Origin: Nitrospirota bacterium
Lineage (GTDB): Bacteria > Nitrospinota_A > UBA7883
Assembly: GCA_024275315.1 (NCBI GenBank)
Contig: JAJRZK010000033.1
Location: 1 to 64,000, forward strand
Reading direction: 5' to 3'
Length of the DNA: 64,000 nucleotides
Shown: in pieces, positions 1 to 64,000 of the stretch
Layout of the letters: the number at the start of each line of letters is the position of its first letter
Position numbering within the stretch: the first letter of the stretch is position 1
The notes under the pieces: model-generated
Told to the model about the DNA's origin: nothing
Database searches by the model: none
The model's input: the letters and a program-made list of their open reading frames with translations, nothing else
Translations under genes and position numbers: made by a program

Positions 1-101
1 GCGTTGGGCTATCTGCCGCCGGTGGAGTATGAACAACTATGGCTTCAAATCCAGTGACTCAAATGACCGGAGCTGATGTCCAAAGCAAGGGGTTCAGACC
101 A
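1..101 (+). mobile_element. 3' end of an IS3-family-like insertion sequence (partial)
   Basis: Bases 1-57 read in frame as ALGYLPPVEYEQLWLQIQ and stop, which is the typical extreme C-terminus of IS3-family transposase OrfB (the ALGY..P.E/Y. ending after the DDE core). About 20 bases further, 75-101 read in reverse begin with TG (TGGTCTGAACCCCTTGC...), the terminal dinucleotide usual for IS3-family inverted repeats, so the element probably ends near 101. The 5' part lies outside the window. Family assignment rests on 18 residues and on the terminal TG/CA; the matching left inverted repeat cannot be checked here. Confidence 0.55.
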
Positions 102-115
102 CTGACTTACTACCA

Positions 116-131
116 CAAATGGATCCATTTG
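116..131. repeat. 16-bp perfect palindrome next to the IS end
   Basis: CAAATGGATCCATTTG is a perfect 8+8 palindrome about 15 bases beyond the proposed IS end and about 70 bases upstream of the FmdB-type gene. It could be a dimeric-regulator operator or IS-target structure; no further support is visible. Confidence 0.4.
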
Positions 132-200
132 CTCTCGTGTCGCATCTAAGGGTATAATGAGGTGAGCAATGGAATTATTAAGGAGCTTTAATAGACCAAA

Positions 201-404
201 ATGCCTATCTACGAATATATATGTTCCGCATGCGGTCATGCGTTTGAAAACCTGACTTCCCTGGCCAACGCTCACAAGCCAAACCAATGCCCCAAATGCG
301 CAAAGCCAACCGGCGAAAGAGTAATGTCTGTGACGAGCCCGGCTTCTTCCGGCTCTCCCGGGTTTTCCGGTTCTGGCTCATGTGGTCCCACGGGCTTCGG
401 TTGA
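201..404 (+). CDS. FmdB-family zinc-ribbon protein (67 aa)
   Basis: Small putative regulatory/zinc-ribbon protein. It opens with MPIYEYICSACGHAFE and has a second CPKC pair at about residues 30-33, giving the two CXXC knuckles of the CxxC_CxxC_SSSS (FmdB) family, followed by a Ser/Gly-rich tail. Length is typical of the family. AAGGAG lies about 16 bases upstream of the ATG, a rather long spacing. Members are named after a regulator of formamidase/amidase expression but the true function is unknown. It stands alone between an IS end and a deacetylase gene. Confidence 0.85.
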   Translation: MPIYEYICSACGHAFENLTSLANAHKPNQCPKCAKPTGERVMSVTSPASSGSPGFSGSGSCGPTGFG

Positions 405-455
405 GCGCGATGATCCTGGCTTGTATAGCCGGTTAAAATTTATTTTGGTAAAATT

Positions 456-536
456 ATGAAGCAGTTTTTTGTTGATGCGCTGATTATGGGCGTTTTTGTT
501 GTTTTGCTATATAACATGTCCAGTGGTGGTGGTTGA
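456..536 (+). CDS. Candidate 26-aa single-TM micropeptide
   Basis: ATG at 456 opens a 26-codon frame, MKQFFVDALIMGVFVVLLYN then MSSGGG, ending TGA at 534-536. It is a short polar N-terminus, one hydrophobic segment of about 15 residues and a Gly tail, as in known bacterial membrane micropeptides. No good Shine-Dalgarno is visible (TTGGTAAAATT upstream), so it may be chance. Confidence 0.3.
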   Translation: MKQFFVDALIMGVFVVLLYNMSSGGG

Positions 537-555
537 GGCCCCTCCTGCGGCAGCT

Positions 556-576
556 AACTTCTCCGGTGGAGAAGTT
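556..576. promoter_or_regulatory. Perfect 9-bp hairpin with 3-nt loop
   Basis: AACTTCTCC-GGT-GGAGAAGTT is a perfect inverted repeat about 115 bases before the deacetylase gene. No T-run follows on either strand, so it is not a standard intrinsic terminator. The right arm carries GGAG, so it could sequester a ribosome site or act as an operator. The rest of 405-690 shows nothing else beyond the possible micropeptide. Confidence 0.4.
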
Positions 577-690
577 CCATAATTACCAGGCGAGTTTGGA
601 TATATATCGGGCGTCCTCCTCCTGTTGGGTTGATGAGGGCGCTATGTATATAGATTAAACCTTTATATTTCCCTTTTTGCGCCATGGCGC

Positions 691-1632
691 TTGTCCGTGA
701 GAAAAACTGGCATTATCTTCGACCCGATCTTTCTTGAGCACGACACAGGCTCCCATCCGGAGAACAGCGCCAGGCTCGAAGCTGTTGTATCCATCCTGAA
801 GTCGTCGCAGTTCGCAGATTCCCTCGTATGGACATCTCCCCTCCCCGTCACTTCCACGCAGTTGGAGGCGGTGCACGACCCTGGCTATATCAGCCATGTA
901 GAGGAGCAATGCCGGGCAGGGACCGTGTCCCTTGACGCTGACACGATAATCTGCCGCGAGTCTTATAATGCGGCGGTCATGGCGGCGGGCGCTGTGGTAA
1001 CCGCGGTCGACAAGGTAATGAACGGTGATTTTCCAACCGCGTTTTGTCCCGTCCGGCCTCCGGGTCATCACGCCGAATCCGCGAGGGCTATGGGGTTTTG
1101 CCTGTTTAACAATGTCGCCGTCGGAGCCTGTCACGCCCGAGCCGCCCATGGTCTCGGCAGGGTGGCGATAATAGATTATGACGTGCATCATGGCAATGGA
1201 ACACAAAACGCTTTCTATAACGATCCATCCGTTTACTACGTCTCTTTACACCAGGAATACCATTATCCTGGCACCGGGATGGAGCGGGAACGCGGAGGCG
1301 CCGGCGCCGTGGGAACGAACATGAACATACTGATGTCGGCCGGGGATGGCGATTCGGCTTTTATCGACAGGTTCGATAATGACATTATCCCGGCCCTGAG
1401 AAAATATGAGCCCGAATTTATTTTTCTCTCATCAGGGTTTGACGCACACAAGGATGATTTTCTGGGGGGGTTGTCTGTTACGTCCAGCGGTTACGCCTCC
1501 ATGGCCAGAAAAATACTCGATCTGGCTTCGCGGCTTGGGCATGGACGGGTGGTGTCTGTGCTTGAGGGGGGATACAATCACCAGGCGCTCGCCGAAGCCG
1601 TTGAGGCCACTGTCGCAGAGATGGTCAAGTGA
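691..1632 (+). CDS. HDAC-family (class II-like) zinc deacetylase
   Basis: 313-aa arginase/deacetylase-fold enzyme of the histone deacetylase/AcuC/acetylpolyamine amidohydrolase superfamily, which removes acetyl groups from lysines or polyamines in the cytoplasm. All catalytic landmarks are visible: His-His at 126-127 in RPPGHHAES, zinc ligands D162/H166 in IDYDVHHGNG, third ligand D251 in SGFDAH, and the transition-state Tyr in LEGGYN at about 295. The frame begins with TTG at 691; the nearby ATG at 684 is out of frame. It is the last gene before a lipoprotein with a 130-base gap. The substrate cannot be told from sequence. A sirtuin at 40.1 kb is a second deacylase in the window. Confidence 0.92.
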   Translation: MSVRKTGIIFDPIFLEHDTGSHPENSARLEAVVSILKSSQFADSLVWTSPLPVTSTQLEAVHDPGYISHVEEQCRAGTVSLDADTIICRESYNAAVMAAGAVVTAVDKVMNGDFPTAFCPVRPPGHHAESARAMGFCLFNNVAVGACHARAAHGLGRVAIIDYDVHHGNGTQNAFYNDPSVYYVSLHQEYHYPGTGMERERGGAGAVGTNMNILMSAGDGDSAFIDRFDNDIIPALRKYEPEFIFLSSGFDAHKDDFLGGLSVTSSGYASMARKILDLASRLGHGRVVSVLEGGYNHQALAEAVEATVAEMVK

Positions 1633-1764
1633 TTTAAACATGTCAAATTCAAATATTTAGTGGCGCGACTGCCATGTTTCATTGTATCATTCAGGGGCCG
1701 GGCTGTGGTGGTAGGGTTTGGCGAGGTTGTTTAATCAGTCCAGAGTATATTTAATGGTGATTTT

Positions 1765-2358
1765 ATGAGGGGGTCGGGGTCTTTTCTTACCGTGCGAACT
1801 GCGGCGCCTCTATCGCTTGCTCTGCTTGTTTTTTTCGTGATTTCCGGCTGTGGTTTGGAGTACGCCCAGGAAAAATTCTCATTGAAAATCGGCAAGGACG
1901 GCTCCGGGGAAATTGCCATCGAATTGTTAAATCTGGGATCGAGCCACACAAAAAGCCGCGACAGAAAAAAGGATCTTGAAGACCTTAAGGAGGCCGCGCG
2001 AAGCGACAAGCTCATCCTGGACGCAAAGAAAAAGGGAGTTACGGTAAAGGAGCGCAGGCTCGAGTTCGTCAACTATTCGCTGAACGGTTTCGTCCGGGCG
2101 ACCGCGCCGAACTATAAGAATATCTTCAAGGTTTTTTCCAATTACGAGCTGGAAGTAGATGATCGTATATACATAACTCCCAAAAACGGTATCGTAGCCC
2201 GCGCCACTTTAAGCGACGGGGGACAGATCGTTGTCCGCAACAACAAATACACCTTCGCGTGGCCCCGTTCCGCCCGGAACATCTCTTTCGAGGCGGCCTA
2301 CAAGAATAGAGGCGCTTCGTTCAGCCACGAGTATCAAAAGCTCTACAAGGACCGGTAG
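1765..2358 (+). CDS. Putative lipoprotein, unknown function (197 aa)
   Basis: The N-terminus has basic residues, a hydrophobic stretch (LSLALLVFFVIS) and a lipobox-like ISGC at about residues 26-29, so it is predicted to be exported and lipidated. The mature part begins with a beta-rich segment (FSLKIGKDGSGEIAIELL), followed by a charged Lys/Asp/Glu-rich helix and a second beta-rich region. I do not recognise the family. It ends convergently towards sodB with about 210 bases between them. Confidence 0.7.
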   Translation: MRGSGSFLTVRTAAPLSLALLVFFVISGCGLEYAQEKFSLKIGKDGSGEIAIELLNLGSSHTKSRDRKKDLEDLKEAARSDKLILDAKKKGVTVKERRLEFVNYSLNGFVRATAPNYKNIFKVFSNYELEVDDRIYITPKNGIVARATLSDGGQIVVRNNKYTFAWPRSARNISFEAAYKNRGASFSHEYQKLYKDR

Positions 2359-2568
2359 CCGCCGTCGCGGCGTGTCACCGCGCCAACGCTCGGGCTTCTG
2401 CCCACTGGTTCTTCGCATAAGCGCTTGCCGCATCCCGGTCATATGGCAAGGCGATACCTTTCGTAGTCGCCAACACGCCCGTCGTGGTTCCAAAAGCTGA
2501 ACCGGGAGAAAAGCGCGAGCGACCGGCAACTGCCAACCGCTCGCAAATGTCGTTACACACGGAATCCG

Positions 2569-3150
2569 CTAGCCGAAGTTGCTCTCCACGAATTTCCAAT
2601 TGACAATGTTCCAGAATGATCCGACGTATTTGGGACGGGCGTTGCGATAGTCTATGTAATAGGCGTGCTCCCACACGTCGCACGTCAGGAGGGGTGTCTG
2701 GCCCGAAGTCAACGGGTTGCCTGCGTTGCTGGTGCTTTCAAGACAGAGGGTCCCATCGCTGTTTTTTACAAGCCAACCCCAGCCAGAGCCGAACGTGGTT
2801 ACTGCTTTCTGGGTGAACTGCTCTTTGAACGTCTCAAACGAGCCAAATTTCGAATTGATGGCCTCCGCCAAAGCGCCCGATGGCTCCCCGCCACCTTCGG
2901 GGCTGAGACAGTTCCAGTAAAATGAATGGTTCCACACTTGAGCGGCGTTGTTAAACAAACCACCGGCGGGCGCTTTGCTGACTATGTCGTCCAGAGTGGA
3001 GTCCTCCCACTCGGTCCCCTTGATCAGGTTGTTCAGATTTGTCACATATGTGTTGTGATGCTTGCCATGGTGATACTCAAGAGTTTCAGAGGAAATATGG
3101 GGCTCGAGAGCGTTTATGGCAAATGGCAATTCAGGAAGTTTGTGTTCCAT
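2569..3150 (-). CDS. sodB: Superoxide dismutase, iron type
   Basis: 193-aa Fe/Mn superoxide dismutase that dismutates superoxide to H2O2 and O2. Metal ligands are H27 (EYHHGKHH), H75 (QVWNHSFYW), D158 and H162 (DVWEHAYY). Q71 in the AAQVWNH segment is the glutamine position typical of the iron enzyme. A strong AGGAGT lies 9 bases before the ATG. No signal peptide, so cytoplasmic. A PerR-box-like palindrome lies about 63-77 bases upstream and the divergent neighbour is a Fur-family regulator, suggesting peroxide- or iron-responsive control. Confidence 0.97.
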
Positions 3151-3561
3151 TGATAATTACTCCTAAAGTTAAGATCGTTTTTATCCCGCAAGGTATACTA
3201 ACTCTTGGGACACTATAAAAATTATAAAAAAATATCGCCCCTGCGAAGGCTACCCGCCCCAAGCAGAGCGACACACTCGACAGATAAAATCACGAAAGTC
3301 TGTTTATCACAATTGTGACTTGGCAAAATAGCGCTCAGGATGTCCGCCCGGCGTCAAACTGGATGCGCTCTATTAGTAAGACATATTCTAATTGTTCGAC
3401 GGACGATTTGTCAACACTTTATCTGTTTACATATAAGGTTTGTAGATACATGCACTTATCTATCCACTATTTATTTACTGATGTCGGGCGTAATATGTGC
3501 TACACTTATTCTAATATATATGATAGACTCATTTTAACTTAAAATATTCAGGTCAAGATTT
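3151..3561. other. 411-bp AT-rich divergent intergenic region, sodB / Fur-family gene
   Basis: Apart from the PerR-like box it holds the 9-mer TATTCTAAT twice (3384-3392 and 3507-3515). The second copy belongs to an imperfect 18-bp palindrome at 3510-3527 (TCTAATATATATGATAGA, 14 of 18 positions symmetric), 35 bases before the regulator gene, and so a candidate autoregulatory site. Frames of 65-75 codons here look like chance. No RNA gene is seen. Confidence 0.5.
3213..3227 (-). promoter_or_regulatory. PerR-box-like operator upstream of sodB
   Basis: CTATAAAAATTATAA matches the classical PerR box TTATAATNATTATAA at 12 of 14 defined positions. On the minus strand it contains TATAAT, so it may overlap the sodB -10 region, a common geometry for repression. 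It sits between sodB and a divergent Fur/PerR-family gene. Confidence 0.55.
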
Positions 3562-3984
3562 ATGGAGCTTCAAGCATACACGACCACACAAATTACAGAC
3601 ATTTTTCATGAGTACGGCATCACCGCCACCTTGCAAAGGGTTGAAATCGCCAAAGTGATGCTTCTTAAAAAGCAACATGTCTCGGCAGAGCAGGTTTTGG
3701 AAGCTGTTAACCGGGGCAGGGGGATAGTCTCTAAAGCCACGGTCTATAACACTCTTCGTCTTTTCGCCAGCAAGGGTATAATAAAGGAAGTCATTGTCGA
3801 TCCGATCAAGGTCTTTTACGAGCCCAGCACGACGGCGCATCATCACTTCTTTAATATCGACACCGGCGAATTGACAGATTTTGAGGTGGATTTCCCGCTT
3901 GTGGAAAACCTTCCAATGTTGCCGGATGGGTTGAACGTGGTTGGCGTTGATGTAACCGTCAGGGTTCGAGGCGGCGCTTCTTAA
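3562..3984 (+). CDS. Fur-family regulator, PerR/Irr-like (no CXXC zinc site)
   Basis: 140 aa with a winged-helix N-domain (GITATLQRVEIAKVML, then SKATVYNTLRLFASKGII, the Fur recognition helix) and a dimerisation domain containing HHHFF at about residues 94-98. The CXXC pairs that form the structural zinc site in most Fur and PerR proteins are absent, as in Irr-like members. Binding-site evidence (PerR-like box at divergent sodB) suggests peroxide or iron sensing. It is followed after 3 bases by the YjbQ gene and is probably cotranscribed with it. Fur, PerR and Irr cannot be distinguished firmly without a tree. Confidence 0.85.
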   Translation: MELQAYTTTQITDIFHEYGITATLQRVEIAKVMLLKKQHVSAEQVLEAVNRGRGIVSKATVYNTLRLFASKGIIKEVIVDPIKVFYEPSTTAHHHFFNIDTGELTDFEVDFPLVENLPMLPDGLNVVGVDVTVRVRGGAS

Positions 3985-3987
3985 ACC

Positions 3988-4392
3988 TTGTCGACAATCA
4001 AGGAGTTCCCGGTAACCTCAAAATCGGGAACCGAGTTTATAGACATCACGGATGATGTCAACCGGCTGATACGGGACACTGGAACAACCGAAGGAGTTTG
4101 CCTGGTTTTCGTCCCCCACACCACCGCCGCCGTAACAATAAACGAAAACGCGGATTCTTCCGTAACCGGGGATATGGCCCATGCGCTGGACAAAGCCATA
4201 CCATGGAGCGACCCTGCCTACATGCACATGGAGGGCAATACCGCGGCGCATGTAAAATCATCGCTGTTCGGCTGTTCCGAACTCGTCGTTATCAAAGGGG
4301 GCGAGCTTTTTCTGGGAACCTGGCAGGGACTTTATTTCTGCGAATTCGACGGTCCCAGAGTTCGCAGAGTGATCGTCAGGATATCAGAATAA
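3988..4392 (+). CDS. yjbQ: YjbQ/UPF0047-family protein
   Basis: 134 aa, covering the whole single-domain family, some members of which show thiamine-phosphate synthase activity. Signature segments are visible: PHTTAAVTINENAD, MEGNTAAHVKSSLFG and LGTWQGLYFCEFDGPR. The start is TTG at 3988, 3 bases after the Fur-family stop, implying translational coupling. RimO follows 37 bases downstream. The physiological role in most bacteria is unsettled. Confidence 0.92.
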   Translation: MSTIKEFPVTSKSGTEFIDITDDVNRLIRDTGTTEGVCLVFVPHTTAAVTINENADSSVTGDMAHALDKAIPWSDPAYMHMEGNTAAHVKSSLFGCSELVVIKGGELFLGTWQGLYFCEFDGPRVRRVIVRISE

Positions 4393-4429
4393 CCGGACGC
4401 TTCCTCCACCGGTTTGTTAAACTCGGAAA

Positions 4430-5749
4430 ATGGCGAAAAAACTATTCTTGGCGACTTTGGGTTGCCCCAAAAATCAGGTGGATTCCGAGCGGACCCTCTG
4501 GGCTTTGAGACGCGCCGGAGTGGAGCTTGCGGACAACGAGAGCCAGGCCGATATCGTGATTGTAAATACCTGCGGATTCATAGGAGACGCCAAGGAAGAA
4601 TCGATCGACACGATACTGGAGCTGGCGCTGGTCAAGAAAAAAAACCCTCGTGTCAAACTCGCGGTCATGGGTTGCCTGTCTGAAAGATATCGTGACGAGC
4701 TCTCTCGTCTAATTCCGGAAATTGACTATGTATACGGCGTTTCCGATCTTGAACAGGCGCTGGTGGACCTGGTCCCCGGCGGCGTCAAATCCTCTCTCCC
4801 GGACCCGGAGGATACAGAGCGGATTATCACAACCGCTCCCCACTGGGCATACCTCAAGATCGCCGAGGGATGCTCCAACAGGTGCTCGTTTTGCGTCATC
4901 CCCGCCATCCGTGGCCCCTACAACAGCAGGCCACTGGACGCCGTGGTAAAAGAGGCGGCGCAATTGGCCCGGCGCGGGGTAAAAGAGCTGCCTCTCGTCG
5001 CCCAGGACACCACCTTGTACGGGACAGATATCAAGATCCGGGATGGCCTCGCCACCCTTCTTCGACATCTTTCGGACATTGACGGGATCGAATGGATACG
5101 AGTCATGTACATGTATCCGACGCTGATAAACGAAACCCTGCTGAAGTGTTTGGCTGATACCGAAAAGGTAGCGCCCTATTTCGACATGCCGCTCCAGCAC
5201 GCATCCGACAGGGTGTTAAAAAGCATGATCCGGCCGGAGACCAACAAATCGATCCGAAAATTGATCGACTCCATAAAAAAGCTCCTCCCCCAAAGCGCCA
5301 TCAGGACATCATTTATTGTTGGTTTCCCCGGAGAGAGGGACAACGATTTTGAAACCCTGATGCAACTGGTGGAGGACTCCAGGTTCGACCATTTGGGGGC
5401 TTTTATCTATTCACCCGAGGAAGGGAGCGAAGCTTTCAACCTGCCAGATCGTGTGGACAGCGACACCGCCCGGGAGCGATACAACCGGCTACTGGAGACC
5501 CAGCGCCATATCTCGCAAGGTATTTTACAGGCGAAAGTAGGTGGTGTCGAACAGGTCATGGTAGACGGGCTCGATCTGGAGGAGAACCTGCTCACCGGCA
5601 GGATGATAACGCAAGCCCCTCAAATCGATGGCTCTGTTATCCTGGACAAGGTGGAAGCGGGGCCAGGCGATATCGTCACAGTCAAGCTGACAGGATCGAT
5701 GGAATATGATTTGATCGGCGAACCATATGACAAATCGCACGCAGACTAG
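4430..5749 (+). CDS. rimO: Ribosomal protein S12 methylthiotransferase RimO
   Basis: 439-aa radical-SAM methylthiotransferase that adds a methylthio group to the conserved aspartate of ribosomal protein S12. The N-terminal UPF0004 domain carries the auxiliary-cluster cysteines C12 (GCPKNQVDSE), C48 (NTCGF) and C82 (GCLSERY). The radical-SAM motif CSNRCSFC gives C148/C152/C155. A C-terminal TRAM domain follows from about 370. GCPKNQVDSE and the GFIGDAKEES context distinguish RimO from the tRNA enzyme MiaB. Length is typical. Confidence 0.97.
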   Translation: MAKKLFLATLGCPKNQVDSERTLWALRRAGVELADNESQADIVIVNTCGFIGDAKEESIDTILELALVKKKNPRVKLAVMGCLSERYRDELSRLIPEIDYVYGVSDLEQALVDLVPGGVKSSLPDPEDTERIITTAPHWAYLKIAEGCSNRCSFCVIPAIRGPYNSRPLDAVVKEAAQLARRGVKELPLVAQDTTLYGTDIKIRDGLATLLRHLSDIDGIEWIRVMYMYPTLINETLLKCLADTEKVAPYFDMPLQHASDRVLKSMIRPETNKSIRKLIDSIKKLLPQSAIRTSFIVGFPGERDNDFETLMQLVEDSRFDHLGAFIYSPEEGSEAFNLPDRVDSDTARERYNRLLETQRHISQGILQAKVGGVEQVMVDGLDLEENLLTGRMITQAPQIDGSVILDKVEAGPGDIVTVKLTGSMEYDLIGEPYDKSHAD

Positions 5750-5842
5750 GGATAGGTGACAACCTTGACATCCGCGTCACTTGAATTAGACTTTATTAAC
5801 ATAGGCGTGCCGCTCATCATCTGACTTTTTCCAAGAGGCCGT

Positions 5843-6169
5843 ATGAACGCGACAGACAAACTGGTTGTCCTGATAACCGCCCCCGACCCGGAGGAGGCGT
5901 CGGACATAGCCAAAAAGCTGGTAGAGGAAAAACTCGCGGCGTGCGTTAATATTGTTCCCGGGATACGGTCTGTATATATTTGGAAAGGCGAAATTTGCGA
6001 CGAGGCGGAGGTTTTGCTGATTGTAAAAACAGTGTCGGAAAAAGCCGAAGCGCTGATTGACACTGTTTCGCGAGTTCATTCATACGATGTCCCGGAAATC
6101 ATCTGCCTGCCCATCACGGGAGGGGGCGAAGACTACCTGAACTGGATCGAAGGTTGCCTGAAACCGTGA
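5843..6169 (+). CDS. cutA: CutA1 divalent-ion tolerance protein
   Basis: 108-aa trimeric ferredoxin-like CutA1. Family hallmarks: VLITAPDPEEASDIAKKLVEEKLAACVNI is represented by its parts, followed by SVYIWKGEI, EVLLIVKT, HSYDVPEIICLPI and the aromatic C-terminal YLNWI. The RBS-like AGAGG lies 5 bases before the ATG. It lies downstream of rimO in the same direction. Linked to copper tolerance in E. coli, but the general role is unclear. Confidence 0.95.
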   Translation: MNATDKLVVLITAPDPEEASDIAKKLVEEKLAACVNIVPGIRSVYIWKGEICDEAEVLLIVKTVSEKAEALIDTVSRVHSYDVPEIICLPITGGGEDYLNWIEGCLKP

Positions 6170-6317
6170 CTATGGTCCCGGGGTGATTCACCGAGGCTTG
6201 TTGAAAAAAATTATTGTTGGAAATAACAGCAAAAAGGCGTTACGATCAATATAGCTTAAACTTTAAAATCAAGGTATTTGTTTACGCTTTAGAATTTGGA
6301 ACGTAGGAACTGTTGCC

Positions 6318-6599
6318 ATGACCAAAATAGATATCATAAACCGGGTCGCCGAGCAAACCGGGCTCCCCAGACAGGACGCCGACACGGCGATTGAAACAAT
6401 TATCGCGCTGATCAAGGATTCCCTGGCTCGGGATGAGCCGGTGATTCTCCGCAGGTTCGGATCGTTTCAGACAAGGGTGAAGAACCCGAGGCTGGGGCGC
6501 AATCCAAAAACCGGCGAAGAAGCTGAAATTTCCGCCAGGAAAGTCGTGCGCTTTAAGGCGGGAAAATATTTCAAGAGTTCGGTAAACGGGACGAGTTGA
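6318..6599 (+). CDS. IHF/HU-family DNA-bending protein
   Basis: 93 aa, one complete Bac_DNA_binding domain. The beta-arm motif GRNPKTGEE and the RRFGSFQTR segment are seen. The arm sequence and length resemble IHF-alpha more than HU, but subunit type cannot be settled. It architecturally bends DNA in the nucleoid and at promoters or recombination sites. A 148-base AT-rich gap precedes it, so it likely has its own promoter; a GC hairpin follows the stop. Confidence 0.93.
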   Translation: MTKIDIINRVAEQTGLPRQDADTAIETIIALIKDSLARDEPVILRRFGSFQTRVKNPRLGRNPKTGEEAEISARKVVRFKAGKYFKSSVNGTS

Positions 6600-6605
6600 C
6601 CTTCG

Positions 6606-6627
6606 GCCCGCGGCTCTACCTGCGGGC
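6606..6627 (+). terminator. Weak candidate terminator after the IHF/HU gene
   Basis: GCCCGC-10 nt-GCGGGC forms a 6-bp GC stem 7 bases after the stop codon, followed by GGATGTTTT, a poor T-tract. Partial termination is possible. Confidence 0.35.
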
Positions 6628-6723
6628 GGATGTTTTGCGCAGATGTAATAATAACGCCAGCGCGTAGCCTGTCGACGAATTATCACTTCCCAATATAACC
6701 TCTCGGAGCCATACGTTCTATCC

Positions 6724-7266
6724 ATGAAAAACGCTGTAAGAAAACTCCTGGTCGCATGTGGAGAAAATCCGGAGCGGGACGGCCTTGTCGAAACCCCGGA
6801 GCGTGTAGAAAATTCTCTTAAATTCCTTACCAGCGGCTATGGTATGGACGCGGGGAAAATAATCAAGGGAGCGTTGTACGTAGAGGATTGCAGTGATATG
6901 GTCATCATCAAGGATATCGATGTTTTCTCTCTTTGCGAGCATCATATGCTCCCGTTCTATGGCAAAGCCCATGTGGCCTATATTCCGAACGGAAAAATAC
7001 TGGGCCTGTCGAAAATCCCCAGGGTCGTCGACGTGTACGCCCGCAGGTTGCAGGTGCAGGAAAGGCTGACTAACCAGATCGCCCAGGCTCTCAACAAGCA
7101 TTTAAAGCCAAAGGGGGTGGCGGTGGTGCTGGAAGCCATCCATCTTTGCATGGCCATGCGCGGCGTGGAAAAGCAGGAATCAACAACCATAACCTCAGCG
7201 ATGGTTGGAGGATTCAAGCAAGATTCAAAAACCAGGCAGGAGTTCCTGGCTCTTATCCGCAAATAA
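6724..7266 (+). CDS. folE: GTP cyclohydrolase I
   Basis: 180-aa type IA enzyme converting GTP to 7,8-dihydroneopterin triphosphate, first step of folate/pterin synthesis. Zinc ligands C71 and H74 ([12 protein letters not shown]) and C142 (IHLCMAMRG) are present, along with the [20 protein letters not shown] block. Length is normal for a bacterial FolE. It converges on the cytochrome b genes; the 74-base gap contains GCCCGCC...GGCGGGC with a long loop but no T-run. Confidence 0.97.
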
Positions 7267-7340
7267 GCGGTAAGCCCGCCTGGATGATTGCTCTTGATCA
7301 TGACCTCAGCAGCGGGGCCGGAGGCGGGCCAGCGCGGTAT

Positions 7341-7829
7341 TTACACGTAGTGGCCCAAAAGAGTAAACGCGATAAAAGTGATCGCCGCGGCCGCGCCCGC
7401 CGCCATTGCTATGGGTCGCTTTGACGGGCGACGTTCTTTTCCCCCGCGGTCTATAAACGGCACCAGCAAAAGAAGGGTGACAGCCACGCCCTGCATGACT
7501 ATGCCCATAATTTTAGGCGCCCACGCGCCCAAAAACTCTGTATATTCGGCCACACGCAACGTATAGTAGGCGGCAAGGAAATACCATTCCGGTTTTATAT
7601 GATCAGGCGTGTTGAACGGATCCGCCTTTTCCCCGAGGTGCGCCGGGAAAATTGTCGAAATGGTAATCAGAATCATCAGCAAGGCTCCGCAGATAATTAC
7701 CTGCTCGGCGACATGACGGGGGAAAAACCAGTGCGCTTCGCCATCTTTCACCATGCGCTTTTTCTCCTCCAGGGGAAGCGCCTTGACCTCGCACTCCTTT
7801 TTTTTCGTAAAATCAGTCTGATGAGCCAA
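7341..7829 (-). CDS. Cytochrome b C-terminal part (subunit IV/PetD-like)
   Basis: Membrane subunit of a cytochrome bc-type quinol oxidase complex. It carries the Qo-site signature PDHIKPEWYF (PEWY) and three hydrophobic segments, matching the C-terminal half of cytochrome b. The frame is open to 7880 (TTG), but TTG at 7829 has AGGGAA 6 bases upstream and gives a normal subunit-IV length of 162 aa, so I prefer it. Fourth gene of the minus-strand operon pentahaem cytochrome-Rieske-cytochrome b-this gene. Confidence 0.9.
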   Translation of the reverse strand: MAHQTDFTKKKECEVKALPLEEKKRMVKDGEAHWFFPRHVAEQVIICGALLMILITISTIFPAHLGEKADPFNTPDHIKPEWYFLAAYYTLRVAEYTEFLGAWAPKIMGIVMQGVAVTLLLLVPFIDRGGKERRPSKRPIAMAAGAAAAITFIAFTLLGHYV

Positions 7830-7883
7830 TTTTATTTCCCTATGATTTTCGACACTACATATACCCTTGCAAACCCGCAATAC

Positions 7884-8585
7884 CTATAGCGGTCCGGAAA
7901 TCCCCTGTCTTCTGATCTGGAGCAGATGCAAAAGCACTGTCGCGGCGGTTATCACGGGCAACACCATAACGTGAATGGCGAAAAATCTTGTAAGCGTAAC
8001 CTGCCCGATCTCATCACCTCCACGCATGGCAAAACGGATATACTCGCCTATATACGGTATCGCAGCCGGTGTTTCCGTCCCGACCACCGTGGCCCAATAC
8101 GCAAGCTGTGTCCAGGGAAGCAGGTAGCCTGTAAAGGAAAGTCCCAACGTAAGCAACAGCAAAATCACCCCGACCACCCAGTTTAGCTCCCTGGGAGCCT
8201 TGTATATGCCACTTACGAATATTTTTGTCATGTGTACAGCAATGGTTATCAGCATAAGGTTAGACCCCCATGCGTGAATTCCCCGGATCAGCCATCCAAA
8301 CGGAGCCTCGTTCATTATCCTCCCAACCGAAGCGTGGGCCTGGGATATTGTCGGCTGGTAATAGATCATCAGCAGTATGCCGGTTACTATCTGGCAAATA
8401 AAAAGAAAAAAGCTGATACCACCGAAACACGACCAGAAACCCAGATGCGCCGGAGCGATTTTTTCGAATACCTCGTCGTCGAGTATCTCTTTGACGCCAA
8501 GCCTGTCGTCCAAAGCTGAAAACATGCGGATCACCAGCTTGTTCTTCACTTTGAAAGGGCCAAGCTCGAGCGTGTCCATATCCAT
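7884..8585 (-). CDS. Cytochrome b N-terminal part (PetB-like, dihaem)
   Basis: 233-aa four-helix dihaem membrane subunit. The bis-His haem ligands are H104/H118 (GIHAWGSN...AVHM) and H205/H220 (FAIHVM...LLHLL), with the expected 13- and 14-residue gaps. GYLLPWTQLAYWATVV is the typical Qo-side helix. The C-terminal half is encoded separately by the next gene, as in b6f-type and some bacterial bc complexes. The gap to the Rieske gene is 3 bases, so translational coupling is likely. Confidence 0.95.
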   Translation of the reverse strand: MDMDTLELGPFKVKNKLVIRMFSALDDRLGVKEILDDEVFEKIAPAHLGFWSCFGGISFFLFICQIVTGILLMIYYQPTISQAHASVGRIMNEAPFGWLIRGIHAWGSNLMLITIAVHMTKIFVSGIYKAPRELNWVVGVILLLLTLGLSFTGYLLPWTQLAYWATVVGTETPAAIPYIGEYIRFAMRGGDEIGQVTLTRFFAIHVMVLPVITAATVLLHLLQIRRQGISGPL

Positions 8586-8588
8586 TGA

Positions 8589-9044
8589 TCAAGCTTCCTC
8601 TATAACTATATATCCATCTTCAACGGTTGTGGAATACGATTCGAGAGGTGATGGAGGCGGTCCTCCTATCACGGCCCCCTTCGTGTCGAAAACGCCCCCA
8701 TGACAGGGACAATGTAACTCGCTGTTTGCGTCGTTCCACTTTACGATACAGCCAAGATGTGTGCACACAGCCGACAACGCCACCAGCTCCTGCTCGTTGG
8801 GACGGATGATTACGGTGGGTTTGTTAAAAAAACGGATGAATTTGGCGTCTCCGATGGGAACCTCCGCCAATGGTATCTTCATCGATCTTGCCCCGCCCTC
8901 GGGCCGCTTCTCCCTCCTGGGCCACAGATACAGCCCAACAGGGTAAATCACACCCACAACCGCAATTGTTCCGAAAAACCCCAGCGCGGCGTTGAGAAAT
9001 CCACGCCTGGAATCGGCGGCCGGATCGAGCGATTCTGTTGTCAT
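8589..9044 (-). CDS. Rieske iron-sulfur protein of the bc-type complex
   Basis: 151 aa. A Tat-like SRRGFLN signal at about 12-18 precedes one hydrophobic segment, so it is a membrane-anchored periplasmic protein. Cluster ligands are C94/H96 (CTHLGC) and C112/H115 (CPCHGG), with C99/C114 as the disulfide pair. GGPPPSPL is the Pro loop. It transfers electrons from quinol to the cytochrome c partner. It lies 86 bases downstream of the multihaem cytochrome gene and 3 bases upstream of cytochrome b. Confidence 0.96.
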   Translation of the reverse strand: MTTESLDPAADSRRGFLNAALGFFGTIAVVGVIYPVGLYLWPRREKRPEGGARSMKIPLAEVPIGDAKFIRFFNKPTVIIRPNEQELVALSAVCTHLGCIVKWNDANSELHCPCHGGVFDTKGAVIGGPPPSPLESYSTTVEDGYIVIEEA

Positions 9045-9129
9045 CGGCAGGACAGTCCTTTCATGGAGCCGACACCCGGTCGTCGCGGTTCATTTCAATA
9101 CGCATCTCCGTCTCCTGCAAAATCAAAGG

Positions 9130-10236
9130 TTAATAAAGATAATCCACCCACACCGCGATTTTCGCCTCCCTGTTTTTTGGCAAATAGAAGGTGAACGTCT
9201 CTTTGCGCGTCTCTTTGGGGAATATCCTGTTGTCCTTGGCGATACTGACCCCCATTCCCATCATTATGTCCGAATCGTTTTTAAGCTCGAACCCTTCAGA
9301 ATCGAAAATAGCTTTTTCATAGATTATTTTCTCTTTGTACACCTTGCCGCCCGGTATGCGGATCTCACAATACAGGATCAATTTGCGCGTCGGCACCCCT
9401 GTGGGCACGCGATGCCCGGACCCTACGTTGCTCACATCCACATGGACGGTCATTCTGTCCTTTTTCCTCTCCACCCTCGATATTTTCAGGGCGAGAGCTT
9501 TTTTCAACTGCGTGAGGGAATGACCGCCAGCCAGGTTATGGTCGAAAATCTTCCCACCCCGGCCCGGGACGTTGTTGGAAATCTGTCCCTCGGATTCGGG
9601 CATATGGCAATACTGGCACTGTTTGCCCTCCTCGGCGTAGGGGCTTTCTTTCCATTCGGAGTAAGTGGTCATCACAGGGACGCCGTTGGGCCTGTATTCA
9701 TGGCACGCCGCGCAAAGCCGCGCCTCGCTGTGAAGCGTTGTATGGCCAATGTCATGGACTTTGACATCCCCTTTTTTGTTAGGTCCGTATTTTGTCTTAC
9801 CCAGGTCGATAACAAATGGATTCTCCGGATTATCCAGGTTCACATCCTTCAGGCTGTGACAAAAATCACACGTCAGCCCTTCCCTGGTCACTCCCATAAC
9901 CAGATCGCGCTCGCCGGTGACCAGGGTTGTCGGCGCATGACAGCGAAGGCAAAGCTTCTGGGCTTTATCCGCATCCTGAAAATGGGCCATTATATACGAA
10001 GCTCTGAAAATGGGGTCTGTGACAGATCCTGCGTGGAGAGACTTTTTCCACATGTTATAAATCTGGGTATGGCACTCGCCGCAAACCTCGCTGGATGTAA
10101 AACCATTTTCATTGATGAGATTTTTCCTGGGCTGGGACAAGGCCGTCTGCGCAGAAATAAAAATAAATAGGGTAAAGAAACAAAGGCGCCCAATGGATTG
10201 CCAATACCTCCATCGGAACACAACGGCTCTGCGCAA
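9130..10236 (-). CDS. Pentahaem cytochrome c (c554/c'-like family)
   Basis: 368 aa with an N-terminal export signal (hydrophobic about 15-30, AQTALSQ cleavage region). Five CXXCH sites lie at residues 52-56, 96-100, 123-127, 175-179 and 207-211, spaced as in the cytochrome c554 family. From about 245 to the end is a haem-free, beta-rich domain with a conserved-looking GSGHRVPTGVPTRKL segment. AGGGAGGA 9 bases upstream of TTG 10236 supports this start. As first gene of the operon with Rieske and split cytochrome b, it is the likely electron-accepting cytochrome of that complex. Confidence 0.92.
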   Translation of the reverse strand: MRRAVVFRWRYWQSIGRLCFFTLFIFISAQTALSQPRKNLINENGFTSSEVCGECHTQIYNMWKKSLHAGSVTDPIFRASYIMAHFQDADKAQKLCLRCHAPTTLVTGERDLVMGVTREGLTCDFCHSLKDVNLDNPENPFVIDLGKTKYGPNKKGDVKVHDIGHTTLHSEARLCAACHEYRPNGVPVMTTYSEWKESPYAEEGKQCQYCHMPESEGQISNNVPGRGGKIFDHNLAGGHSLTQLKKALALKISRVERKKDRMTVHVDVSNVGSGHRVPTGVPTRKLILYCEIRIPGGKVYKEKIIYEKAIFDSEGFELKNDSDIMMGMGVSIAKDNRIFPKETRKETFTFYLPKNREAKIAVWVDYLY

Positions 10237-10412
10237 AGTACCAGGTCCTCCCTATATGAGACAAGAACCGCAACAGCGGTAAGGCGCCAAGTAAAGAATT
10301 CAACAAATCGATTATCAGTTTATCTTCCGGCTTTGTCAATAGATTGCGCCCAAACAGCCCGCCCCACTCTTGTTTATTGGTTAAACTTTTGCCATGCTAC
10401 AATGGCCGTCAT

Positions 10413-10429
10413 TCAGGAGACTGTCCTGA
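10413..10429 (+). promoter_or_regulatory. Small hairpin in the metG leader
   Basis: TCAGGA-GACTG-TCCTGA, followed by an AT-rich stretch, lies 32 bases before metG. Its size suggests a minor leader structure; no T-box or other known riboswitch is recognised. Confidence 0.3.
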
Positions 10430-10460
10430 TTATTTATTGGATGTCACAGGAATATAAACG

Positions 10461-12476
10461 ATGCGCTCTAACACAATGATAGTCACAGCCGCTCTGCCCT
10501 ATGCCAACGGGTCGATACATTTGGGACACCTTGTCGAATATATACAGACAGATATTTTTGTTCGTTACCAGAACATGACCGGCCGCAGATGCCTCTTCTT
10601 TTGCGCCGACGACACCCATGGGGCGCCGATCATGATCCGGGCCAGGAACGAGGGGACAACACCGGAAAAAATTATCGAACGCTATCACGAGGAGCACAAA
10701 CGGGATTTCGCCGATTTTCATATCAAATTCGATAACTATCACTCCACGAACTCTGAGGAAAACAGGAAGCTGGCTGAAGAAATTTTCCTGAAACTAAAAA
10801 ATGGAAACCACATCGTCACCCGAAACGTGGAGCAGACATTTTGCGAAAATGACAACATGTTCCTTCCCGACAGGTTCGTCCGGGGGATATGCCCGAAGTG
10901 TGGCTCCGACGACCAGTATGGCGACGTATGCGAATCCTGCGGGTCGCATTATGACACGACGGACTTAAAAAGCCCCAAATGCTCCATGTGCGGCCAGACT
11001 CCCACAAGAAAGATTTCGAGCCATTACTTTTTCCAGGTATCGCATTTTATGGACGAGCTGAAAAAACTCACGGAAGGGGACACGCTCCAGCCGGAGGTGA
11101 ACAACTTTTTGGCTACATGGCTCAAGGAGGGATTGAAAGACTGGGACATTTCCCGGGACGGTCCCTATTTCGGATTCAAAATCCCCGGTGAAGACAACAA
11201 GTATTTTTACGTGTGGCTGGACGCTCCTGTCGGATACATCTCGTCCGCCTATCACTGGGCCAAGATGAACAACGAGGATTTCGACCCCCTCTGGAAAAGC
11301 GGCGAGGCCGAGATACATCATTTTATCGGTAAAGACATCGTATATTTCCATACATTGTTCTGGATACCGATGCTGAAAGGGTCCGGGTTTAAAAAGCCGG
11401 ATAAAATTCACGTTCACGGGTTTTTGACGGTAAACGGCGAAAAAATGTCCAAAACCAAGGGGACATTCATAAACGCCCGCACGTACCTTGATCACCTGGA
11501 CCCTGAATATCTGCGCTATTACTACGCCAGCAAGCTGAAAAATTCCGTGGACGACCTGGACTTGAGTTTCCAGGATTTCGTGTTCCGGGTGAACGCGGAA
11601 CTGGTCAACAAGGTCGCCAACCTCGGCTCACGAACCATCGGGATGCTCAACAAGATCAAGTCGCTGGACAACAAGCTCGAGTTTTTATCTTTCAGCGACG
11701 CGTCGGACGAATTGCGTTTGTTGCAAAAAATAAAAAGCGAAAGCGAAAGTATCGCCGCGGATTATGAAAATTGCGATTTCAACCTGGCGATAAAAAAGAT
11801 CGTAAAGCTCGCCGACGAGGCCAACTTATACATCGACACCGCCAAACCCTGGGAGCTGAAAAACGATCCCGATAAATTACAGCATGTCCTGACCACTGGC
11901 ATAAACGCCTTCATGCTGATCACAAAATATCTGAAACCGGTTGTTCCTGGGTTTGCCAGTAAAGTTGAGAGGATTTTACAAATTGAACCGCTTGTGTGGG
12001 GATCATATAAAAATTCGACCGATTTTTTGCGTAACCACAAAATCGGAGCCTTCGAAAGGTTGATGGACAGGATAGACATCAAATCGACCGACAGGATAAT
12101 CGAGGCTACCAGGACCGAAGCGGAATCGAAACCTGGGCCGGGACCGGATACAGAATCGATAGATTATGATGATTTTTCCAAAATCGATCTCAGGACAGCG
12201 CTGGTCGTCGAAGCGGAAAAGGTGACCAGTGCCGATAAACTGCTGAAATTAACAGTTGATGTCGGAGGTGAGCAAAGAACGTTGGTGGCCGGTATCGCAA
12301 AGGACTATTCGCCGGAAGCGCTGATCGGCAAAACCGTGATAATCGTGGCCAACCTGAAACCGAGAAAATTAATGGGAATCGAATCCAGGGGGATGGTTCT
12401 GGCGGTTAACGACGGGAAAACACTGCGGCTGGTTTCGCCGGACAGCCCAACCCCATCCGGAAAGAAGGTGTCTTAA
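10461..12476 (+). CDS. metG: Methionyl-tRNA synthetase
   Basis: 671-aa class I synthetase charging tRNA-Met. The HIGH motif is HLGH (20-23). The zinc-binding insertion has the four cysteines of CPKCGS...CESCG and a further CSMCG pair. KMSKT starts at K328. The anticodon-binding helical domain is followed by a C-terminal Trbp111-like tRNA-binding/dimerisation domain (from about 570, DFSKIDLRTALVVEAE...LVAGIA). Full length, intact and of the long two-domain type. Confidence 0.98.
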   Translation: MRSNTMIVTAALPYANGSIHLGHLVEYIQTDIFVRYQNMTGRRCLFFCADDTHGAPIMIRARNEGTTPEKIIERYHEEHKRDFADFHIKFDNYHSTNSEENRKLAEEIFLKLKNGNHIVTRNVEQTFCENDNMFLPDRFVRGICPKCGSDDQYGDVCESCGSHYDTTDLKSPKCSMCGQTPTRKISSHYFFQVSHFMDELKKLTEGDTLQPEVNNFLATWLKEGLKDWDISRDGPYFGFKIPGEDNKYFYVWLDAPVGYISSAYHWAKMNNEDFDPLWKSGEAEIHHFIGKDIVYFHTLFWIPMLKGSGFKKPDKIHVHGFLTVNGEKMSKTKGTFINARTYLDHLDPEYLRYYYASKLKNSVDDLDLSFQDFVFRVNAELVNKVANLGSRTIGMLNKIKSLDNKLEFLSFSDASDELRLLQKIKSESESIAADYENCDFNLAIKKIVKLADEANLYIDTAKPWELKNDPDKLQHVLTTGINAFMLITKYLKPVVPGFASKVERILQIEPLVWGSYKNSTDFLRNHKIGAFERLMDRIDIKSTDRIIEATRTEAESKPGPGPDTESIDYDDFSKIDLRTALVVEAEKVTSADKLLKLTVDVGGEQRTLVAGIAKDYSPEALIGKTVIIVANLKPRKLMGIESRGMVLAVNDGKTLRLVSPDSPTPSGKKVS

Positions 12477-12491
12477 AATAGAAACCTTGTA

Positions 12492-12875
12492 TTATCCAGC
12501 CGAATGTTTGCGGACGTATTGAATGATCTCTTCCAGTGTAGCCTGGAAAATAGCGTATTGCTTTTCGTTTAACTTTTGGTTCTCATGGATAATCCCTTCC
12601 ACGTAAAAGACACCCATTACAAGGTTATTCCAACTGTTGATAAACCTCTCGATAATTTTTGAGCGGCCATCGGAAGGGTCATAGTCCTTGTTTATACGTT
12701 TGTGTATCTGTCTGACAACATCGGCGTAGGATAAGGCGGTTTCGTAATCAAAGTTTTCGTGGGAATCACCGGTTACTGTTGCGTTGATTTTTTGTGTGGC
12801 GGCTAAAAGCTCCTGAAGATAATTGTGGAAAGTTCCCGATCCACCCTTTGTGTTTACAATTGTTTTACTCCCCAT
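12492..12875 (-). CDS. Hypothetical helical protein (127 aa)
   Basis: I do not recognise this family. The protein is mostly predicted helix, without signal peptide or membrane segment. The frame extends to 12950, but ATG 12875 is preferred: TATAAT lies 7 bases before it on the minus strand, so transcription could begin at or next to the start codon (leaderless). It converges on metG with only 15 bases between the stops. Confidence 0.65.
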   Translation of the reverse strand: MGSKTIVNTKGGSGTFHNYLQELLAATQKINATVTGDSHENFDYETALSYADVVRQIHKRINKDYDPSDGRSKIIERFINSWNNLVMGVFYVEGIIHENQKLNEKQYAIFQATLEEIIQYVRKHSAG

Positions 12876-13069
12876 CTTGACTATTATAATCAAAACAAAT
12901 TTCAAACGAAACGAATAAACTCGGCAGATCAAATGGGCGAATTGCCTCACATTAAATGTAACCGTAGCTGATCCTGAATCGGTATCGTCGCCTCATTTCC
13001 AGGTGACCGAAACAGGAGGTCTGGAATATGGGAAAAAGCCGTGACCGCTCCGTTTGAATATCCTGTCAG

Positions 13070-13786
13070 CTATTTTTTCGCGCTTTTTTTAATCCATTCA
13101 TATTTTACGGATTTGCTGATCGAATCCTTGCAAATACGAACCACCTCGTCCAGATCGTCTGTCAAATGAATTGTGTCAAAGTCGTCCTGCTTTATATACC
13201 CCTCTGCCAACACCGTGCCCGACAGCCAGTCAAGCATGGGGCGCCAGTATCGTGATCCGAACATTATGACCGGAAAAGGCAAAATTCTCTTTGTGCGAAT
13301 CAGAGTCAACGCCTCGAACAGCTCGTCGAGCGTGCCATACCCGCCGGGGAAAATCACGAACGCCAGCGAATACTTTATGAGCATCACCTTGCGCACGAAG
13401 AAATGCCTAAGTTTCATATGGTGAGTCATATATTGGTTCGTCTTCTGCTCCTGGGGAAGGTCTATGGCGACACCGATGGATGACCCACCCGCCTCGAAGG
13501 TGCCCTTGTTCGCCGCTTCCATGACACCGGGGCCACCGCCTGTGATGACTCCGATACCCTCGTTGGCCAGTTTCCCGCCAAGGCGCTCCGCCAATTCGAA
13601 ATTCCCGTCTGTCAGGGACGGCTGGGCCGACCCGAAGATCGATACCATGGGTTCGAGCCTGGATAGCATGCTGAACCCATCTATAAACTCCGCCATGATG
13701 CCCAGCAACCGCTTGGAGTCATCGGCGTCAAGCTCGTCAATGACAAAGCGATATTCTTTTATATAGTCGCCTTCAGAATTTATCAT
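13070..13786 (-). CDS. LOG-family protein (lysine decarboxylase-like fold)
   Basis: 238-aa Rossmann protein with both family motifs, GGGPGVMEAANKG (about 81-93) and PGGYGTLDE (about 148-156). LOG enzymes hydrolyse cytokinin riboside 5'-monophosphates or related nucleotides to the free base and ribose phosphate; some bacterial homologues have unknown substrates. The length is that of the type II/long LOG group. Divergent from polX. Confidence 0.93.
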   Translation of the reverse strand: MINSEGDYIKEYRFVIDELDADDSKRLLGIMAEFIDGFSMLSRLEPMVSIFGSAQPSLTDGNFELAERLGGKLANEGIGVITGGGPGVMEAANKGTFEAGGSSIGVAIDLPQEQKTNQYMTHHMKLRHFFVRKVMLIKYSLAFVIFPGGYGTLDELFEALTLIRTKRILPFPVIMFGSRYWRPMLDWLSGTVLAEGYIKQDDFDTIHLTDDLDEVVRICKDSISKSVKYEWIKKSAKK

Positions 13787-13868
13787 AAATGAATCAACCT
13801 GGTCGCTGTTTTACACTGATTTGGTAATATAGCAAAATCTGTGGATCCATTGAAAATATCGTTGCCTT

Positions 13869-15590
13869 ATGAACAAATCGGAAGTAGCCGCCGTTTTAAA
13901 CGAAATAGGGACCATTTATGATCTGCTCGGCGAAAACCCGTTCAAGGTCCGCGCCCATCATAACGCCGCCAGGGTTGTAGAAACCCTCGGTGAAGATTTG
14001 GCAAAACTTGCGACATCCGGAGAGCTGACCAAGATCAAGGGAATCGGCAAGCAGATCGCCGCCAAAATTGAATCACTGGTTAAAACAGGCGAATTATCCG
14101 AATTGGCAGAGCTTCGTTCCAAGGCGCCTGAAGGTGTTTTTCAAATTTTAAAAATCCCGGGAATGGGGCCCAAAAAGGTTGGGGCGGTGTGGCGCGAACT
14201 GGGGGTTACTACTATCGGGGAGCTTGAATACGCCTGTAACGAAAACAGGTTGCTGGACCTGGACGGGTTCGGCGCGAAAAGCCAGGAAAACATACTCAGG
14301 GGCATCGAGACGATAAAAAAGTTCGCCGACGCCAGTCTTTTGCCTGATGCGCTGAACCAGGCCGAAAAAGCCCTCGAGCATATGCTCAAGCAAAGCTTCG
14401 TTATCAGGGCGGAACTGGCAGGGTCTGTGCGCAGAGCCAGGGAGATCGTAAAGGATGTGGATATAGTCGCATCGTCTTCCGATCCCGAGGCGGCAATGGA
14501 CCATTTCACGGCCATGCCTGGCGCTGTGGAGGTTATCTCGAAGGGAAAAACAAAATCGAGCCTGCGGCTGGAGTCTGGTATCCAGGTGGATATCAGGGTG
14601 GTGGCCGACGACCAGTTCCCTTACGTTCTCCATCATTTCACCGGGTCCAGGGAGCATAACACCGCCATGCGCCAGCTTGCCAGGTCGAAAGGGATGAAGA
14701 TGAACGAGTATGGCCTTTTCAGAGAGGGGAAACCGACGCCTTGCGACAGCGAGAAAGAAATCTTCGAGGCGCTGGGCATTGGCTTTATCCCTCCTGAACG
14801 CAGGGAAAACATAGGGGAAATAGAACAGGCGCTGGCCGGAGAGCCTGTGTCTTATGTGGATGTTTCGGACATAGCGGGAGTGTTTCATTGCCACACCAAT
14901 TATAGCGACGGTCGGGAAACATTAAAAACCATGGTCAACGCCTGCATCGAGCGGGGATACGGGTATCTTGGCGTGGCTGATCACAGCCGCACGGCGTCCT
15001 ACGCTGGCGGGCTTTCCATAGATGACCTTAAGCGGCAATCCGATGAGATAGACCGGCTCAACAAAAATTTGAACGGGTTTCATGTTTTCAAGGGTATAGA
15101 ATCGGACATTCTCGCAGATGGATCTCTGGACTATCCTGAGGAGACGCTCGACCGGCTCGATTTTGTGATCGCATCAGTCCATTCAGGTTTTATCTCCGAT
15201 GAGAAAAAGATGACTGAAAGGCTGATCACCGCCATCAACAACCCGTATACGACAATGCTGGGCCATCCCACGGGCAGGCTTTTGCTTGGACGGGAGGGGT
15301 ATCCTGTCAACATGGACCGGATCATAGAGGCATGCGCGAAAAACAGCGTAATAATAGAGCTGAACTCCAACCCGCACCGGCTCGATATAGATTGGCGGCA
15401 TATAGGATCCGCCCGGGCGGCCGGGGTGAAAATATCCATCAACCCGGACGCGCACAGGATACCCGGTCTTGATCATGTAAAATATGGTGTAATGCAAGCC
15501 AGGAAGGGCGGATGTGGCAAAACCGACGTTTTCAACACCTTGCCCCTCGATGAGGTCAAAATGGCCCTGACGAAGCTGAAACCGGCTTGA
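13869..15590 (+). CDS. polX: DNA polymerase X with PHP 3'-5' exonuclease domain
   Basis: 573 aa. Order: N-terminal helix-hairpin-helix 8-kDa region, two HhH motifs (KGIGKQIAAKI, PGMGPKKVGAV), nucleotidyltransferase palm with AGSVRR and KDVDIV, then a C-terminal PHP domain from about 338 (HCHTNYSDGRETL, ADHSRTASYAGG, ELNSNPHRLDIDW). Fills short gaps in base-excision repair. The next gene, 25 bases downstream, is endonuclease III, so the two probably form a base-excision repair operon. Confidence 0.97.
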   Translation: MNKSEVAAVLNEIGTIYDLLGENPFKVRAHHNAARVVETLGEDLAKLATSGELTKIKGIGKQIAAKIESLVKTGELSELAELRSKAPEGVFQILKIPGMGPKKVGAVWRELGVTTIGELEYACNENRLLDLDGFGAKSQENILRGIETIKKFADASLLPDALNQAEKALEHMLKQSFVIRAELAGSVRRAREIVKDVDIVASSSDPEAAMDHFTAMPGAVEVISKGKTKSSLRLESGIQVDIRVVADDQFPYVLHHFTGSREHNTAMRQLARSKGMKMNEYGLFREGKPTPCDSEKEIFEALGIGFIPPERRENIGEIEQALAGEPVSYVDVSDIAGVFHCHTNYSDGRETLKTMVNACIERGYGYLGVADHSRTASYAGGLSIDDLKRQSDEIDRLNKNLNGFHVFKGIESDILADGSLDYPEETLDRLDFVIASVHSGFISDEKKMTERLITAINNPYTTMLGHPTGRLLLGREGYPVNMDRIIEACAKNSVIIELNSNPHRLDIDWRHIGSARAAGVKISINPDAHRIPGLDHVKYGVMQARKGGCGKTDVFNTLPLDEVKMALTKLKPA

Positions 15591-15615
15591 TATCCCGGAT
15601 TTAGGAGGTTTACAA

Positions 15616-16272
15616 ATGGCCGAAACTGGGAATAAACGAAAAAAACTGGCCGACGAAGTGCACCGGGTTTTGGAGAAAATGTATCCGGAAGCCGATATTT
15701 CCCTTACTTTCTCTAACCCTCTGGAGTTGCTGGTGGCCACCATGCTATCCGCCCAATGTACTGACGAACGGGTAAACGGCGTCACCGAACGGTTGTTCAC
15801 CAAATACCGCAAAGCGGCTGACTTTGCATTTGTCGACCAGGAACAGCTGGAGGAAGATATACGCTCGACCGGGTTCTACCGCAACAAGGCGAAATCTATA
15901 AAAAGCGTCTGTACCGATATTGTAGACAGGTTTGACGGCGAGGTGCCCGGATCCATGGATGAGCTAACATCACTTAGAGGGGTGGGGCGCAAAACAGCGA
16001 ACGTGGCGCTGGGAAATGTTTTTGGCGTTCCAGCCGTTATCGTGGATACCCACGTGACCCGGGTTAGCCAGAGGCTGGGGTTGTCGTCCGCCAAAAACCC
16101 TGAAGCTATCGAGCGGGATCTTATGGAGATTCTTCCCGTGAAAAATTGGACGAAGTTCTGCAACCGGATGATTCTATTCGGCCGCAACCAATGCAAAGCC
16201 AGAAAACCGGCTTGCGGGAAGTGCCCGCTGTTGAAAAAATGCCAGTGGGAACAAAAAAGCAATTTTTCATAA
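15616..16272 (+). CDS. nth: Endonuclease III (DNA glycosylase/AP lyase)
   Basis: 218 aa, HhH-GPD family. The hairpin LRGVGRKTANV contains catalytic K126; the catalytic aspartate is D144 in VDTHV. The [4Fe-4S] loop is C193-X6-C200-X2-C203-X5-C209. It removes oxidised pyrimidines and nicks AP sites. A very strong AGGAGG lies 7 bases before the ATG. Directly downstream of polX, which fits a repair operon. Confidence 0.97.
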   Translation: MAETGNKRKKLADEVHRVLEKMYPEADISLTFSNPLELLVATMLSAQCTDERVNGVTERLFTKYRKAADFAFVDQEQLEEDIRSTGFYRNKAKSIKSVCTDIVDRFDGEVPGSMDELTSLRGVGRKTANVALGNVFGVPAVIVDTHVTRVSQRLGLSSAKNPEAIERDLMEILPVKNWTKFCNRMILFGRNQCKARKPACGKCPLLKKCQWEQKSNFS

Positions 16273-16310
16273 CCGGCCTGGTCAGCCGGAGAAGACCGGT
16301 CCGGGTGGTA

Positions 16311-16640
16311 TCAGGATTCCTTTACCATGCTCTGGACAATAGACGCCGCCACATCAGCCGCAGACGGATTGTATGTGCCCTGGGCTACCTGGGCTTTTAT
16401 TTGCGCAACCCTCTGGGCGCGGGAAATATCCGGCTTGGTCTCCGATGCGATACGGTACGCCTTTATAGCGGCCTTGCTTCTTTCAGAAACCTTGGCGCTG
16501 ACAGAAACCTCCGCAGAGCCTGTCTTGTCCGGTCGGGCGCTCTGCTTGCCTGCCGCATCGGCCCTTTTGTTGTCCTGGGCGCTCTGCTCGGCTTTTCTGA
16601 CCTCTTGGGGTTTGCCGCCTGTGACTCTTTCGATGACCAT
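16311..16640 (-). CDS. flgM: Anti-sigma-28 factor FlgM
   Basis: 109 aa; the C-terminal half (DISRAQRVAQIKAQVAQGTY followed by SAADVAASIVQSMV) matches the FlgM sigma-28-binding region, and the N-terminal half is low-complexity and probably unfolded, as expected. It holds FliA inactive until the flagellar hook-basal body is complete, then is exported. AAGGAG lies 7 bases before the ATG and a near-perfect sigma-28 promoter is upstream. No other flagellar gene is adjacent. Confidence 0.9.
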   Translation of the reverse strand: MVIERVTGGKPQEVRKAEQSAQDNKRADAAGKQSARPDKTGSAEVSVSAKVSERSKAAIKAYRIASETKPDISRAQRVAQIKAQVAQGTYNPSAADVAASIVQSMVKES

Positions 16641-16660
16641 TTCCGTTCTCCTTATCTATA

Positions 16661-16687
16661 TTATCGGAACAGCCAGGCCAAAGTTTA
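16661..16687 (-). promoter_or_regulatory. Sigma-28 (FliA) promoter of flgM
   Basis: On the minus strand TAAA-N15-TCCGATAA, against the consensus TAAA-N15-GCCGATAA: exact spacing and one mismatch. It lies 21 bases before the flgM start. This gives the negative-feedback loop known for class III flgM expression. Confidence 0.8.
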
Positions 16688-16808
16688 GAATTAAAAAAAC
16701 CAAAAAAAATATACTCAAAAAGAATTTATCGGGATATCGCTATCTGGCTGAATATTAACATCTTCAGTAAAAAATGGCAATTTTTTCAATTATGCGGACA
16801 TTTGACCA

Positions 16809-16835
16809 TTCAGAAGTTCGGATTCTTTCCGATAA
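16809..16835 (+). promoter_or_regulatory. Possible sigma-28-like promoter of the 16881 gene
   Basis: TCCGATAA at 16828-16835 is the same -10 octamer as in the flgM promoter, but the -35 element (TTCA) is poor. The start codon is 45 bases downstream. Confidence 0.3.
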
Positions 16836-16880
16836 TACAGATACAGTACGAGTGCGGAGTTTTTCAGGAGATTTGGAATA

Positions 16881-17105
16881 ATGATGATAAAAGCCGCTGG
16901 CGCAGGCAGTTACGGCTCTGTAAACGGAGCTTCGAAGCCTCCCCAGGCGTCCAGAGCCGCCGCCGGCAACTCCAAAATGCTTCCCGCAAAAAGCCCCTCC
17001 TCGCTGGGGGCTGTCGCAAGGCAACACACCGAGGCTTTTATTTCTAACGCAAAAAGGGTGGCGCAGGGAGCGGCTGGAGCCTCCAGGATATCCATAAGAG
17101 CCTGA
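16881..17105 (+). CDS. Small Ala/Ser/Gly-rich protein (74 aa), unknown
   Basis: ATG with AGGAG 10 bases upstream. Composition is low-complexity for the first 45 residues; then AVARQHTEAFISNAKRVAQ could be one amphipathic helix. No signal peptide. I do not recognise it. The opposite-strand frame of similar length lacks a ribosome site, so I favour this one. Its -10 octamer resembles the flgM sigma-28 element, so a flagellar link is conceivable. Confidence 0.5.
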   Translation: MMIKAAGAGSYGSVNGASKPPQASRAAAGNSKMLPAKSPSSLGAVARQHTEAFISNAKRVAQGAAGASRISIRA

Positions 17106-17149
17106 TAGACGCGCGGTGGGGTTCCTCTCCACAATGGCGGGTATGTTGG

Positions 17150-17542
17150 TTAATCCACCTTTATATCCAGGATCCTGGATTTGCCTCTCGACACTTTTTT
17201 TGGAAGGGTAACCGTCAGCACTCCATCTTTCAACGAAGCCGACACCTTGTTTTCGTTCACGCCAGAGGGGAGAGTGAAGCTTCGTGAAAACATGCCAAAG
17301 GTACGCTCTACTCTGTGGTAGTTTTCCTCTTCCACCCCAGCGTCACGCTTTCTCCTCCCGGAAATGGTAACGTCACAGTCGGCCACTTCCAGGGATATAT
17401 CGTCGAGCTCCACACCTGGCGCTTCGGCTTTAATAAAGAAGTTCTCAGATGTTTCGAAAATATCACACTGCAGAATCCATGGGGAAGCGACATTCGCCTG
17501 AGCGCCAGGGATCGCCCTGGTCTTCTCGAAAATTCTACTCAT
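17150..17542 (-). CDS. Small heat-shock protein Hsp20 (alpha-crystallin)
   Basis: 130 aa. The alpha-crystallin domain spans about 25-120: an N-terminal beta segment, DVTISGRRK, a YHRVERTFGMFSRSFTLP block and the A-x-x-x-n-GVLTVTLPK motif. It is an ATP-independent holdase. It lies downstream of dnaK on the same strand with about 196 bases between them. Confidence 0.95.
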   Translation of the reverse strand: MSRIFEKTRAIPGAQANVASPWILQCDIFETSENFFIKAEAPGVELDDISLEVADCDVTISGRRKRDAGVEEENYHRVERTFGMFSRSFTLPSGVNENKVSASLKDGVLTVTLPKKVSRGKSRILDIKVD

Positions 17543-17660
17543 TTGCCTAGCGGGTAAAGTTCATCCCTTAAGACTAACCTTGATACCAGGTCGTCAAAAA
17601 CACTACTGTATATATAGATAGACTCTACCCGCTATTAAACCAGCCTTGGCTCTCCATGGC

Positions 17661-17688
17661 AAGTGTTTCATATCCAGCGGAAACACTT
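17661..17688. other. Hairpin between dnaK and hsp20
   Basis: AAGTGTTTC-10 nt-GAAACACTT is a perfect 9-bp stem in the dnaK-hsp20 gap. In the direction of both genes (minus) no T-run follows, so it is more likely an mRNA-processing or stability element than a terminator. The remainder of 17543-17738 shows nothing recognisable. Confidence 0.4.
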
Positions 17689-17738
17689 TTATCGCTCCTG
17701 TTGGGCGCCGCCGAGCTTGACGCCGACCGCAAAACAGA

Positions 17739-19667
17739 TCAGGAATCCTTGTCTTTTTTATCCACATCCACAAACTCGGCGTCGACAACATCGTCTTTAG
17801 GAGGATCGCCGGCGCCCGGTGCGGTCTGTGGACCAGCTCGTCCGGCGCCAGCCTGCGACGCTGTTTCCGCTGTTTTTTTGTATACTTCCTCCGCCAGCTT
17901 ATGGCTGGCCTGCTGAAGTTTTTCCGTGCTTGCCTTTATTCGATCGGTATCGCCGCTTTCCACCGCCTTTTTCGTCTCTTCCAGTGCTTCATCTATGGCT
18001 TTACGATCCTCATCCGACAGGGCTTCTCCATGCTCCTTCAGGGTCTTCTCTGTCTGGTAAAGAAGCGCGTCCGCCTGATTTTTCGCCTCGGCCGCCTCCC
18101 TGGCCTTTCTATCCTCATCCTCGTGGGCTTTGGCCTCGTCAATCATGCGATTAATTTCGCTTTCATCAATCCCTGACGACCCGGAGATGGTGATTTTCTG
18201 CTCTTTCCCCGTCCCCTTGTCCTTGGCGGAAACATGAACGATTCCGTTGGCGTCTATGTCGAAAGTGACTTCGATCTGCGGCATCCCCCTGGGCGCGGAA
18301 GGTATCTCGTCCAGGTGGAACCTGCCGAGAGTGCGGTTGTCCTTGGCCATCTGCCTTTCGCCCTGGAGAACGTGGATTTCCACCGATGTCTGGTTGTCCG
18401 CCGCCGTGGAAAACACTTCGCTTTTCTTGGTGGGGATGGTTGTGTTTCTTTCAATCAGCTTCGTCAGCACACCACCGAGCGTTTCGATTCCCAGCGACAG
18501 CGGGGTCACGTCCAAAAGCAGTATATCCTTGACGTCGCCGGCGAGAACACCCGCCTGGATAGCCGCGCCTAACGCGACCACCTCGTCCGGGTTCACTCCC
18601 TTGTGCGGCTCCTTGCCGAAATGATCCGCAACAATTTTTCCCACCATGGGAATCCTGGTGGATCCGCCCACCAGAATCGCCTCGTTTATCTCTGACGCAT
18701 TAAGTCCCGCGTCGGACAACGCGCTCTTTACGGGGATCATCGTGTTTTTCACCAGGTCATCTATCATCGATTCGAACATGGCCCTTGTAAGCTTTGCTTG
18801 CATATGCTTCGGGCCGGAGGCGTCCGCGGTGAGAAACGGCAGATTGATCTCCGTCTCCGGAGAGTGGCTAAGCTCTTTTTTCGCCTTTTCCGCCGCCTCT
18901 TTCAGGCGTTGCAACGCCATCACATCCTTGCTGAGGTTGATCCCCTGCTCTTTCTTGAATTCACTTATAAGCCATTCAATTATAAGGTGATCGAAATTAT
19001 CACCACCAAGGTGGGTGTCGCCGTTGGTAGACTTGACCTCCACCACGTTGTCACCCACTTCCAGTATGGATATATCGAACGTACCGCCGCCAAGATCGTA
19101 GACAGCGACCGTTTCATCTTTTTGTTTGTCCAGTCCATAAGCCAAAGCCGCCGCCGTGGGCTCGTTGATTATGCGCTTGACATCGAGACCGGCTATCTGG
19201 CCCGCGTCTTTTGTGGCCTGGCGCTGGGCGTCATTGAAATACGCAGGAACCGTGATGACAGCTTCTGTCACTGTTTCGCCCAGATAAGACTCTGCCGCCG
19301 CCTTCAGCTTTTGCAGAATCATGGCCGATATCTCCTGTGGAGCGTATTCCTTGCCCCGAATCTTGATCATCACCTGACCATCGGAGCCTTTGGCCACGTC
19401 GAAAGGAACCATTTTCATCTCTTCAGTCACTTCGCCATAACGGCGCCCCATGAAGCGCTTTATGGAGAAAATGGTGTTCTCAGAGTTTGTGATGGCCTGG
19501 TTCTTGGCGGCCTGACCAACCAGTTTCTTGCCGTCTTTGGTGAAAGCAACCACGGAGGGGGTCGTCCGGGAGCCTTCCTCGTTAACGATAATTTTTGGCT
19601 CGTTGCCCTCCATTACCGCCACGACAGAGTTGGTGGTCCCAAGGTCAATTCCAATTATCTTTCCCAT
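17739..19667 (-). CDS. dnaK: Chaperone DnaK (Hsp70)
   Basis: 642 aa, full length. The ATPase domain starts [10 protein letters not shown] with the phosphate loops DLGGGTFD and GGSTRIPMV. The substrate-binding domain follows ([17 protein letters not shown]) with a C-terminal acidic tail ending in [18 protein letters not shown] precedes the ATG. No grpE or dnaJ gene is adjacent; hsp20 follows. A sigma-70 promoter with ideal spacing is visible; no CIRCE element. Confidence 0.98.
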
Positions 19668-19725
19668 ATCTCCTCCTGTGGCATATAAATCAGTTACTTA
19701 AAGTATCAGGTCGCTCATCTGTGTT

Positions 19726-19754
19726 TATATAAAACCAGGACGGGGTATCGTCAA
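19726..19754 (-). promoter_or_regulatory. Sigma-70-type promoter of dnaK
   Basis: On the minus strand TTGACG-N17-TATATA, with the start codon about 60 bases downstream. Neither a CIRCE inverted repeat nor a clear sigma-32 element was seen. Confidence 0.65.
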
Positions 19755-19845
19755 GGTAATGGTGAAAAATAATGTAAATGAAAATATCTACCTGATGCGG
19801 CTGGTATGATAAAATGCAATTACTTTTGTGTGTGGAGGATTCGAA

Positions 19846-20394
19846 ATGGTATTTCCCACCGGCCAGCCCAAGGCTGACGCCTGGATCGCTAGGCTTCGGA
19901 TCATATGGTTCGCCATGATCTCAAGCGTGGTCTTTTACGCTGTGGTGACATACTTGTTGCTACTGACACACGGTCCATTTATTACTCTCGACCAAGGTGT
20001 AGGATCGGCGCTGGAGATCGGCGTCATCGTCATTTCCGGCGCCATGGCGGTGATGGTTTTTGCGCTGGACGGTAAACGCAAAAATCCCCTATCAATCCGG
20101 CGTTTTTTAGCCAGCACGGGAAATTCCGGGTCGCCGGAGACCAACAAAACCGAGACCCCGCAAGACGGAGGTAGCGGCACGATAAACGCCCTGGGCGCGT
20201 ACTATTTGCAAAGCTGTGTTCTGCGGTGGGCCATTACGGACTTCATCGCCCTGCTGGGGTTTGCTCTATCCCTGTCAGGAGACACCATGATCACAGTTTC
20301 CGCTCTCTATATTTTCTCTATAATGGTTTTCCTGAAGTTGCGTCCCAGCCAGGAAGAGCTGTTAGAAATGGTTCAGGCGGCGCGGACAGTTTAG
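19846..20394 (+). CDS. Hypothetical inner-membrane protein (182 aa)
   Basis: GGAGG 9 bases before the ATG at 19846 selects this start over an upstream in-frame ATG at 19828. Hydrophobic segments: about 21-42, 57-77, 124-145 and 147-164, with a polar Ser/Thr/Gly loop of about 35 residues (SPETNKTETPQDGG) between the pairs. Probably four transmembrane helices. Family not recognised. The last codons (EMVQAARTV) are duplicated as DNA downstream. Confidence 0.7.
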   Translation: MVFPTGQPKADAWIARLRIIWFAMISSVVFYAVVTYLLLLTHGPFITLDQGVGSALEIGVIVISGAMAVMVFALDGKRKNPLSIRRFLASTGNSGSPETNKTETPQDGGSGTINALGAYYLQSCVLRWAITDFIALLGFALSLSGDTMITVSALYIFSIMVFLKLRPSQEELLEMVQAARTV

Positions 20395-20469
20395 AACCTA
20401 ATCAATTTTTCGCGACGTGTTTTAATCTCCTCTGCTTGCTGGAAATGGTTCAGGCGGTGCGGACAATTT
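20365..20469 (+). repeat. Direct repeat of 28 bp (20365-20392 and 20442-20469)
   Basis: GAAATGGTTCAGGCGGCGCG plus 8 bases is repeated 77 bases downstream with 26 of 28 identities; both differences are C/G to T/A. The first copy is the 3' end of the membrane-protein gene, the second is non-coding. It may be a small segmental duplication. Confidence 0.75.
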
Positions 20470-20479
20470 GAAACGCCGC

Positions 20480-20908
20480 TCAGCCCCCAAGCCAACTGTC
20501 GAGAATATTCAGCGCTTCTTCCTTTTTGGCTATATTCTTCTTGATAGTGTTATAGGCCCCTTTGCGGTATCTGTGGGTTATACGGGTGGATTGCGTTATT
20601 TTTCTCTCGTCGATCAAAGTCTCTTCTATTATCCGCACGGCTCCTTTTGCCGCCGCGGGCATACGCCGTTTCAGGTCCGCCAGCAGTTTTTCTTTTCTCG
20701 CAAGTCCGATGGACAAAGTGGCCCTGGTTTGTTTTAGATTGGTTATGTTCATCGGATTGTCCACGAGGCCTTTATCTCTTTCCACTTCCGCCTTGAGCAG
20801 TTTGACAGCTTCTATGGCTTCGGCGCGTTGCGCCTGCGCGGGACCGCTCGCCACCAGACCAAACGCCAGGCAGAAGAGTGTATATTTTAATAGTATCTTC
20901 ATATTCAT
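20480..20908 (-). CDS. Secreted helical protein, unknown function (142 aa)
   Basis: It has a classical signal peptide (MKILLKYTLFCLAFGLVASG then PAQAQR; cleavage after AQA). The mature part of about 115 residues is rich in Lys, Arg, Glu and Leu and predicted helical (LLKAEVERDKGLV, LARKEKLLADLKRR). GAGGAT lies just upstream of two in-frame ATGs at 20908 and 20902; the second is equally possible. Divergent from greA. Not recognised. Confidence 0.7.
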   Translation of the reverse strand: MNMKILLKYTLFCLAFGLVASGPAQAQRAEAIEAVKLLKAEVERDKGLVDNPMNITNLKQTRATLSIGLARKEKLLADLKRRMPAAAKGAVRIIEETLIDERKITQSTRITHRYRKGAYNTIKKNIAKKEEALNILDSWLGG

Positions 20909-20958
20909 ATCCTCATGCGATATAATGTTTTTTTAACTGCTGACTATATTTTATATCA

Positions 20959-21438
20959 ATGCATTTTGACATCGTAAATAAACTGAAAAAAGAGCTCGAC
21001 CAGTTGGGGCACGAGTTGCGGGTGGAAATCCCAAAGGAGCTCAAAACCGCGGCCGACCATGGTGACCTGTCTGAAAACGCCGAGTATGACGCCGCCAAAC
21101 AGCGCAAGCAGTTCGTCGAATCACGTATAGGTCAGCTCCAGAAACGAATCAGCGAAATTCTTTCCATAAACGTCAACGCAATACCTACAGACAGGGTTGG
21201 CTTGGGTTCGAAAGTAACTCTCGAGGATCTGGATACCGACGAGAAGATCAACTATACATTTGTGTTTCCCGAAGAGGTGGACCCGGAAAAGGGGAAAATA
21301 TCCCTGGCCTCTCCCGTAGGAAAATCAATCGTGGGCAAACAGGAGGGTGACGAGGTCATAGTTGTAACGCCCAAGGAAAGGAAAGAGTATGAAATAACGA
21401 GCCTGGTGACCATCCATGAACAGCGCAGGGGCACGTAG
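20959..21438 (+). CDS. greA: Transcription elongation factor GreA
   Basis: 159 aa, typical length. The N-terminal coiled coil has the acidic tip in HGDLSENAEYDAAKQRK, and the C-terminal FKBP-like domain includes SPVGKSIVGKQEGDEV. It stimulates cleavage of backtracked RNA by RNA polymerase. No Shine-Dalgarno; TATATT lies 8 bases before the ATG, so the mRNA may be nearly leaderless. Confidence 0.96.
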   Translation: MHFDIVNKLKKELDQLGHELRVEIPKELKTAADHGDLSENAEYDAAKQRKQFVESRIGQLQKRISEILSINVNAIPTDRVGLGSKVTLEDLDTDEKINYTFVFPEEVDPEKGKISLASPVGKSIVGKQEGDEVIVVTPKERKEYEITSLVTIHEQRRGT

Positions 21439-21461
21439 CCCCGCAATCACCGGGACACTTC

Positions 21462-21947
21462 TTAATCCTGAGGTCCCAACAGCTCCTTGAAGTATTTTTC
21501 TGACGACCTGTCTCTTTTGTATTCCATGACAGGCACGCCATAACCACAGCTAGTCTGGACCCTGTATACGTCAAAAACAAATATCTGCCGGAACTGGCTC
21601 ATGTCGAAGTCACTGTAGTGTTCATGGGCTATCTTCTTGAATTGCTCGCTATCGGCCTGGACAGCCCGGCCTTTGCAATAAAGCCTCAGTATCAGCGGCT
21701 TTTCGCTGAAGGAAAAAAAAGCCAGCGTAGCTTTGCCTCCATCAGACAGATGTTTTGTGGTCTGGTTGCCCGATCCATGGTAATCGGCGTAGGTCACTTT
21801 ACGTTCATCGATCACTTTCAACAAGGCGACACCTTTCGGCGACAGGTTTATGTCGTCATCGGCGGATACGGACGCGATGAAAAACACCGGTTGCTCCATC
21901 GCAAACCTGGCCAGATGAGCGGGTATTTTTCCCCATTCTTTCGCCAT
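21462..21947 (-). CDS. Pyridoxamine 5'-phosphate oxidase-fold flavoprotein
   Basis: 161-aa split-barrel FMN-binding protein: AHLARFAMEQPVFFIAS, INLSPKGV and YADYHGSGNQTTKHLSDGG are the family's FMN and dimer elements. This subfamily (with NLSPKG) is not the biosynthetic PdxH and its substrate is unknown. AGGAGGGAG precedes the ATG. 24 bases downstream of the glycosyltransferase gene on the same strand? It is in fact the gene transcribed after it. Confidence 0.88.
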   Translation of the reverse strand: MAKEWGKIPAHLARFAMEQPVFFIASVSADDDINLSPKGVALLKVIDERKVTYADYHGSGNQTTKHLSDGGKATLAFFSFSEKPLILRLYCKGRAVQADSEQFKKIAHEHYSDFDMSQFRQIFVFDVYRVQTSCGYGVPVMEYKRDRSSEKYFKELLGPQD

Positions 21948-21971
21948 CTCTCCCTCCTGTGTCGGACAGGG

Positions 21972-23525
21972 TCAACCTGCCCCGCCTTTCAGCTTTTTCA
22001 ATATCCCCTTATATAGCCCCGCAAGCTCCGGCGCGTCGGGACATATCTCCATCCCGCGCCTGAGAGCCTCGGCGGCGTGGACCGCCAATCCTTCCTTTAG
22101 CAGAAACAGGGCGGATGACATTATTGTTTCAGGTGTAACCCCTCCACCTTTATTGACATGACGTGAAGGCTCGGCTTCCGGCCCTTTCTCTCCTCTCGCC
22201 AAACCAACGGCGTACCACATCAGGAAAAAATCATCCTCCCGCAATCCGGAGTCGTATAACTTTCGGAAGATCGCGTCCGACAGCTCCGGCCGGCCGGTCG
22301 ACTCCGCCAGTTTAATGAAATTTCTGGCTACATTCATATACGCTTCTATTTTTAACGGATCCCTTCTTTTTGTCATCCGCTCAAGATATTCCGCGGCTTT
22401 TCCCCAGTTATCCCGGTGGTAGTGGTCCAAAGCTTCGTAAATGTCCACCTCCGGCGATGGATCGGCCTTTAAGGGGCCCGGTGCGGTCCGGCGGCCCTTT
22501 TGCTTCGCCAGACCGATTATGGTTTTTTGATATTGCTCGATCTGGTTTCGTATATCGAAATTTCGCTCCACCGCACATCTGCCTTTCGACCTCAAATGGT
22601 CGATCTGTCCGGTGTTGACCATTTTCATCGCGCGGCCGATGGTTTCGACAACCTTGGGCCGGTCATTCCCGTTAACCACGAAACCATCCACCTGGTCGGT
22701 CACAACCTCTTTCAGGCCGGCGTCATCCGCCACGACCGGCACACATCCGCACGCCATCGCCTCGACGGCGGCGATCCCCAGGGCCTCCTTTTTGGATAGC
22801 ATAATCAGCAGGTCGGCGCTATTGTACAATCCCGCCATATCTTCCACCAACCCCATTCTCTTGACATGCGCAGTCGATTCGCCCTCCTGCCCCTGTCCCG
22901 CCAGCCACAGTTCCGCGTCTGGTTCCATAGCGAATATGTCCTTCGCCAATTCGTCGAGGCAGAAGAACATGTCCTTCTGCCTGCGGGTGGCCTGTAGCAG
23001 GATAATTTTACCGTCGGAGCGGGTCTTCCGGCGGGGCTGGAAATCGTCCAGGTCAACACCGTTTACGATGACTTTCGTTCTGCCCGGGTCGGGTTGCATC
23101 TGCGCGGCTGAATTGGACACGCATATAGTAAGGTCTATGTGGTCGTAAAGCTGGCCTGGCATCAGCGTGTGCATGATCTCCACAAGAGCGGGCGTTTTCG
23201 CCACCCGGGCGGATTCCGCCACCAGCGGCTGAAACCGGTCCACGGTGGAATAGGTAACCACGTCCGCGTCGGAGAAAACAGCCAGGAGTTGATTGAACCT
23301 GCTCTTTGAGCCGTCCAGTTTTATGTAGTCGACCGACGGATCATAAACGGATTTGTCCCCTTGTTCCTCTTCTAGGACAACAAACCGGGGATCGATAAGG
23401 TCCCTGTCGAGATGGCGCCACAGATAGTAGTCCATCCTCTCCAGCCCGCCACCTGCGTAGTATGGTTTCCTGGAACAATGAACCAGCTTTATACGTTCAG
23501 GTATATGCAAAACAGGCTTCCCCAA
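21972..23525 (-). CDS. GT4-type glycosyltransferase with helical C-terminal extension
   Basis: 517 aa. The N-terminal 360 residues are a GT-B glycosyltransferase: NGVDLDDFQPRRK is the acceptor/donor junction and KKEALGIAAVEAMACGCVPVV is the nucleotide-sugar site of group 1 (GT4) enzymes. Residues from about 375 are helical and TPR-like (YEALDHYHRDNWGKAAEYLE). TTG start at 23525, with TATAAT 12 bases before it. Donor, acceptor and polymer are unknown; no polysaccharide cluster is adjacent. Confidence 0.85.
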   Translation of the reverse strand: MGKPVLHIPERIKLVHCSRKPYYAGGGLERMDYYLWRHLDRDLIDPRFVVLEEEQGDKSVYDPSVDYIKLDGSKSRFNQLLAVFSDADVVTYSTVDRFQPLVAESARVAKTPALVEIMHTLMPGQLYDHIDLTICVSNSAAQMQPDPGRTKVIVNGVDLDDFQPRRKTRSDGKIILLQATRRQKDMFFCLDELAKDIFAMEPDAELWLAGQGQEGESTAHVKRMGLVEDMAGLYNSADLLIMLSKKEALGIAAVEAMACGCVPVVADDAGLKEVVTDQVDGFVVNGNDRPKVVETIGRAMKMVNTGQIDHLRSKGRCAVERNFDIRNQIEQYQKTIIGLAKQKGRRTAPGPLKADPSPEVDIYEALDHYHRDNWGKAAEYLERMTKRRDPLKIEAYMNVARNFIKLAESTGRPELSDAIFRKLYDSGLREDDFFLMWYAVGLARGEKGPEAEPSRHVNKGGGVTPETIMSSALFLLKEGLAVHAAEALRRGMEICPDAPELAGLYKGILKKLKGGAG

Positions 23526-23670
23526 GATAGCGAGCTTATTATACTCTTATCTGGTTCAAATCAAAACCATACGACATTGCGGCGTTGGCGTTGTCGCTTG
23601 CCCAGGTATAGGTGTGTAAATCGCAGTTGAACAGCCTGACGCCTGGTATGGGGGGGGTAGGCTGGATCGG

Positions 23671-26034
23671 CTAATTAACCGTCTCCACGTCGTCCAGCTC
23701 CCGGACATAAACTTCCCGGGGCTTGATCCCGTCGGCTGGGCCTACCAGACCTTGCCGTTCCATCATCTCCACTATCCGGGCGGCCCGGTTGTATCCGATG
23801 CGGAATCTTCTTTGAATCATCGATATGGACGCCTGCCTTGTCCTGGCCACCAGCTCCAGAGCCTTGTCGTAGAACTCGTCAGCCTCTTCGTCGAACCCGT
23901 CAGCCGATTCCTCGGCGTGGGGTTTTAATATCTCTTCATCGTAAACCGGCTTTTGCTGATTCTTCAGAAAGTCCACAACCCTGTGTATCTCCACGTCGGA
24001 GACGAAGGGCCCGTTGATTCTCATCATCCGTGTGGTGCCGGGCGGCAGATAAAGCATGTCGCCTTTGCCCAGAAGCTTCTCGGCTCCCATGGAGTCAAGA
24101 ATTGTCCGTGAATCTGTCCGTGACCGAACCTGGTAGCTTATTCGAGCGGGAAAATTCGCCTTGATAAGGCCGGTGAGCACGTCCACGCTGGGTCGCTGGG
24201 TGGCCACTATCAGATGAATCCCGGCCGCCCGGGCCATCTGCGCCAGCCGGGCCAGCGCGTCTTCCACCGCTTTGGAGGCTATCATCATAAGGTCCGCCAG
24301 CTCATCGATCACCACGACTATGTATGGCAGTTTTTCCGGCGCGGGTTCCTTGTTTTCCCGCTCGATTTCCTCTACAGACTTAAGCTTCCCGCTTTTTCCG
24401 CCATTCGCCATTTCATCTAGCTGGCGCTGGATTATCCTGTTATAGCCATCAATGTTTCGCACACCGAATTCCGACAGCTTCAGATACCGACGCTCCATCT
24501 CTTCCACGGCCCAGCCGAGCGCGTTCGCGGCCTTTTTGGGATTGGTCACCACAGGCGCTATGAGATGGGGGATACCCTGGTAGATCGACAGCTCCAGCAT
24601 TTTCGGATCTATCATGATGAATTTAACTTCGGACGGCGTGGCGTTGTAGAGTATCGAGCATATCATCGCGTTTATTCCGACACTTTTGCCAGACCCGGTG
24701 GACCCCGCTATCAGAAGGTGCGGCACCTGGGCCAGGTCAGCCATAACCGGCGCTCCCGATATATCCTTGCCCAGCGCCAACGTCATCTTTGATTTCGAAT
24801 CGGTAAACTCCTGACTGCTGAGCATCTCCTTCAAATAGACGGTTTCCCTTTTGACGTTGGGCACTTCTATGCCAACCACGGACTTACCCGGTATGGGCGC
24901 CAGTATACGAATCGACGTCGCCCGGAGAACCATGGCAAGATCATCGGCCAACCCGACTATACGGGCCACTTTTATTCCGGGCGCCGGCTCGAACTCATAA
25001 ACGGTTATAACCGGACCAGGCAGCACCTGGGTAACTCTTCCCTCGATCCCGAAATCAAGAAGCTTCTTTTCCAGGATCATAGATCTTTTTATCAACTCTT
25101 CCTTGGATTGCTTCGTTGATATCTCCGGTATCGCGTCCAGCAGTTTCATGGTTGGATATTGATACTCCCCTTCCTCCCCGCTGAAGTGGAGTATTTCCTG
25201 CTGGAACTCGCTGTCCGAATTTTCGCTGTTCTTGTCACCACCTCTCCCTTTGGGCAGGGTTGGAACCTCCTCCGGGTCAAGATTTACGATACGAGGCTCT
25301 TGCGGTATGAAAATGTCGTCTTCTTCATCTGTCGCGTCAATTTCCATATCAGAGAGCCGTATCCTTTTTTTCTTCTCCCTGACCCGGTACGACTCCTCTG
25401 TCTCCATGAAAAGCGGAATCCTGACATGGCGAAGTCTCCAGGCTTGTCGAAGAATCCAATAGCCCAATACCACGGCGCCACGTTTGATGGTCACGCTGAG
25501 GCTGAAAAGCTTCCAGGCGGCGCCAGAGACCGACATGCGAGTCATCAGTAACAGAGAGCATAATATCAGGGCGGTCAGGATTACATACGACCCGTAAATG
25601 GAGAACCAGCGGATCATCACCTTGTCGCTTGCGATTTGGCCTACTGCGCCGCCTGAGACCACTCCGCTGAAAACCGGGTCTTCGGACCAGTGAATGTGCG
25701 TCCATGTGGAGATCGACACCATCAGAATAAAATAGCCGGTTAAAAACCAGATGAGCCCAAGGGCGGTCGGCCTGTAGCAGAACAGGCCGCCAACATAGAG
25801 AAGCAGAACGGGCGCCAGCCACGCCCCGGCGCCAAGGGACTGTATTAATATGTCCGAGATTTTCGCGCCGATAACACCAGCGCTGTTTTTAACAGCGGAG
25901 ACCTCCGAAACATAGCTGTTATAGGAAGGGTCGGATGGGCTGTATGTATACAGACTGATGACAACAAGAGACCCTAACGCAATCAGGCTTACACCCAAAA
26001 CTTCCTGGATGATCTTTTGTTTTGAAGAAACCAA
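23671..26034 (-). CDS. ftsK: DNA translocase FtsK/SpoIIIE
   Basis: 787 aa. Four or more hydrophobic segments in the first 190 residues anchor it at the septum; a charged linker follows. The motor carries Walker A GSTGSGKSV at about 443-451, Walker B IVVVIDELADL and the ATQRPSVDVLTG signature. The C-terminal gamma winged helix (RRFRIGYNRAARIVEMME) reads KOPS. It segregates chromosome termini at division. AAGGA lies 8-9 bases before the TTG start. Confidence 0.97.
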   Translation of the reverse strand: MVSSKQKIIQEVLGVSLIALGSLVVISLYTYSPSDPSYNSYVSEVSAVKNSAGVIGAKISDILIQSLGAGAWLAPVLLLYVGGLFCYRPTALGLIWFLTGYFILMVSISTWTHIHWSEDPVFSGVVSGGAVGQIASDKVMIRWFSIYGSYVILTALILCSLLLMTRMSVSGAAWKLFSLSVTIKRGAVVLGYWILRQAWRLRHVRIPLFMETEESYRVREKKKRIRLSDMEIDATDEEDDIFIPQEPRIVNLDPEEVPTLPKGRGGDKNSENSDSEFQQEILHFSGEEGEYQYPTMKLLDAIPEISTKQSKEELIKRSMILEKKLLDFGIEGRVTQVLPGPVITVYEFEPAPGIKVARIVGLADDLAMVLRATSIRILAPIPGKSVVGIEVPNVKRETVYLKEMLSSQEFTDSKSKMTLALGKDISGAPVMADLAQVPHLLIAGSTGSGKSVGINAMICSILYNATPSEVKFIMIDPKMLELSIYQGIPHLIAPVVTNPKKAANALGWAVEEMERRYLKLSEFGVRNIDGYNRIIQRQLDEMANGGKSGKLKSVEEIERENKEPAPEKLPYIVVVIDELADLMMIASKAVEDALARLAQMARAAGIHLIVATQRPSVDVLTGLIKANFPARISYQVRSRTDSRTILDSMGAEKLLGKGDMLYLPPGTTRMMRINGPFVSDVEIHRVVDFLKNQQKPVYDEEILKPHAEESADGFDEEADEFYDKALELVARTRQASISMIQRRFRIGYNRAARIVEMMERQGLVGPADGIKPREVYVRELDDVETVN

Positions 26035-26300
26035 CCGCGCATCCTTTAAAGCATTAGTTTAACTTATATAGCGTAATTATCTGAAATATAACATAAATAT
26101 CCCTTATTGGCAATGATTGCTCCTGAACGTTTGCACAAACCTTTTGATTGCAAATATTTAGCGGACGGGATTTTTGCGCGGAACAGACTTATACAGGCTT
26201 TATTTACAAATGACAGGGCAATATAATCACGTGATGAGGATCGAATCGGAAATAGTGTCATCTAAGTGTTTTTAACCTTTTGACAGAAGCAGTGATTGCC

Positions 26301-26672
26301 ATGAATAAATCAGCGAGCAAAGTTTTGTTTATCGTAACAACCGGCGACGAAGAGACATTTCGAGCGTCTATGCTCAACGCGTCAAACCTTTTGGCGTCGG
26401 ATGTGCCGGTAAAATTTTTTATCAGCCAGCAGGCGTGCCATTTCTTTACCCGGAAAAAGCTCGACGAAGCTCCGGATGGGCCGACAACGGTCAAGGGCCG
26501 TTTGAGCGATACGATGAAGCTGGGGGCGGATATAATTATCTGCAGGACAGCCATAGCCAATTACGGGCTTGGGCCGGCGGATTTTATTGATGGTGTAGAC
26601 GCGACCAAAGGGTGGATGGATATTGTTGACGACCAGACCGACCCGGCTACAAAGGTGGTCTGGGTCGGCTGA
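26301..26672 (+). CDS. DsrE/DsrF-like small protein
   Basis: 123 aa from ATG 26301 (an in-frame TTG lies at 26280). It reads KVLFIVTTGDEETFRASMLNASNLL, then VKFFISQQACHFF, and ADIIICRTAIANYGLG, matching the DsrE/YchN Rossmann-like fold of sulfur-relay and related proteins. The conserved sulfur-carrying Cys region appears as ICRTA. No dsr or tus genes are nearby, so the function is open. AT-rich 266-base region upstream (26035-26300) shows no other feature. Confidence 0.7.
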   Translation: MNKSASKVLFIVTTGDEETFRASMLNASNLLASDVPVKFFISQQACHFFTRKKLDEAPDGPTTVKGRLSDTMKLGADIIICRTAIANYGLGPADFIDGVDATKGWMDIVDDQTDPATKVVWVG

Positions 26673-26688
26673 TCATATTCAAACAATC

Positions 26689-26725
26689 GGTTGCGATGTG
26701 GCGTTTACGCGATTTTGCCGCAACC
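26689..26725. terminator. Candidate hairpin between convergent genes
   Basis: GGTTGCG-23 nt-CGCAACC, a perfect 7-bp stem between the DsrE-like and SGNH-hydrolase stop codons. There is no T-run; at best a weak bidirectional terminator. Confidence 0.25.
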
Positions 26726-26726
26726 C

Positions 26727-28091
26727 TCAGCCGCCAGACGAGTACAAAATCTTTTTGAGCAGCAAATCCGCGAGTATCCCATGGGTTTGCGCGTTGGGGT
26801 GAGCGTCGAAAGCGCTGGCGTAGGTGTTGAGTCCGCGTAGGTCTTCAGACGGGTCTACAACTTCGATTTTGGGGTATTTTACAGGCAGTTCGACCGCGTC
26901 GACGCTCAGCGTGGCTCCTCCCTTGTAGTCCACCCTGAACTCCATATCATGGACCAGTTCATTCTCGAGTTTAAACTCGAGAATGAAATCTTGCCAGACT
27001 CCGGGCTGGTTAAAATCCGACCCGTATATGGTTTTTTTCGCCCATATTTTCTTGCCTTTATCAGAAACCGCGTCTATTACCGCGATCTGTCCGCCGGTGT
27101 TGTCGCCTATTTTCATCCTGAACGAAAGTGTATATTCGCCCCTGGCCAGGCGCATGTATGGCCCGAACATGATGACCCCTGGCGGCGTCCCTTTTCTCCC
27201 TACGCGCACGATACCGAACCTGGACGAAGTGTCGGGCGCATTCTCCCCTGTAAGCATATATTGGCCAACCGCTGGCAGGTGGAGCGGCGTTTTTTGGCTG
27301 AGCATTTCCATCATGCTTTCCGAAATGCCCGGGAGCAAGTTATCTCCCGTTTTTGACAAAGCCGGGTAGAGCAACACCAGTATCCGTTTGGCGTTTGCTG
27401 TAGCGACAGACACCCACTCGTAGAACACCCTGCTGAATATCGCCCATCCTATGGTATCCTCGCCATAATCCTCCTCCAGATATTCCAGGTATGTGCGGCT
27501 CGTTGAAGGCGAAATCCATTCCAGCTTTTTATCCAGGGCAAAATAGAGATACGACGACGCCTTCATCTTCTGGTGAAAAGGCGCCCAACGCCAGAAAAGC
27601 ATCTTGTTCTTGGGCCGGTTCTTTTTTATTATCTCCAGATCGTTTACATACCACTGGTACACGATTATATCGGGCTTGTATTTGGGCGCCAGCTTGACCA
27701 GTTCGGCCAGATGATTGTCTATCTCTCTGCCGCTCCTGCTTCTCGTAACAATCTCGTATTTTTCTCCCTCGGAATTGAGCTTGGCAAGGAGCTGGTGAGG
27801 ATACAAATCTGTCCATTCCTTCACACCGACCCCTTCGGTGATTGAGTCGCCCTGGATCAATATCCGGGTAACGTCCGGCCTTTTAGGACCCCCCACATGC
27901 GGCCCGCGAAATCCCAGCTCGCTGTATGTAAACTCGAAGGGTTTCGCACCCGGCCCGCCGGAGGTAGTCCTCCCTCCATCGGAAAACACAACCCGGAGAA
28001 GAATCTCACCCGCCGCTATCGGAACGGTCAGAACGATAACCGTCATCACGGCGAAGAAAACTGCTTTTTTAAAACCACGTATGTTTTTCAT
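26727..28091 (-). CDS. SGNH/GDSL hydrolase-like protein, membrane-anchored
   Basis: 454 aa from ATG 28091. One N-terminal hydrophobic segment (AVFFAVMTVIVLTVPIAAG) suggests export. Block I GDSITEG (nucleophile Ser) and the C-terminal DAHPNAQTHG (Asp-x-x-His type dyad) mark the SGNH family. A beta-rich stretch between about 290 and 400 resembles a carbohydrate-binding-like jelly roll inserted before block V. It may (de)acylate an envelope polysaccharide; inference only. Confidence 0.75.
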   Translation of the reverse strand: MKNIRGFKKAVFFAVMTVIVLTVPIAAGEILLRVVFSDGGRTTSGGPGAKPFEFTYSELGFRGPHVGGPKRPDVTRILIQGDSITEGVGVKEWTDLYPHQLLAKLNSEGEKYEIVTRSRSGREIDNHLAELVKLAPKYKPDIIVYQWYVNDLEIIKKNRPKNKMLFWRWAPFHQKMKASSYLYFALDKKLEWISPSTSRTYLEYLEEDYGEDTIGWAIFSRVFYEWVSVATANAKRILVLLYPALSKTGDNLLPGISESMMEMLSQKTPLHLPAVGQYMLTGENAPDTSSRFGIVRVGRKGTPPGVIMFGPYMRLARGEYTLSFRMKIGDNTGGQIAVIDAVSDKGKKIWAKKTIYGSDFNQPGVWQDFILEFKLENELVHDMEFRVDYKGGATLSVDAVELPVKYPKIEVVDPSEDLRGLNTYASAFDAHPNAQTHGILADLLLKKILYSSGG

Positions 28092-28121
28092 AATCAATCG
28101 CCCGTCGACCGGGTCATCATC

Positions 28122-29741
28122 CTAGATAATGGTGTCGTGGTTGAATTTTTCATCGTCCTGATCCGGGTAATCAAGGTTATAGTGCAATCCGCGGGATTCC
28201 TTCCGAAGCAGGGAGCACTCGATTATCAGAGAGGCGCACATGGCCAGGTTACGTAATTCGAGCAGGTCCGGAGTAATGACAAAATCCCAATAATACTCGT
28301 TGATCTCCTGCTCGATAAGTTCTATACGCTTTTTCGCCCGGGCCAAACGTTTGTCGGTGCGAACGATACCCACATAATTCCACATCAACCGGCGGATTTC
28401 ATCCCACAAATGAGTGATGACAACCTGCTCATCCGCGTCTACGGCGTAACCGTAATCCCAGGGAGGAATCTCCTGCCGGACGTCGGGCGCCGCCTTGATC
28501 CATTCCCTGGCCGAATCGGCCGCGATCGACGCGAACACCACAGCCTCCAGCAACGAGTTGCTGGCCAGCCGGTTGGCTCCGTGCACACCGGTATGGGCGG
28601 TTTCCCCTACGGCGAAAAGTCCCGGAATTGAAGTCATGGCCTCGACGCCGGTGGAAAGTCCGCCGCACATGTAATGCGCCGCGGGAACCACGGGCGCCAT
28701 TTCCCTGGTAGGGTCTATTCCGAATTTTCGACAGGTGGAGTAGATATGGGGAAATCTCTCTATAAACCAGGAGGAATCTATCAGGGTCGTATCCAGATAG
28801 ACGCAATCGTCTCCCCGTATTTTTATTTCCAGGTCGATCGCCCGGGCGACAATGTCTCTGGGCGCAAGACTGCTTAACGGATGGTATTTCTCCATGAATG
28901 TAGACCCGTCGGACAATTTAAGCACAGCCCCCTCTCCCCGCACCGCTTCGGAAACCAGAAACGATTTCGCCTGGGGATGGAACAGGCAGGTGGGATGAAA
29001 CTGGAAAAATTCCATGTTGGCGACCTTTGCGCCGATTCTCCTGGCCATCGCCACGCCATCTCCGCTGGCAATGTCCGGGTTGGAGGTGTACAAGTATACT
29101 TTACCAGCCCCGCCGGTGGCCAGGATCGTGGCTTTCGCCTGGAAGGATATTATCTGCCCTGTCCGGCGATTGATTACATAGGCCCCTAGGCACCGGTCCG
29201 CGTCCGAGCCCGGCTCTATCCCGCCGGGGTTCATCTTGGCCATCGAGACCAGGTCCACTCCCATGTGGTTTTCATATATGTCTATCCGTGGAGCTTGCCT
29301 GGCCGCGTTGATCAGGGCCTGCTCAATCCTCTGGCCGGTCAGATCCTTGGCGTGGGCGATTCTCCTGTGAGAGTGCCCTCCTTCTCTCCCCAGTTCCAGC
29401 GATTCGCCTCCCTTTTTCATGGCAAAATCGACACCGAAATTGATAAGCTCGTTTATCATCCTCGGCCCGCTTTCCACCAGAAGCTTTACCGCGTCTTTAT
29501 GACACAACTTTTGACCGGCTTTTAGTGTGTCTGCGATATGCGACTGGAACGAATCATCATCAGATACAGCGGCCGCTATGCCTCCCTGGGCGTAATTCGT
29601 GTTTGACTCTGCCAGTTCTTTCTTGGTGACCAGGGCCACATCACCATGTTCACACAGTTTTAAGGCGCAGGACAAGCCCGCCATTCCGGAGCCAATAACA
29701 AGGAAATCGGAGTCGATACGCTCCACGAGCTTCGCTTTCAA
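28122..29741 (-). CDS. nadB: L-aspartate oxidase
   Basis: 539-aa flavoprotein converting L-aspartate to iminoaspartate, the first step of de novo NAD synthesis. The FAD-binding GSGMAGLSCALKL is at the N-terminus; NYAQGGIAAA, GGAGKVYLYTSNP and VPAAHYMCGGLSTG are succinate dehydrogenase/NadB landmarks. The C-terminal helical domain is complete. nadA and nadC are not in the window. TTG start at 29741. Confidence 0.96.
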   Translation of the reverse strand: MKAKLVERIDSDFLVIGSGMAGLSCALKLCEHGDVALVTKKELAESNTNYAQGGIAAAVSDDDSFQSHIADTLKAGQKLCHKDAVKLLVESGPRMINELINFGVDFAMKKGGESLELGREGGHSHRRIAHAKDLTGQRIEQALINAARQAPRIDIYENHMGVDLVSMAKMNPGGIEPGSDADRCLGAYVINRRTGQIISFQAKATILATGGAGKVYLYTSNPDIASGDGVAMARRIGAKVANMEFFQFHPTCLFHPQAKSFLVSEAVRGEGAVLKLSDGSTFMEKYHPLSSLAPRDIVARAIDLEIKIRGDDCVYLDTTLIDSSWFIERFPHIYSTCRKFGIDPTREMAPVVPAAHYMCGGLSTGVEAMTSIPGLFAVGETAHTGVHGANRLASNSLLEAVVFASIAADSAREWIKAAPDVRQEIPPWDYGYAVDADEQVVITHLWDEIRRLMWNYVGIVRTDKRLARAKKRIELIEQEINEYYWDFVITPDLLELRNLAMCASLIIECSLLRKESRGLHYNLDYPDQDDEKFNHDTII

Positions 29742-29832
29742 CTTAGGGAAAGATTACGCTGATTGAAAAACAGGATAAACCGGAACCGCGCCGCAACACG
29801 TTGTCACCGGCCCGCTGAAGCTGGCGCTTCGG

Positions 29833-30558
29833 CTATAGCTCTGTACGGAATTCAAAATTGTAAGAGCCGATGGAGAACTTGTCGCCGTTGCTCAGCCGGT
29901 GTTTGTCCATGGGTTTGTTGTCCACTTTCAGCTTGGCCATGCCGCCCTGATAGCTGATATCGTATTTGTCGCTGGATTTTGTTATGGAAGCGGCGATCCT
30001 TCCTATGGTGATGCCCTTGATCTGGATATCGGAATTGTCACTGGACCCGATTAATGTGGTGTCCTTATCGAGAGTTACAACCTTGGGAGCGCCTGATGAT
30101 TGATACAGGAACAGCTTCGCCGCCACGTGCGGCGAGCCTTCGGTGGGCGCTTCCGATTTGGCGTTTTGCTTGCCAGCTTTTTCCATCATGGCCTTGATCT
30201 TGGCGGAGTCCATCATCATGGTCATGCCGCCGACATCTCCCGATTCGTCAAGGGTATCCACCGTATCAGGCTCTTCGTCCGGGTTTTCAAATTTTAGCTG
30301 AAACCGGCCGATGGTTATGACATCCCCGGATCTGAGTTCCTTTGTTTTAATCTGGTTGTCGTTAACGTATGTGCCGTTGGTGCTGTCAAGGTCGTGGGCG
30401 ATGAACCTGAAACCGATTTTCTCTATTTTCATATGACGGCCGGATACGGCGGGGTTTTTCAAGATGATATCCCCTTTTTCCCGTCCTATGACAATGGTTT
30501 TCTTAAGTTCTACTTCCTTTAAAACCTTGTCCTTGCTTAAAATAATCAGCTTCGCCAT
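29833..30558 (-). CDS. Protein with two FHA domains
   Basis: 241 aa. The first forkhead-associated domain (about 1-95) has the phosphothreonine-binding set: GR at 25-26, SGRH at 39-42 and STNGTYVN at 59-66. The second (about 150-241) keeps the fold (TTLIGSSDNSDIQI, LSNGDKFSIG) but lacks the SxxH and N residues, so it is probably structural. A negatively charged linker lies between. A phospho-dependent adaptor; no Ser/Thr kinase gene is adjacent. Confidence 0.88.
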   Translation of the reverse strand: MAKLIILSKDKVLKEVELKKTIVIGREKGDIILKNPAVSGRHMKIEKIGFRFIAHDLDSTNGTYVNDNQIKTKELRSGDVITIGRFQLKFENPDEEPDTVDTLDESGDVGGMTMMMDSAKIKAMMEKAGKQNAKSEAPTEGSPHVAAKLFLYQSSGAPKVVTLDKDTTLIGSSDNSDIQIKGITIGRIAASITKSSDKYDISYQGGMAKLKVDNKPMDKHRLSNGDKFSIGSYNFEFRTEL

Positions 30559-30655
30559 TTTTTTGTAACTGAAAGATTTTTATGACTTTATATCACGACC
30601 TTGGCCGACCTTCAACGCCTTATTATAATGCCTGTTTTATGTTTGGGAAAGTTTT

Positions 30656-31738
30656 TTATTTTAACTCTCTTATCAGCCCCCTGATAAGCTTTCCCATGAG
30701 CCCCGCGTATCTGCGCCCAGCTTCCGCTACCAGCTGATGGCTGAGCGGCTCATCATCGGCGGAACCCGAGGCGTTGTTGACTATGAGAGCGAGCGCAGTC
30801 ACCGGCACACCCAAATGCGCGGCGGCGATGGCTTCCGGAACCACGGACATGCAAACCGCATCGGCTCCTGTCGACTGAATCCAGGATCGTTCCGCCCGGG
30901 TTTCATACACCGGTCCCCGCACCCCGGCCAGAACTCCCAACTGGCGCTTGACCCGGGCCCTGCGGCAGATTCGCTCCGAAGCGGATATGATCGATCGATC
31001 ATACGTCGACGACATATCGACAAAAGGAGACGGATCGTAGTACGGGTTCGTCCCAAACAGGGGATTGTCACCCATAAGGTTGATATGATCATTTACAAAC
31101 ATCACATCCCCCGGCCGGAACAGCGGATTCAACCCGCCCGCCGAGGTGGTAAGGATGAGATGCTCCACACCCAGCGTCATGAAAGTGCGAACGACGCGAA
31201 CGGTCTCTTCCATGGAGCCGGTCTCGTAATAGTGCAACCTGCCTTCACAAAACAAGACGGGAACCCCATCGACAACTCAGGCGCGAACTTGTCCGGGATG
31301 CCCTTCCACTTCCGGTTCTATAAAACCAGGGATTTTTGAAAACAACACCGGCTCGCCTGCGACAGAGTCGGCGACCGAGGAGAGGCCCGACCCAAGCACA
31401 ACCGCCACTTTTGGCTTCACCGAAAAGCGTCTTCTTAGATACGTGGCGGACCTTTTCATCTCTTCGGCCACTTCACCTAAATAAATGTTTTTGGACGCGG
31501 AAACGAAAGATGTCGTCAATTCCAGGTTTATCACAGCGGGACCGGGGCCAGAATCATCCGCTTTTCTCCTGCGGATCTGTTTTCTGGGCTTTTTAGATTT
31601 TCCGGAAACCTTTACCTTGAACTGGGTGCCATCCGGGTGGGATTTTATTTCGTACTCCTCGTTGTCAATGATTGTGATTTTCCTCTTGGAGGAGCTGGCG
31701 GAGGTTTTTCCGCCTTGGGAGGGAGTGGCTTTCGACAC
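30656..31738 (-). pseudogene. Purine nucleoside phosphorylase, interrupted by in-frame TGA
   Basis: Two same-frame pieces (31738-31277 and 31276-30656) together give a PNP/MTAP-type phosphorylase: KVAVVLGSGLSSVADSV, IPGF, EGHPGQV, then after TGA at 31277-31279 VVDGVPVLFCEGRLHYYE, SAGGLNPLF, GPVYETRAE, MSVVPE and IVNNASG. The frame is perfectly continuous across the stop; homologues usually have Gly there, so GGA to TGA is the simplest change. It would cleave purine nucleosides with phosphate. Not functional unless the stop is an error or is read through. GTG 31738 is only a nominal start: upstream reading frame continues into the basic segment. Confidence 0.8.
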
Positions 31739-32049
31739 GCTTTTGGATTTGGCCCTGACGGAGCTTTTTTTCTGGTGACCGCCAACTTTTTTTTCGAGAC
31801 CGGCTTTGCCACCTCCGAAGCGCTGGAAACCCCGGTTCGCCGCACCCTGGGTTTGGCCGTAACGGGAGGAGCCTGGCTCTGTTCTGACTCCGGCTCTGCA
31901 TATTTTGATTTTCCCGCTTTTGCGGAGTTCTTCCTCTTCAGTTTGGCCGACCTTGTAGACGACCTTTTGGACGCCCTCGAAGACCTGCGATCTGTGTGGG
32001 ATGAGGAATCCCTAGGGTTATCGTTACTATCAATATCATTTACATTCAT
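31645..32049 (-). CDS. Very basic Ser/Lys/Ala-rich segment, probably N-terminal extension of the PNP gene
   Basis: ATG 32049 overlaps the rodZ stop (ATGA type). The frame encodes a low-complexity, histone H1-like tail (RRSSRASKRSSTRSAKLKRK..., AKPVSKKKLAVTRKK). A -1 shift at the seven-A run of the sense strand (31765-31771) joins it seamlessly to the frame of the PNP gene, which is also Lys/Ser-rich upstream of its catalytic domain. So the true product may be one protein of about 465 aa. The 3' part of this frame beyond 31765 is then not translated. Confidence 0.45.
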   Translation of the reverse strand: MNVNDIDSNDNPRDSSSHTDRRSSRASKRSSTRSAKLKRKNSAKAGKSKYAEPESEQSQAPPVTAKPRVRRTGVSSASEVAKPVSKKKLAVTRKKAPSGPNPKACRKPLPPKAEKPPPAPPRGKSQSLTTRSTK

Positions 32050-33020
32050 CGAGATGTCTCCATTTGTGTTTCTTCCGTGGCGGATGACGGCAGGATGAGA
32101 TTCGTCAATACGTTGGAAGCGGGTTGTGGTATCGCCACAGTTTCTCCGTTTAAATATAACTTTGTTCCAGCCACGTTGCCAATGCTTACCTTATACCCCT
32201 TCTGCGCCCACCAGGTCACTGTATTGCCTTCTCGCAAAATTATCTCCCTGGTGATTTCACCATCTATCAGGACTTTTATCCAGCTGTCAGACTCGGCTGT
32301 GATTTTCAGGTTCAACGGAAGGCTGGTGTCGCTTATTCGATTGATTTGCGCGCCAACATCATCAAGCTGTGCGGTTTGCGCCGGCTCCTGTGTCTGGGCG
32401 GCGGCGCCCGCTTCAATATTTACCGTCTCAACCGCCCTGGTCGTCGTTGTATCCCCGGTCTTCCCCTCTTTTACGTCAGGTAATCGTATTGATCGCCCGG
32501 TTTCATTCGCCGGAACGGGAGCGGCGGAAGTTTTATCCACCACGGCGCGCCCTCTCTTCTCATCCATGTCGGCTTGATGACTGGACATTCCTTTCGGGTC
32601 GATTGTCTCGACAGCCGCTGTCTTGACAGCCACCATGCTCTTGATAAGGCCGGGAACACCCAGATAGTATCCCGCAAAATACAAAATTGCTATACTTATA
32701 ACCGCTACAAGCATAATCAGGGATGACCGGGTGTTGTTTGGCTGGAGAGGCATGTTTATCATTTTCGGGCTCTTGTCCTTTCCTACAAGACCCAGCTCTG
32801 AGTACCGATCCACCAACCCCTGACCGTCGACTCTCACCACTTTGGCGTACGCCCGAAGCATCCCCTTGACGAACACAGGACCGGGAAGCTCTTCGAAACG
32901 GTCTGCCTCCGCGGCCCGGATCAGGCGTTGATTAATGCATGTGATCGCGGCGATTTCCTCGATCGTCATCCCCTGCTTAAGGCGACACGAAACGAGATGT
33001 TTCCCCAGGGTTTCCGTCAT
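32046..33020 (-). CDS. rodZ: RodZ-like HTH/membrane protein
   Basis: 324 aa. An N-terminal XRE-type helix-turn-helix (KQGMTIEEIAAITCINQRLI, about 14-33), one transmembrane helix (about 110-133), a Thr/Ala-rich periplasmic linker, and a C-terminal DUF4115 beta domain (SDSWIKVLIDGEITREIIL, GNVAGTKLYLNGE). This is the RodZ architecture, linking MreB to the envelope in cell-shape control. No mreB is in the window. Confidence 0.92.
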   Translation of the reverse strand: MTETLGKHLVSCRLKQGMTIEEIAAITCINQRLIRAAEADRFEELPGPVFVKGMLRAYAKVVRVDGQGLVDRYSELGLVGKDKSPKMINMPLQPNNTRSSLIMLVAVISIAILYFAGYYLGVPGLIKSMVAVKTAAVETIDPKGMSSHQADMDEKRGRAVVDKTSAAPVPANETGRSIRLPDVKEGKTGDTTTTRAVETVNIEAGAAAQTQEPAQTAQLDDVGAQINRISDTSLPLNLKITAESDSWIKVLIDGEITREIILREGNTVTWWAQKGYKVSIGNVAGTKLYLNGETVAIPQPASNVLTNLILPSSATEETQMETSR

Positions 33021-33079
33021 ATGGTTGTAGTGTTGCCTAAGTCAACATATATAGATGGTTTTTCTTTCGTCCGGATAAC

Positions 33080-33085
33080 TATAAT
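33080..33085 (+). promoter_or_regulatory. -10 element of lnt
   Basis: Perfect TATAAT 28 bases before the chosen lnt start; the -35 region is poor. It supports ATG 33114 rather than an upstream frame that overlaps rodZ. Confidence 0.45.
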
Positions 33086-33113
33086 ATGCCCAAATTTAAA
33101 AATCACGAAAAAC

Positions 33114-34718
33114 ATGGTCGCAACCAGCAAAAACTGTGAATCGAACGTCATGATGACGGACCTGGCCGTGTCGGCCTTTTCCGGCGCCACGCTCGCCCTG
33201 GCGTTTCCCGATTATGGGATATGGCCTCTGGCGTGGGTGTCGCTTGCGCCGATGATCTGGGCCATGCGGAACAAATCGGAGCTCGGATCGATGACATTGG
33301 GGTTTGTCATGGGCATTTTCTGTTTTACGCCAACTTTTTCCTGGCTGAGAAACACGATGACCGACTACGCCGCTTTTCCTCTTCCTCTGGCGCTGGCGGT
33401 CACCGGGCTTATGGTTGTCGCCCTGTCTGCGTTTACCGCTTTTTTCGGATTCGCGTTTTCCTATATACGCCGCGCGTCAAATTATGACATGGCCCTGGTA
33501 TCGGCGCCTTTTTTATGGATATGCATGGAATTTGTCCGGGCGACACTTCCCGTTTTTTCCTTCCCCTGGGGCAGGATCGCCGATTGCCAGTTTGCGGCCT
33601 TGCCGATCATACAGATCGCCGACATCGCAGGCGAGGAGGGCCTGGGTTTCATGATTATTCTTGCAAACGTCACAATCGTTAAAATCATGGACTGGATCGC
33701 CAACCGCGGTTTGCGCCCGGCCCGCCCGGTCCCGTTTCCCGGAGCCTGGGTTTTGCTGACTGTTACGCTTATTACAAGCTCCATGGTATACGGTTACCAC
33801 CGCATGGAAACCCTCGGCGACCATGGGGGCGGTGATAATAATAAAGTGTCCGTGGCGCTGGTCCAGGGGAACATAGACCAGTCCCGCAAATGGGACAAAG
33901 AGTACAATAAAACTCAAATCGATATCTACAGACGGCGAACGCTTCAGGCGGGATCCAAAGGTGTGGACCTTGTCGTCTGGCCGGAAACCGCCGCGCCCTT
34001 TTATTTTGGCGCGGACCCGGTTCGGGATTCCGCCATATTCCAGCTGGCCGCAGAAATTGACGCGCCTGTTATTTTCGGGGCGCCCGCGTATCGCAGAACC
34101 GCCGGGGGCGCGATATCATATAACAGAGCCTGGGTGGTGCGGCCGGACGGGCTGGCGGGTAAATATGACAAGGTTCACCTGGTCCCGTTCGGAGAGTATG
34201 TTCCATTTAAAAAGTTGCTTTTTTTCCTGGAGGAAATGGTGACCGCCGTAGGCGACATGGCGCCTGGAGAGCGTATCAACCTGCTCGACGCGGGAGATCA
34301 AAAGATCGGCGTACAGATATGTTATGAAATCATCTTCCCCGAGTATTCCAGGCAAATAGCCGAAATGGGCGCCACAGCCATAGTTAACATAACCAACGAT
34401 TCGTGGTTCGGTCGATCTGCGGCGTCAAGCCAGAGCCTGGCCATGGCGGTTTTCAGGGCTGTGGAAAACCGCATACCGGTGTTGCGGGCGGCGCAATCGG
34501 GCATATCCGCGATCATCTCTCAAACAGGGGAAATTACAAAAGAAACGGGGCTTTTCATCGAGACAACAGCTTATGGAGGTTTTACGCCCAAGACAGGGCC
34601 GATGACTTTGTATACATATTCAGGTGATGTTTTCGCATGGATTTGCATGTTCGGCGCCGCCTGTTTCTGGGTGATGGCGTACAGAAAACGCAATTCCGGT
34701 CCCGCCGCCGATACATAG
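33114..34718 (+). CDS. lnt: Apolipoprotein N-acyltransferase
   Basis: 534 aa from ATG 33114. The N-terminal half has about six membrane segments; the C-terminal nitrilase domain has the Glu-Lys-Cys triad in VVWPETAAP, GKYDKVHLVPFGEYVPF and GVQICYEIIFPE. NITNDSWFG is the family hallmark. It adds the third acyl chain to lipoproteins in the inner membrane, consistent with the lipoprotein at 1.8 kb. The longer upstream frame is rejected because it runs through rodZ. GT9 follows after 7 bases. Confidence 0.95.
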   Translation: MVATSKNCESNVMMTDLAVSAFSGATLALAFPDYGIWPLAWVSLAPMIWAMRNKSELGSMTLGFVMGIFCFTPTFSWLRNTMTDYAAFPLPLALAVTGLMVVALSAFTAFFGFAFSYIRRASNYDMALVSAPFLWICMEFVRATLPVFSFPWGRIADCQFAALPIIQIADIAGEEGLGFMIILANVTIVKIMDWIANRGLRPARPVPFPGAWVLLTVTLITSSMVYGYHRMETLGDHGGGDNNKVSVALVQGNIDQSRKWDKEYNKTQIDIYRRRTLQAGSKGVDLVVWPETAAPFYFGADPVRDSAIFQLAAEIDAPVIFGAPAYRRTAGGAISYNRAWVVRPDGLAGKYDKVHLVPFGEYVPFKKLLFFLEEMVTAVGDMAPGERINLLDAGDQKIGVQICYEIIFPEYSRQIAEMGATAIVNITNDSWFGRSAASSQSLAMAVFRAVENRIPVLRAAQSGISAIISQTGEITKETGLFIETTAYGGFTPKTGPMTLYTYSGDVFAWICMFGAACFWVMAYRKRNSGPAADT

Positions 34719-34725
34719 CGACATC

Positions 34726-35634
34726 ATGAACGCTTTGATCATAAGAACGGGCGGTCTGGGTGACACGATACTTACACTTGTCGCCGCCGGTTGGCTGGAA
34801 AACCTGGGGTGGCGCACCGATGTCATGGGATATGAAAGATACGCTGATGTCGTCGGCATGTTCGGGTTCGGATTCATCGCGGAGGAGAGATCCGGATTCG
34901 GGTCGCTCTACTCCAACCCCGCCCCCACAATTTTCAGACTTTTTGGCCGGTATGATCTCGTAATCGCCCTCAAGTCCGATCAAGACGGGTCGCTGACGGA
35001 AAACCTCCGGAAAGCGTCTGGCGGAAAAACCATTATGATAAACCCCGTGCCGCCACCCGGTCGCGGGGTCGGTTACGCGTGTTATCTCGCCCGTGAAATC
35101 TCGAAAACGATCGGGGCGGATCCCCCGGAACAGCTCCCCCTGCTCGAGTCCAGGCTCAAGCTTCCTCACGGCGCCAAACGACTTGACGGCGCCAAACGCA
35201 GGCTGGCCATCCATCCCGGCTCCGGGTCCCCCGGGAAAAACTGGCCCATCAACCGGTTTGTCGATTTGATAAACAGCGTCACGGCAACCGCGACCTTTAT
35301 CACGGGACCTGCGCAGACAACTGAAGAGCTTGACAACATTCGCGCCCTGGCCAGGGAAAACAACATCTGCCTGGAGCACAACCCGGCATACCCCCGGCTT
35401 GCCGCAAAGCTCGCCAACGCCGATTTATACCTTGGGGTGGATTCCGGGGTCACTCATCTGGCGGCGGCCATGGGTGTGCCGGTGGCCGCTCTTTTCGGCC
35501 CGACAGACCCGGAGATATGGCGCCCCGCCGGAGCTGCTGTAACAATTGTAACCGCGCCTGACGGCGACATGGAAAAGCTTGACGTGGAGCGGGTATTGGA
35601 CAGGATAAGGGACCATTGTATAAAGTTGCGCTGA
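34726..35634 (+). CDS. GT9 heptosyltransferase-like glycosyltransferase
   Basis: 302 aa, GT-B fold. MNALIIRTGGLGDTILTL is the N-terminal sequence typical of ADP-heptose:LPS heptosyltransferases. LAIHPGSGSPGKNWP and LGVDSGVTHLAAAMGVPVAALFGPTDP are the donor-binding blocks. Probably acts on LPS core. Coupled with the downstream RmlD-like gene by a 19-base overlap. Confidence 0.92.
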   Translation: MNALIIRTGGLGDTILTLVAAGWLENLGWRTDVMGYERYADVVGMFGFGFIAEERSGFGSLYSNPAPTIFRLFGRYDLVIALKSDQDGSLTENLRKASGGKTIMINPVPPPGRGVGYACYLAREISKTIGADPPEQLPLLESRLKLPHGAKRLDGAKRRLAIHPGSGSPGKNWPINRFVDLINSVTATATFITGPAQTTEELDNIRALARENNICLEHNPAYPRLAAKLANADLYLGVDSGVTHLAAAMGVPVAALFGPTDPEIWRPAGAAVTIVTAPDGDMEKLDVERVLDRIRDHCIKLR

Positions 35635-36497
35635 CAGGAGCCGGGGGAAACATAGGATTCCGGCTCGCCCGCCTGCTTGAAAAAAAATACGACGTCACCT
35701 GTTTTGCGCATAACCACATCCCGGCAGGGCTCGACGCTGTCTCTTTGGATATCACAGACGCAGACGCGGTACACCACGCCATCACCCGGTTGCGTCCGTA
35801 CGCCGTGATCAACACAGCCGCCCTGGCCGACGCCAACCTGTGCCAGCGCCAGCCGGAGCTCGCCGACAGTGTCAATGTCGCCGGCGTGATAAATATCGCC
35901 AAAGCCTGCGCGGCGGCTCGCTGCAGACTGATTCATTACTCCACAGACCTGGTTTTCGACGGGAGAACAGGCATGTACAACGAGAAAAGCGCACCGAATC
36001 CCATCGGTGTTTACGGCGCCACGAAATCGCGATCCGAGCTGGTGGCGCTCGGGCACAACGAAGCCACGGCGATATTGCGCACCGCGATTGTATACGGAGC
36101 CGGGTCCGGAAAACGCCCCACGTTTTTCGAGCATGTGGTTCGACGCGCCAGGAAAGGGGAGGCCAGCAAAGTGTTCATCAACGAGTACAGGTCTTTTTTA
36201 TATATGGACGACAGCGCAACGGCGGCGATCAGCCTTCTTAAAAACTTTTCTCCCGGAATTTACCACGCGGGCGGTAACGAGCGCTTGAGCCGACATGTTT
36301 TCGTATCGAGAATGTTTTCGTTTCTTGGATTGGACGCAAAATTGGCCGAGCCGGTAAAAATCGCTGATGTGGATAACCAGGTGTATCGCCCGGCCGATTG
36401 CTCCTTGTACAGCGGCAAGCTTAAGGACGCAACCGGCTGGAAACCGGCGTCGATCAGCGAGGGAATGAGAAAGTTCAAGATAGATATGGATTTATGA
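35616..36497 (+). CDS. RmlD-like NAD-dependent sugar epimerase/reductase (extended SDR)
   Basis: 293 aa. Rossmann motif GAGGNIGFRLARLL at 8-21, active-site YGATKS (YxxxK), and STDLVFDG and INTAALADANLCQ as in dTDP-4-dehydrorhamnose reductase. The related MatB/SAM-synthetase beta fold is an alternative. TTG start within the end of the GT9 gene. The exact sugar nucleotide is unknown as the rest of the rml pathway is absent here. Confidence 0.85.
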   Translation: MYKVALTGAGGNIGFRLARLLEKKYDVTCFAHNHIPAGLDAVSLDITDADAVHHAITRLRPYAVINTAALADANLCQRQPELADSVNVAGVINIAKACAAARCRLIHYSTDLVFDGRTGMYNEKSAPNPIGVYGATKSRSELVALGHNEATAILRTAIVYGAGSGKRPTFFEHVVRRARKGEASKVFINEYRSFLYMDDSATAAISLLKNFSPGIYHAGGNERLSRHVFVSRMFSFLGLDAKLAEPVKIADVDNQVYRPADCSLYSGKLKDATGWKPASISEGMRKFKIDMDL

Positions 36498-36613
36498 TTA
36501 AAGTCGAAACTACTTAAACTGCTTGCATTTTTTTGTGAAATGAGCATCCTAATATTACCCGAAACGGTGAGTGGAGGCTGGGACATATATGGTTGGGGAG
36601 TTTGTTTATAATA

Positions 36614-37078
36614 ATGAAAATCATAGATTATCTTTCCGATGACCTGGTGCTGACAGGTCTGGAGCCTGCGGATAAAAATCAACTCTGCCAATTTATGGTC
36701 GATCACCTGATCGACAAGGGCAGGATCACCCCGGAAAGAAGGCAGATATTGCTCGACAAGCTCCTTGAGAGGGAGGCCTTGTCGTCCACCGGTATCGGAG
36801 GCGGGGTCGCCATACCTCACGCATCCGGAGAAAACATCGATGACATGATCGTCACGGTGGGGCAAATTCCAGGGGGTATAGATTACCAGTCGATAGATGA
36901 AAAGCCTGTCTATCTGGTATTTATGATTGTCGGATCCGAAAGGGTTCCCAGGGTACATTTACAGCTATTGGCGACCATCGTCAGGGCATGCAAAAACAAC
37001 GTCTTTGTCGAGTCACTCATCGCCGCCAAAACGCCGGAGCAGGCGTACAAGATTATCGCCGAGCACGACAACAGTTAG
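36614..37078 (+). CDS. PTS EIIA (fructose/nitrogen type, PtsN-like) domain protein
   Basis: 154 aa from ATG 36614. Single PTS_EIIA type-2 domain; the phosphorylatable His is in GIGGGVAIPHAS. Segments LLEREALSSTGIG and FMIVGSERVPRVHLQLLA are typical. No EIIB/EIIC sugar transporter follows; instead a P-II-like protein (6 bases after) and two antiporters, so it looks regulatory, as PtsN is for K+ transport. Confidence 0.9.
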   Translation: MKIIDYLSDDLVLTGLEPADKNQLCQFMVDHLIDKGRITPERRQILLDKLLEREALSSTGIGGGVAIPHASGENIDDMIVTVGQIPGGIDYQSIDEKPVYLVFMIVGSERVPRVHLQLLATIVRACKNNVFVESLIAAKTPEQAYKIIAEHDNS

Positions 37079-37084
37079 GTTCCT

Positions 37085-37432
37085 ATGGCCAATGAACTTT
37101 TCGTATGCGTTCTCAACAGGCCCGAAGCGGTTGAGGATGTAATCGCCGCATTTCTCGAGATAGGGATAACCGGGTGCACAATCATCGACTCCAAGGGCAT
37201 GGGAAAGGTGATCTCCCAGGAAATACCCATTTTCTCTGGTTTTAAAAGCATGTTCACGGGCGCCCGCGAATCCAACGTCACGATTTTTTCCGTGATGAAT
37301 TCTGATATGGTCGAAAGCGCCATCAAGATAATAGAGGAAACATACGTTTCTTTCTCAGAACCCAACTCCGGAATTGTGTTCACGTTACCTGTAAACCGGG
37401 TCAAGGGATTACTCGGCAAAATAGAACCTTAA
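37085..37432 (+). CDS. P-II-like small protein (115 aa)
   Basis: A ferredoxin-like beta-alpha-beta protein: LFVCVLNRPEAVEDVIAAFLEIGITGCTII is represented at 5-34, then a presumed flexible loop (GFKSMFTGARES) and a second beta-alpha-beta (VTIFSVMNSDMVESAIKIIEET). This is the layout of P-II/CutA-fold proteins; no classical uridylylated Tyr loop. Its position between PTS IIA and antiporters suggests an allosteric regulator. Family assignment is by pattern only. Confidence 0.65.
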   Translation: MANELFVCVLNRPEAVEDVIAAFLEIGITGCTIIDSKGMGKVISQEIPIFSGFKSMFTGARESNVTIFSVMNSDMVESAIKIIEETYVSFSEPNSGIVFTLPVNRVKGLLGKIEP

Positions 37433-37460
37433 AGCCGCAACAACTCGCCGTGGTGTCAAA

Positions 37461-38654
37461 TTGAACACAGCCTGGATTGTAATCGCCATAGTCACGGTCA
37501 GTTACCTGGGCGCCAATGTGGTTTTCACAAAAGACCGGCTCCCCGCCGCTATTCGGGATGTTTTTCTCACAGGGTGGGAGTTTTTCATTGTCGGGGTCGC
37601 AATAGGGCCCGCCGGGCTGAACATTATCAGCTCCGCCGACCTGGTACAGCTTGATCCTTTTATCGCCCTCGGGCTTGGTTGGGCAGGGCTGATATTCGGC
37701 AGCCAGTTTCATTATAACGACTTAAAAAAAATCGACCCGGCCATGATCCGGCTGACCGTCGCCCAGGCTGTTATGGTCGGCGCTTGTCTCTTTTTTTTAT
37801 GTGCGGTTATCCTTTCGATACTCATGCCTGTTCCTTTTGGCGCGCTTGTATCCTCCTCTTTGGCGGTGGCCGCCGCCGGAGCCATTTCGTCCCCCACCGC
37901 TATCAGCCTGATGTCGTCCCGGTTCCCAAAATCACAGAACACGCTAAAACGGGCGCTAATGATAATCGCCACGCTCGACGTGGGACCTGCCTTGCTGGTG
38001 ATCGGGTTTGTGTTCCTTTTTTTTTCGCACGACGCATCCGGCCAGTTTTCGTTTGGGCGGGGTTCTCTGCTACTGTTTTATTCGATGGTTATCTCCGCGG
38101 CGCTGGCGGGTGTTTTCCGGCTTTTCGACAGGGATAACCTGACCGACGACGACAATCTGGCGGTTTTTATCGGCTTTATCATTTTTATTTCCGGAATAGC
38201 TTTTTATCTGCAGTTGTCGCCTCTGTTTCTCAGCCTGTTGGTAGGCGTATTTCTCGCCAACACGCTGTCGCATGATGACAGAATATACGCCGCTCTTCAT
38301 TCTACGGAAAAGCCTTTTTACGTCGTCCTGCTGGTGGTCTCGGGGATGTGGTGGCAGGGCGGGGGTCTTGGCATGTGGGTTATGGCCATAGCAATAACGG
38401 TGGCCAGATTGTGGCTGAAACAAGAATGTTTAAATGTCGCGTCGGAATATTACCTGAAGGACAAGAGACTGCCGCCAAACGCCGGGCTCGGGCTCGGAGC
38501 CCAAGGGTCTCTGGCGCTGGCTATCGGCCTGAATTTTCTTATCGGTTATCCTGGAGAAGTGTCCCACCTTGTTTATGGTGTCATTGCGATCTGCGTTATT
38601 ATCAACGAAGCCATGGCGCCTGCGCTTATCGGCAAAGCTTTGGGAAAAAGCTAA
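37461..38654 (+). CDS. Cation:proton antiporter (CPA superfamily), first of a pair
   Basis: 397 aa, about 10-12 hydrophobic segments. GWEFFIVGVAIGPAGLNI resembles the entry region and SSPTAISLMSSRFP plus MIIATLDVGPALL the cation site of CPA2-type Na+(K+)/H+ antiporters. TTG start at 37461; no in-frame ATG or GTG close by. It ends in an overlap (TAATG) with the next antiporter gene. Confidence 0.82.
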   Translation: MNTAWIVIAIVTVSYLGANVVFTKDRLPAAIRDVFLTGWEFFIVGVAIGPAGLNIISSADLVQLDPFIALGLGWAGLIFGSQFHYNDLKKIDPAMIRLTVAQAVMVGACLFFLCAVILSILMPVPFGALVSSSLAVAAAGAISSPTAISLMSSRFPKSQNTLKRALMIIATLDVGPALLVIGFVFLFFSHDASGQFSFGRGSLLLFYSMVISAALAGVFRLFDRDNLTDDDNLAVFIGFIIFISGIAFYLQLSPLFLSLLVGVFLANTLSHDDRIYAALHSTEKPFYVVLLVVSGMWWQGGGLGMWVMAIAITVARLWLKQECLNVASEYYLKDKRLPPNAGLGLGAQGSLALAIGLNFLIGYPGEVSHLVYGVIAICVIINEAMAPALIGKALGKS

Positions 38655-40003
38655 TGAGAGCGGCAAAGCTTGGCCTGGTAATTGTAACAATCACGGCGCT
38701 GGCGGCGCTTGTCCGGAATCTCGGCGCGGAATCCGGGACGGGAGGGGCGGTGGCGAAAAGCACCCTGGCGCTGGGGTTTCTCCTGCTATTCGCGTTCGCC
38801 CTGGGACAGGTGGCGTATATGGCCCGGGCTCCGAAAATCACCGGTTTTCTTCTCGCCGGGATAATTGCGGGTCCTTTCGGCCTGGGTATTGTGACAAACG
38901 AGGATTCCGCCCCCTTGCAACTTGTAAACGGCCTCGCGCTTTCCCTTATCGCTTTTACAGCCGGCGGTGAATTGAAGATATCCAGGTTCAAACCCAGGAT
39001 TTACGCGCTTGGCCAGGTGGTTTTGTTTCAGACGGCGTATACTTTTGCGGCTGTTTTTGTTGTTATGTTTTCGTGGCTATATTTTACGGAGCTTTTGGGC
39101 CAATCCGCCATGGTTGCGTTTTGCGGAGCGGCTCTGCTGGGGATTATATCCACCGCCAACTCGCCCGCTACGGCAATTGCGGTTATAACGGAGACAAAAT
39201 CGCGAGGCCCTGTTTCTGATGTCATTTTGGGCGCCACGGTGATCAAGGACGTGACGGTGGTAGCCATTTTCGGCGTGGCCGCTTCTGTCACAGCGACGAT
39301 AATGGGAGCGGGAGAGGGAATAGGCGGCCACCTGGCGACAGACATGGTGACTGAAATAGGGCTTTCCGTGGCCCTGGGGCTCTTTGCCGGAGCGGTAATG
39401 ATAGCCTATCTGAACACGACAGAGGAGAACGTGGCGCTTTTCATTGTCGGCGCCGCCCTGGTAGTGGTGGAGTTGTGTTACGCCATAGGCGCCGATATCC
39501 TGCTGGTTTCCATTACCGCAGGTTTTATAGTGGAAAACTATTCCAGTGGCGGAGAAAAACTTATCAGGGGCATAGAAACGAGTTCCGCCACGATCTATGT
39601 CATTTTTTTCTCATTGGCCGGCCAGGGGCTGGACATTGACGCCCTGGCCACCCTGTGGCCGCTGGCGGCGGCGTTGGTGATTGTACGGGCGGCGGGGGTG
39701 CGGTATGGGACTATGGCGGGGTTGTCGAAGGCGGGTGAACCTAAAGAGATCGGAAAAAACGCATGGGCCGGTTTTATCGGACAGGCAGGCGTGAGCATCG
39801 GATTCGCTGTTCTGATTTCCAGCCAGTTCCCATCCTGGGGCCCAAAGCTTGCCGCGTTGATTATGGCCGGTATTGTGATTAACCAGATAGTGGGTCCTGT
39901 TCTGATGAAACGATCCCTGGTAAGGGCGGGCGAGGCCGGAAGAACCTCACCTGGAAAACCATACACCAAACCGGAAGGCCAAAGTTCGCCCGATGGTCTA
40001 TGA
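38654..40003 (+). CDS. Cation:proton antiporter (CPA2/KefB-like), second of a pair
   Basis: 449 aa from ATG 38654 in the TAATG junction with the previous gene. KITGFLLAGIIAGPFGLG, GGELKISRFKP, ISTANSPATAIAVITETKSRGPV and ATVIKDVTVVAIFG are the classical CPA2 core with the cation-binding ND-type site replaced by IKD. About 12 hydrophobic segments. Upstream reading frame to 38348 is rejected since it overlaps the first antiporter. The pair may act as a heteromer. Confidence 0.88.
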   Translation: MRAAKLGLVIVTITALAALVRNLGAESGTGGAVAKSTLALGFLLLFAFALGQVAYMARAPKITGFLLAGIIAGPFGLGIVTNEDSAPLQLVNGLALSLIAFTAGGELKISRFKPRIYALGQVVLFQTAYTFAAVFVVMFSWLYFTELLGQSAMVAFCGAALLGIISTANSPATAIAVITETKSRGPVSDVILGATVIKDVTVVAIFGVAASVTATIMGAGEGIGGHLATDMVTEIGLSVALGLFAGAVMIAYLNTTEENVALFIVGAALVVVELCYAIGADILLVSITAGFIVENYSSGGEKLIRGIETSSATIYVIFFSLAGQGLDIDALATLWPLAAALVIVRAAGVRYGTMAGLSKAGEPKEIGKNAWAGFIGQAGVSIGFAVLISSQFPSWGPKLAALIMAGIVINQIVGPVLMKRSLVRAGEAGRTSPGKPYTKPEGQSSPDGL

Positions 40004-40058
40004 TATGCTGAACAACTCGATAGCCAGCCGCTGGCTGTCTATGTTATGACTGGATGTC

Positions 40059-40805
40059 ATGGAGAGAAATATAAATATTCCCAAAGAAATTGTCCGTTCG
40101 ATAGCTGGCGCAACGAGGGTAATCGCCCTGACGGGGGCTGGTGTATCCGCAGAATCGGGAGTCCCCACTTTCAGGGGTGAAGATGGGTTGTGGCGCAACT
40201 ATCGAGCCGAGGACTTGGCGACACCAGAAGCTTTCCGGCGCGACCCTAAGCTTGTCTGGGAGTGGTATGACTGGCGCCGAACCCTTTTAGCCCCGCTGGC
40301 TCCTAACGCCGGGCATTTCGCTCTCGCGGAAATGGAGAGCCGGTTCGATGATTTTACTCTCATCACGCAGAACGTGGACGGTCTTCACCGAATGGCCGGT
40401 AGCGCAAACCTGGTGGAAATGCACGGGAATATTTGGTATACAAGGTGTCTGCGGGAGGGTGACGTCCGGGAAAACCGGGATGTCCCGCTGGCTCCGTTAC
40501 CGCCGCTTTGCACCCGGTGCGGCGGGATGGTTCGCCCCCATATAGTATGGTTCGGCGAATCGCTGGATCCTGATATTCTCGACCGGGCGCTCTTTTCCAC
40601 CCGCCAGGCGCAAGTGTTCATAGTCGCCGGGACCTCGGCGATGGTGCAACCGGCGGCCAGCCTGGCAGGCATGGCCAAACAAAACGGCGCTATCGTCATC
40701 GAGGTAAACGTGGAACCGACACCGATATCTGGTATGGTGGACGCCTCTTTACAAGGGTCGTCAGGGTCTGTCCTGCCGGAGCTGCTGCGGATCATTGACG
40801 TATAA
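40059..40805 (+). CDS. cobB: Sirtuin NAD-dependent protein deacylase (CobB/SIRT5-like)
   Basis: 248 aa. NAD site GAGVSAESGVPTFRG, TQNVDGLH and catalytic H122 (EMHGN) are present. Y70 and R73 (EWYDWRR) match the Tyr-x-x-Arg pair of SIRT5/CobB that accepts succinyl and malonyl lysines, so desuccinylation is likely. Of the zinc cysteines, CTRC (last pair) is complete but only one Cys (C130) is seen in the first pair. Start ATG 40059, in-frame upstream stop nearby. Confidence 0.92.
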   Translation: MERNINIPKEIVRSIAGATRVIALTGAGVSAESGVPTFRGEDGLWRNYRAEDLATPEAFRRDPKLVWEWYDWRRTLLAPLAPNAGHFALAEMESRFDDFTLITQNVDGLHRMAGSANLVEMHGNIWYTRCLREGDVRENRDVPLAPLPPLCTRCGGMVRPHIVWFGESLDPDILDRALFSTRQAQVFIVAGTSAMVQPAASLAGMAKQNGAIVIEVNVEPTPISGMVDASLQGSSGSVLPELLRIIDV

Positions 40806-40900
40806 CGATGTGTTGGGTGTTTCTGATAGTTGTTTGCTAATAACTATGTTTTGGCGAATGAAAATGCGGATTATTGATTTGTAGCGATGTGTTGGGTGTT
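40806..40900 (+). repeat. 16-bp direct repeat upstream of hisS (40806-40821, 40885-40900)
   Basis: CGATGTGTTGGGTGTT occurs twice, 79 bases apart, in the 127-base sirtuin-hisS gap. Identical copies; the second ends 33 bases before hisS. It could be paired operators or a duplication remnant. Confidence 0.7.
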
Positions 40901-40932
40901 AAAAATATCGAGACGGTGGTGATGGCTTCAAA

Positions 40933-42207
40933 ATGAAATCGAACCAGGAACCGGCCAGACGGGTGAAGGGTGTCCGGGACATTTTGCCTGAGGAGGCGGC
41001 TGTCTGGCGTGATGTGGAGCAAACCGCCAGGAAAGTTTTTTCTTTATACGGCTTTCAGGAAATCCGAATCCCCATTTTTGAAAAGACGGAGGTCTTCGTT
41101 CGATCCATCGGAGAGACTTCCGACATCGTGGAAAAGGAAATGTACACATTCACCGATCGTGGCGGTGAATCGCTTACGCTCCGACCGGAGGGTACCGCAT
41201 CGGTGGTCAGGGCGTACGTGGAAAATCGTATGGACAATCTCGCCGGTGTTCAAAAACTCTATTATACAGGCCCCATGTTCCGAGCGGAGCGGCCCCAGGC
41301 TGGCAGGTTTCGCCAGTTTCACCAGATCGGCGCCGAGGTCTTTGGCACGGAAAACCCCGCTATCGATGCGGAGTTGATCGTTATGCTGATGGATTTTTTC
41401 GGAGCGCTTGAAGTCGAAGGTCTGAAGGTTTCGTTGAATTCTCTCGGTTGCCCCCAATGCCGTCCCATGTATCGTGAAGCGCTCGCCGGATTCCTGAAGA
41501 AAAACATGGAGTCGCTGTGCGCAGACTGCCAACGCCGGGTGGAGCGAAATCCCATGCGAGCGCTGGACTGTAAATCCGCTGGATGCAAATCCACCGTAAG
41601 CGGCGCGCCTTCCCTGGAAAACTATCTTTGCCAGTCATGCCGGGAGAGCCTTGATGGTGTAAAAAAACCGTTATTCGACCTGAAAATCCCCATTGTCATC
41701 GATCCGGGCCTGGTCCGGGGACTGGATTACTATTCCCGCACCGCCTTCGAGGTTACATCCGGCCAGTTGGGAGCCCAGAACGCTGTCGCCGGCGGCGGCA
41801 GATACGATACCCTGGTAGAGCAATTCGGCGGACCGCCAACACCCGCCATCGGGTTTGCGCTGGGGATGGAGAGACTGGTCAGCCTGCTAAAGCAACCCGG
41901 GAAAGTCACCGCTCCTGATATCTACCTGATAGCGATCCAGCCCGAAGCCGAATCCAGGATTTTCGAGCTTGGCCATCGGCTGCGCGCCGAGGGCTATTGC
42001 GTCGATCGCGGATAGGGTGGCGGTAAGCTGAAAAAACTTATGAAAAAGGCCGATAAATCGGGAGCCAGGTTCGTCATCATAATCGGTGAGGATGAGCTGG
42101 CGCGCTCCACCGCCATCCTCAAGGACCTCAAACTCGGCTTGCAGAGGGAAGTCCCGTTTGACAACGTGGCCAGTTCGCTTGTGAACGATATTCCTCCCAG
42201 GTATTGA
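40933..42207 (+). CDS. hisS: Histidyl-tRNA synthetase, interrupted by in-frame TAG
   Basis: The class II catalytic core is complete: GVRDILPEE, motif 2 region LRPEGTASVVRAYVE, GLDYYSRTAFEV, GGGRYDTLVEQFGG and GFALGMERL. The frame stops at TAG 42013-42015 (after ...GYCVDRG), but continues unbroken in the same frame with GGGKLKKLMKKADKSGARFVI...GEDELA...EVPF to TGA at 42205-42207, the normal HisRS anticodon-binding domain. Complete length would be 424 aa; the stopped product is 360 aa without most of that domain. TAT or TAC (Tyr) to TAG is a one-base change. Confidence 0.9.
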
Positions 42208-42260
42208 CGCCAAGCTTTTATATCTGGCTCCAGCCGTTCAGCCACCCCCGCCTTGGCGTC
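42206..42260. other. Perfect 9-bp inverted repeat at the hisS end
   Basis: GACGCCAAG at 42206-42214 and CTTGGCGTC at 42252-42260, separated by 37 bases, start within the hisS stop codon. The loop is long and there is no T-run; a terminator is doubtful. The rest of 42261-42493 is AT-rich and holds a 12-codon frame (42453-42491, MKLAPKMLKLPK) ending just before the next gene. Confidence 0.4.
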
Positions 42261-42493
42261 ATTTGCGCAGAAAGCGCAGATGTACCTTCAATAATTTGAG
42301 TTTTAAAGCGGCTCCTGTCTTAAAACCGGTCATTAATAATTCATGGATTTTACCTCCCTGTTTTTCCCGCTTCTCAAGAGCTGTCCGTAAATATAATTAA
42401 ACAACGGGTTACATAATTTCAGGTTACAACTTTATTTATTTATCAAAACGCCATGAAATTGGCGCCCAAAATGCTCAAATTGCCCAAATAACC

Positions 42494-43279
42494 ATGAACA
42501 GTAAAAAAACATATTGTAGAGGCTTTTTTTCTGCGTTTCGGATAGTCGTATTGTGCGCTTTTTGGGCAATGCCGGTCTCCGACGCTGGAGCGCAGGCTTA
42601 TTCTGAACCGGAGACCTGGCCACACTTCTCGCGCGCCACACCGGATATAGAGAGCCCGATGCTAACTTCCTGGGACGACCCCTCTGAAATACTTGGGCAA
42701 AGCTCATCGCTTGAAAACTACATAAACAGGCTCCTTTTCCCCGCTATCGACAACCTTGACACCGGCTTGGGCGATCCTTCTTCGAATACAGGTTCGCTTA
42801 TGAAACCTTTGGACGGTCAGAGTTATTCCAGCACGCTGGACGATACAAGCAGGCTTGCGTCGGTGACTGAGACAAACCGTCTTGAAAATTCCGCCAGGGA
42901 ACAGGCGTATAAAATTCTTTCCAACATGGTGTTTTCCATAAACCTGGTCCAGAAGCTCCAGAGACGACTGGAGCATTATACAAAACCGATGGATTTGTAC
43001 CGGGGCGAAGACGGATCAGTCTCAACCAGCTATTTCGGGATAAAACCGCATAACGCAAAAACGGAGGGGGCGGCTAAAGTATTCTCCCTCAGCATAGGAA
43101 TTTCATCGAGCCACAACATCAATTATATCGCGACTATCTATAACCGGTTTCAAATATCCCTGCTTAACGGGAACCGCCTGTTGGCCCAATACAGGGGCTC
43201 CGGGGGGAGACAGCTAATCAGTTTTGAAGCCGACAGGGACGAATCCAAGGCGCAGTTGAGATACACCCTGAGATTCTAG
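42494..43279 (+). CDS. Exported protein, unknown function (261 aa)
   Basis: It has a signal peptide (hydrophobic core RIVVLCAFWAMPVS, cleavage near AGAQA). The first half of the mature part is polar, Ser/Asp-rich and without clear structure; the second half (about 140-261) contains a helix (AYKILSNMVFSINLVQKLQRRLEHY) and alternating beta-like stretches ending in RYTLRF, a terminal Phe as in outer-membrane or membrane-associated beta proteins. Family not recognised. Confidence 0.7.
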   Translation: MNSKKTYCRGFFSAFRIVVLCAFWAMPVSDAGAQAYSEPETWPHFSRATPDIESPMLTSWDDPSEILGQSSSLENYINRLLFPAIDNLDTGLGDPSSNTGSLMKPLDGQSYSSTLDDTSRLASVTETNRLENSAREQAYKILSNMVFSINLVQKLQRRLEHYTKPMDLYRGEDGSVSTSYFGIKPHNAKTEGAAKVFSLSIGISSSHNINYIATIYNRFQISLLNGNRLLAQYRGSGGRQLISFEADRDESKAQLRYTLRF

Positions 43280-43332
43280 TTCGATACAATCGCCCGATTA
43301 ACAACCAGCCGTCTGCGCGCCAGGGTGGTTTT

Positions 43333-44748
43333 CTATTCCGGAATCTTTACAGCGTCTAGCAAGGCAAGCTGGCTTTCCATCGTTTTAACGGGGATTAAAT
43401 ATTCCCCGTTAAAACACGCCGTGCAAAAATCTTCCCTGCGCTCAGCCAGGCATGACAGCATACTGCCTATGCTTAAATAGGCCAGGGTGTCCGCCCCCAG
43501 GTATTTCCGTATATCTTCGAGCGCATAAGTTGAAGCGATCAAATCCGTCCTGGACGGGGTGTCTATTCCGTAGTAGCACGAATGGGTGGTGGGCGGAGAC
43601 GAGATGCGCATATGCACCTCTTTTGCACCCGCGTTATGGATCATTTTCACGATTTTCTTTGATGTTGTGCCGCGGACGATAGAATCGTCCACCACAACAA
43701 CACGCTTGCCTTCAATAAGCTTCTTAATCGGGTTAAGCTTGATTTTAACCCCAAAATGACGGATCGACTGGGCCGGCTCGATAAAAGTCCTGCCTACATA
43801 ATGGTTTCTTATTATCCCCTGTTCGTATGGAATGCCCGATTCTTCCGCGTACCCCATGGCGGCCACCACTCCGGAATCCGGAACCGGTATAACGAAATCG
43901 GCGTCAACAGGAGCTTCCCTGGCGAGTTGTTGACCCAACAGCTTCCGGATCCTGTGCACGCTGTAGCCGAAAATATTGGAATCCGGCCTGGAAAAGTAAA
44001 TAAACTCGAAGATACAATGCCGTTTCGGAGCTGGCTGAAAAGGGTAACTGCTGAACATTCCCTCTTCATTAACCACGATCACCTCGCCCGGCTCCACTTC
44101 ACGGATGAATTCCGCGTCGATCAAATCGAACGCGCAGGTTTCCGATGCGAAAACATAGGCGTCACCGAGCCTGCCCAGAGCCATCGGCCTGAACCCATGG
44201 GGGTCACGGGCTATAACCAGCTCGTTAGCGCCCATCAGGGCAAGGCAATACGCCCCCTCGACTTTTTGCAACGCCTCGACGACCCTGTCCTGGAATCTTG
44301 ATTTTCTGGATTTCGCTATAAGGTGGATGATAACCTCCGAATCCATTGTCGAACGGAAGATGGAGCCTTCCTGTTCAAGGCTGGAGCGGATAAGATCGGC
44401 GTTGACCAGGTTCCCGTTGTGAGCCAGCGCCAGAGGACCGCGCGAATACTCTATGGCCATCGGCTGGGCGTTTTTGTACAGCGAATCGCCATGGGTGGAA
44501 TAACGGTTATGGCCAATTGCGGCGTGGCCATCCAGCCGCATTATTTTTTCTTCCGTATAAATGTCGGAAACCAGTCCCATGCCGATTTCGGCGTGATGCC
44601 TGACACCGTTGGACGAGACAATCCCGGAAGATTCCTGCCCCCTGTGTTGCTGCGCATACAGTCCAAGGTAGGTCAGGTTAGCCGCTTCAGCATGACCATA
44701 CACCGCGAATACGGCGCATTCCTCGTTGAATTTATCTGGTAACATCAT
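43333..44748 (-). CDS. purF: Amidophosphoribosyltransferase
   Basis: 471 aa from ATG 44748; first step of purine synthesis, PRPP + glutamine to phosphoribosylamine. A short propeptide (MMLPDKFNEE) precedes the catalytic Cys in CAVFAVYG. PRTase motif VVVDDSIVRGTTSK. The four FeS cysteines of the Bacillus-type enzyme are visible: RHCIFEF, HSCYYG, and CTAC near the C-terminus. The frame is open upstream to a TTG at 44769, but TATAAA there is more likely the -10 box. Confidence 0.96.
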   Translation of the reverse strand: MMLPDKFNEECAVFAVYGHAEAANLTYLGLYAQQHRGQESSGIVSSNGVRHHAEIGMGLVSDIYTEEKIMRLDGHAAIGHNRYSTHGDSLYKNAQPMAIEYSRGPLALAHNGNLVNADLIRSSLEQEGSIFRSTMDSEVIIHLIAKSRKSRFQDRVVEALQKVEGAYCLALMGANELVIARDPHGFRPMALGRLGDAYVFASETCAFDLIDAEFIREVEPGEVIVVNEEGMFSSYPFQPAPKRHCIFEFIYFSRPDSNIFGYSVHRIRKLLGQQLAREAPVDADFVIPVPDSGVVAAMGYAEESGIPYEQGIIRNHYVGRTFIEPAQSIRHFGVKIKLNPIKKLIEGKRVVVVDDSIVRGTTSKKIVKMIHNAGAKEVHMRISSPPTTHSCYYGIDTPSRTDLIASTYALEDIRKYLGADTLAYLSIGSMLSCLAERREDFCTACFNGEYLIPVKTMESQLALLDAVKIPE

Positions 44749-44854
44749 GTTTTTCTGAATTTTATACAATACTAAAACAAAATCACGTTTAAGTGTTGAA
44801 TTTTATTCCATCAGCGATCCAAAGTTGGCTGATATCTTATCGGCATTATTATAC

Positions 44855-44882
44855 TTGCTTCGCGGCGTAACTTTGGTACAAT
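44855..44882 (+). promoter_or_regulatory. Sigma-70-type promoter of metK
   Basis: TTGCTT-N16-TACAAT, ending 38 bases before ATG 44921, which supports the shorter MetK. No known SAM or SAH riboswitch was recognised in the leader. Confidence 0.45.
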
Positions 44883-44920
44883 TTTGCGTTCATGTTTTTA
44901 ACCAGACTAAGAGGCGGGCA

Positions 44921-46093
44921 ATGGGCCGAATCAATTATCTTTTTACATCCGAATCCGTTTCGGAAGGTCATCCTGACAAGATCAGCGACCAGGTTTCCGA
45001 CGCTGTGCTCGACGCCATCATTGGGCAGGATCCCATGGCCAGGGTGGCGTGCGAAACATTTTGTACAACCGGATTAATCCTCGTAGGCGGGGAATATTCC
45101 TGTGATCCGAAAATAAAATTCGATATCAGCGAGATCGCTCGCGGTGTCGTCAGAAAAATCGGTTACGACGATTCATCGTTGGGATTCGACTATAAGTCGT
45201 GCTCCGTGCTTAACGCAATGCACGCCCAATCGCCGGATATAGCCCAGGGGGTTGTCCGTGAAAAGCTGGAGGACCAGGGCGCGGGAGACCAGGGCATCAT
45301 GTTCGGATACGCCACCAACGAAACGCCGGAGCTTATGCCGATGCCTATCTTGCTGTCGCACAAGTTGCTCATCCGGCTTGCAGAACTGCGCCGCGACGGA
45401 ACCATGTCATACCTTCGCCCGGACAGCAAATCGCAGGTGACAATAGAGTATGTGAATAAAAAGCCGCACCATATCGACACGGTGGTCATCTCTACCCAGC
45501 ACGCCGAGGACGTGCCGGACAGCAAGATGAAAGAGGACATCATCGAAAAAGTCATCAAGCCGGTGTTACCTGACGAGCTTTTCAAGGAAAAGAAAATCAA
45601 GTACCACATCAACCCGACCGGCAGATTCGTAATAGGCGGCCCGCACGGGGACGCGGGTCTTACCGGCAGAAAGATCATCGTGGACACCTACGGCGGCATG
45701 GGTTCGCACGGAGGCGGGGCCTTCTCCGGCAAGGACCCGAGCAAGGTGGACCGTTCAGCCTCCTACATGGCCCGATATATCGCCAAGAACCTCGTGGCGG
45801 CCGGGGTCATGGACAAGTGCGAGGTGCAGCTCGCCTACGCTATCGGCGTGGCGGAGCCTGTATCGCTACTGGTCGACTCGTTCGGCACACGCAAGACAGA
45901 CCAGGAAAAAATCCACCAGCTGGTCCGGGACAACTTCGACCTGCGACCGTACGGAATACTTAAAACGCTGGACCTGCGGCGACCCATTTTCCAGAAAACC
46001 GCCGCGTACGGCCATTTTGGCCGGGAGCTTCCCGAGTTTACCTGGGAGAAAACCGACAAGGCCGATGAATTACGCAAGGCGGCGGGCTTGTAG
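44921..46093 (+). CDS. metK: S-adenosylmethionine synthetase
   Basis: 390 aa from ATG 44921, with GAGGCGGG 5 bases upstream; the frame is open to 44825 but the extra residues are atypical. Motifs: [45 protein letters not shown] and [16 protein letters not shown]. It makes SAM from Met and ATP. A strong terminator follows. With AhcY at 47.5 kb it covers two steps of the methyl cycle. Confidence 0.98.
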
Positions 46094-46116
46094 TCCAGGC
46101 GTCATACCAGTCTTTC

Positions 46117-46153
46117 AAAAACGCCCGCCGGTTATTCCGACGGGCGTTTTTTT
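46117..46153 (+). terminator. Intrinsic terminator of metK
   Basis: ACGCCCGcCGG-TTATT-CCGaCGGGCGT followed by seven T, with A-residues before the stem: a textbook rho-independent terminator 23 bases after the metK stop. Confidence 0.9.
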
Positions 46154-46218
46154 ATTGGAACGATCGCTTTTATTCTATAGACTTCCAGGATATTCCAACG
46201 CCGCCGCTGGAGAGTGTC

Positions 46219-46398
46219 ATGGAGCTTGCGCTGATAAAAAAATTCGCCATAGCCGCTGTCTTGCTTTTCCTGGTGATCTCCGGATACTACACTTGCCTTA
46301 GTAGCGATAAACCCATATCCATGTGCAAAAGCCGTGGCGGTTGCTGGAACACCCAAGCCAACGAATGCGAGTTCGAAGATATGACTAAGTGCAAATGA
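46219..46398 (+). CDS. Small Cys-rich membrane-anchored protein (59 aa)
   Basis: ATG 46219 with GGAGAG 7 bases upstream. One hydrophobic segment (FAIAAVLLFLVISGYYTC) near the N-terminus, followed by a polar Cys-rich tail (SMCKSRGGCWNTQANECEF and KC). Five Cys in total; the tail could form disulfides or bind metal in the periplasm. It lies alone between the metK terminator and the YdeI-like gene. Not recognised, but translation signals and composition look real. Confidence 0.6.
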   Translation: MELALIKKFAIAAVLLFLVISGYYTCLSSDKPISMCKSRGGCWNTQANECEFEDMTKCK

Positions 46399-46431
46399 AT
46401 ATTAACCGGGTGATCCCCCCCATACATAAAA

Positions 46432-47019
46432 ATGACCCAGATGAAAGCAATGGAAACACTTTATGTAACCAGCAGGGATGATTGGCGCGCATGGCTTGGA
46501 GAAAATCATAAGATCAGAAAGGAAATCTGGTTAATTTACTATAAAAAACATACCGGCAAGCCCAGAATTCCTTATGACGACGCGGTCGAAGAGGCTTTGT
46601 GTTACGGGTGGATAGACAGCCTCGTAAGAAGGATCGACGATGAGAAATACGCCCAGAAATTCACTCCCCGCAAAAAGAAAAGCAACTGGTCTGAGTTGAA
46701 TAAAAAAAGAGCGGAAAAAATGATAAACAAGAGCAGGATGACTAAAGCCGGGCTGGATATATTCAAAGACGCTCTGCCAAATAACAAAAAAGATGTGAAG
46801 CCGAAATCACCAAAAAACGGGTTTGCAATACCTCCCGATCTGAAAAAAGCGTTAAAAACCGACAGCAAAGTATGGAGAAATTTCAGTGGTTTCCCTCCTT
46901 CATACCAGAAACAGTGTGTTGGATGGATAACGAGCGCTAAAAAGGAGGAAACTCGTGCAAGGCGGCTTGCAGAGATTATAAAACTGACATCACAAAAAAA
47001 GAAAATCGGGATGAAATAA
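46432..47019 (+). CDS. YdeI/OmdA-family protein
   Basis: 195 aa. WLIYYKKHTGKPRIPYDDAVEEALCYGWIDS is the typical YdeI N-terminal signature in parts; the C-terminal part (IPPDLKKALKTDSKVWRNFSGFPPSYQKQCVGWITSAKKEETRARRL in parts) is the OmdA (bacteriocin-protection) domain. Very Lys-rich. Biochemical role unknown. Alternate starts at ATG 46441 and 46450. Confidence 0.9.
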   Translation: MTQMKAMETLYVTSRDDWRAWLGENHKIRKEIWLIYYKKHTGKPRIPYDDAVEEALCYGWIDSLVRRIDDEKYAQKFTPRKKKSNWSELNKKRAEKMINKSRMTKAGLDIFKDALPNNKKDVKPKSPKNGFAIPPDLKKALKTDSKVWRNFSGFPPSYQKQCVGWITSAKKEETRARRLAEIIKLTSQKKKIGMK

Positions 47020-47146
47020 CTTGTGCGGTGGCGCCCAAGTTTGTCATTCTGGAAAGATGGTGCGCTCACAGCGCAAAGGCGATGATAGCGCTGGTTGATT
47101 CGAAGTAAAGTTTTAAAGGCAGGAAAGCGTTCCTGTTTTTAGGGGC

Positions 47147-47392
47147 GTGCCGGAAAATATTGATAAACGGAAAAGCCACCTCCTGTTAAAGAATATCCCC
47201 TTTAGTAAATGCGCCATCAAAATGATCCACGATTTTAACGGCGCCAAAGACCTCGACCGAACCTTCTGGCGTCTCAAAAGAGAACTACGGCTTTTCAAAC
47301 AACGCCAGAGAAACTTTCGCCCTCCAGGTTACAAAGAAACCAGGTTCATGTTCCAGCCAGGGGCAATGACAATAAATATCAGAGTCGATTAA
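47147..47392 (+). CDS. Possible small basic protein (81 aa)
   Basis: GTG start with AGGGG just upstream. Charged and basic (DRTFWRLKRELRLFKQRQRNFRPP), no signal or membrane segment. Not recognised. The opposite-strand frame at 47113-47298 is no better supported. Low confidence. Confidence 0.4.
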   Translation: MPENIDKRKSHLLLKNIPFSKCAIKMIHDFNGAKDLDRTFWRLKRELRLFKQRQRNFRPPGYKETRFMFQPGAMTINIRVD

Positions 47393-47491
47393 TTTCAAGC
47401 CCCGGGAAACCGTGAGCGATATCAAAGGTCTACAAGCCAATGGGTACAGTTTTCCTTGCCAGCTTTTGTTTTAAAAGAAAGCGGGCCTGGC

Positions 47492-48919
47492 CTAGTACCT
47501 GTAGTGCTCCGGCTTGAACGGGCCATCGACGGGCACTCCGATATAGTCCGCCTGTTCCTGGGTCAGCTTGGTAAGCTTGGCGCCGACACGCTCCAGGTGC
47601 AACATCGCCACTTCTTCGTCCAGCTTTTTTGACAGGGTAAACACCCCGACCTCATGCCGGTTGGTCCAAAGATCGATCTGCGCCAGGGTCTGGTTGGTGA
47701 ACGAGTTACTCATAACGAAGCTGGGATGGCCGGTGGCGCAACCCAGGTTGACCAGCCTCCCCTCCGCCAGAATAAAAATCGAGTGGCCGTCGTCGAACGT
47801 ATATTTGTCCACCTGGGGCTTGATATTTTCCTTCGTGGCTCCGGCGTAATCGTTCAGCGCGTTCACCTGTATCTCGTTGTCGAAATGGCCGATGTTGCAC
47901 ACGATAGCCTGGTCTTTCATCCGCTTCATATGCTCGAGCGTGATGATATCCTTGTTGCCGGTGGTGGTGACGTATATATCCGCCTGCGGTAGCGCATCTT
48001 CCAGCGTGACGACCTGATATCCCGCCATAGCCGCCTGCAACGCGCAAATCGGATCGATTTCGGTGACCATGACCCTAGCTTTTAACCCTTCAAGAGCCTG
48101 GGCGCATCCTTTGCCCACGTCGCCATATCCGCACACCAGCGCGATCTTGCCGGCCACCATCACGTCCGTGGCGCGTTTGATCCCGTCCACCAGCGACTCG
48201 CGGCAACCATACAGGTTGTCGAACTTGGATTTTGTCACCGAATCGTTGACATTTATAGCCGGTACCAGAAGCTCTCCGTCTTCCATCATCTGGTAAAGCC
48301 GGTGCACCCCGGTGGTGGTCTCCTCAGACACGCCTTTCCACTCCTTGACGACGGAGTGCCAATACCCGGGATTTTCCGCCAACGTCTCTTTTAAAACGGA
48401 ATTTATAACGGAAAGCTCCATGTTGTCCGTCGGCTCGTCGAGGATGCCGGGATTGTTTTCCGTTGCGTATCCCCTGTGTATCAGCAGTGTCGCGTCGCCG
48501 CCGTCGTCGACGATCAGCTCCGGTCCTTTGCCGCCCGGAAACGACAGCGCCTGTTTTGTGCACCACCAGTATTCCTCCAGTGTCTCCCCTTTCCATGCGA
48601 ACACGGGGATACCCTTTTCCGCTATATCCGCCGCCGCGTGATCCTGGGTGCTGAAAATGTTGCACGACGCCCAGCGGACATCGGCCCCCAGTTCGACCAG
48701 CGTGTCTATGAGGACGGCGGTCTGGATGGTCATGTGCAGGCTACCTGAAATGCGGGCGCCCTGAAGCGGCTTGTCCTTTCCATATTTTTCACGGGTCGCA
48801 ATAAGGCCGGGCATCTCCAGCTCGGCTATGGCCACTTCCTTGCGGCCGAATTCAGCCAGGGAAATGTCTTTTACTTTATAGTTGGCATGTGCGTCTTTCG
48901 TTTGCGTGGCAACACTCAC
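47492..48919 (-). CDS. ahcY: S-adenosylhomocysteinase
   Basis: 475 aa. Hydrolyses SAH to adenosine and homocysteine. [51 protein letters not shown], the NAD-binding [12 protein letters not shown] and NIGHFDNEI; the C-terminus ends PFKPEHYRY, the family's KPxHYRY tail. GTG start with AGGAGAG upstream. It follows an XRE-cyclase-like gene by 15 bases, so the two are likely an operon. Confidence 0.98.
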
Positions 48920-48934
48920 TTTTTCTCTCCTTGT

Positions 48935-49672
48935 TTATGCTTTTTCCATTATCTCGTATATGGTTACAGGCTTAGGTATAAACGTAAGCTCCTTAATAAA
49001 AGGACCTTTCAGGCCAATTTTGTCTTTCAGGTTTTCCACGACGGTGGACGATGCCATAATTACACCATCGCTGTCAAGCGACGCCAGCTCCAGCATTCTA
49101 AACGCAATGTTCACCGTGCCGCCCATGATATCCGGCAGACAATAATCCGGATGCCCCATGGAACCGAGGTATATTTCCCCGGAGCACAGAGCGATCGTCA
49201 TGCTCGAATCTATCGTACCCGACACATCCATCGCCGCTTTGACCGCCCTGTCCTGATGCAACGGCCCGGAAAAAAAGCCCAGCAGTCCGTCGCCCATCTG
49301 CTTCACCGGCACACCGTCACGCCGGATCAACGCCTCGGTAAGCTGGTAGAACAGCCCGTTGGCCCATGCGGCAAGGTCACGGGGCTCTGTCACCATCGAC
49401 TTGGCGGCGTAGCCCTTTACGCTTGATACGAACACCGTCGCATCGAAAACATCTTTACCCTCCTCATCGTACAACCCAAGCAACCAATCGACGGAAACGC
49501 CGAGAAGCCTGGCCAGGGAAACCAGCAAACTTATATCCGGAGCGTTTTCTCCACGCTCCCATTTCGACACCGCCTGTGAGCTTACCTGCATGGCTCTGGA
49601 GATATCGGCCTGTTTCAGGCCGCGTTCTTCCCTCCGTTTGCGGATTCTCGCGCCAAGGCTTTCAAGAAACAT
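48935..49672 (-). CDS. XRE-type HTH fused to a class III nucleotide-cyclase-like domain
   Basis: 245 aa. HTH_3 domain at about 7-62 (KQADISRAMQVSSQAVSKWE) and a cyclase homology domain from about 75 (VFVSSVKGYAAK, VKQMGDGLLGFF, MGGTVNIAFRML). The first metal-binding Asp of class III cyclases corresponds to Ser (about S84), while the second (D128 in QMGDG) is present, so the domain may bind but not cyclise nucleotides. Upstream of ahcY, 15 bases apart. Could be a nucleotide-sensing regulator of that operon; inference. Confidence 0.82.
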   Translation of the reverse strand: MFLESLGARIRKRREERGLKQADISRAMQVSSQAVSKWERGENAPDISLLVSLARLLGVSVDWLLGLYDEEGKDVFDATVFVSSVKGYAAKSMVTEPRDLAAWANGLFYQLTEALIRRDGVPVKQMGDGLLGFFSGPLHQDRAVKAAMDVSGTIDSSMTIALCSGEIYLGSMGHPDYCLPDIMGGTVNIAFRMLELASLDSDGVIMASSTVVENLKDKIGLKGPFIKELTFIPKPVTIYEIMEKA

Positions 49673-49946
49673 CCACCGGACCTTTCGTTATGACGACCAC
49701 AACGTGAACGCCAGTTGCTGTAATTATATATCCGAACCCACCGGTTCATTCAATAAAGGTGCAGTTGTATTGTATAATGGAGTGGTTGAGCGTAAACATT
49801 TTGTTATGGGAACTTCTAATAGTTATTCTCGCGACGAAAGCAATTAACCAGAGGTCCCCTATGAAATATCCAACGTGATTGATCCGTGCGGCGCGGTATT
49901 TTCCGGGAAAGCGGATCGGCGTCAATTTGATTCAAACTGACAGCAA

Positions 49947-50738
49947 ATGCCGATAAAGCAGACATTTAAGGTTCCGGTCGGGTTTTTGTATCTTCTCCGC
50001 GGGTTGAAGCTCATTTTTTCCGACTGGCGCCTGTTACGCCTGTCGGTGGCTCCTTTTATCATCAATACGCTTCTTTTCATCATTTTTTTCCTGTTGTTCA
50101 ACACAATCGCCTATTACATCTCCAGTTGGGTGTTCGAGCAATCATCCCAGGAGTGGTATTGGGCGTTGATATCGGTTGTTACGGGAATAGCGCTGTTTGT
50201 CGTATCACTGCTTGTTGTCCTTTTCGGGTTTGTGGCTGTGGGGCTTGTTGTCTCGGGCCCGTTCAACGACTTGCTATCGACCGCGGTGGAGTCGAAACTG
50301 ACGGGATCGGTGGAGGAGGCGGACATGGGTTTTTCCCAACGCGCCTGGCTGACGCTGAAAACCGAAACCAGGAAGATGGCTCTGTTTTTAACCGGGGAGA
50401 TGGCGCTTTTGGCGCTTAACTTTGTTCCGGTCGTCGGTCAAGCCATGTTCGTGGTGTTAAACCCCCTTTTTATCGCGTTCGTCATGGCATACGAATTTTC
50501 GGGCTATACCCTCGACCGGCGGGGATACGATTTTGCCATGAAACGAAAATTCGTTTTTTCCAACGGCGGGCTTTCTCTGGGATTCGGAGCGGCGGTCGGG
50601 TTGACTCTTTTTATGCCGCTGATCCACTTTATGACTATGCCAGCCGCTGTGGCGGGAGGAACCATGCTGGCGGTGGAAAACATATCCGGAGATGCGGGGG
50701 GAAGCGGATCGGCTACAATAGAAACTGTGGACACTTGA
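49947..50738 (+). CDS. CysZ/EI24-family membrane protein
   Basis: 263 aa with four to six hydrophobic segments in the EI24/DUF540 pattern: GFLYLLRGLKLIF...LRLSVAPF, VSGPFNDLLSTAVE, ALNFVPVVGQAMFVVLNPLFIAF. CysZ transports sulfate; many homologues are uncharacterised. No sulfate-assimilation genes are adjacent. The 274-base gap upstream (49673-49946) has a TATAAT at 49773-49778 but no other visible feature. Confidence 0.85.
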   Translation: MPIKQTFKVPVGFLYLLRGLKLIFSDWRLLRLSVAPFIINTLLFIIFFLLFNTIAYYISSWVFEQSSQEWYWALISVVTGIALFVVSLLVVLFGFVAVGLVVSGPFNDLLSTAVESKLTGSVEEADMGFSQRAWLTLKTETRKMALFLTGEMALLALNFVPVVGQAMFVVLNPLFIAFVMAYEFSGYTLDRRGYDFAMKRKFVFSNGGLSLGFGAAVGLTLFMPLIHFMTMPAAVAGGTMLAVENISGDAGGSGSATIETVDT

Positions 50739-50757
50739 GTTATCCGGAGTTTGTGTT

Positions 50758-51711
50758 ATGGATTCATCTTTTACGCGCGAGACATTACGGTTTTATTTTT
50801 CATTCAACGACCCGTACAGTTTTCTGATCACACCTGCGATTAAAACCATTTCGCAGAATTACAGGGTGGAAATCGAATATGTGCCGCTGGCCGATTACGA
50901 CGCGGAGAACGTGTTTTCCGACGACGAGTCGGTCCGGTCGTATCATCGCAGGGATCTGGACAGGTTCGCCAAAAAAGCTGGACGCAAACTCGATTATCTC
51001 GACCACAGCATAGATTCATCCAAAGCCTGCAGGGGTAAATATTTCGCCGACAAGTTGATGCTGGGGGCGAAATATATAAACCTTGTATTCGCCATGCGGT
51101 GGATTGGCGCCGGTGACATCAGCGTCACGGCCGACCTGGTGGAAGGGCTGAAATATCTGGAATTCGACAAACGCGCGCTGGTTGACGCGCTGGAATCGGA
51201 TACCTACAACGCCGCTCTGGAGGCGGGACGGTTGCAATCGGTGGATGATCGTGTCATAGGGGCGCCATTCATGGTTTTTCGTGACGAGCCTTTTTACGGG
51301 CCGGACAGGTTGGAAGATCTGGAAAACACCATCAAAAGCGATCCTTCCATGATCATCCATCATGACGCCAGTTACTCCGTTATACAACCCGGCGAGCTTA
51401 AGGAGATCCTCGATCATGGCAAGCCGGTGTTCGTCCTGGACATCAGGATCCCCAAAGATTTTGGCCTCGGGCATATACCTGGGGCGAATTGCCTGCCTGC
51501 CAAGATAGTCCACCGAAACCTCGACCGCATGGACAGGGAGTGGAAAATAGTTGTCACGGGGGACGGGTCCGCGGATGAAAGCGAAATCGCGTTTATGCTG
51601 GCCGGCGCCGGATTCCGGTCGGTTTCAGTTCTGGCCGGTGGTTATCCGGCGTGGAAGGGAGAAAAGGAAAAGGGGCTTGAAAACTGGCACGACAAACTAA
51701 AACCCAGATGA
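50758..51711 (+). CDS. DsbA/HCCA-isomerase-fold and rhodanese-fold fusion protein
   Basis: 317 aa. The first ~200 residues resemble thioredoxin-fold DsbA/HCCA isomerases (YFSFNDPYSFL, IGAPFMVFRDEPFYGPDRLEDLE). From about 215 a rhodanese domain follows (FVLDIRIPKDFGLGHIPGAN, VSVLAGGYPAWKG), but the active-site loop reads IVVTGDGSADESE, without the catalytic Cys, so it is a non-catalytic rhodanese. No signal peptide. Joined to the next gene by ATGA. Confidence 0.8.
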   Translation: MDSSFTRETLRFYFSFNDPYSFLITPAIKTISQNYRVEIEYVPLADYDAENVFSDDESVRSYHRRDLDRFAKKAGRKLDYLDHSIDSSKACRGKYFADKLMLGAKYINLVFAMRWIGAGDISVTADLVEGLKYLEFDKRALVDALESDTYNAALEAGRLQSVDDRVIGAPFMVFRDEPFYGPDRLEDLENTIKSDPSMIIHHDASYSVIQPGELKEILDHGKPVFVLDIRIPKDFGLGHIPGANCLPAKIVHRNLDRMDREWKIVVTGDGSADESEIAFMLAGAGFRSVSVLAGGYPAWKGEKEKGLENWHDKLKPR

Positions 51712-52499
51712 TTCATGACAAAAATATTTTCTTGCGTTTAGCGCCCGGTTTGATAATCAAAACGCCGTTTTTACTTTCCACCATTGCGGCTTTTTTTTTC
51801 GTGACAGCCATTTGCCCATCGGCTGAACCGGCGGCGGATCAAACCCTTGCGATAGCCAGACTCAAACCTGACGGTCTCGCTTTTTCCGTGGAGACTTTGC
51901 TAAATGACTCGGTGAAAGCTGACCTCAAGCTGGATACCGGCTCTAGCTTTACTGTTATATCTCATGAAATAGCTCGCAAGCTGGGCTATGCTGGGATGCT
52001 TTCCCGGGCTCCCCGGGTTCCCCTTTTCACCTCCGGCGGCGAAACATGGGTAAAACTGGTGGCGTTTGACAGCGTTCGCATTGGTGGAGCTGTCGCCCAA
52101 ATGGTGGTGGGGGCCGTATCATCCAATCTGGGCGAGGGTGTGGACGGGTTACTGGGGTTGAGTTTTCTTGACAATTTCAACTACAGGATCGATGGAGCGA
52201 AAGGTCAATTTACGATCTATCCCATCACCGGCGCAAAGACATCGTTTGGCGGGCGAGACAGAAACTGGTGGCGCTCCCGGTTCGCCAGTTATGCCGACGA
52301 GATTAAAAAATTCCGGATATATCTTTATAACCACGATCATCGGACAACGGCGAAAAAGCGGGGCCCCGATGGGCGAGCCGAGAGCTTTACACGAGACGAC
52401 CTGGTTATGGTAATAAATTTTTATGAGAAGCTGATCGATCAGCTCAACACCAGAGCCGGGGAGCTTGGCGTTCCGGATTCATGGAAAACGTATCCGTAA
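51708..52499 (+). CDS. Exported retropepsin-like aspartic protease family protein
   Basis: 263 aa. An N-terminal hydrophobic segment (LLSTIAAFFFVTAIC) suggests export or anchoring; the retropepsin-like fold has LKLDTGSSFTVISHEIARKLG with the catalytic DTGS motif and a second loop LLGLSFLDNFNY. The C-terminal ~70 residues are charged and helical. Start ATG overlaps the previous stop (ATGA), so the two are cotranslated. Substrate unknown. Confidence 0.8.
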   Translation: MIHDKNIFLRLAPGLIIKTPFLLSTIAAFFFVTAICPSAEPAADQTLAIARLKPDGLAFSVETLLNDSVKADLKLDTGSSFTVISHEIARKLGYAGMLSRAPRVPLFTSGGETWVKLVAFDSVRIGGAVAQMVVGAVSSNLGEGVDGLLGLSFLDNFNYRIDGAKGQFTIYPITGAKTSFGGRDRNWWRSRFASYADEIKKFRIYLYNHDHRTTAKKRGPDGRAESFTRDDLVMVINFYEKLIDQLNTRAGELGVPDSWKTYP

Positions 52500-52713
52500 C
52501 GGCCGCTACTGCGCGCTTGTATAAAACCCGCTCCCTGCCCGGATCGAGAACCGGCGAACGATCACCCGCGCGGCTCGCAGATTATCTGATTCGATATGTA
52601 TGATATAATAAATGAATTTATTAATTATTTTATTATGATGATCAAATATAAGTTGTTTTTCACTCCGGCCTTTTGGGTCTAGGGCTCGGTTTGGCCCTGA
52701 GCAGGTTTATAAA

Positions 52714-54242
52714 ATGCGATGCATAGTCGTCGATGATATGGGCCCGATGCGGCGCACGGTAGCGCTTGCGTTGCGGGATCTCGGGTTTGACGATGTTCTC
52801 AACGCGAAAAACGGGAAGGAAGCGTTTGACATCATTATCGCCCAGCATGATATTCCCTCGAAAAACATAGAGCTCGCCGTGGTGGACTGGAACATGGCTC
52901 CGATTACCGGTCTCGATCTTCTCAAGATGGTGCGAAAGGACAAGAGAACCAGGAACATCTTTTTTTGATGATCACCGCCGAACAGCTCCAGGACAACGTT
53001 GTCGCCGCCATCCAGGCCGGGGTGGATGAATATATAGTAAAACCGTTCACGCCCAAAACGTTAAAGGACAAGTTGATCACCGTCACCAGGCGCAGGCTTC
53101 GTGAGATCAACAGCGACATCAAGGAATACCTGGAAAGTCATACTCCCGGAGTTGGAGCGGGGGAGCCTGATGCGGGGTTAAATGGCCGATTGAAGGATTT
53201 CCGGGCACGGCTGTTGAAGTTGATGGAGATTTCATCCTGGAGTCACATCATCCCCCTTGAGCTTGGAAGACTGTCGTTTAAAGCCGGGGACTATGAAGAC
53301 GCCGAAAAATGGTTACGCAAGGTTTTGTCCATAGATTTTGGATTGTCGGAGGCTCATCATCTCCTGTCTCTCACCCTCCGTAAACTGGGCAAGATAAATG
53401 AATCGATCAGGGAACTGGAAATCGCGGTGGTGGAGAGGCCAAAATCCGGGGACCTGAAGCAAAAACTGGGTGAGGCGTATATGCAAGAGGGGAAATACGC
53501 CAGGGCCATAGAGCTTATCACGGAGTCCATCGCCATATTCAACCAGCAAAAGGACAGAAAAAAACTTGCCCGGTCAAGAAATTCACTGGGGCAAGCCAAG
53601 ATCATCAGAGGAGAAAAAGAAAACGACGAAACCGCCACCCAAGACGCGGAGCGTGACATAAGAGAAGCCGTAACACTCGATCCGGGGCTGATGGCGGCGC
53701 ATTACAATCTCATGGTTGTCTATAAAAAAACCGGCAGGGACGCCGACGCCGCGAAACAGCTTGACCGCATCCGGCGAATGGAGCCAAATGACGCGGAGGG
53801 TTGGATCGTTATGGGAAAAATGTACCTTCACCGATCGGAAATTCCGAAGGCGAAATTCGCCTTTAAAAAAGCTGACGGACTGTCGGAGGGCAAGTTCGCG
53901 GTTTACGAGGAGATATCAACGCTTTTGTATAACCACAAGATTTTCGACGAAGCTCTGACATACCTGGACAAAGCCGTCGAGGCGAATCCTTCTGACATAT
54001 TTTCCTACAATCTCAAGGGGATAATCTACAGAACCCTGGACAGACATAAAGAGGCGATCCGCGAATACACCGCCGCCGTAAAGCTGGAGCCGGACAACCC
54101 CGGCCTGATATTCAATCTTGGTGTAGCGTACTTCAAGTCCGGTGAAGAAAAAAAGAGCATGGAAATATTTGCAAAAGTAAAAACGCTCGATCCGGGGTTC
54201 AGGGAAGCCGATGAATATCTCAAGCGCCTCGAGGCAAAGTAG
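52714..54242 (+). CDS. Response regulator receiver with TPR domain, frame broken by a T7 run
   Basis: The CheY-like receiver (DD at 7-8, phosphoacceptor D58 in VVDWNM) runs to IFF and hits TGA at 52966-52968. In the -1 frame LMITAEQ...VDEYIVKPFTP continues directly, with the conserved Thr and Lys of a receiver, followed by about 350 residues of TPR-type repeats. The break is at seven T (52960-52966); eight T would restore a single 510-aa protein. It converges on a histidine kinase 8 bases away, a probable partner. Confidence 0.85.
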
Positions 54243-54250
54243 ACAACCGG

Positions 54251-55570
54251 CTATCCGTTTCGCTTAGGAAAGGTAAATATAAACTCGGCCCCTTCGCCCG
54301 GCGCGCTTGCGACGCCTATCTCCCCCCCGTGAGCCTCCACGGCCATCTTGCAAAACGCCAGGCCGATTCCATATCCACCATCGGACCCCTTGGACAGCGA
54401 CGATCTGGCTGTTTCAAAGCTGTTGAAAATTATATCCTGGTCCTGTTTGTCAATTCCCTCACCATTGTCCACCACACGGACGGTGACACGGCTATCGCTC
54501 TGCTCGGCCACAATCACCACCTCGCTGTCGATGGGGCTGTGACGCAACGCGTTGTCCAGAAGATTTGATATAACCCGGCGAATAAGCGTCTCGTCACCCT
54601 CGAGAGATATCTCTTCCGGCCCGTCGTAAGTCATGGCCACACCATCCGTCTGCGCGGCCACCTCAAAATCCTTGATGACGCCTTTTATCACATTCGCCAG
54701 ATCGAACCTGGACATGGAAAGCTTCATCCGGCCGCTTTCCATTTTGTAGGAGTCGAGGATCGATTTGACCATGTCCAGTATCCTGTCACCTCCAAACCGG
54801 GACAGCTTTACGATCTCCATTATGTTTTCATCAAGGTCCATGGTTTCGAGATGGGCAATGTTGGCTGTAATCAGGGTAAGTGGATTTTTCAGATCGTGGA
54901 CAGCCATATAGAGAAGCTTTTCCCTGACTGTTTCGGATTCTTTCATCGACTCGATGTTTTCATGAGCCGACAGCAACTCTTCGTTTTTGCGGATTTTGGC
55001 CACTTTCGCCGCGACCATATCCAGAACGCCGTTCATGGAGCTCCTGTCCATGTGAAAAACAGGGTGCGCCTTCCCCATCCCCGCCACGCTGACCACCCCC
55101 AGCGATTCGCCGTCATACCCCAGCAAAGGAAAGGAACAAAACAAGTTGCTCGAATACCTGTTGGAATCATTGTTTTTTGAAACCCCTTCCACCTGGTCGA
55201 TTTCAGAGAAAAAATAGGGTTTCTTGTTTTCAATCACATACCGGGTCACGGAATTCCGGTCCATGTCCAGCGGAACGCCCATGATGTTTTCAGACCCCTC
55301 GCCGGATGCGGCCGCGACAACCCACACGCCGTCTTCACGTAATATGATGGAGCTGGTGGTGCCACCGAGAAGGATCTGTACTATTTCACATATCTGAAAC
55401 AGCGCCACGGCTGAAGAGGCGGAGGAGGAGACATCTGTAGCGATGATGGCGTCTCTGGCAATCACCTGCAACCGCCAAAAATCCGCTTCGCTCATTTCTT
55501 TGTTTGCAAATTCTGAAACAACACCCTTGAACCAGTCAAGGGCGTAGAGTCCGCCGTTGCTTTCGCTCAA
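54251..55570 (-). CDS. Soluble sensor histidine kinase with GAF-like domain
   Basis: 439 aa, no membrane segment. A GAF-like domain covers about 40-190. The HisKA dimerisation helix has H225 in MAVHDLKNPLTLI, and the ATPase domain has NLLDNALRHS (N), VDNGEGID (G1) and GGYGIGLAF (G2). TTG start. Its stop is 8 bases from the end of the TPR response regulator, so a two-component pair is plausible. The ligand of the GAF domain is unknown. Confidence 0.9.
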   Translation of the reverse strand: MSESNGGLYALDWFKGVVSEFANKEMSEADFWRLQVIARDAIIATDVSSSASSAVALFQICEIVQILLGGTTSSIILREDGVWVVAAASGEGSENIMGVPLDMDRNSVTRYVIENKKPYFFSEIDQVEGVSKNNDSNRYSSNLFCSFPLLGYDGESLGVVSVAGMGKAHPVFHMDRSSMNGVLDMVAAKVAKIRKNEELLSAHENIESMKESETVREKLLYMAVHDLKNPLTLITANIAHLETMDLDENIMEIVKLSRFGGDRILDMVKSILDSYKMESGRMKLSMSRFDLANVIKGVIKDFEVAAQTDGVAMTYDGPEEISLEGDETLIRRVISNLLDNALRHSPIDSEVVIVAEQSDSRVTVRVVDNGEGIDKQDQDIIFNSFETARSSLSKGSDGGYGIGLAFCKMAVEAHGGEIGVASAPGEGAEFIFTFPKRNG

Positions 55571-55733
55571 CCTGTCAAATCCCCTTTATAGTTACTGTTT
55601 AACGTTCGTAATATTCATTATACCTGTCGCGAGTCATCCAGAAATCCCTGATACTCTGATTTCCCGGGAAACCAGAATAATCAATCCCAAAGATGGTGAC
55701 AATCTGGCAACAGACCCACCAGCGCCAATGGGA

Positions 55734-56636
55734 TCAACCAAGCATGCCAGCCCCACCATCAGTCGACTCGGAGTGCGTGCTGATCCGTAGCATAAGCCGC
55801 TCAATGATTTCCACCGAAATATCAAAACCTAACTTGTTGACCAATATAGCCCCGCGTGAATTGAGAAAGCCCCTAATGTGAAGCGCGCGCTCTCCGGCAT
55901 ACGGCACAACCCCGAGCATTCTTACCAGAGCGTCAGCGTAATGTATCATGGTAGACAGGGAGGTAAAACCCTGGTCACGCCAAGGTTGGTGATGGTACAG
56001 AGTGGAGGAAATCAACTTTGGAGGAAATTTCCATTTTTTCAGGGCCAGCGCTCCTATCTCGCTGTGGGACGCTCCCAGAATTTTTTTCTCCAACGCAGAC
56101 ACATCACCCCCATTCGAATCGATTTGCGCCAGCAGGATCTTGTATTCCTCCTGCATGTACCGGATTATGATAATCGAACCCAGATCATGGATCAGCCCCG
56201 CAAGGAAAAGAGAGGCAATATCCGGGTCTCCGAGCTGGTCGCCAAGCAACCTGGCGACAAACCCCGTTAGCGTTGAATGTTTCCATAATTGTTTCAGTTG
56301 TTTATCCACAACCCTGGAACCGGAGAAATGGTTGCTTAAAATGGCGGACGCCAAAGCTACGCTCTTTATCTCGCGGAACCCGAGCAACGCCACCGCGTGG
56401 TCTATGTTGGATACTTCACCCAAAAATCCGTAGAAAGGAGAGTTGGCTACTTTCAACAGTTGTGAGGCTATTGCGGGGTCCTCGTTGATGACACTCACAA
56501 TCTCCTGTACGGTGGTGTTTTCATTATCCGCCAGGCGGGATATCTTAAGGGCCGCTTCGGGAATGGTAGGCAACGATTCAATCGACTGGATGATCTTCTG
56601 TAGCTTGGGGTTTCTGATAGCTGACACCTCTTTCAT
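55734..56636 (-). CDS. HDOD-domain protein (first of two)
   Basis: 300 aa, one HDOD domain spanning about 15-230: SLPTIPEAALKISRLADNE, INEDPAIASQLLKVANSPFYG, HAVALLGFREIKSVAL, LIHDLGSIII and GASHSEIGALALKKW. HDOD domains are degenerate HD-phosphohydrolases linked to signalling and often to motility and c-di-GMP. ATGA overlap with the FlhG-like gene upstream, so cotranslated. Closely similar in plan to the HDOD protein at 60.6 kb. Confidence 0.93.
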   Translation of the reverse strand: MKEVSAIRNPKLQKIIQSIESLPTIPEAALKISRLADNENTTVQEIVSVINEDPAIASQLLKVANSPFYGFLGEVSNIDHAVALLGFREIKSVALASAILSNHFSGSRVVDKQLKQLWKHSTLTGFVARLLGDQLGDPDIASLFLAGLIHDLGSIIIIRYMQEEYKILLAQIDSNGGDVSALEKKILGASHSEIGALALKKWKFPPKLISSTLYHHQPWRDQGFTSLSTMIHYADALVRMLGVVPYAGERALHIRGFLNSRGAILVNKLGFDISVEIIERLMLRISTHSESTDGGAGMLG

Positions 56637-57793
56637 TTGCCGTTCTTGTCAAGATACGCTTCAAAATCAAGAAACACGGTCTCCACCCTGCGGCTGGATG
56701 GCTCGTCCTTTTTATCGCTGGATTTATCGCCGGCGGTTTCAATGGTCGAGCTGTTTTTCCCGTTGGACAGGTCCTGTATTTTCTCCATGAATATCTCGGT
56801 CATTTTCATGTTTTTTTCAAAAGCCGCAAGCACCGCGCGTTGCGTCTCGAGGATGGTTTTCATTATAGCGTTATCAAACCCCTCGCCCGTAGAGGGTGGC
56901 GGAGCGGCGCCTTTAGCGGATGACCCGGCTACGCTGGTCTGGCTATGCTTGGCAAGCTTTGTGTTCACTTTGTCCACAATGTTCACCAAAGCAGGGTCGT
57001 TGGCCAGCCGCACCACATTTCTCAGGTAATCGGACGGGTCGGACGGCTGCGACCCGTCTGAAAGACTCATCAATTTCTTCGCCACCTTGCGCACACTGGC
57101 GCTTGCCGCCGAATCGGGGGCAGATTTGACAAAAGGTTTCTGGTTGATAACGGCGTCGGTGACTACTTTGTCATACCCTATCGGTGGGAGTTGTGAAACG
57201 TCCACGGCAAGAAACTTCCGGGCGGTCGCGCTGATTTTCATAAAACTCTTTTGCGCCATTGTCTGTGATTTGAACATATTCGGAAGCGCCAGGATTTTCC
57301 CGTTGTACCTGTTATTGGCCAGAATTTTTATCATCGCAAAACCATCCGTCAGCGACGTGGGTTCCGGACTGAATATGACCACCACCATTTCAGCCGCCAT
57401 CGCATAAGCGATGTTAGCCGCGGCGATGCCTGCGGAGGTGTCCACGACAAGGTAGTCGCGCTCGTCAAGCTTTCTGAAGTGTTCGATGACCGCACCGTAT
57501 CTGGATTCGTCAACTGTCGTAAGCTCCTGGATACCGGACCCGCCCGGAATAATCTTCACGTCGGAAGGACCGTCGAACATCACTTCATCGAGACTCTTGC
57601 CGTTATGGAGCATGTCGTAAAAGGTAAGCTGGGGCTGAAAACCAAGAAGGATGTTTATGTTGGCAAGCCCCAGGTCCGCGTCGAGCAGGCAGACTTTCGC
57701 GCCAAGTTCGCTCAACGCCAGCGACAAGTTCAAGGAGACACAGGTTTTGCCGACGCCTCCTTTGCCGCTGGCTATGGCTATGATCCTTTTCAT
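56633..57793 (-). CDS. MinD/FlhG-like ParA-type ATPase
   Basis: 386 aa. Deviant Walker A KGGVGKTCVSLNLSLAL (10-26), DADLGLANINILLG and DTSAGIA (Walker B region), VIFSPEPTSLTDGFAMIK: the FlhG/YlxH (MinD2) subgroup rather than MinD. The C-terminal 130 residues are extra and polar. It probably sets number or position of a polar machine. Overlaps the PilB-like gene above and the HDOD gene below by ATGA. Confidence 0.9.
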   Translation of the reverse strand: MKRIIAIASGKGGVGKTCVSLNLSLALSELGAKVCLLDADLGLANINILLGFQPQLTFYDMLHNGKSLDEVMFDGPSDVKIIPGGSGIQELTTVDESRYGAVIEHFRKLDERDYLVVDTSAGIAAANIAYAMAAEMVVVIFSPEPTSLTDGFAMIKILANNRYNGKILALPNMFKSQTMAQKSFMKISATARKFLAVDVSQLPPIGYDKVVTDAVINQKPFVKSAPDSAASASVRKVAKKLMSLSDGSQPSDPSDYLRNVVRLANDPALVNIVDKVNTKLAKHSQTSVAGSSAKGAAPPPSTGEGFDNAIMKTILETQRAVLAAFEKNMKMTEIFMEKIQDLSNGKNSSTIETAGDKSSDKKDEPSSRRVETVFLDFEAYLDKNGK

Positions 57794-60429
57794 TGCTGTC
57801 GCGCCGTCCGGTAAGAGCTTTCCACCATTATTGTCACATCCTTGCCATCGTTTATCAGGCTTACCCGATATTCGCTAAGCCCGTTTGAGCCGCCGACACT
57901 TTCCAGTTTTTCATTAAAAAACCGGAAAAAATCGGTTTCGTTAATATGGTCCGTCTGCTGTTTCAGCTTTTTCCTTAAATTCTTGTAATTATTGAACAGC
58001 TCGTGCACTCTCTGTTTTGAAAACCCCTGACGGGATTTGGTGATCAGCATCTGATACTCCAAAACCGACCCTGCGGGCAACTCAAACCTGGGAAACTGAT
58101 CGTGCAACTTGCCATATTCATACCTGAACCGCTGTATGGTGTCGGGCGGTATGACCCTGCCAAGCTCGGACAGCGTGGTTTTATCAAGTTTCGTAAGACC
58201 GTCATCAAGAATGAATTTCATCCCTTCGCTTTTTGCGGCTTCATAAATCTGGCTGTCATCCGCCCCGTCGAGGATGGCTTTTACCACGCCCCGCTCCATT
58301 GTCAACAGCTCGGAAATCGAAATCCTGCCGACGAGACCGATGCTGTTGCACTCCTGGCATCCATCACCCTTGAAAAACTTGAGGTGCACCGGCTCTTCCG
58401 GAAAGATCAGGTTCCATTCGGAGGAATCTGGCATATACGGACGTTTGCAGGCGGGGCATAGGGCTCTTACAAGCCTCTGGGCGATGACACCTTTGAGAGC
58501 GGAGGCTATCTGCAGGCTGGAAAGGCCGAAATCGCGAAGCCTGCTTATGGCGCCGATTGCGTCATTCGTGTGCATCGAGGTCAGCACCAGATGGCCCGTC
58601 AAGGCCGCTTCGATGGCTATCTCCGCCGTTTCGGCGTCCCGGATTTCACCAAGCATTATTATGTCCGGGTCGCATCTCAGAAAAGACTTCAACAGCTTTG
58701 CAAAAGTAAGCCCGATTTTCGCCTCCGCTTGGGTCTGCATCAGGCCGGTCACCTTGAATTCCACCGGGTCTTCGGCCGTTATTATCTTTATCCCGGCATG
58801 GTTGAGGTAATGAAGGGCGGCGTATAATGTAGAGGTTTTGCCAGAGCCGGTTGGGCCTGTGACCAGGATCATGCCTGATGGACTCTTGAGCGTGTTTACA
58901 AACTTGCTTAGCATGTCCAGCGAATGGGACAACTGGTCCAGGCGGACATTCGCCTTTCGCGAGTCCAGGATTATAATTACGACGTTTTCCCCAAACGCGC
59001 CGCGACAAATGGCGACACGAAAGTCCAGGGTCACCTTGCCCTGGGTCTCTTTGTCGAACATCGAAAGCCTGAAAGACCCATCCTGAGGCAGTCTGCGCTC
59101 GGCTATGTCCAGGTCGGACATAATTTTTATGCGAGAGATAATAGGCATCGCCTTGACCTGGAGCCTTTTGCGGATCGAAGAATCTTTGAGCTCGCGTAAT
59201 ATGCCGTCTATCCTGTACCGGATATGGATTCCGGCCATGTCGTTTTCTATATGAATGTCAGAGGCTTTTGCCTTGATCCCGTATGAAATAATCAGGTTGA
59301 CCAGTTTTTCAGCTTCGTTATCCTTGTCCGCAACCACATAAGCCGAATCCTTTTCACGCTTGTCGCCTTTTTCCATGGACAAGTCAAGCGATTCATCTAT
59401 CATCGTCCCTATATCCTCTTCCACATCATCCCAATTCGGGTTTTCCCCGTATATCTCCCGATATATTCGCTCGAGGTCCTTTTCGCGAACCAGCGCCAGG
59501 GATATGTTGAAGTTGATGATCGATTCGAATCCATCCAGCCGTTCTATGTCATTAGGGTCGGATAAAGCCAGCTTGAGTGTTTTCTGCTCCAGGCTGAGCG
59601 GAACAGCCCGGTATCGCAAGGCCTCCTTGGCGCTGATAATCTTCGTTAATTTGTTCGTCTCCAGAGTTTTTAACTTGGCGTCATCTATCTCTAGGTATTC
59701 CATGGCGTGCTGACGCGCCATTACATGGTAAAAATCGCTGTCGGACACTATGTCCTCTCCGACCAACGTCTGTCCCAGCGGCGTGTCGGAGAACTTCTGT
59801 TTCTCCAAGGCCAGATCCAGCTGCTCGTCAGAAATCAACCCGGCTTCTACCATCATCTCCCCTATGGGGCGGCGCTTTTTATGTTGTTTCAGTATTCGAT
59901 GCAGTTTCTGGATTGTTATCGCCCCTTGTAGCACAAGAATCTCCCCAATCGTACGTGGAAGTGAATTTTCCAGGATTATTTCACGCAGTTTTCCGCTCGA
60001 AACAAGCCCTTCCTCGACCAGGATTGTCTGGAACGAGGGCACGGAGAGTTGTTGCTTTAAATATTCGTAGAGCTGGCTTTTGTCGATCAATTTCAGCTTT
60101 AACAAAACCTCGCCCAGAAATTGGTGGTCGCTTTTTTTATCGAGGGCTGATTTAAGCTCCTGCTCGGTAATAATCCCGTCCACGACTAAAGAATCGCCAA
60201 GCCGCTGATTGATCTTGTATTTTTTTTCTATTTCATTCAACTGTTTCTTGTCGACAACGCCGTTTTCAACCAGGTATGTGGATAGGTTGAACTTCTTGAT
60301 TTTTTCCTTGTCCAGCAATTGCTCTTTAAGCGCTGATTCAAGCTGCATAACCGAAATCTGACCTTCGGACACAAGAATATCACCAAACAAACGCGAACCG
60401 TGTTTGCCTCTTGGTGTATGAGGAATCAT
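57790..60429 (-). CDS. PilB/GspE-type ATPase with eight N-terminal MshEN-like repeats
   Basis: 879 aa, much longer than PilB (about 570). Eight repeats of the pattern LG-x2-LV-x2-G-I-x5-L-x3-L begin at about residues 14, 49, 77, 105, 133, 160, 189 and 218, resembling MshEN c-di-GMP-binding elements. A GspE N2-like domain follows, then Walker A (GPTGSGKTST, about 523), AEDPVEF, GEIRD and tetracysteine-like CPACKRP/CQECNS. A ~130-residue C-terminal extension is unrecognised. It powers type IV pilus or type II secretion assembly, probably under c-di-GMP control. No pilin or pilC gene is adjacent. Confidence 0.9.
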   Translation of the reverse strand: MIPHTPRGKHGSRLFGDILVSEGQISVMQLESALKEQLLDKEKIKKFNLSTYLVENGVVDKKQLNEIEKKYKINQRLGDSLVVDGIITEQELKSALDKKSDHQFLGEVLLKLKLIDKSQLYEYLKQQLSVPSFQTILVEEGLVSSGKLREIILENSLPRTIGEILVLQGAITIQKLHRILKQHKKRRPIGEMMVEAGLISDEQLDLALEKQKFSDTPLGQTLVGEDIVSDSDFYHVMARQHAMEYLEIDDAKLKTLETNKLTKIISAKEALRYRAVPLSLEQKTLKLALSDPNDIERLDGFESIINFNISLALVREKDLERIYREIYGENPNWDDVEEDIGTMIDESLDLSMEKGDKREKDSAYVVADKDNEAEKLVNLIISYGIKAKASDIHIENDMAGIHIRYRIDGILRELKDSSIRKRLQVKAMPIISRIKIMSDLDIAERRLPQDGSFRLSMFDKETQGKVTLDFRVAICRGAFGENVVIIILDSRKANVRLDQLSHSLDMLSKFVNTLKSPSGMILVTGPTGSGKTSTLYAALHYLNHAGIKIITAEDPVEFKVTGLMQTQAEAKIGLTFAKLLKSFLRCDPDIIMLGEIRDAETAEIAIEAALTGHLVLTSMHTNDAIGAISRLRDFGLSSLQIASALKGVIAQRLVRALCPACKRPYMPDSSEWNLIFPEEPVHLKFFKGDGCQECNSIGLVGRISISELLTMERGVVKAILDGADDSQIYEAAKSEGMKFILDDGLTKLDKTTLSELGRVIPPDTIQRFRYEYGKLHDQFPRFELPAGSVLEYQMLITKSRQGFSKQRVHELFNNYKNLRKKLKQQTDHINETDFFRFFNEKLESVGGSNGLSEYRVSLINDGKDVTIMVESSYRTARQQ

Positions 60430-60517
60430 GCCCCCTGACCCTGGCTGTTTTAGCTATGTTGTTATTTTACCGAACCTTTCCGTATATTTGTTAAAATAAT
60501 TGGTGTCATGGGTCTTT

Positions 60518-60575
60518 GGCGCTCACGACGCGGGGGGAGCGCCGGACTCCAGGTATTTCTTGGAAACAGTCCGGC
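60518..60575. promoter_or_regulatory. Two overlapping, mutually exclusive hairpins between pilB-like and HDOD genes
   Basis: Hairpin A: GGCGCTC (60518-60524) pairs with GAGCGCC (60537-60543). Hairpin B: GCCGGACT (60541-60548) pairs with AGTCCGGC (60568-60575), extended by CCA/TGG inside. They share bases 60541-60543, so only one can be complete at a time. No match to a known riboswitch was recognised; a TATGAT at 60585-60590 may put the structures upstream of a promoter instead. Confidence 0.45.
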
Positions 60576-60641
60576 CTGATGTAGTATGATGAAATCGACG
60601 TGGCACTGGGATATCGTATTGTTATGTTTTGATGAAGGGAT

Positions 60642-61532
60642 ATGGCCGAAGTGATAACCTGCCCGGCTAACATCGTCGACGCTGTCAATTCTCTTCCAAC
60701 TCTGCCGGATACGGCTATTCGCCTTATTGAACTCGCGAAAAACGATGACTATAGCGTAGCCGAGGTGGAGAGCGTGGTCAAAAGCGACCCCGCGCTCGCC
60801 GTGAGGGTTCTTAAAGTCGCAAACTCTCCTTTCTATGGATTCCTGGGAAGGATATCCAGTATCGAGCACGCCACCTCGCTACTTGGCATTAACGAGCTGA
60901 AAAATATTTTCGTAGCGTCCGCTATGGCGAATTATTTCGCCGACGGTTCCCAGAGAGGCTATCTTTTGATGAAGCGGGTGCGTGACCATTCGGTCAAGAC
61001 CGGGCTTGTCGCCAGGATGATCGGTGAAAAGTTCAACGAGGCGGACGTGTCCGAGTTTTTTCTGATCGGGCTTATCCACGACATCGGAATGGTAGTGTTC
61101 GCCAAGCACGCAAAGGAGGACTTTTTCAATATTGTCTCGGATGAATTTGTGGAAACCGAGGAAACTATCAGGCTGGAAAAAGAGACTTTCGGCGCGAGCC
61201 ATAGTGAAACCGGGGCGCTGGTGCTGGAGAATTGGCGGTTCCCTTTTTCGATAGTATATCCTGTCCTTTATCATCACGAGCCATGGCTTGATACTAATTA
61301 TCCGTTATTTTCCATGATCATGCATTTTGCGGATTTTTTAAGCCACCTGACCGAGGATGATCCGAAATCACAGAAGCAACGGATGCAAATCAAACGGTTT
61401 TTAGGCACAAAAGGGGCAAAGATGATATCCGACTCCGGTTTTGATCTGACGTTCGACAGCATCATTGATCTGAGGGGACGAATCGACAGGTTGCTGGTCG
61501 AGGCGGGGGATGTGGTCAGCCTGTTCGCGTGA
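60642..61532 (+). CDS. HDOD-domain protein (second of two)
   Basis: 296 aa, single HDOD domain: SLPTLPDTAIRLIELAKNDDY, VKSDPALAVRVLKVANSPFYG, HATSLLGINELKNIFVASAM, LIHDIGMVVFAK, GASHSETGALVLENW and YHHEPW. Co-conserved blocks with the paralogue at 55.7 kb are evident. It is divergently transcribed from the PilB-like gene, so shared regulation with that motility-type block is possible. GAAGG lies 8 bases before the ATG. Confidence 0.93.
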   Translation: MAEVITCPANIVDAVNSLPTLPDTAIRLIELAKNDDYSVAEVESVVKSDPALAVRVLKVANSPFYGFLGRISSIEHATSLLGINELKNIFVASAMANYFADGSQRGYLLMKRVRDHSVKTGLVARMIGEKFNEADVSEFFLIGLIHDIGMVVFAKHAKEDFFNIVSDEFVETEETIRLEKETFGASHSETGALVLENWRFPFSIVYPVLYHHEPWLDTNYPLFSMIMHFADFLSHLTEDDPKSQKQRMQIKRFLGTKGAKMISDSGFDLTFDSIIDLRGRIDRLLVEAGDVVSLFA

Positions 61533-61634
61533 TATCCATTCGTCACTTCCCGTATTGTGGCTTGGACGGCTCGCAGGACGCGGGTATAATAAAAGTGTGA
61601 CGTCAACCGATTTTCTGGATTAGGTGCTTTTAGT

Positions 61635-62090
61635 ATGTCTACAGCAAAACAGATTATGACCCGTGACCCTTTCACCGTAACTCCGGAAACATCCGTGCGC
61701 GACCTGGCCAACGCTCTGACGGAAAAAAACTATAGCGGCGCTCCCGTTCTTGGGCCCGATGGCGAGCTTGTGGGCATTGTCACATCCAGCGACCTAATTT
61801 TCCAGCGCAAAAACCTGCATTTGCCAACGGTTTTTACGATATTCGATTCCGTAATAACTCTTGGCGCAACCCACGAACTCGACGAGCAGGTTTCCAAAAT
61901 GCTCGGCTCGACTGTGGCGGATATCATGAGCACCACCCTTATTACCGTAAACGAGGAGGCGTCCCTGGAGGATATAGCCACGATAATGAGCGAAAAGGGA
62001 AAGCATCTGATCCCGGTGTTGCGGGACGATAGACTCGTAGGTGTCATTGACAGGTCCGATCTGGTCAGGGCCATAGTAAAAGACGGCTAG
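61635..62090 (+). CDS. CBS-domain pair protein
   Basis: 151 aa made of two CBS motifs: IMTRDPFTVTPETSVRDLANALTEKNYSGAPVLGPDGELVGIVTSSDL in parts (about 8-55) and IMSTTLITVNEEASLEDIATIMSEKGKHLIPVLRDDRLVGVIDRSDLV in parts (about 97-145). Such stand-alone pairs bind adenine nucleotides and regulate partner proteins. 102 bases downstream of the second HDOD gene; could be cotranscribed. Confidence 0.94.
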   Translation: MSTAKQIMTRDPFTVTPETSVRDLANALTEKNYSGAPVLGPDGELVGIVTSSDLIFQRKNLHLPTVFTIFDSVITLGATHELDEQVSKMLGSTVADIMSTTLITVNEEASLEDIATIMSEKGKHLIPVLRDDRLVGVIDRSDLVRAIVKDG

Positions 62091-62169
62091 TCTTTCGATC
62101 ACACCCGCTCGCCGGTCTCTACACGGCCCGGTTACGCTCCGTCTCCACGCTTTCTCATATTCGCGATGA

Positions 62170-62748
62170 TTATCCCCCGTAGTAAAGGGCGGATATGATA
62201 TGAGCGACCAGGATAACCGCCAGAATCAGGGACAGAACCCTGTGCACCGTCCGCCACATGATCATGGCGCCATCGGTGGCGGCGGCTACGACGATGATAT
62301 CCTCCACCTTGTCAGGCGACAACCCGGACTGAGTCAACTCTCCCCGCAAGACCGCAAGCTTGTTTTTGACACTTCTGAAAACAAATCGCCCCACGAAACC
62401 GCTAAAAAGCGTTAGAAACATGAATGCGATGGTGGCCAGGGGCAAGGTCGCTCCCAGACCGGCGCCGGCGTGTGCGATGATAAAAACAACTGATAAGGCG
62501 GAAAACCATTGGTGCACATGGAGCCATTCGCTTTGCATCCAGGGAAGGTCTCTCCAGCTTTTCTTTATCATGTATCCTGCCAGGGACAATGCCACCAGCA
62601 ACATTCCGACGCTTCCGAAGGCGTGGCGCAACAACGCCGGAAGCTGCCTGTGTTGATCCGTCATCTGGTCGATAACGATTTCTGTTCCGGCGACCAGTAT
62701 AAGGATAATCGCTATCAGTGCCGTCATTAACGTCAGCTTTGTGTACAA
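62170..62748 (-). CDS. Four-helix b-type cytochrome-like membrane protein
   Basis: 192 aa with four or five hydrophobic segments and well-placed histidines in or next to them: H42, H77/H79, H93, H169 and H183, as in cytochrome b561/ferric-reductase-like or Ni/Fe-hydrogenase b-type folds. A cytoplasmic loop (GRFVFRSVKNKLAVLRGELTQ) separates the halves. TTG start with GGGAA upstream. It lies 51 bases after a multihaem cytochrome and is likely its membrane partner. Confidence 0.7.
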   Translation of the reverse strand: MYTKLTLMTALIAIILILVAGTEIVIDQMTDQHRQLPALLRHAFGSVGMLLVALSLAGYMIKKSWRDLPWMQSEWLHVHQWFSALSVVFIIAHAGAGLGATLPLATIAFMFLTLFSGFVGRFVFRSVKNKLAVLRGELTQSGLSPDKVEDIIVVAAATDGAMIMWRTVHRVLSLILAVILVAHIISALYYGG

Positions 62749-62799
62749 TTGCGCGTTCCCTGTTATTGATATTTATTTTTCTGGCGGATTTGACCTTTT

Positions 62800-63774
62800 T
62801 TAAACGCCAGATTCGCCCCTATTTTTCCTCAGCCATTTTTTGAACAATTTCATCAAGTTCCTGATGTTGTCCGATAATCCTTTTTTCACCTTTCTACCGA
62901 ACGGATGGCATTTTTTGCATTTGTAAGCGTCTTTTACACCCATCTCAAGATGCTTGATCTCGATTTGCCCGGCGTCGTGCTCATGACAGTTCAAATAACA
63001 ATCATAACTGTCCAGAGTTTCCGGATGGCAGGTCAGACAAGTGTTGTTGGACCGTTTCGATCCGTGCCATTTAGGGAAATCATGGTCATAATTGGCCGGT
63101 TTCCACCCTGAGGAGCTATGACATTCGACACAATCCTTTTTCGTTTTAAGGTGGTTGGCGCGAGCGGGATGACACTCCAGGCAACCTTCGCTTATTTTGA
63201 TTTTCGAATGGTCGTATTTATCAGAATACCACTTGGTATAGCTGTGGCACGTTCTGCACCTGGCCCGTGATTTGAAGTGGGTAGGGGGAAGGTGATGGCA
63301 ATCCAGACAACTGTCCCCTCTGGCCACCGGAGCGTGATCAAACCTGGCCGGTTTCCAGTTATGCATGATATGGCAATTTTTACAATCGTCATCACCTGAT
63401 GACGCGTGAAAATGGCCAAGCTGATGGCATCGCAGGCAATTGGCGTCTTTGCGGATATTTTCATGAACCGTGGTCTTTGTAATCTCCCCCTTCACTCCCG
63501 CGTGCTCCAGGTGGCAATCCAGACACCCTTCTTTTTTCAAATGTTGCCTGATCAACCCTTTGCGGTTGGTCCAAAAGATCGCGTCATGGCATTTGGCGGA
63601 GGCGCAAGTGGCCCATCCCGGTTTGGTAAAGGGATTGTGGCACGCGGTGCAGTTCTTTATTTCGAGGTGTTTTTCGTTAAGGTACCCTGGAGAGTACATA
63701 AAAGCGGGATAGCTCCACCCGTACAGGAAAACAGCCGAAATAAGAGCAACAAATAACAATATGTATTTTTTCAT
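62800..63774 (-). CDS. Multihaem c-type cytochrome: ten CXXCH plus two expanded motifs
   Basis: 324 aa with an N-terminal membrane segment or uncleaved signal (YILLFVALISAVFLYGW). Ten CXXCH sites: 42-46, 84-88, 113-117, 131-135, 156-160, 173-177, 198-202, 215-219, 246-250 and 286-290. Two further motifs are expanded: CASAKCH (CX4CH, 57-63) and CYLNCH (CX3CH, 259-264). Many free His between them supply distal ligands. Resembles c3/c7-related periplasmic wires. Basic C-terminus. Likely operon with the b-type membrane protein, as a quinol-periplasm link. Confidence 0.9.
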   Translation of the reverse strand: MKKYILLFVALISAVFLYGWSYPAFMYSPGYLNEKHLEIKNCTACHNPFTKPGWATCASAKCHDAIFWTNRKGLIRQHLKKEGCLDCHLEHAGVKGEITKTTVHENIRKDANCLRCHQLGHFHASSGDDDCKNCHIMHNWKPARFDHAPVARGDSCLDCHHLPPTHFKSRARCRTCHSYTKWYSDKYDHSKIKISEGCLECHPARANHLKTKKDCVECHSSSGWKPANYDHDFPKWHGSKRSNNTCLTCHPETLDSYDCYLNCHEHDAGQIEIKHLEMGVKDAYKCKKCHPFGRKVKKGLSDNIRNLMKLFKKWLRKNRGESGV

Positions 63775-63894
63775 TTCTGCTAATTTTAACAGCTTTTCGC
63801 CGCTCCACCACTCCGACTTTCATCAACAACTCCCTTGACCTGCGTGACAAAAGGTTTATCTTTTAAACATGGGCTAACAGACAACGGTTTAATC

Positions 63895-64000
63895 ATGATC
63901 CGAAAACCAGCCGTGGCGGGCTATTTTTATCCAGACACAAAGGAGGCCGTCGAATCACTCATCGACAGTTTCGACGTGGGGGAAGCCGTACGCAAGCCGG
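63895..64000 (+). CDS. MEMO-family protein (AmmeMemoRadiSam system protein B), 5' part
   Basis: ATG 63895 begins MIRKPAVAGYFYPDTKEAVE, the RxPAVAGxFYP N-terminus of the MEMO family; 35 codons are visible and the gene runs off the window. The family resembles class III extradiol dioxygenases and often neighbours AMMECR1 and radical-SAM genes. Function unresolved. Confidence 0.85.
   Translation, partial: MIRKPAVAGYFYPDTKEAVESLIDSFDVGEAVRKP

Follow-up and report, generated by a model that had tools for sequence, protein, structure and literature searches.

The window, a 64,000-nucleotide stretch of contig JAJRZK010000033.1 from a draft genome, contains four open reading frames on the minus strand that lie exactly within positions 7341 to 10236. 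The first gene (9130-10236, minus strand) starts with TTG and codes for a 368-residue pentahaem cytochrome of the c552/PHC family with a signal-like hydrophobic N-terminus. It is followed on the same strand by genes for a b6f-type Rieske iron-sulphur protein (8589-9044; 151 residues; PF00355, 60 bits against a cut-off of 20.3), a cytochrome b6-like subunit (7884-8585; 233 residues; PF00033 Cytochrome_B, 190.4 bits against 27.2) and a petD-like subunit IV (7341-7880; 179 residues; PF00032 Cytochrom_B_C, 62.3 bits against 20.7), and these last three are separated by only 3 nt each. The preliminary description of this region, a split cytochrome b/Rieske cluster headed by a c554-like pentahaem cytochrome with a beta domain, agrees with the open reading frames, the Pfam matches, the structural model and a superposition on PDB entry 5ze8.

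The pentahaem cytochrome belongs to a supported clade of 21 sequences (98/90), mostly from Nitrospinota. A gene-neighbour survey, which had been proposed as a check, finds the pentahaem gene immediately ahead of the Rieske gene throughout the 21 members, more than expected by chance, and all four genes are visible in the same order in 18 of them, with contig ends interrupting the other three; the Rieske and cytochrome b genes in these maps were located by profile searches. No title on this four-gene Nitrospinota cluster was found among open-licence papers.

An in-frame TAA (9130-9132, minus strand) forms codon 369 of the pentahaem gene, ahead of the point at which its relatives end. Beyond it the same frame continues for 22 codons (9064-9129) resembling the C-terminal tail of the family, followed by TGA at 9061-9063, and this tail is kept in the 20 other clade members. 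The truncated pentahaem of this genome might be impaired, which counts against our preferred explanation below. A cluster in decay, with its pentahaem gene interrupted and the complex no longer fully used, would fit a stop codon ahead of 22 conserved codons, but we regard this as very unlikely: the other three genes are intact and retain their ligand residues, the piece cut off lies downstream of all of the haem motifs, and the TAA could be a sequence error of the draft genome.

The b6f-type core

The closest PDB match of the cytochrome b subunit is a cytochrome b6 (E 1e-64), that of subunit IV is b6f subunit 4, and those of the Rieske protein are b6f Rieske proteins. The catalytic residues of the core are intact: the haem b ligands are present in all clade sequences that cover them (H104/H118, 20/20; H205/H220, 19/19), as is the PEWY Qo-site motif of subunit IV (18/18). 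Residue C53 of the cytochrome b6-like protein (codon at 8427-8429, minus strand) aligns with the b6 cysteine that binds haem c_i, and all 20 clade sequences compared have it, whereas outside the clade only three of eight loci have a cysteine there. Judged by this alignment, haem c_i is probably present besides haems bL and bH.

The Rieske cluster ligands CTHLGC...CPCH are present, the exceptions in the clade being row L077, which reads CPHLGC, and row L091, which ends at a contig end. Gly and Phe take the places of the Ser and Tyr of high-potential Rieske proteins, and throughout the clade Ser is absent (20/20) and Tyr mostly so (17/20). Absence of these residues is the direction expected for a low potential, as described in PMC12954380, although the same source describes that a Rieske protein lacking Tyr can still show a high one.

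The draft genome contains no other bc-type Rieske protein that we found; a second Rieske domain sits inside a glutamate-synthase fusion, and none of the genome's three remaining cytochrome b loci has a Rieske gene. One gene (PF02621, 168.4 bits) points to a menaquinone route.

Family and neighbours of the pentahaem cytochrome

The five CXXCH motifs of the pentahaem lie at residues 52-56, 96-100, 123-127, 175-179 and 207-211, and the C-terminal third, residues about 248-368, forms the beta domain, modelled with ten-residue pLDDT means of 83-96 from residue 251 onwards. Residues 43-368 superpose on 5ze8, the pentahaem cytochrome c552 of Thermochromatium tepidum (Z 21.4, rmsd 3.1 over 295 residues, 24% identity). 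This match came from a second structural aligner, a Foldseek search having returned no cytochrome among its best 50 matches, and it is backed by sequence evidence in the form of a profile search (E 5.5e-30). With five CXXCH motifs, the beta domain and the 5ze8 fold all in place, the protein is a member of the PHC/T. tepidum c552 family, and it is 64-69% identical to its same-family relatives. The Cytochrome_C554 Pfam match (36.5 bits against a cut-off of 20.8) covers only residues 51-128, and an assignment as tetrahaem cytochrome c554 proper was rejected in view of the five haems and the beta domain.

Ten histidines (H56, H68, H100, H127, H161, H179, H211, H233, H239 and H275) are invariant in the clade, apart from one row without the first two, in which the contig begins inside the gene. 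H233 and H239 were considered as a mark of cytochrome-b-linked members and rejected, both being common in unlinked rows too. By hydropathy, none of the 21 clade pentahaems has a membrane anchor downstream of its signal region, and the best 19-residue mean past the first 60 residues is 0.5-1.05 in the aligned pentahaem rows; an N-terminal signal that stays uncleaved is possible.

The preliminary suggestion that this type is less common is correct in part. Pairing of this family with Rieske and cytochrome b genes recurs in 39 of 85 rows from several phyla, but as the sole c-type cytochrome of the operon the pentahaem is restricted, among readable loci, to its own clade. Some relatives adjoin NrfC/NrfD-like genes and others neither kind, and we predict that one pentahaem family serves two quinol-oxidising membrane modules, one of Rieske and cytochrome b and one NrfC/NrfD-like.

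For Geobacter, a cluster that joins a PHC gene to genes for a Rieske protein and a cytochrome b (extKL...extOP) has already been published, so the present cluster is of a known kind. The extHIJKLMNOPQS cluster, as described in PMC2825233 and PMC5877670, likewise brings together a PHC-family pentahaem (the selenoprotein ExtKL), a Rieske protein (ExtO) and a cytochrome b (ExtP), together with the membrane protein ExtQ, but it adds 12-, 10- and 4-haem cytochromes, a porin and a rhodanese, whereas the cluster described here is of four genes. The corresponding proteins fall below the NCBIfam cut-offs of the Ext models: 243.8 bits against 290 for cytochrome b with ExtP, 71.5 against 250 for the pentahaem with ExtKL (NF040886), and 17.9 against 150 for subunit IV with ExtQ.

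Alternatively, the pentahaem could act as the terminal reductase of a substrate such as nitrite, hydroxylamine or selenite, with the b/Rieske complex connecting it to the quinol pool. ExtKL is proposed by its authors to participate in selenite reduction (PMC5877670), the PHCs of cable bacteria are described as potentially catalytic, one haem being five-coordinate in the predicted models (PMC11976967), and the pentahaem has a c554-like domain. However, the ten clade-invariant histidines would suffice for five six-coordinate haems, and V281 occupies the position of the MccSep selenocysteine (aligning with X in 9wt8 and with A in 9wt9, named U325A), where all 21 clade members have I, M or V. Together with the low score to the ExtKL model these observations make a reductase unlikely.

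The c1/f slot and a nonahaem cytochrome

Cytochromes c1 and f, the single-haem proteins of the related mitochondrial and chloroplast complexes, are membrane-anchored. Neither is encoded in the operon, as had been noted, and neither scores over the cut-off anywhere in the draft genome: for cytochrome c1 (PF02167) there are two scraps, rejected because their 14.5 and 10 bits fall short of the 22.8-bit cut-off, and for cytochrome f (PF16639) there is no match. Both profiles are narrow tests, each exceeding its cut-off in one of 14 control genomes. The general statement that multihaem cytochromes replace c1 or f in some bacterial complexes accords with the published descriptions (PMC2825233, PMC5877670, PMC12954380, PMC3578206).

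The gene position directly after subunit IV is referred to here as the c1/f slot. Outside the clade a multihaem cytochrome occupies it at all 18 readable loci, and inside the clade at one of 13. Most of the former are relatives of a single nonahaem cytochrome with a hydrophobic C-terminus; a homologue 37% identical is encoded on another contig of this genome, and the best 19-residue hydropathy mean within its last 60 residues is 2.12. The presence elsewhere of a c1-like gene with the same expression pattern would have counted against the pentahaem as a replacement, and the nonahaem resembles c1 in position and topology but has no homology to it. The comparison of 311 multihaem open reading frames favours operon neighbours, since the loci were fetched for pentahaem or cytochrome b genes; five of 18 loci, chosen among higher-scoring matches outside the clade, have no multihaem beside cytochrome b.

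Whole-genome searches with one nonahaem protein as query find it in 16 of 19 Nitrospinota genomes with an orthologue of this cytochrome b and in one of five without (Fisher p 0.014, a test that ignores kinship). The three complex-bearing genomes with no match at E 1e-20 are 94, 81 and 73% complete. Outside the phylum matches occur in five of 36 genomes, and in all five the best one adjoins a cytochrome b gene. Within the phylum a full alternative complex III operon lies beside the nonahaem gene at two of 11 loci (this genome and G001) and part of one in G007; with these three loci adjoining a full or partial operon, the nonahaem may serve alternative complex III instead of the b6f-type complex. 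The idea that the nonahaem gene always accompanies alternative complex III was rejected, none being present at the remaining loci, some of which are on short contigs. At six or seven loci, all from Nitrospinota, a small protein is encoded after the nonahaem gene, and it is absent from the operons of other phyla.

The preliminary description took the pentahaem to replace c1. As the c1/f-equivalent subunit it would dock on the Rieske/cytochrome b core and take the Rieske electron, which is consistent with the clade operons encoding no other c-type cytochrome and having the pentahaem gene right before the Rieske gene in every case, with the genome-wide lack of a c1 or f match over the cut-off, and with a nonahaem that lies outside the operon and was not found in three of the 19 complex-bearing genomes. 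An uncleaved signal could also supply the anchor, which counts against our preferred explanation below. On the other hand, c1 and f are anchored whereas the pentahaem has no hydrophobic anchor downstream of its signal; at every readable locus outside the clade another multihaem fills the c1/f slot alongside it; and its relatives also occur beside NrfC/NrfD-like genes or beside neither. Methanoperedens, compared by description (PMC4683180), has two pentahaems in a Rieske/cytochrome b cluster (MPEBLZ_00816-00823) that resembles the present one in this pairing, but is archaeal and, according to its authors, also contains a c1/f-type cytochrome. Replacement of c1 by the pentahaem is a possible but less likely reading.

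A proposed electron path and related complexes

The scenario we prefer, and to which we give about an even chance, is a menaquinol-oxidising b6f-type Q-cycle complex with the nonahaem as a docking subunit supplied in trans and the pentahaem as a dedicated acceptor. Such a complex would consist of cytochrome b6 (carrying bL and bH, and probably also c_i), subunit IV and a Rieske protein of presumably low potential. Oxidation of menaquinol would take place at the Qo site; one electron would be recycled through the b haems and c_i, and the other would pass to the Rieske cluster, from there to a multihaem cytochrome and then to the pentahaem, which would hand it to periplasmic acceptors. The c1/f-like docking subunit would most likely be the nonahaem with the hydrophobic C-terminus and not the pentahaem, its gene lying directly after that of subunit IV in other phyla and elsewhere in Nitrospinota genomes. 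The pentahaem, if exported as its N-terminus suggests, would be the next carrier, soluble in the periplasm. This sets apart two easily merged roles, one for a multihaem that fills the c1/f slot and has a hydrophobic C-terminus, the other for a soluble pentahaem encoded upstream, and predicts that the Nitrospinota complex is assembled from two loci. The electron acceptor of the Rieske protein in b6f-like complexes lacking c1 and f is poorly known.

PHC relatives have been linked to the AvECN cytochrome nanowire (PMC11976967), which is a polymerising tetrahaem cytochrome, and one could imagine a proton-pumping Q-cycle complex feeding a PHC that leaves the cell or polymerises out of it, tying menaquinol oxidation in Nitrospinota to extracellular electron transfer by way of a dedicated bc-type complex. 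We regard this extension as highly improbable. The pentahaem matches the nanowire structure 8e5g at E 0.18 only, with no profile match at E 0.01.

The related cytochrome bc-like operon of Nitrospina gracilis, compared by its description only (PMC3578206), comes from the same phylum and has a Rieske gene and a split b6/subunit IV; an octahaem cytochrome c adjoins it and no pentahaem is named in that description. The anammox complexes Kuste4569-4574 and Kustd1480-1485 similarly combine a Rieske protein with a four-helix b6-like cytochrome b and subunit IV, and in place of f are described as having multihaem cytochromes that carry a transmembrane helix (PMC12954380). Unlike the present cluster they include hexa- and octahaem subunits and an NAD(P) oxidoreductase, and their Rieske proteins, at +303 and +335 mV, keep the Ser, whereas the one described here has neither Ser nor Tyr.

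A split cytochrome b/Rieske cluster with a b6f-like core

Four co-directional open reading frames at 7341-10236 on the minus strand encode, in order, a 368 aa cytochrome with five CXXCH motifs, a Rieske protein (151 aa), a cytochrome b (233 aa) and a subunit IV (179 aa), the last three genes being spaced by 3 nt; folE lies after subunit IV. All four products have Pfam matches above cut-off (Cytochrome_C554, Rieske, Cytochrome_B and Cytochrom_B_C, respectively), confirming the preliminary description of a split b/Rieske cluster headed by a c554-like pentahaem cytochrome. Codon 369 of the pentahaem gene is an in-frame TAA, beyond which the frame is open for 22 more codons that match the conserved tail of its relatives, and then ends with TGA (9061-9132 from TAA to TGA, minus strand). 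All haem motifs precede the TAA, which would be explained by a recent nonsense mutation, by an error or by a truncation that the protein tolerates.

Judged by sequence, the core of the complex is b6f-like. Cytochrome b residues 20-233 align with cytochrome b6 (E 1e-64), and the nearest matches of the Rieske protein are b6f Rieske proteins. Within the supported clade of 21 pentahaem sequences that includes the window's, the accompanying cytochromes b invariably have H104 and H118 (20/20), H205 and H220 (19/19) and C53 (20/20), which aligns with the b6 cysteine that binds haem c_i; subunit IV contains PEWY in all 18 sequences. At the Rieske second-sphere positions Ser is present in none of 20 clade rows and Phe replaces Tyr in 17, one further row ending with its contig. 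Ser and Tyr at these positions increase the potential, and one Rieske protein with Phe is still high-potential (passages of PMC12954380); a low potential would be expected here because Ser is absent and Phe replaces Tyr in most rows. From a single MqnA/D-family gene in the genome (168.4 bits) we infer that the quinone is menaquinone.

The pentahaem cytochrome and its relatives

The AlphaFold model of the pentahaem cytochrome (pLDDT 76.8) superposes on Thermochromatium tepidum pentahaem cytochrome c552 (5ze8; Z 21.4 over 295 residues in a second-look alignment). A profile from 18 relatives recovers 5ze8 (E 5.5e-30) as well as the selenoprotein MccSep (E 2.7e-11). MccSep has a selenocysteine whereas the window's protein has V281 at the aligned position, which is I in 16 clade members, M in three and V in two. 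Across the clade ten histidines do not vary, save that one row lacks the first motif, its contig beginning inside the gene. Section 14 of PMC11976967 places cable-bacterium proteins, Geobacter ExtKL and Gsu2801 in this pentahaem (PHC) family, finds the small form similar to c552 and links the family to the archaeal nanowire AvECN. Passages of PMC2825233 and PMC5877670 already describe PHC-family pentahaem cytochromes beside Rieske and cytochrome b genes, multihaem cytochromes are already known in place of c1/f, and in Nitrospina gracilis a split, b6f-like operon comes with an octahaem cytochrome (PMC3578206). In searches of open-licence literature we found neither the four-gene arrangement, nor a trans-encoded nonahaem cytochrome, nor the pentahaem family's two alternative membrane partners.

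A contig scan by two peptide patterns, in which the best 80 of 253 relatives were kept, gave 79 loci and is no census; three genome-search loci, two second copies and the window bring these to 85 pentahaem rows. In 32 of the 85 the pentahaem gene is followed at no more than 500 bp by a Rieske gene on its own strand. Together with seven rows whose Rieske gene lies up to 4 kb before or 2.5 kb behind the pentahaem gene, these make 39 rows labelled as Rieske/cytochrome b-linked on the tree; seven were labelled as NrfC/NrfD-linked, and L128 and L146, with divergent Rieske and cytochrome b genes, were scored as "other". The gene-neighbour survey and tree bear out a consistent pairing in the window's clade (support 98/90, bootstrap not settled), where the pentahaem gene is directly upstream of the Rieske gene in 21/21 rows. 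By record titles, its 18 named records comprise 13 Nitrospinota, Nitrospinia, Nitrospinales or Nitrospinaceae, four Nitrospirae and one 'bacterium', and linked rows elsewhere include Nitrospirae, Acidobacteria, Armatimonadetes, Deltaproteobacteria and Dadabacteria. Because the linkage label requires eight changes on the tree, at least five of them by supported branches alone, the pairing was gained or lost repeatedly.

A separate paralogue clade of 12 rows (100/100), mostly from Nitrospinota, has NrfC- and NrfD-like genes next in five rows, with scores under the NCBIfam cut-offs. Genome G009 has two same-family pentahaem genes in one gene row (L044:3262-9733), one before Rieske, cytochrome b and subunit IV and one behind them, preceding NrfC- and NrfD-like genes. 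The window's genome encodes two additional, distantly related c554-like cytochromes with five CXXCH (L040:6239-7426 and L041:5976-7190; 27 and 37% identity), and no cytochrome b match is present in the 13-14 kb surveyed at each locus. We note that a divergent ORF of 663-671 aa borders the cluster in the window (10461-12476, methionyl-tRNA synthetase) and likewise at L044:9837-11828 and L045:4855-6855. This shared border may reflect vertical inheritance of the cluster.

The c1/f position and a nonahaem cytochrome encoded elsewhere

A more complex picture emerges for the position after subunit IV, where c1/f would be expected. The survey took the set's loci with both Rieske and cytochrome b matches, excluding L101 (cytochrome b, no Rieske match). 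Twenty lie outside the clade, two of them ended by the contig, and in 18/18 others a gene with at least three CXXCH (5, 6 or 9) follows subunit IV. In BLAST against one nonahaem protein, 10 of these 18 slot proteins are clearly related (187-861 bits), seven weakly (60-87 bits), and that of L113 shows no relation. Among 18 non-clade loci, hand-picked from higher-scoring cytochrome b matches, a cytochrome with at least four haem motifs adjoins the b genes in 13 (upstream in L192) and none does in L193, L197, L200, L201 and L203. Inside the clade, 13 loci can be read for 1.7 kb or more past subunit IV; 12 of them have no multihaem gene there, and the exception, L080, has the NrfCD-type pentahaem.

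The window's genome encodes a nonahaem cytochrome on another contig (L210:11572-12951 on C20; 459 aa, nine CXXCH, hydrophobic C-terminus). It is a homologue of the slot cytochrome of other phyla and is 37% identical to the nonahaem protein of genome G047 (E 2.4e-79). Its best matches outside the phylum Nitrospinota, among 311 multihaem ORFs, are mostly subunit-IV-slot proteins, but the set draws on loci chosen by their pentahaem or cytochrome b genes and so favours such proteins. A less biased whole-genome search of 60 genomes (24 in the phylum, 36 outside) with the G047 protein found matches in five of the 36, the best match lying beside a cytochrome b gene in 5/5. Within the phylum it found the nonahaem cytochrome in 16 of 19 genomes with a cytochrome b orthologue (at least 58% identity) versus one of five without (G019; p 0.014, uncorrected for kinship). 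No nonahaem gene is near these b genes in the phylum loci read, and in the four-contig genome G007 the two lie about 1.1 Mb apart on the same contig.

The pentahaem cytochrome had been proposed to replace the missing c1/f; it does head an operon lacking c1/f, but the slot evidence favours the nonahaem protein, as does hydropathy, since the pentahaem has no segment behind its signal region as hydrophobic as the nonahaem C-terminus. Given position, hydropathy and co-occurrence, the nonahaem cytochrome is likely the c1/f-like subunit, supplied in trans, and the pentahaem would act as the next, soluble electron carrier. The nonahaem's partner is in doubt chiefly because an operon for alternative complex III (ActA-E; ActD 71.2 bits versus a cut-off of 25.7) lies 1.8 kb away on C20.

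Other possibly quinone-linked genes of the genome

The draft genome (2.9 Mb, 63 contigs, 100% complete by estimate) yielded one bc-type Rieske protein; the only further Rieske domain is part of a fusion with a glutamate synthase domain (L208:2194-3777, contig C41). None of the three other cytochrome b genes has an accompanying Rieske gene, one lying beside NosZ, another close to a subunit of a bd-like oxidase (PF01654) and the third close to a COX1 protein. At L038:5500-9308 (contig C11) a NosZ like the clade III lactonase type (578.2 bits versus a cut-off of 700) is followed by genes for cytochrome b and for a membrane protein that has a single CXXCH; this set might carry electrons from quinol to N2O reductase. 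Within the window, 62170-63774 (minus strand) encodes a 324 aa cytochrome with, by eye, about ten CXXCH, one CX3CH and one CX4CH, adjoining a 192 aa membrane protein that shows weak similarity to cytochrome b561 (22.1 bits, under cut-off), a possible second quinone-linked multihaem pair.

Follow-up and report, generated by a model that had tools for sequence, protein, structure and literature searches.

The window analysed here, a stretch of 64,000 nucleotides, lies on contig C24 of a draft assembly of 2.9 Mb in 63 contigs that is rated 100% complete. It carries hisS, the essential bacterial gene encoding histidyl-tRNA synthetase (HisRS), as an open reading frame (ORF, 40933-42015) that starts with ATG and ends, after 360 amino acids, with the in-frame TAG codon noticed in the first-pass annotation. 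The same frame goes on from 42016 with 63 sense codons, followed by a TGA stop codon at 42205-42207 (Table 1), and the continuation that had been reported past the TAG was thus also recovered. When read through the TAG, the frame matches the NCBIfam profile TIGR00442 with 493.9 bits (cut-off, 286.75) over 404 of its 406 positions (2-405), a score within the 473-508 bits reached by the top-scoring intact hisS genes of related genomes. The locus is therefore a single gene bearing a single lesion, rather than a pair of genes or an ORF arisen by chance. Like the bacterial class IIa HisRS enzymes grouped in TIGR00442, the product comprises a catalytic domain and an anticodon-binding domain and is encoded by a single copy, but the frame of the window differs from theirs by its single interruption, the TAG at residue 361. 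The anticodon-binding domain (PF03129, HGTP_anticodon) spans residues 330-416, so the TAG cuts inside it. The earlier statement that a normal anticodon-binding domain follows the TAG is right in that PF03129 is recognised in the 63 post-TAG residues alone (1.6e-07), but the domain does not begin there.

Table 1. Coordinates (positions in the window) of the hisS features and of the other two lesions found in the window.
Feature	Position	Strand	Basis or remark
hisS (histidyl-tRNA synthetase) frame with one in-frame TAG	40933..42207	+	TIGR00442 2-405/406, 493.9 bits
PF13393 catalytic domain, residues 13-315, complete upstream of the TAG	40969..41877	+	Pfam
PF03129 anticodon-binding domain, residues 330-416, split by the TAG	41920..42180	+	Pfam
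In-frame TAG, hisS residue 361	42013..42015	+	Sequence and alignment column of 99 relatives
Post-TAG part of hisS, 63 codons and TGA	42016..42207	+	PF03129 match, conservation versus relatives
TGA in purine nucleoside phosphorylase-type (PNP) gene; open in relative G004	31277..31279	-	Second nonsense lesion in the window
T7 run, frameshift between response-regulator and TPR parts; one open frame in relative G007	52960..52966	+	

The comparison with related genomes, which had been proposed as a check, revealed a stop at the position of the TAG in none of 99 related hisS genes, none of which is conspecific or congeneric. The corresponding column is occupied by Y (45 genes), F (20), A (15), L (7), H (6) and other residues; given this variability, no particular residue is demanded there. 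Of the 75 columns in which at least 95% of the relatives agree, the hisS of the window departs at none, and the mean identity of its post-TAG segment is 0.36, as compared with 0.31-0.37 for the same segment in intact controls. Judged from these alignments, the gene is healthy apart from one base, with no visible decay. Its best match is a hisS from the same family (L010, genome G003), a relationship that fits vertical inheritance. In the species-level genome collection, the closest named hisS (62%) is that of the Nitrospinaceae MAG UBA7883, of which G004, a genome of the same family, appears to be the sequence. The TIGR00442 profile search of the whole 2.9 Mb assembly returned no second hisS: the remaining matches (33 bits or less) are pieces of longer, different frames, which we take to be those of other class II synthetases. 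The description of this gene as the only hisS copy seen, made from the window, therefore holds for the entire assembly, and the intact second copy that was thought might exist elsewhere is absent from it.

As regards the rest of the genome, about 1.25 Mb (approximately 43%) was surveyed for genes continuing in the same frame across a stop codon, using codon usage and homology. The codon-score screen yielded many neighbouring genes lying in the same frame (short spacing, new start codon), which were sorted by hand; true lesions were told apart from neighbouring genes by eye, so that the counts rest partly on judgement. In the homology screen, matches of antisense ORFs were discarded. Beyond hisS, the survey revealed eight in-frame stops in conserved genes, comprising all three types of stop codon. 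Besides the TGA in the PNP-type gene of the window (Table 1), they are TAG codons in the genes of an NtrC-type regulator and an RpiR-SIS regulator, and TAA codons in the genes of an EAL-domain protein, MotB, RarA/MgsA, an isochorismatase-like hydrolase and a macro-domain protein. In several of these nonsense-hit genes, matches to solved structures or to Pfam domains reach or span the stop. The eight genes are probably dispensable, and they may be real pseudogenes.

Three frameshifts were also found, all of them at homopolymer runs, namely the T7 run of the window, a C3 run in contig C18 and a G9 run in glyS (L228 near 19200, which corresponds to contig C31 near 109,200). The glyS gene is essential, and its only copy in this genome is split into two frames. 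With hisS included, the nonsense and frameshift lesions number nine and three, respectively. In the homology screen alone, 10 lesions (seven nonsense and three frameshift) occurred in 140,689 aligned codons of this genome, versus none in 86,131 aligned codons of the two relatives G004 and G007 screened in the same way; all 10 would land on this genome with a probability of about 0.008. The lesions are unevenly spread, as a second sample of 400 kb contained no nonsense lesion.

A further TGA (L254, 4729-4731) occupies the place of the first cysteine in the WCxxC motif of a thioredoxin-like protein (W-TGA-G-Y-C). The genome has a selenocysteine tRNA, and a hairpin with a GU-containing loop lies about 15 bases after this TGA, with a fold z-score of only -0.9. 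This gene likely encodes an ordinary selenoprotein, unlike the case of hisS.

Concerning a possible mutator lineage, the genome has no match over the cut-off for the MutY family, and the inferred changes at several nonsense lesions look like transversions. The loss of MutY was uninformative as an explanation, most of the relatives also being without a match over the cut-off. One match of the MutY search that seemed to contain stops is an intact endonuclease III-like frame, the stops lying past its end.

The assembly itself shows several anomalies. No 16S rRNA was found in it, and tRNA-Ile(GAU) and tRNA-Ala(UGC) are absent among the tRNAs found. In contig C15 (67,712 bp; L170 and L242), the central 12,288 bp were tested and proved to be exactly self-complementary, and the contig carries two tRNA-Ser genes at mirrored positions; this palindromic contig is likely an assembly artefact. 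Taken together, the lack of 16S rRNA, the missing tRNAs and the palindromic contig indicate that the 100% rating is no guarantee of base-level or structural accuracy. The lengths of contigs C10, C13, C17 and C61 (100000, 100800, 106500 and 145000 bases, respectively) are unusually round for an assembly.

From these lines of evidence, we propose, with a probability of roughly 80%, that the TAG was produced by a metagenome-type consensus error or a minority base, and that hisS is ordinary in the living organism. The TAG would then most likely reflect a wrong or minority base of the assembly rather than a new biological feature. What decides for an assembly artefact is that the hisS TAG is not isolated in this genome. 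An imperfect consensus is the simplest process that accounts for stops of all three types together with homopolymer frameshifts, including lesions in two single-copy genes for essential synthetases. Wrong or minority bases would be scattered through the consensus of a metagenome-type draft assembly, and one of them would have turned a sense codon into TAG at a variable position of a vertically inherited, single-copy hisS. The base would be wrong, or a minority variant among the reads, and absent from the expressed gene in most cells; the living organism would have an open hisS and make a normal HisRS of approximately 424 residues. Of the three origins proposed at first, base-calling error and population variation are thus jointly favoured by the scattered stops, the homopolymer frameshifts and the glyS lesion, while suppressor readthrough is left unsupported.

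A study of conserved in-frame stops names sequencing error among the four sources of such stops, and eliminated it by accepting only stops that recur in at least two species (PMC7918605). Like nonsense or frameshift artefacts in draft genomes and MAGs, the hisS TAG is an isolated lesion in a conserved gene, is shared by no relative (0 of 99) and is accompanied by unrelated lesions elsewhere (eight nonsense and three frameshift), one of them in an essential gene, glyS. It differs from them in that substitutions outnumber frameshifts here, and in that its artefact status is deduced from the consensus sequence. The smaller number of frameshifts (three versus nine) differs from what a raw long-read assembly would show, and it counts against a consensus error, as do the uneven spread of the lesions and the probable dispensability of the eight other nonsense-hit genes.

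Other explanations were weighed against this one. That hisS is a decaying copy whose intact counterpart is missing from the assembly is very unlikely; an assembly devoid of 16S rRNA and some tRNAs is not truly complete, but it is rated 100% complete and has a single hisS in its 2.9 Mb, and this gene is undamaged apart from one base and has its closest match in the same family, as expected from vertical inheritance. That UAG is read as pyrrolysine, or through a suppressor tRNA dedicated to it, is the least probable of all, hardly to be credited, as nothing other than the TAG itself speaks for it. In the profile search of the assembly, the best match to PylS reached 19.4 bits (cut-off, 178) in a frame of 589 residues that also holds a weak match to the hisS profile, and we therefore take this frame to encode another class II synthetase; the matches to PylB did not exceed 88 bits (cut-off, 348). 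The tRNA search returned 45 loci above the RF00005 cut-off and one weak locus, the anticodons of which, read with ARAGORN, make up an ordinary set plus the selenocysteine tRNA (UCA). None of them has a CUA or UUA anticodon, though this search could overlook a tRNA of very unusual form, and no suppressor tRNA emerged when 40 stretches and the window were scanned directly. Both release factors, RF1 and RF2, are encoded by intact genes, and TAG terminates 70 of the 236 long ORFs sampled (TGA, 107; TAA, 59), findings that led us to reject a genome-wide reassignment of TAG as a sense codon. The lack of conservation of the TAG column also argues against pyrrolysine.

It is likewise improbable that the TAG is real in the population, in a lineage tolerating many nonsense codons in conserved genes, and that HisRS is made only by UAG readthrough or in a truncated or split form. 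In the readthrough version, itself unlikely, the TAG would be fixed or common, and enough full-length HisRS would be made through ordinary low-level readthrough by a near-cognate tRNA, which would lower HisRS expression. The normal constraint on the post-TAG part is consistent with it, and many bacterial genes have been described in which in-frame stops are maintained by purifying selection (PMC7918605); like hisS, these are constrained genes with an in-frame stop. That study demanded, however, the same stop in at least two species, and the hisS stop occurs in no second genome, the relatives compared including no congener. In addition, RF1 is intact, no suppressor tRNA was found, and no inverted or direct repeats that could favour a structured readthrough element were seen near the TAG. 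Readthrough would also leave the frameshift in the single-copy glyS unexplained; if the hisS stop were real and read through, this frameshift and the TAA and TGA lesions would have to be explained separately. That HisRS functions in a truncated or split form is less probable still, and very unlikely. This reading supposes that the 360-residue product charges tRNA-His via the acceptor stem, perhaps together with a C-terminal fragment restarted downstream. In favour of it, the whole catalytic domain precedes the TAG, an ATG codon lies eight codons past the TAG, and bacterial HisRS charges acceptor-stem minihelices and microhelices, the anticodon being a minor determinant, according to a tRNA-identity review, the one source returned by our literature search on truncated HisRS (PMC9976931). 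The earlier claim, according to which tRNA recognition requires the missing domain, was therefore too strong. With the catalytic domain complete and microhelices being charged, even a real TAG would be less absolute in its effect than first thought. Against such an enzyme, the cut falls inside the anticodon-binding fold and not at a boundary, no relative is split at that point, and no convincing ribosome-binding site, as judged by eye, precedes the downstream ATG. A truncation of HisRS in the middle of a domain would still be expected to be harmful.

Our preferred explanation, a wrong or minority base in the consensus, carries a lesson about data quality, namely that in a genome rated 100% complete, about one conserved gene in every 100 kb can be broken, including two single-copy genes for essential synthetases. 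Given such a density of lesions, gene losses, pseudogenes or recoding should be deduced from this genome only with the reads at hand. If the TAG were true, an essential synthetase would rely on the readthrough of a stop codon or work without a whole anticodon-binding domain, and either would be remarkable.
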